From: Planctomycetota bacterium
GTDB lineage: Bacteria; Planctomycetota; Planctomycetia; Pirellulales; Lacipirellulaceae
DNA length: 13,519 bases
Assembly (NCBI GenBank): GCA_024278035.1
Contig: JAJRUA010000004.1
Coordinates: 1-13,519, forward strand
Direction: 5' to 3'
Shown: in pieces, positions 1 through 13,519 of the stretch
Numbering within the stretch: the first letter of the stretch is position 1
How the letters are laid out: each line of letters begins with the position of its first letter
Translations under genes and position numbers: made by a program
The notes under the pieces: generated by a model
Told to the model about the DNA's origin: nothing
What the model saw: the letters and a program-made list of their open reading frames with translations, nothing else
Databases searched by the model: none

Positions 1-415
1 TCGCAGCGTTCAGGTCTTTCAGCCCTTCGGCAGTGAACTTTATTTCGATCGCCTTATCGAAATCGGCTTGTCCCGGATTGTTGGGATCCACAACCGGTGC
101 CGGTTCGGCGGCGGGCGGGGCGGCGAGGTCTTCCGTTGCGGGTTCGCTCGCCTCGTTAGGGGCCTCTTCAGGGGCCTCTTTTTCGGTAACGGGTTCTTCG
201 GCAACGGGTTCTCCGGCAGGGGGGGCCTCAACCGCAGGCTCCTCGACCAGTTCCTCCGGAGCCTCTTCTTCCTCAGCAACAGGCTCTTCGGTGGCCTGGG
301 GCTCCTGGGCAGCCGTCTGGGCTGCGGCTGGCTGCGGCAAGGCGCCTTTCACCAAGAACAGGGCCATCACGAACAGGGTTGCCAGTATCATCCGTCTTAG
401 AAAATCGTTGGTCAT
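1..415 (-). CDS. Exported Glu/Pro/Ala-rich protein, N-terminal part (3' end outside window)
   Basis: Reading leftward from an ATG at 415-413, 138 codons stay open to the window edge, so the gene is truncated here and not broken. The first 35 or so residues (MTNDFLRRMILATLFVM...) are a signal peptide or membrane anchor: basic start, hydrophobic core, then an Ala/Gln stretch (PQPAAAQ) suited to signal peptidase. Residues about 38-115 are low complexity, built from Glu, Pro and Ala with recurring EEP/EPV/EAP units, a flexible acidic linker. After VVDPNNPGQ the composition changes (DFDKAIEIKFTAEGLKDLNAA), suggesting a folded, possibly helical or TPR-like domain that continues outside. A GGAG lies at 424-427, 8 nt before the ATG, one of the few good ribosome sites here. 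The gene is divergent from ychF. I do not recognise the function. Confidence 0.75.
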   Translation of the reverse strand, partial: MTNDFLRRMILATLFVMALFLVKGALPQPAAAQTAAQEPQATEEPVAEEEEAPEELVEEPAVEAPPAGEPVAEEPVTEKEAPEEAPNEASEPATEDLAAPPAAEPAPVVDPNNPGQADFDKAIEIKFTAEGLKDLNAA

Positions 416-518
416 TTGTCTCGCTCCGGCTAGCGTGCCGAGATGGGCTTCCGTGGTGAAATCGTTGTCAGGCGGCTCGAAACGGCCCCTTTGTCCAACC
501 CTGTTGGGTCTTCCTCGT

Positions 519-524
519 ATTATG
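519..524 (-). promoter_or_regulatory. Possible -10 box for the exported acidic protein
   Basis: On the minus strand the sequence is CATAAT, one mismatch from TATAAT, about 104 nt before the start codon at 415. No convincing -35 hexamer is seen at the right distance, so this is weak. A small inverted repeat (CCAAC-CCT-GTTGG, 495-507) would lie in the leader. Confidence 0.25.
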
Positions 525-542
525 ACGCGCTGGCTGAAATGA

Positions 543-564
543 AGCCACGCTACCTTCGGGTGGC
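543..564. repeat. Inverted repeat in the divergent intergenic region
   Basis: AGCCAC (543-548) is mirrored by GTGGCT (559-564). As RNA an alternative nested fold gives an ACC-TTCG-GGT hairpin with a stable UUCG-type loop inside an AGCC/GGCT stem. It lies between the two opposed candidate -10 boxes, so it could be an operator shared by both genes or an RNA hairpin. A 7-bp direct repeat CTTCGGG at 554-560 and 569-575 overlaps it. Confidence 0.35.
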
Positions 565-586
565 TACACTTCGGGAATAAGCACTG

Positions 587-592
587 TAGAAT
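587..592 (+). promoter_or_regulatory. Candidate -10 box of ychF
   Basis: TAGAAT preceded directly by TG. The same octamer TGTAGAAT occurs before dgkA at 3283-3290. No good -35 is visible. It would give a leader of about 95 nt before the ychF start at 694. Confidence 0.35.
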
Positions 593-605
593 CAGGGGTT
601 CGGTT

Positions 606-669
606 GGGGAGGGCTCTGCTTTTCCTTTGTTCCCGAGCTACTTTTTCGCTGTTTTATCCCTCCCTCCCC
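606..669 (+). promoter_or_regulatory. Possible long-range stem in the ychF leader
   Basis: GGGGAGGG (606-613) is perfectly complementary to CCCTCCCC (662-669), which would close a loop of about 48 nt 24 nt upstream of the ychF start codon. The 3' half of the leader (about 655-683) is almost pure C/T. No Shine-Dalgarno site lies before the ATG, so initiation must use another cue. Pairing is read by eye; no energy was calculated. Confidence 0.3.
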
Positions 670-693
670 TCGACTCTCTCCCTCAAAACCACC

Positions 694-1785
694 ATGGAAG
701 CAGGCATTGTTGGGCTCCCGAACGTCGGCAAAAGCACGCTGTTCAACGCCCTCACCTCGGCAGGCATCGCCAGTGAGAACTACCCCTTCTGTACGATCGA
801 GCCCAACGTCGGTGCGGTTCCTATTCCGGATGGCCGCCTAAAAGCTATCCAAAGCTATATCAAAACCCAAAAGGTCATCCCCGCGATTCTGCAATTGGTA
901 GATATCGCGGGAATCGTCCGGGGTGCTAGCGAAGGCGAGGGGCTCGGCAACCAGTTCCTTACGCACATCCGCAATGTCGATGCGATCCTGCATGTGGTGC
1001 GCTGCTTTGAAGATCCCGATATTATCCACGTCGATGGCTCAGTCGATCCGATCCGCGACATTGAAACGATCGATATGGAGCTGATGCTCGCCGACTTGCA
1101 GTCGATTGAGTCGATGACCCACAAAGCGAAGAAGACGGCCCGCACGGGCGACAAGGATGCGAAACGCCGACTTGAAGTTCTTGCCGATTGCCAGACGCTG
1201 CTCGCGGATGGCAAGCCGGTCCGTAGTCTGCATTACGACGACCCGGCCTCCGAAAAGGTCTTTTGTGAACTTCAGTTGCTCACAGCAAAGAAGGTGCTGT
1301 ACGTTGCCAACGTCGATGAGGACGACTTAGAAGGCAAGGGTGAACTCGTCAGCCGCGTTCGCGCAAGAGCAGCCGAAGAGAAAGGCGAGGTGGTGATTGT
1401 CTGTGCTCGGCTCGAATCGGAATTGTCGGAGCTTGAAGAAGCGGACCGAACGGAGATGCTTGAAAGCGTCGGCCTCGAAGAACCCGCCTTGGCGGTGCTT
1501 GCCCGATCGGCGTACAAGCTTCTTGGCCTCCAAAGTTATTTTACTGCCGGAGAAAAAGAGGTGCGCGCCTGGACCGTCCACCAAGGAGCCACCGCCCCGC
1601 AAGCGGCGGGGGTGATCCACACCGACTTCGAGCGGGGCTTTATCCGCGTCGAGGTATACGCCGTTGATGATCTGATCGAATACGAATCCGAAAAAGCGAT
1701 CCGCGATGCCGGGAAAATGCGAGTCGAAGGCAAAACGTATCTCATGCAAGACAGCGACATTTGTCACTTCCTGTTCAATGTGTGA
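694..1785 (+). CDS. ychF: YchF/Obg-family ATPase (OLA1-like)
   Basis: A universally conserved ribosome-associated P-loop protein which, unusually for the Obg/TRAFAC GTPase class, prefers ATP; in E. coli it is linked to oxidative-stress control and translation. The 363-residue product has the full family layout and the same length as E. coli YchF. G1/Walker A is GLPNVGKST at about residues 7-15, the switch I region contains [12 protein letters not shown]3 is DIAG followed by [16 protein letters not shown], and the base-recognition motif is NVDE (NxxE type) in [10 protein letters not shown], as expected for ATP preference. The C-terminal TGS domain includes [12 protein letters not shown] and ends [10 protein letters not shown]. 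The open frame runs upstream to 604, but the family N-terminus ([12 protein letters not shown]) fixes the start at 694. Its stop is 3 nt from that of the convergent dGTPase gene. Confidence 0.97.
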
Positions 1786-1788
1786 CCC

Positions 1789-3030
1789 TTAATGAGAACG
1801 CCGACTGTCAAGCACGGCTCGGTCGGTTAGGCTCGACACATGATCCGCTACGGCCCGGCGGAGTGATTCTTCCTCGGCAATTGCTTGAATCAATCGAGGC
1901 AGTTGTTGCGGTTCCTTCATCCACCGATCGAGCAACGCAGACAAAGCGGCGGTCGCTTCGGACCGACTCTCCAATACCATCGGATGGCGATAGACTTGCC
2001 GAAACAAAAACGCTTCGAGCGCTAGCTTCTTCTCGGCAATCTCCTGCGAAGGCACCGCAATCACGCCAGCCGCGCGAACATCGGCAACGCTATTGATTTG
2101 CTTTTCGTCGATCGCTTGGCGAAGATGCTGAATCAAGTCGTTCACTTGGCAATCGATCAATTCGTGGACCGTCGCTTGCCGTAGTTCGGCGTCCGAAAGT
2201 GCGGTGTAACGACTTGCCACACGGTGGGACGATTCTCGCCAAAGGGCAATCTCATCTAAATCTCCTAGCGATAGCAAACCCAACTCGAGCGCATCATCGG
2301 CATCATGCGAGTCGTAGGCGATGCTGTCTGCCGCATCGACCACCTGCACTTCTAGCAGCGGTGCCCACGGTTCGCTCGTCTTACTATCGAACGCCGTGAA
2401 CGGTTTAGGAATGAGTCGCTCTTCGCTCCTCGCGTTTTTTTCGCCACGCACACGTTGCCCTTCAAGAACTTCCAATGAAAGATTGAGCCCCGGCCGATCG
2501 GCGTAGCGCGTTTCCAATCGCTCAATGATTCGGAGCGCCTGGCGGTTGTGGTTGAACCCACCGTGGTCTTTCAGGAACGCATTGAGCACTTCTTCTCCCG
2601 CATGACCGAAGGGCGGGTGGCCCACGTCGTGGGCTAAGGCGAGCGTCTCGACCAAGTCCTCATTGAGCCCCATGGCACGGGCAATGGTCCGGGCGATCGA
2701 AGCAACTTCGAGCGTGTGGGTGAGCCGCGTCCGGTGATAGTCGCCCCGTTCCTTCCCGAGGGCTCGCTCTGTCTTGAGGCCCCATCCCCCATTAAAACCC
2801 AGTTCGCCAGTAAAGACTTGGGTCTTATGGCTCAACCGGCGAAAGGCCGAGCTGTGGGTAATCCGGTCACGATCCCTTTGGTAGGGCGACCGATACGGAT
2901 GAGCTGGCTCTTGGTGCTCGCGCCCGCCTGAGTCAGCAGCGTGCATGGCATAGGGTGCCAACAACAATTTCTCACACTCGGTGTAGTGCATTCTGATGCA
3001 AGTCGCGTTTGCGTATTCTGGTAGAGGCAT
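1789..3030 (-). CDS. dgt: dGTPase-like HD-domain triphosphohydrolase
   Basis: Predicted cytosolic metal-dependent dNTP triphosphohydrolase (dGTP to deoxyguanosine plus triphosphate), which tunes dNTP pools. Family signatures: HPYRSPYQRDRDRITHS then SAFRRLSHKTQVF (residues about 44-73), the HD-superfamily ligands H105 (RLTHTLEVA) and H134-D135 (HDVGHPPFGH), and the third metal region VVDAADSIAYDSHDADD near 231-246 with candidate Asp at 232 or 235. At 413 aa it is nearer the shorter dGTPase-like subfamily than E. coli Dgt. Start uncertain: ATG at 3030 is the longest, but an ATG at 2991 (MHYTECEKLLLAPYAM) begins just before the conserved LAPYAMHAADSGGR and may be the true one. Neither has a Shine-Dalgarno site. 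Substrate within the dNTP family cannot be read from sequence. Confidence 0.93.
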   Translation of the reverse strand: MPLPEYANATCIRMHYTECEKLLLAPYAMHAADSGGREHQEPAHPYRSPYQRDRDRITHSSAFRRLSHKTQVFTGELGFNGGWGLKTERALGKERGDYHRTRLTHTLEVASIARTIARAMGLNEDLVETLALAHDVGHPPFGHAGEEVLNAFLKDHGGFNHNRQALRIIERLETRYADRPGLNLSLEVLEGQRVRGEKNARSEERLIPKPFTAFDSKTSEPWAPLLEVQVVDAADSIAYDSHDADDALELGLLSLGDLDEIALWRESSHRVASRYTALSDAELRQATVHELIDCQVNDLIQHLRQAIDEKQINSVADVRAAGVIAVPSQEIAEKKLALEAFLFRQVYRHPMVLESRSEATAALSALLDRWMKEPQQLPRLIQAIAEEESLRRAVADHVSSLTDRAVLDSRRSH

Positions 3031-3260
3031 GTTGGTATTTCAGAACGGAACGGCTGTTTGGCTGGGACACTCGAAATATGGCAGTTGCTCAAAGAGATAT
3101 ACCCCCCCAGAAAGGCATCCAGTGGTCGAGGAAGCGTTTTTTCGAGTGGCAGGTTCGAGTGGCAAGATTAGTATCGGGGGCCCCGAGGTTGTCCGAAAGT
3201 GGTGGGAAGCCGCATACCCTGTCGATCTACTGTAAAGCCGGTGTTCCAGTCCATTTTTTC
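3031..3260. other. Gene-free spacer with small repeats
   Basis: No supportable gene. It contains an 11-bp direct repeat TTCGAGTGGCA (3141-3151 and 3154-3164, 13-bp period) and a GC-rich palindrome TCGGGGGCCCCGA at 3174-3186. Short open frames on both strands lack start context, signal sequences or familiar motifs. Confidence 0.5.
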
Positions 3261-3290
3261 TTGGAGACACAAGAGCAAACGGTGTAGAAT
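3261..3290 (+). promoter_or_regulatory. Candidate promoter of the dgkA-MFS operon
   Basis: TTGGAG at 3261-3266, an 18-bp spacer and TAGAAT at 3285-3290 resemble a housekeeping sigma promoter. Transcription would be expected to start around 3297, exactly at the A of the dgkA ATG, so the mRNA could be leaderless. This agrees with the absence of a Shine-Dalgarno sequence. Confidence 0.5.
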
Positions 3291-3296
3291 GCACTT

Positions 3297-3674
3297 ATGG
3301 ACAATCCCCACGACGATTCTCCGAAACTCTCCCTCCTCCAGCGATGGTTCAGCAAGTTTGGCCACGCGATGCGCGGCATGATGACGGCGTTCTCGCAAGA
3401 AGACAGCTTTACGGTTCACCTGCCGGTCGGATTCGCGGTGCTTGTCGTCGGCATGATGCAGGGTATCGCTCGAATCGATTGGCTGTTGCTGGTCCTTTGT
3501 GTCACGATCGTTATTGTGGCGGAGCTGTTCAACTCCGCTATTGAGCGACTCGCCACGGCCATTACGACGGAAGTCCACCCTGACATCCGTGACGCCCTCG
3601 ACATCGCCAGCGGAGCCGTTCTGGCCACGTCCCTTGGTGCGGCGGTTGTCGGCCTGCTTGTACTCTTTTGGTAG
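3297..3674 (+). CDS. dgkA: Diacylglycerol/undecaprenol kinase family membrane protein
   Basis: A small integral-membrane lipid kinase of the DgkA fold, which phosphorylates diacylglycerol or undecaprenol with ATP to recycle lipid intermediates of envelope synthesis. The 125-aa product has the family features: an amphipathic N-terminus with RGMMTAFSQEDSFTVH (E35 = E. coli E28), a first membrane helix about 42-58, a second about 61-78 ending in AELFNSAIE (E76, N79, E83 = E. coli E69, N72, E76), H94, D102 (= D95), and a third helix about 103-124. Odd points: gap-free alignment of this segment puts Leu101 where E. coli has catalytic Lys94 and Thr87 where it has Asp80. It may use another substrate or be a divergent clade. 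Nine nt separate it from the MFS gene, so they are probably co-transcribed. Confidence 0.88.
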   Translation: MDNPHDDSPKLSLLQRWFSKFGHAMRGMMTAFSQEDSFTVHLPVGFAVLVVGMMQGIARIDWLLLVLCVTIVIVAELFNSAIERLATAITTEVHPDIRDALDIASGAVLATSLGAAVVGLLVLFW

Positions 3675-3683
3675 TCTGTCGGT

Positions 3684-5000
3684 ATGGCTGCCGACTCTCT
3701 GACGCCTGCCGGCGGCTCTGATTGGCTGACGACCTCGGATCGCCGTTGGGCGGTCCGGCAGACTTTTGCCAATGCGTTGCTCTGGTCGGTTGGTAATGGG
3801 CTCGTCTCCACGACGCTCGTTATCTACTTGGCTCTTGAACTGGGGGCCAAAGGAATCGCGATTAGCTGGATTCTAGCCGCACCGCGGCTTGCCGGTGTTT
3901 TGCGGTTGGGTGTGCCAGCGATGATCGCCCGGGGAGAACGGGCCAAATGGGGACGCAAGCCGATCTGCCTTGCCAGCTTCATCGCCAGTGGCATAACGCT
4001 CGTTGCCGTTCCCTATGCGGCGATCCGTACGGAGGCTTATGGTGCGGGTTGGGGCGTTTCGGTGTTGGTTGCCGCCTGGTGCGTCTATCATCTTTTGCAG
4101 TACGTCGCCACGATTTGTCTGTGGAGTTGGATTGGCGATCTTTACCCGGCTTCGATCCGCAGCCGGTTGCTCGGCCAGCGCGAGCGTTGGCTTACGATCG
4201 GCGCAGTGATCGGCACGGGAGCGAGCCTCGCCCTTGCGGTGCTTTGGAGCAAGGTCTTGGCCAATGCTGCACGTTGGGAGCCACTGGCCGCTTCGGCAGC
4301 GATAGGAACGGTGCTCATGCTGCTGGCCTTGATTCCACTCGCTAGGATTCCCTCCCTTGCCTTTTGCCCAAGTGCCCAGCCCGAATCCCCGTGGCGCACC
4401 CTTCGCCAAGCGCTTGCCGAGCGTCCTTACCGCCGGTTGTTGGCGTACAGTTGTTGGTTTGGTTTTGCGAACGGCATCACCGCCACGGCCCAAGGGATGT
4501 ATCCGAGGCAAGTGCTGGGAATCGATTATCGCGGTTTGCTCAGCCTACGAATCGGGATGCGAGCCGGTCAGGCAGTGATTGCCCCCTGGTGTGGCCGCTT
4601 GATTGGTCGCTTGGGTGCCAAGCGTTTGCTATTGGTTGCACAGTTGCTTGTCGCCACCGGGCCCTTGTTCTTTTGGTTCGCGACGCCCGCGCCCCCTTGG
4701 GGAGCCCCCTGGCTAGTAGCCGGAGCGTTCTTCGTTTGGATCGCCTACGCGGGGATCAACGTTGGCCTCGACACGCTCAAGCTGGGCCTTGCCGACCAAC
4801 AGAATAACACCCCCTATCTGGCGGTCTACCATGCGCTGAGCGATCTGGTGAACGCCGCGACGGTGCTCCTCGGCGGTTTTTTTTACGACACCCTCAGCGA
4901 GGGCGATACTCGGGCACTCGAGGTCTACGCCACGTTGTTCCTCCTCGGCTGGCTCTGCCGCACGCTAGCAGCGGGGCTCATCTTGCGGCTGGAAGAATAG
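3684..5000 (+). CDS. Major facilitator superfamily transporter
   Basis: A 438-aa polytopic protein with about 12 hydrophobic helices and no cleavable signal peptide, expected in the inner membrane as a secondary transporter. MFS hallmarks: the loop 2-3 motif A variant GERAKWGRKP (residues 84-93), repeated in the second half as GRLIGRLGAKR (304-314), which supports a two-times-six helix design, and a conserved WIGDLYPASIRSRLLGQRER (149-168) of the type seen in uncharacterised MFS proteins. The helices are split by a cytoplasmic loop at about 225-250. It begins 9 nt after dgkA and has no Shine-Dalgarno site of its own, consistent with coupled expression. The substrate cannot be predicted; the neighbour hints at a lipid or envelope compound, but that is only inference from context. 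Confidence 0.9.
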   Translation: MAADSLTPAGGSDWLTTSDRRWAVRQTFANALLWSVGNGLVSTTLVIYLALELGAKGIAISWILAAPRLAGVLRLGVPAMIARGERAKWGRKPICLASFIASGITLVAVPYAAIRTEAYGAGWGVSVLVAAWCVYHLLQYVATICLWSWIGDLYPASIRSRLLGQRERWLTIGAVIGTGASLALAVLWSKVLANAARWEPLAASAAIGTVLMLLALIPLARIPSLAFCPSAQPESPWRTLRQALAERPYRRLLAYSCWFGFANGITATAQGMYPRQVLGIDYRGLLSLRIGMRAGQAVIAPWCGRLIGRLGAKRLLLVAQLLVATGPLFFWFATPAPPWGAPWLVAGAFFVWIAYAGINVGLDTLKLGLADQQNNTPYLAVYHALSDLVNAATVLLGGFFYDTLSEGDTRALEVYATLFLLGWLCRTLAAGLILRLEE

Positions 5001-5136
5001 CCCTCGGCTCCGGCGAGAAGATTGGAGACTTGGATCGACAGTAATCGTACTTTTTTCGATGAAAATAAGGGGTTCCCCAAAAAAACTTAGAAACCGAGGG
5101 GCTACCGAAACTTCAATCAACGTTAAGATAGAAAGG

Positions 5137-6333
5137 ATGCTCTACCGATTTCTCCCCATCGCTGCTTGCTTGCTGTTTGCCTCAATGGCAACCGCGATGG
5201 AGACCGTTACGTTTCGTGAAACGGTTTTCAATGCTCGCGGTGTTGCGTCGTCGGGGCCCGAGCGGACGGCCACGGGACGGTCGCTGGCGCGGGACTCGCA
5301 AGGGGGGATGGTTCTCCAGACCAACGGGGGGGCGATCTATGTCATCCCCGGTGAAGACGTTCTCAATAGAAAAAGCGATGACCGGCCCTTTAAGCCGCTC
5401 ACTTCAGAAGAGCTTAGTGAACGATTGCTGACCGAATTGCCGAACAACTTTCGTACCCATTCGACCAAGCATTATGTCCTTGCTTACGATACGAGCCGCG
5501 AGTATGCCGAGTGGACCAGCTCGCTCTTGGAAGGCTTGCAAAAGGCGCTCGTTCGATACTGGAAGCGTGAGGGCCTCAAGCTGAAAGAACCCGAGTTTTT
5601 TCTACCGATTGTTATTCATCGATCGTACACGGCCTACCAAGCTAGCGCACGGCAAGATGGTGTCGGACCGGGAGCCGTCGGCTATTACAGCCAGAAGACC
5701 AATCGTGTGCGGATGTTTGACCTGACGGGCAGCGATGAACTGCGGGCGTGGTCGGCGGGGCATGGCTCGCGGCGAGGCTCACGGCGCGAGATTCAGCAGA
5801 TGCTCGCCACGCCTGCCGCCGAGCCGTTGGTGGCGACCATCGTCCATGAAGCGACGCACCAAGTCGCCTTCAACACGGGTGTTATGCAACGCTATGCCGA
5901 CCTGCCGACTTGGCTCGTCGAGGGAATGGCCGTCTACTTCGAAGCGCCCGAAGCGGGAAGCACACGTGGCTGGCGTGGCATTGGCAAAGTCAACTACCGC
6001 CGTCTAGCGACCTTCCAGCGCAACTTGCCAAAGTGGAATAACACCACCCTGCTGAGCCTCATCGCGACCGACAAACGACTCCGTGACCCTCGAACGGGCG
6101 GGGCCGCCTACGCCGATGCCTGGGCGCTGAACTATTTTCTTATCAAACGCCACGGTGATGCTTACGTCGCTTATGTGAAAGAACTATCCAAAAGAAAGCC
6201 GCTGGAGGAAGCCTATCCGAACGCCAAAGGCCCAAAGGCCGAAGCGGTGGCCCGCGTTGCCAAGTTCAAAGAACATTTCGGTGATCTTGAGAAACTACAG
6301 CACGAGATGATGAAAATGATGAGCCGCCTGTGA
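5137..6333 (+). CDS. Exported DUF1570-type metallopeptidase-like protein
   Basis: The 398-aa product starts with a signal peptide (MLYRFLPIAACLLFASMATA, likely cleaved near residue 20), so it acts outside the cytoplasm. Residues about 108-270 match the planctomycete-rich DUF1570 family: THSTKHYVLAYDTS, then VHEATHQ containing the zinc motif HEATH (H237-E238-H241), and 21 residues later LVEGMAVYFE with E262 as probable third ligand, a gluzincin arrangement. The C-terminal part has YADAWALNYFL, which in related proteins follows the catalytic helix. Activity is inferred from these ligands only. The start at 5137 follows AGAAAGG directly and gives a clean signal peptide; an upstream in-frame ATG at 5059 would add 26 basic residues and seems less likely. 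The gene precedes the NamZ-like gene by 95 nt on the same strand. Confidence 0.88.
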   Translation: MLYRFLPIAACLLFASMATAMETVTFRETVFNARGVASSGPERTATGRSLARDSQGGMVLQTNGGAIYVIPGEDVLNRKSDDRPFKPLTSEELSERLLTELPNNFRTHSTKHYVLAYDTSREYAEWTSSLLEGLQKALVRYWKREGLKLKEPEFFLPIVIHRSYTAYQASARQDGVGPGAVGYYSQKTNRVRMFDLTGSDELRAWSAGHGSRRGSRREIQQMLATPAAEPLVATIVHEATHQVAFNTGVMQRYADLPTWLVEGMAVYFEAPEAGSTRGWRGIGKVNYRRLATFQRNLPKWNNTTLLSLIATDKRLRDPRTGGAAYADAWALNYFLIKRHGDAYVAYVKELSKRKPLEEAYPNAKGPKAEAVARVAKFKEHFGDLEKLQHEMMKMMSRL

Positions 6334-6353
6334 TCCCCCCCCACCGCACACAG

Positions 6354-6372
6354 CCTCTCCCTCCTGGAGAGG
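6354..6372 (+). terminator. GC-rich hairpin after the DUF1570 gene
   Basis: CCTCTCC (6354-6360), loop CTCCT, GGAGAGG (6366-6372): a perfect 7-bp stem 20 nt after the stop codon. It is followed by AAAATT, not a T-run, so it may stabilise the mRNA 3' end or weakly pause polymerase; it is not a classic intrinsic terminator. Confidence 0.3.
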
Positions 6373-6428
6373 AAAATTAACGCAAAAAGCGCCCTCCTTT
6401 CTTTCGTTCCTTGGATTATCCTCGGGGC

Positions 6429-7643
6429 ATGAACCGACTCTTACCGCGTCTCGCCTTTCTCTCTCTTTTGCTCTTGGGAATGCCCCTTACGGCATTCGCA
6501 ACTGAACCCGTTTTGCTGGGCGTAGATGCCCTTGCACGAGATGGCTTTACGGTTCTAGCCTACCAGCGTGTTGGGCTCATCACCAACCATACGGGCGTCA
6601 ACGGCCAAAATCGCCCAACGATCGACGTACTGCACAACGCCGAAGAGCTATCGCTCGTTCGCCTTTTTGGCCCGGAGCATGGCATTCGGGGCGAGTTCGA
6701 TCAGGCAATGATTGAGGACGGCACCGACGGGCCGACGGGGCTGCCGATCACCAGCCTTTACGGTCCGCGACGCAAGCCAACGCCGGAGCAACTCGAAGGG
6801 ATCGACACGCTGGTTTTTGACATTCAGGACATTGGTTGCCGATTCTACACCTACATTTCGACCATGAAACTCGCGATGGAGGCGGCGTCCGAAGCAGGTA
6901 TTCGGTTTGTGGTTCTCGATCGGCCTAACCCGATTGATGGCGTGACGATCGAGGGGCCCCTGCTGGACGGAGAAGAGTCGTTTGTCGGTTGCCATTCGTT
7001 GCCGCTGCGCCATGGAATGACGATCGGCGAAATTGCCCGACTCTTTGCCAAAGAGGGCCCTGATGGCAAGCCACTCAACATCGACCTGACCGTCGTGCCG
7101 TGCGAAGGGTGGCGTCGAACTTCGTTGTGGGATGCGACGGGCCTGCTGTGGATCGATCCCTCTCCCAACATGCGAAGGCTAAACCAAGCGGTGCTTTACC
7201 CGGGCGTCGGCTTGCTAGAAGTAACTAACCTCTCGGTTGGCCGCGGCACCGACACGCCGTTTGAGTTAATCGGCGCACCATGGATCAACCCGTGGCAACT
7301 CGCCGCGGAGATGAACAGTCGTGGCCTGCCGGGCGTTTCGTTCGTGCCACGGTTCTTTACGCCCGAATCGAGCCAATTCGCCGGTGAGAAATGTGGCGGT
7401 ATCGATCTTGTCGTTACCGATCGGAAGAAAATAGAGCCCGTGCGGATTGGAATGCACCTGGCCCATGCCCTTCGACAGCTTTATCCCGAAGCATGGGAGA
7501 TCGATCGTTACCCACGGCTTTTAATCAACAAGCAGGTCCAGGCGGCGCTAGTAGCGGGTGAAAATCCGGAGCGATTGACGGAGTTGACCAAGGAAGGCTT
7601 GGATGCGTTTCGCGCGCGACGGGCGACGGTGCTTTTGTATTAA
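6429..7643 (+). CDS. namZ: NamZ-like exo-beta-N-acetylmuramidase (DUF1343, GH171)
   Basis: Homologous to the DUF1343 family whose founding member, Bacillus subtilis NamZ (YbbC), removes MurNAc residues from the non-reducing end of peptidoglycan fragments. The 404-aa product has a signal peptide (MNRLLPRLAFLSLLLLGMPLTAFA) and so is expected in the periplasm or outside. Conserved blocks: VGLITNHTGVN (about 48-58), LFGPEHGIRGEFD (79-91, with E83-H84 probable active-site residues), ITSLYGPRRKPT, FDIQDIGCRFYTYISTM (130-146), FVVLDRPNPI, LWIDPSPNMR, LYPGVGLLEVTNLSVGRGTDTPFE and the C-terminal FRARRATVLLY. Length fits the family. The ATG at 6429 gives the better signal peptide; a TTG at 6411 would extend it by six residues. 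A role in muropeptide recycling is inferred from the family; the adjacent exported DUF1570 protein may share an envelope role. Confidence 0.93.
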   Translation: MNRLLPRLAFLSLLLLGMPLTAFATEPVLLGVDALARDGFTVLAYQRVGLITNHTGVNGQNRPTIDVLHNAEELSLVRLFGPEHGIRGEFDQAMIEDGTDGPTGLPITSLYGPRRKPTPEQLEGIDTLVFDIQDIGCRFYTYISTMKLAMEAASEAGIRFVVLDRPNPIDGVTIEGPLLDGEESFVGCHSLPLRHGMTIGEIARLFAKEGPDGKPLNIDLTVVPCEGWRRTSLWDATGLLWIDPSPNMRRLNQAVLYPGVGLLEVTNLSVGRGTDTPFELIGAPWINPWQLAAEMNSRGLPGVSFVPRFFTPESSQFAGEKCGGIDLVVTDRKKIEPVRIGMHLAHALRQLYPEAWEIDRYPRLLINKQVQAALVAGENPERLTELTKEGLDAFRARRATVLLY

Positions 7644-7667
7644 GGTTGGGTGGGCAGCTTCTTCCTC

Positions 7668-7703
7668 GCCAGGATGGCTAGGCTATAGCCGGGTCATCCT
7701 GGC
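7668..7703. repeat. Long inverted repeat after the NamZ-like gene
   Basis: GCCAGGATG (7668-7676) pairs perfectly with CATCCTGGC (7695-7703), and inside it GCTA (7677-7680) pairs with TAGC (7686-7689). The 9-bp stem, 5-nt bulge and 4-bp stem would form on either strand, between convergent genes. It overlaps, and so excludes, the terminator stem that ends at the T-run. Confidence 0.5.
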
Positions 7704-7717
7704 CCGGACCGGTTTTT
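7689..7717 (+). terminator. Intrinsic terminator of the NamZ-like gene
   Basis: CCGG-g-TC (7689-7695) pairs with GACCGG (7707-7712) around an 11-nt loop and is followed at once by TTTTT (7713-7717). It lies about 45 nt after the NamZ-like stop codon and would keep readthrough from the convergent minus-strand inositol-phosphatase gene. Confidence 0.55.
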
Positions 7718-7739
7718 GTCTCTCACCGCCTGTCTTTCG

Positions 7740-8597
7740 CTATTCGCACAATTTCTTTCCAATCACTTGTGCGACTTCGTTGTGCAACGCCTCGGTTCCT
7801 GCAACCAAATAGTGCGCTTTCCATAAATCGAACGGGTCGGCATAGCTGCCGGTGACAATGCCGCCCGCCTCTTCGACTAACAACACCCCCGCGGCGGCAT
7901 CCCAGGGGAAAATCTGATGGGCCCAGTGCGAATCCAATCGGCCTGCCGCAACGTACGCCAAGTTGAGTGCTGCTGAGCCAGTGCGCCGAATCGCGCGCGA
8001 TCGGGTGACGACCGAAATGAAGTCTTCCAAGTCGGGCGAATCAGACGCCACGTTGGGAGGAAGACTTACGGCAACGAGTGCTTCGCTGAGTTGTTCGCAT
8101 TCACTAACGCGGATCGACTGATCGCCAAGGTAAGCGCCGTGTCCGCGGGCCGCATGAAACATTTCTTCGCGTAAGGGATCGAAGACGGCACCGGCCAACA
8201 CGGTGCCATCCACCACAGCGGCAACCGAAGTGGCGTAGCACGGAAAGCCATGTACGTAGTTCGTCGTGCCGTCCAGGGGATCAACGACCCAAGTGACCCG
8301 GCCATCACTCGGCGGTGGATTCACAACATCGCCTTCGCGAGGAGACTCTTCTCCTACGAATCGGTCAGCAGGGCGGGCCTCCAAAATGGCGGCCTCGATT
8401 GCCTGTTGGGCATGGATATCGGCGTCGGTCACAAGATCGGCGGGGCCCTTTTTGTGGGTCTCGAACCGGTCGAGCCAATCGACTAGCACCGCCCCACCAA
8501 TTCGAGCCGCCTGCTGCGCAACTTTACTTAGTTGGGCGACCGTCACCCCGCACGCCAGCTCAGGTTGCGACCGTTTTTCTTGTGGGGAGTTACACAT
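7740..8597 (-). CDS. Inositol monophosphatase family protein
   Basis: Magnesium-dependent sugar-phosphate phosphatase of the IMPase/SuhB fold, soluble, 285 aa. Diagnostic motifs in order: DLVTDAD (54-60), GEES with metal ligand E83 (82-85), WVVDPLDGTTNYVHGFP (103-119) with D106 and D109, and WDAAAG (232-237) with D233 or the adjacent aligned Asp as the last ligand; AGGIV follows as in the family. All metal-binding positions are present, so it should be active. Members hydrolyse inositol-1-phosphate, histidinol phosphate, fructose-1,6-bisphosphate or PAP, and the sequence does not settle which. It has no Shine-Dalgarno site; a perfect TATAAT lies 11 nt before the start codon, so the mRNA may be nearly leaderless. 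It stands alone, convergent with the NamZ-like gene. Confidence 0.93.
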   Translation of the reverse strand: MCNSPQEKRSQPELACGVTVAQLSKVAQQAARIGGAVLVDWLDRFETHKKGPADLVTDADIHAQQAIEAAILEARPADRFVGEESPREGDVVNPPPSDGRVTWVVDPLDGTTNYVHGFPCYATSVAAVVDGTVLAGAVFDPLREEMFHAARGHGAYLGDQSIRVSECEQLSEALVAVSLPPNVASDSPDLEDFISVVTRSRAIRRTGSAALNLAYVAAGRLDSHWAHQIFPWDAAAGVLLVEEAGGIVTGSYADPFDLWKAHYLVAGTEALHNEVAQVIGKKLCE

Positions 8598-8607
8598 AAC
8601 GTCATTG

Positions 8608-8613
8608 ATTATA
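8608..8613 (-). promoter_or_regulatory. Candidate -10 box of the inositol-phosphatase gene
   Basis: A perfect TATAAT on the minus strand (reading 8613 to 8608). A start about 7 nt downstream would be near 8601, leaving a leader of about 4 nt before the ATG at 8597. No clear -35 hexamer is visible 15-19 bp upstream. Confidence 0.45.
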
Positions 8614-8647
8614 GGAGGTTACGGCAACAAATAGATAGACGGGCCTT

Positions 8648-8663
8648 AACCAAAACCATAACC
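8648..8663. repeat. Short hexamer-spaced AACC repeat
   Basis: AACC occurs at 8648, 8654 and 8660 (period 6) upstream of the inositol-phosphatase start; on the coding strand this reads GGTT three times. It is too short to interpret beyond noting it as a possible protein-binding array. The surrounding stretch 8620-8770 shows no gene. Confidence 0.35.
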
Positions 8664-8775
8664 ACAGAAGGCTACCTAAACCGCCCGACCCTCCAAGGCA
8701 ATCGTTAGGCATGCGGATCCAGGAAATGTTTTTTTGTGAATCTCTAGAAAATTTGATTTAGTGGTCGCCAAACTA

Positions 8776-8803
8776 TGGACATCCCGTCAAACTCTGGTAG
8801 TAT
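8776..8803 (+). promoter_or_regulatory. Candidate promoter of the putative structured RNA
   Basis: TGGACA (8776-8781, five of six to TTGACA), a 16-bp spacer and TAGTAT (8798-8803). Transcription would start near 8810, which is where the 5' strand of the predicted closing helix begins. Confidence 0.5.
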
Positions 8804-8809
8804 GCGGTT

Positions 8810-8999
8810 GGATTGAGAAGTCCGCCCGCTTGAGTAGGATTTGTTTTCTCACGGTTTGTGAGAGGCGATTGCCTTATATTTATTATCCCTTGCCCTGGCA
8901 GCAGCTACCACATTTGGCGGCAGTCGGGGAATCCTGAAACGGCCTCTTCTCTGTTCCGGCCCCGTCGATTCACTCTTGAGTGGTCGGCGGGGTTTTTTT
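8810..8999 (+). ncRNA. Candidate structured small RNA of about 190 nt, class unknown
   Basis: The segment begins after a promoter-like site and ends in a strong intrinsic terminator. Between them its ends pair: GAGAAG (8815-8820) with CTTCTC (8946-8951), CCG (8822-8824) with CGG (8940-8942), and TAGGATT (8835-8841) with AATCCTG (8930-8936). Enclosed are a hairpin TCTCAC-ggttt-GTGAGA (8847-8863), an AU-rich linker (about 8874-8890) and a 15-position stem (8893-8907 with 8915-8929, 13 paired, loop CCACATT) that abuts the AATCCTG strand and could stack on it. No open frame fits this segment well. Length and end-to-end pairing are reminiscent of 6S RNA, but I recognise neither 6S, SRP RNA, tmRNA nor a known riboswitch. 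It could also be a regulatory leader of the gene at 9110. Pairings are by eye. Confidence 0.5.
8960..8999 (+). terminator. Strong intrinsic terminator
   Basis: CCCCGTCGA (8960-8968) pairs with TCGGCGGGG (8984-8992), one G-U pair included, and the stem continues inside through CAC/GTG (8971-8973 with 8980-8982); seven T follow (8993-8999). It ends whatever is transcribed from the 8598-8950 region and lies 110 nt upstream of the next gene. Confidence 0.85.
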
Positions 9000-9109
9000 A
9001 TGCGCCTTCTTACAAAAACCAAACCGACCCAAAAGAAGAGTGGCTCCTGTTAATACTGTCGCTCCCATCCAAATTCTTGGCGGCTTGGGTACAACAACGT
9101 CGGAACGAT

Positions 9110-9808
9110 ATGAAAAAAACTGCTATTTCGTCGTGGAATCTTTCCGGGGGCTTGGCCTCGTTTGAGAAGGACTCGCTCGAGTTTCAGGTCGATGCTGCTA
9201 CGCCGTCGGCAGGACTTGAGCACCTTGTTGTCCGAGGGAACCAACTCCCAGGATCGCTGTTGGCAATCAGCGTGGGACGGAAGGGGGACGCCCCGCTTCC
9301 GGCTGCGAATGAGGTTTATTCCCGGCGGGGCGATCTTATCTCGGTGCATGAAGCAAGCGAGGATTGGCCCGTACGTACTTTACTCAGTTGGTCCGCATTG
9401 CCACTGATTTCGGTAGAAGGTGTTTTGGTAGTGCTCACCCTTTCGTTGCAAACCGACCGCCCCGATGTTCGGCCGGTCATCGAATTGCGTTCGACACTCA
9501 GCAGCACCGCAAGTTTGACGAAGGATCATGCCACCTACGCGTGGCTCACTGCGGAAGAGCCCCCCGTAAAGGGAACCGCTTGCTTCATCGCCCCACATCC
9601 GTCCGATCTGTCCGAAGCAACTCTGATGGTCGAATCGGACGAGTGTCGCTTGCGTCTTGCCCCGATTTTTTTAGAGAAGGGTGTCATCCGCCGCTGCCGC
9701 GTGGCAGCTTGTTTCCTAATGAATGGCAAGGATGAAAAACCGAAGGACGAATCGGCATTGCCAGCGCTCACGGAGTTCGCAGACCAGCCACTACCACTGG
9801 CGACATAA
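9110..9808 (+). CDS. Hypothetical cytoplasmic protein
   Basis: A 232-aa product (MKKTAISSWNLSGG...) with no signal peptide and no membrane segment. The frame is open back to 8858, but that extension crosses the terminator hairpin and reads as non-coding, so the ATG at 9110 is chosen; no Shine-Dalgarno site precedes it. The middle has alternating hydrophobic patterns typical of beta strands (LLAISVGRKG, GVLVVLTLSLQT, ATYAWLTAEE) around the segment YSRRGDLISVHEASEDWPVRTLLSW (residues 70-94), which vaguely resembles planctomycete-restricted hypothetical proteins; I cannot name a family. The C-terminus is acidic and Pro-rich. It follows the putative small RNA and converges with the next gene, with 14 nt between stops. 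Function unknown; a beta-rich fold is inference. Confidence 0.75.
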   Translation: MKKTAISSWNLSGGLASFEKDSLEFQVDAATPSAGLEHLVVRGNQLPGSLLAISVGRKGDAPLPAANEVYSRRGDLISVHEASEDWPVRTLLSWSALPLISVEGVLVVLTLSLQTDRPDVRPVIELRSTLSSTASLTKDHATYAWLTAEEPPVKGTACFIAPHPSDLSEATLMVESDECRLRLAPIFLEKGVIRRCRVAACFLMNGKDEKPKDESALPALTEFADQPLPLAT

Positions 9809-9822
9809 ACGGCGTCGCGGTG

Positions 9823-10344
9823 CTACTTGCCATCAATAGAAAAGCTAGTGGAAGTTGCTTCTCGTGGCAGAGTAGCAGCGTCAAACTGATCGGAACAGCC
9901 CAAGGAAGGTAAGCAAGGGGTTTGATGAAGGGAGTCAAGAATCGGCGAGCCCCCCCCAGGAAGTGGAGAAGGGTCGGTACATAGGGGAACCGGGGCCTGC
10001 ATCAATCCGGCCCCCGGCATCGTTGCCTGGAGAGTTAGATCATGAGGAAGCCCGAGCGAATCTTCCGGAGCCGACAGATCGCTAAACAGACATGGCATCG
10101 GCCTTCTAAATGTTCCCTTGCCCAGCAGGTTCATGACTGGATGAAAGACTGGCCAATTTTTCTGTATCGTCAAAGAGCCATGCCAAAGTTCGTCAGCGGT
10201 TCTTTTCGGCAAGGAGGTCAACTGCCCACAAGTAGCAGTGTCCTCTGCAACCACCTCGCCCATGAGGGGCAAGCTGCCTAAGAGGACCCAAAAGATGGAA
10301 AGTAGCAAGAAAAAAGGACGCAAAGCCATCGAGGGACATCTCAT
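9823..10344 (-). CDS. Small secreted hypothetical protein
   Basis: A 173-aa frame whose N-terminus is a convincing signal peptide (MALRPFFLLLSIFWVLLGSLPLMG counted from the second Met), so the product is probably exported. The mature part has no repeats or motifs I recognise: it is rich in Pro, Leu, Ser and Thr, has five scattered Cys and two glycine/proline patches (MPGAGLMQAPVP, PLPGGGSP). Starts at 10344 and 10329 are both possible; the second gives the cleaner signal peptide. No ribosome site is seen at either. Codon choice is mixed, so it could be a lineage-specific gene or, less likely, chance open frame. It is separate from the HIT gene by 246 nt. Confidence 0.55.
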   Translation of the reverse strand: MRCPSMALRPFFLLLSIFWVLLGSLPLMGEVVAEDTATCGQLTSLPKRTADELWHGSLTIQKNWPVFHPVMNLLGKGTFRRPMPCLFSDLSAPEDSLGLPHDLTLQATMPGAGLMQAPVPLCTDPSPLPGGGSPILDSLHQTPCLPSLGCSDQFDAATLPREATSTSFSIDGK

Positions 10345-10590
10345 AGATAGAAAATCAGGGGGCTAATCTTCGGGATTGGGCGAGGGAGACAGCCCCGCGG
10401 GCCATTTCCCCTGCGGGAAACCACACCTTACCGCTTTCCTATAGAACCTACAAGAAGTTACTTGCCTCGAAACCATTGCTATTCGAGAGTCTTGGTAAAA
10501 CAATCGCTTTGTTCGGAAAGGTTGACGCCGCCCAAAAGGATTTTTCGGGTGATTTGAAACGAGCTGAACAGGTCTCCCGTAATTGCCCTC
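10345..10590. other. Gene-free spacer with hairpins
   Basis: No gene supported. Two inverted repeats are visible: CCCGCGGG (10394-10401) with CCC-t-GCGGG (10409-10417), an 8-bp stem with one bulge, and CTCGAA (10466-10471) with TTCGAG (10482-10487). Neither has a T-run, so neither is a clear terminator for the HIT gene, whose 3' end lies at 10591. Confidence 0.45.
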
Positions 10591-11127
10591 CTATTTTTCG
10601 CTTCGCAACAGTTCCCAAGCCGCTTCCAAAGCTTGGGGGATCACTCGCACCTCGGCGGTAGTCGCCATGTAGTTATGGTCCCCTTGCCAACGTGGCACGA
10701 CGTGCCAATGCAAATGCCCCGGCAGCCCCGCTCCCGCCACCGATCCGAGGTTCAGCCCAATGTTGAACCCTTGGGCCCCGATTCGCTCCGCCAGCCGTTC
10801 CGTCCATTGAGATAGCGCTAGCTCAATCGCTAAGCGTTCTTCGTCTGTTAGGTCGGCAAGTGTGCCGATGTGTCGCAGCGGACTGATCAGCAGGTGGGCA
10901 TTGCTGTAGGGATAGCGGTTGAGAAGCACCACGACACGCTCGGCTCGTTCCAGCACAAGCAGTTCCTGGTCGGCCATCGTGTTGTTATCAAATGTCGCTC
11001 CCGCACGGCAGAGAAAACAATCTCGATCCGCACCGGCGCGCCAAACGGACGGTTCTGGTGGAACGGCGGGAGTCTCGTTCCCGCTAACATAGCCGAGCCG
11101 CCAAGGTGCCCAAAGTCGATCGGTCAT
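10591..11127 (-). CDS. HIT-family protein, Ap4A phosphorylase-like
   Basis: A 178-aa histidine-triad enzyme, soluble, expected to cleave dinucleoside polyphosphates such as Ap4A through a nucleotidyl-histidine intermediate. The triad HLHWHVV is at 138-144 inside the block FNIGLNLGSVAGAGLPGHLHWH, followed by PRWQGDHNYM, a pattern shared with the actinobacterial Ap4A phosphorylase group (Rv2613c type), as is the N-terminal RLWAPWRLGYV. LNRYPYSNAHLLISPLRHI (69-87) is the other conserved HIT block. C37 and C40 (CFLC) could bind zinc, as in zinc-containing HIT proteins. It starts 49 nt downstream of carA on the same strand, so they may share a transcript. No Shine-Dalgarno site is evident. Phosphorylase versus hydrolase activity is not decided by sequence. 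Confidence 0.92.
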   Translation of the reverse strand: MTDRLWAPWRLGYVSGNETPAVPPEPSVWRAGADRDCFLCRAGATFDNNTMADQELLVLERAERVVVLLNRYPYSNAHLLISPLRHIGTLADLTDEERLAIELALSQWTERLAERIGAQGFNIGLNLGSVAGAGLPGHLHWHVVPRWQGDHNYMATTAEVRVIPQALEAAWELLRSEK

Positions 11128-11176
11128 AGAGAAGGGGCAAAGGGCTAAAGGCCGGGAGCGAGGGGGTTTTCTTCCG

Positions 11177-12298
11177 TTAGGTTGGCATGGTTGCCATGAA
11201 CCGGTCGAACAGGTAATGGCTGTCGTGCGGCCCGGCAGAGGCTTCGGGGTGGTACTGCACGCTGAAGGCGGAGGCCGATTTGTGACGAATTCCTTCGACC
11301 GACTGATCGTTGAGGCTCCGGTGCGTCACTTCAATGTCCGCCGGAAGCGTATCCGGATCGACTGCGAACCCATGATTCTGGCAGGTGATCTCGACCTTGC
11401 CGGTCGCAAGGTCTTGCACCGGGTGGTTGGCTCCTCTGTGGCCGAATCTCATTTTGTAGGTTTTTGCTCCACAAGCGAGTGACAGCAGCTGATGCCCGAG
11501 GCAAATGCCGAAGATCGGTTTTTCGCCAATCAAATCGCGGATCGTGTTGATTGCATAAGCAACCGGCTCCGGGTCGCCCGGGCCGTTGGAAAGGAACACG
11601 CCATCGGGCTTGAGGGCCAAGATTTCCTTCGCCGTCGTCTGGCCAGGAACAATCGTCACTCGGCAACCTCTGCTAACCAGGTGGCGAGGAATGTTCCACT
11701 TCATGCCAAAGTCCAAGGCAACCACGTGCGGGCCATCGGTTACGGCGTTGGTGCCACTGCTGTCGAGATGGGTCCATCGGCTGAGCGGCTCGCTCCAAGT
11801 GCTTTTCTCCGCTGGGGTGACCTCGCTCACCAAATCACGCCCCACGAGTCCAGGGGACGCTTTTGCCTTAGCGACAAGGCTCGCATCGTCCAAGTCCACC
11901 GTGGAGAGGACCCCCCGCATCGCGCCTTGCGATCGGAGCCGTCGCGTGAGTGCCCGGGTGTCGATCGCTTCAATCGCTACGACGCCCTGGGCCTTCAAAT
12001 AATCAGAAAAACTCTGCTCACTACGAAAATTGCTCGTCACACGACTATGCTCACGAACCACAAATCCGGCGACCTGGGCCTTCGTACTCTCAGCATCCTC
12101 TTGGTTGATCCCGTAATTGCCGATCTGGGGGTAGGTCATCGTGACGATTTGGCCACGGTAGCTCGGGTCGGTGAGCACCTCCTGATAGCCGGTCATGGAG
12201 GTATTGAAGCAAACCTCGCCATTGGCTTCGCCATCGGCACCAATCGATACGCCGGCGAAAACGGTACCGTCTTCCAGAGCAAGCTTAGCAGGGGGCAT
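11177..12298 (-). CDS. carA: Carbamoyl-phosphate synthase small (glutaminase) subunit
   Basis: CarA hydrolyses glutamine and channels ammonia to CarB for carbamoyl phosphate, the precursor of pyrimidines and arginine. The 373-aa product has the CarA-specific N-terminal domain (LALEDGTVFAG, FNTSMTGYQEVLTDPSY, NYGINQEDAES, IDTRALTRRLRSQGAMRG) and a class I glutamine amidotransferase domain: DFGMKWNIPRHL, FLSNGPGDP, nucleophile C266 in GICLGHQ, then H350 and E352 in QYHPEAS. All triad residues are present. The frame is open to an ATG at 12349, but the added residues are mostly Pro/Ser and look like translated leader; the ATG at 12298 matches the family start. A TATAAA lies 13 nt before it (12312-12317, minus). 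carB is not in this window. The HIT gene follows 49 nt downstream. Confidence 0.96.
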   Translation of the reverse strand: MPPAKLALEDGTVFAGVSIGADGEANGEVCFNTSMTGYQEVLTDPSYRGQIVTMTYPQIGNYGINQEDAESTKAQVAGFVVREHSRVTSNFRSEQSFSDYLKAQGVVAIEAIDTRALTRRLRSQGAMRGVLSTVDLDDASLVAKAKASPGLVGRDLVSEVTPAEKSTWSEPLSRWTHLDSSGTNAVTDGPHVVALDFGMKWNIPRHLVSRGCRVTIVPGQTTAKEILALKPDGVFLSNGPGDPEPVAYAINTIRDLIGEKPIFGICLGHQLLSLACGAKTYKMRFGHRGANHPVQDLATGKVEITCQNHGFAVDPDTLPADIEVTHRSLNDQSVEGIRHKSASAFSVQYHPEASAGPHDSHYLFDRFMATMPT

Positions 12299-12311
12299 CG
12301 GAGGGGGAGTT

Positions 12312-12317
12312 TTTATA
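12312..12317 (-). promoter_or_regulatory. Possible -10 box of carA
   Basis: TATAAA on the minus strand, placed so that transcription would start near 12305, about 7 nt before the carA ATG at 12298. No -35 match is visible. A perfect inverted repeat GTCGCC-7 nt-GGCGAC (12369-12387) lies upstream and could be an operator. Confidence 0.3.
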
Positions 12318-12412
12318 GGGGGAAGCGGGGAGGACGGAGGCCAGCTCATGGCTGCGATCTAGGCAATTGTCGCCTCCCACCGGCGACTCTTCAAGTGCTA
12401 AGCCTGGGAGAT

Positions 12413-12507
12413 TAGGCGAGCGGTCGGGCGTCAGCCCCCCGAAAGTAGCAGTGGCATCGTTGCCACAGGGGACCCTCGGGGGGGCTGACGCCCGGCCGCT
12501 CGCCTAC
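12413..12507. repeat. Palindromic miniature element, copy 1
   Basis: About 30-bp terminal inverted repeats beginning TAGGCGAGCGG; the left arm (12413-12442) and right arm (12476-12506) differ by one substitution and one extra base in the C/G run. An inner hairpin GTGGCA/TGCCAC with a 4-nt loop sits between, preceded by GTAG. It is flanked by GAT on both sides (12410-12412 and 12508-12510, after one extra C at the right end). It lies between the carA upstream region and the 3' end of the membrane-protein gene, 13 nt after that gene's stop, where its stem could act as a transcription barrier. A second copy is at 13082. Confidence 0.85.
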
Positions 12508-12519
12508 GATCCGCCCACA

Positions 12520-12987
12520 CTAGCTCCGCCGGGTCCCCCTTCGCCAAGCGATCCAGCCGCCGACCAGCAGAGGCCCCGCAGGCAGGTCGGGGGTCGTGGC
12601 CAAGACGAACAACCCGCGCTGGAAGGCGTACTGCGGGGCGTTTCCGTCCACAAGCCAGGCGATGGTCGCCCAAGCCACAATCGCTAGGAGCCCCGCTCCA
12701 CCGATCAGCGTCGCCCAGCGTCCCAGGCGAGCGTTCGCCTGGGGCGATAGCCAATGGCCAACGAGGATGACCAACGGGGTGATTAGGGTGAACAAGAGCA
12801 AATGGTAGCCGAGCAGCGCCTCGGGGACCGCCGCACACCCCCAAGGGCCGCAAATGTTGTGGCCTATCGAGAGATTCGCTTGGTGCAATCGGGTCGAGCC
12901 GTACAGGGCCGCCCCCCACACCGTCAGCCCTACGCCAAAGGCGAGAAGACGGGCGAGCCGATTGGGTGCTGTGGCGAGCCTGGACAT
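12520..12987 (-). CDS. Hypothetical four-helix membrane protein
   Basis: A 155-aa protein with four hydrophobic segments at about residues 13-31, 57-78, 91-113 and 124-147, basic ends (MSRLATAPNRLARLL and WRRGTRRS) and therefore an inner-membrane location. Between helices 1 and 2 is the segment GHNICGPWGC (42-51) with two Cys that could form a disulfide or bind a metal; it is reminiscent of conserved planctomycete membrane proteins, but I cannot name a family. The ATG at 12987 is preceded by AAGAAGGC, purine-rich but too close for a normal Shine-Dalgarno. The gene sits between two copies of the palindromic element in the same orientation. Function unknown. Confidence 0.8.
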   Translation of the reverse strand: MSRLATAPNRLARLLAFGVGLTVWGAALYGSTRLHQANLSIGHNICGPWGCAAVPEALLGYHLLLFTLITPLVILVGHWLSPQANARLGRWATLIGGAGLLAIVAWATIAWLVDGNAPQYAFQRGLFVLATTPDLPAGPLLVGGWIAWRRGTRRS

Positions 12988-13081
12988 GCCTTCTTCTTAA
13001 CCTCTCCTACCTGCTAGCGTCTGTAAGGGGGCTCTCCAATCGGAAAGAATATCAGCCTATCCGCGTCTCCACGAGAAAGGA

Positions 13082-13174
13082 TAGGCGAGCGGTCGGGCGT
13101 CAGCCCCCCGAAAGTAGCAGTGGCAGCGTTGCCACAGGGACCATCGGGGGGCTGACGCCCGACCGCTCGCCTAC
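13082..13174. repeat. Palindromic miniature element, copy 2
   Basis: Perfect 30-bp terminal inverted repeats (13082-13111 and 13144-13173), the inner GTGGCA-gcgt-TGCCAC hairpin, and GGA on both sides (13079-13081 and 13175-13177, after the extra C at the right end). The core differs from copy 1 at only a few positions and has the same orientation. It lies about 95 bp upstream of the membrane-protein start and about 170 bp before the next plus-strand gene. Confidence 0.88.
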
Positions 13175-13177
13175 GGA

Positions 13178-13343
13178 CCACTCTGCTGGCAGTGCTATCG
13201 CTTGGGTCCGACGCAATTAAGATTTCTCTTCTCGAATTTACGCGTGGATGCTACGCTTGCGATCCCGATTACCCACGGCTTGGCGTGCGCCCGCACGCTC
13301 CTGAGCTGTTCGGCCCATCCCCCCGTTTACGGAGAAGACCGTT
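13178..13343. other. Upstream region of the last gene
   Basis: No gene is supported. A perfect hairpin GCGTGC-GCCC-GCACGC is at 13283-13298. A good ribosome site GGAG (13331-13334) stands 9 nt before the ATG at 13344. TAAGAT at 13218-13223 could be a -10 box but has no -35 partner. Confidence 0.4.
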
Positions 13344-13519
13344 ATGGCCCGCATGGACGCGGATCGTATTGATCGAACTACAGCTATCGCACCTCGTCGG
13401 CGTTGGATGCTTGCCTCGGCTGCGGCAGTTGTAATTGCCGCTAGTCTTGTCGCGCGCGGCGTTGTGGGAACTTCGACTGCCGAAGCCCAATCGCTCGCAG
13501 CAAAGCAACAAAAAAGCCA
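13344..13519 (+). CDS. Membrane-anchored or exported protein, N-terminal part (3' end outside window)
   Basis: From the ATG at 13344, 58 codons are open to the window end. The start has a GGAG 9 nt upstream. The visible protein begins with a hydrophilic stretch (MARMDADRIDRTTAIAP), then RRRWMLASAAAVVIAASLVARG, a basic patch followed by a hydrophobic helix: either a type II membrane anchor, a signal peptide, or a Tat-like signal, since RRRWML loosely resembles the twin-arginine pattern. It continues GVVGTSTAEAQSLAAKQQKS, an Ala/Gln-rich segment typical of the start of an extracytoplasmic domain. The function cannot be judged from this part. Confidence 0.65.
   Translation, partial: MARMDADRIDRTTAIAPRRRWMLASAAAVVIAASLVARGVVGTSTAEAQSLAAKQQKS

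Follow-up and report, generated by a model that had tools for sequence, protein, structure and literature searches.

The window, by which we mean the whole stretch of 13,519 nucleotides analysed here from a planctomycete of the family Lacipirellulaceae, carries a predicted small RNA gene between an inositol monophosphatase-family gene and the gene of a hypothetical protein. The features of the locus are as follows.

7740-8597, minus strand: inositol monophosphatase-family gene, upstream and divergent (PF00459, E 1.6e-63), a synteny marker
8776-8803, plus strand: promoter TGGACA-16-TAGTAT, read from the sequence (TGGACA at 8776-8781, 16 nt, TAGTAT at 8798-8803), with the RNA start predicted at about 8810
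8810-8999, plus strand: small RNA gene of about 190 nt, its start inferred from the promoter, with homologues in the order
8815-8820, plus strand: 5' strand GAGAAG of the outer closing helix P0, pairing with CTTCTC at 8946-8951 inside the core (from the fold)
8835-8841, plus strand: 5' strand TAGGATT of the closing helix P1, pairing with AATCCTG at 8930-8936 (swap test)
8847-8863, plus strand: hairpin P2, TCTCAC-GGTTT-GTGAGA, with arms at 8847-8852 and 8858-8863 (swap test)
8863-8874, plus strand: hairpin P3, AGGC-GATT-GCCT, with 91.2% of cells paired in 37 sequences
8874-8889, plus strand: AU/C-rich stretch TTATATTTATTATCCC, conserved and left unpaired by the fold, with a similar stretch in window-like homologues
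8891-8929, plus strand: extra hairpin, found only in the window among the aligned sequences (a gap in the other 31 alignment rows)
8942-8964, plus strand: invariant core GCCTCTTCTCTGTTCCGGCCCCG of 23 nt, a pairing region running into the terminator stem
8959-8999, plus strand: intrinsic terminator, with the stem at about 8959-8992 and seven T at 8993-8999 (fold and swap test)
9110-9808, plus strand: hypothetical protein gene, downstream, with a homologue at 82 of 112 RNA loci, a synteny marker

No Pfam match was found for the protein encoded at 9110-9808. The promoter, closing helices, hairpin and terminator listed by the sequence-only reading of this DNA all lie in the sequence where it had placed them; the most telling feature, the invariant core at 8942-8964, had gone unremarked. 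Taken by itself, the window sequence is weak evidence for an RNA gene. A scan of the window alone gave 4 promoter-like sites for 4.1 expected, and the fold scored z -0.79 against shuffles without the terminator (41 of 200 shuffles were equally good) and z -3.13 with it. It is the comparison with relatives that settles the matter, and on that comparison the RNA gene is almost certainly real.

Relatives were first gathered through the neighbouring monophosphatase gene, which gave seven loci, in Botrimarina hoheduenensis, Bythopirellula, three other planctomycete MAGs and two MAGs from other phyla. A clear homologue of the RNA sits at the equivalent place in four of the seven (L001-L004), and the genome of L005 also has one, but at a different place. 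Botrimarina hoheduenensis (Pirellulales, Lacipirellulaceae), whose monophosphatase gene matches that of the window at 62% identity, is the nearest named relative found and carries both this RNA and the partner RNA described below. With 8855-8999 as query, BLAST returned homologues at E<=0.01 in 146 of 296 Pirellulales genomes, a count that becomes 142 once four weak matches are dropped (G186 and G211, where the match is the partner RNA in reverse; G213, which has no terminator; and G225, which was left unread). The core is identical in all 112 better-scoring loci, the window and L061 included; this set comes from 113 loci, less L121, a partner-RNA locus without the core, and leaves out the duplicates L024 and L036, the loci L005-L007 and the 6S loci L038-L044. 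As a guard against selection bias the weaker matches were read as well: one of the 33, L320, is the partner RNA, and among the 32 homologues that remain 27 keep the core unchanged, which brings the overall figure to 139 of 144. The five others comprise three with one base changed in the terminator part and two (G045 and G086) with four mismatches. When the 23-nt pattern, with at most two mismatches, was sought in 392 genomes from across the phylum, 10 had it; all ten are among the 12 shared with the order draw, and none of the remaining 380 has it, so that the family looks restricted to Pirellulales. A second copy of core and terminator was seen at L061 (G016:C21, near 991), in a genome that also has L060; it stands in a different gene context and shows no clear promoter.

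The predicted RNA has the attributes of a stand-alone small RNA, namely its own promoter, from which the start is predicted, its own intrinsic terminator and independence from the neighbouring genes. The best promoter site scores at least 10 in 106 of the 112 loci and in 7 of 112 when the sequence is reversed; the spacer is 16 nt in 106 of the 108 loci scoring at least 9, and the form conserved across the family is TGGACA-16-TAnnAT. To assess the helices we used an alignment-free swap test, in which the own partner of an arm is compared with the partner taken from another species, and the terminator arms gave z -10.9 (90 distinct sequences, 0 of 5000 permutations). As for the neighbours, with ORFs called mechanically around the RNA loci, the monophosphatase family adjoins the RNA at 82 of 112 loci, as does the hypothetical-gene family, and both do so at 63. 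The RNA is retained where the hypothetical gene has been lost and the next sizeable ORF is convergent (e.g., L010, L017, and L023); a leader of the downstream gene at 9110-9808 is ruled out because the RNA persists where that gene is missing. An identity as tRNA or tmRNA was likewise rejected.

The same swap test supports the inner helices, with z -9.5 for P1 (n=99, 0 of 5000 permutations; in the window the true partner comes third among 99) and z -9.4 for P2 (49 distinct sequences, 0 of 5000 permutations), against z -1.9 for a control segment (169 of 5000 permutations). The conservation of paired arms in relatives, which had been set beforehand as a test, is thus borne out for P1, P2 and the terminator, in each of which an arm fits its true partner better than a foreign one. 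The outer helix P0 is weaker than the other helices yet present, with only modest support in the window itself: a shuffle test gave Stouffer values, which ignore relatedness, of -4.96 for 51 window-like RNAs and -3.28 for 48 others, versus 0.31 and -0.30 for a reversed-core control, and the window alone gave z -1.29. When pairs of P2 and P3 were counted in fixed columns the covariation score was matched by 69 of 500 shuffles, the registers probably differing between sequences, and P3 shows no two-sided changes in 37 sequences and hence carries little covariation information. RNAalifold, run on 32 sequences aligned with MAFFT, retrieved no more than the terminator and a short hairpin of four pairs, since the length and register of the 5' part differ between sequences.

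The proposal of a discrete and structured small RNA, about 190 nt long and equipped with a promoter and a terminator of its own, finds support in the homologues, the 106 promoters among 112 loci and the swap tests, all of which are genomic comparisons. Its closed 5'-3' shape needs to be qualified: the arms are real in window-like RNAs, but the shape is absent from members of about 60 nt. At seven loci (L088, L095, L100, L115, L119, L120, and L122, the promoter match at L115 being weaker) the RNA is predicted to start 0-8 nt ahead of the core, and the short version predicted there would consist of a CU-rich 5' end, left with little or no pairing by the folds, and the terminator. The RNAs of the window and its relatives have a longer 5' part, which pairs back. 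Since the seven predicted transcripts barely exceed core and terminator, we take the core to be the working part; the closed shape, though real, elaborates on this core and is not what defines the family.

As judged from the genomes compared, the predicted RNA is an order-wide family of Pirellulales, so far unnamed and undescribed. The claim that it was undescribed agrees with Rfam 15, which gave nothing that reached gathering score, either in the window or in 12 related loci covering both RNA genes; at E up to 10 the region 8600-9130 returned weak matches only, to unrelated families. The literature searched yielded no report of such a small RNA in Planctomycetota, and a review gives no more than 8 distinct annotated sRNAs for the PVC group as a whole (PMC9029176). 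The resemblance to 6S RNA that had been suggested from size and shape does not hold, while the accompanying statement that no sequence match to 6S exists does, there being no RF00013 match at gathering score in the window and none at E<=10 in 8600-9130. The length of about 190 nt and the paired 5' and 3' ends of window-like members are indeed shared with 6S RNA, and one could imagine a divergent 6S or another housekeeping RNA acting by its closed shape on RNA polymerase. We hold this to be hardly probable at all: among 57 genomes RF00013 has matches at E<=1 in six (two over the cut-off), five of these six also carry our RNA with the 6S match at another place, and the short members do without the closed shape. 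The 6S model matches lie at G012:C95, G044:C11, G005:C6, G055:C274, G028:C18, and G022:C136; 6S RNA has been reported absent in two members of the group, but may be present in divergent form.

A likeness is also found with 6C RNA, RsaE and LhrC, which are small RNAs of terminator type whose C/U-rich pairing stretches target Shine-Dalgarno sequences. Like them, the RNA of the window has an exposed C/U-rich stretch beside an intrinsic terminator that is complementary to purine-rich ribosome sites; unlike them, it has 23 nearly invariant nucleotides, no Rfam match above gathering score and no mRNA target found. As to candidate RNAs, the 'y' in the second column of the Weinberg 2010 table for the Rhodopirellula-1 motif reportedly means cis-regulatory. 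The table entry describes this motif as a candidate RNA of Proteobacteria and Planctomycetes without Rfam number (Weinberg 2010, PMC2864571); set against that entry alone, our RNA shares with the motif its occurrence in Planctomycetes, and the two may be identical.

The complement of the core led to a second RNA. In 26 genomes a core-complement search gave the 26 matches in the small RNA itself and 18 others, compared with 8 for a backward control. In eight of these genomes a recurrent intergenic locus with two tandem sites behind a sigma54-type box is among the others, and a ninth genome, G015 (L172), has two sites with no sigma54 box seen. A tandem-site pattern that uses no promoter information found 23 of 296 genomes and none of 296 in the backward control. 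The box TGGCAC-N5-TTGC, with at most one mismatch, stands on the same strand within 160 nt upstream in 21 of the 23; the two remaining genomes have no such box and look like chance matches, and the opposite orientation of sites to box occurs in 0 of 21. Read by eye, a terminator follows 3' of the sites in nearly all partner layouts, and in carriers such as Botrimarina and Bythopirellula the partner RNA would be about 230-300 nt long. One candidate, L174 (G009:C1:3090100-3094100), was rejected as an unrelated array of imperfect repeats containing AAGCTGGCCT...CCGCCTGG.

A profile of the partner built from sequence alone, R1, matches in 153 of the 296 genomes, many of these matches being the core of the small RNA in reverse; R1 was trained on sequences chosen for their complementarity, with a shorter partner alignment. 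Among the matches listed to E of about 4e-4, full-length copies (model start at most 8, end at least 100) are present in at least 100 genomes, including G001 (Botrimarina) and G003 (Bythopirellula), and among 149 phylum-draw genomes R1 found G001, G018 and, in part, G377. Joint occurrence over the 296 genomes, uncorrected for phylogeny and assembly completeness, amounts to 92 genomes with both RNAs, 8 with the partner only, 50 with the small RNA only and 146 with neither; G029 is counted as small RNA only, its R1 match spanning 16-132, although the tandem pattern finds a partner there. In G020 the small RNA lies on contig C1 near 14,507-14,567 (minus strand), and the partner on the same contig near 3,930,668 (plus strand). 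A diverged small RNA was sought in the partner-only genomes and none was found, a look-alike in G186 having neither promoter nor terminator. G045 and G086, whose small RNAs have a core altered outside the terminator, are without an R1 match, as are 50 genomes with the small RNA anyway.

The two sites of the partner differ in kind. Over 54 loci the first matches the core complement along most of its length, at 0.48-0.98 per position, its six middle bases included (0.69-0.98); in the second, the flanks GGGGCCGG and GAAGAGGC match (0.75-0.98) and the six bases between them do not (0.11-0.57). At least two sites with 14 or more matches out of 22 occur in 41 of 50 distinct partner loci. The duplex with the core has a mean energy of -43.5 kcal/mol in 54 loci (-43.4 over the 50 distinct ones), against -26.7 for shuffles, with a mean z of -5.5, although for 3 of the 54 a different segment of the locus gave a slightly better score than the RNA did; the different tests used sets of 55, 54 and 54 partner loci, with 4 duplicates.

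Some features of the partner's surroundings deserve mention on their own account. In many loci (e.g., L165, L168, L183, and L249) a palindrome TTGCAAAATTGAACA...TGTTGCAATTTT was seen by eye after the partner terminator, and it is perhaps an operator or a separate control site of the DUF1549 gene downstream. Of 51 distinct loci, 11 have upstream of the partner a divergent gene from a single family of ECF-type sigma factors (L165-L169, L192, L193, L195-L197, and L200), with a Pfam assignment made on the L264 member.

Both genes, their promoters and terminators, their conservation, their complementarity and their co-occurrence are there to be read in the genomes. From these we infer transcription, pairing in the cell, the direction of control and the existence of mRNA targets, with different degrees of confidence. 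That the small RNA pairs with the sigma54 RNA appears very probable, and the two RNAs probably control each other. The small RNA, made from a housekeeping-type promoter, would act in trans, its functional part being the invariant 3' core, in which a CU-rich pairing stretch GCCUCUUCUCUGUUCC runs straight into the terminator hairpin; in the clade of the window the 5' extension would fold back over the core and mask it. Its main identified partner would be the RNA made from the sigma54-type promoter, usually with two sites complementary to the core. The partner offers GAAGAGG-type sites in tandem, with a promoter and a terminator of its own, which leads us to read it as a sigma54-controlled decoy: when sigma54 is active, the partner RNA would work as a sponge that pairs with the small RNA and would thereby relieve mRNAs whose Shine-Dalgarno-like GAAGAGG the small RNA would otherwise block. 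The mechanism as a whole, with the sigma54 RNA as decoy, seems to us somewhat more probable than not to be correct.

Other readings of the same sites have to be weighed against the decoy. The sigma54 transcript could be the regulated 5' leader of a DUF1549/DUF1553-DUF1501 operon whose stability or read-through the small RNA alters, and the genes downstream speak for this: of 51 distinct partner loci, 37 are followed on the same strand by a DUF1549-type gene, and in the longer loci Pfam confirmed DUF1549/DUF1553 in all four proteins tested (L263, L265, L266, and L267) and DUF1501 in all four tested (L263, L264, L265, and L266). The terminator, however, ends the site-bearing RNA about 150-400 nt before most gene starts; in the layouts read it lies downstream of the sites and separate from them, with no overlap of sites with terminator or ribosome site seen by eye, and the palindrome beyond it could be the separate control site of the gene. 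A leader of this kind is a serious alternative that we nevertheless consider rather unlikely.

It is also conceivable that the conserved element acts without any RNA pairing. Protein binding could preserve the core while the sites on the sigma54 RNA serve some other function; an invariant stretch of 23 nt is longer than most pairing seeds need, and an RNA-binding protein other than Hfq, which was not found in 12 carrier genomes, may exist. Such a reading leaves the tandem complementary sites, their fixed orientation and the co-occurrence of the two RNAs unexplained, and we regard it as improbable. Still less probable is that a transcription factor binds the shared element as DNA, with a single copy in one gene and two copies in the other, as the two conserved half-sites set a fixed six bases apart in the second site might suggest. 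The six middle bases of the first site match the core complement too, and in seven loci the predicted transcript is barely more than the element. Two things make a DNA operator unlikely: the element has a fixed orientation with respect to both transcripts (the same to the sigma54 promoter in 21 of 21 and opposite to that in the small RNA gene, as pairing requires), and it merges with the terminator stem of the small RNA.

Coming back to the decoy, the mRNAs that it would relieve were looked for among single complementary sites at gene starts, where no conserved target was found; shared gene-start sites occur only in two genomes with near-identical sequence there, and the candidates named by eye, L175 (aldo-keto-reductase-like) and L176/L177 (HAD-hydrolase-like), were set aside as chance or close relatives. 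Hfq (PF17209, E<=0.01) was found in 0 of 12 carrier genomes, while the controls were positive in 5 of 14; since all 12 carriers lack a match, pairing would need to work without Hfq or with another helper.

Pairs of small RNA and sponge are known in bacteria, among them GcvB-SroC, ChiX and the chbBC mRNA, and the Qrr sRNAs with their sponges. The pair CjNC110-CjNC140 of Campylobacter jejuni is reported as another (PMC10470494). With all of these our candidate has in common that a small RNA meets an RNA with complementary, potentially titrating sites, and both multiple sites for one small RNA and joint occurrence with it were found. It differs in that two separately promoted RNA genes are kept across an order, that the decoy usually has two sites, one largely complementary and one complementary at its flanks, that its promoter is of the sigma54 type, and that no Hfq was detected in 12 carriers. 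The candidate sponge pair would belong to a familiar kind of system, in a form that is new and unusually conserved.

The persistence of 23 nearly unchanged nucleotides throughout the order points to a strongly constrained and perhaps central function. With a partner placed behind a sigma54-type promoter, the function of the small RNA becomes directly accessible to tests, and so does RNA pairing in bacteria where no Hfq has been found. It is tempting to go further and to imagine, quite tentatively and with more doubt than confidence, an order-wide switch of two RNAs in which a constitutive, ultraconserved small RNA of antisense type is checked by a sigma54-controlled decoy. The sites of this decoy would be of two kinds, the largely fully paired ones, which could trigger cleavage, and the centrally unpaired ones, which could do no more than hold; within part of the order the small RNA would have acquired an internal copy of the decoy site, with which it masks the core, and phage contigs with the core-terminator module would suggest that phages tap the switch. 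Phages do seem to carry such a module: in three uncultured viral contigs from IMG/VR the exact 23-nt core is followed by a terminator-like hairpin, with the core at 2974-2996 on the minus strand in L285, at 7013-7035 on the minus strand in L286 and at 1871-1893 on the plus strand in L287. L285 and L286 have the same region in common; genes for an integrase and an excisionase-like protein lie nearby in L286, and L287 encodes a terminase large subunit.
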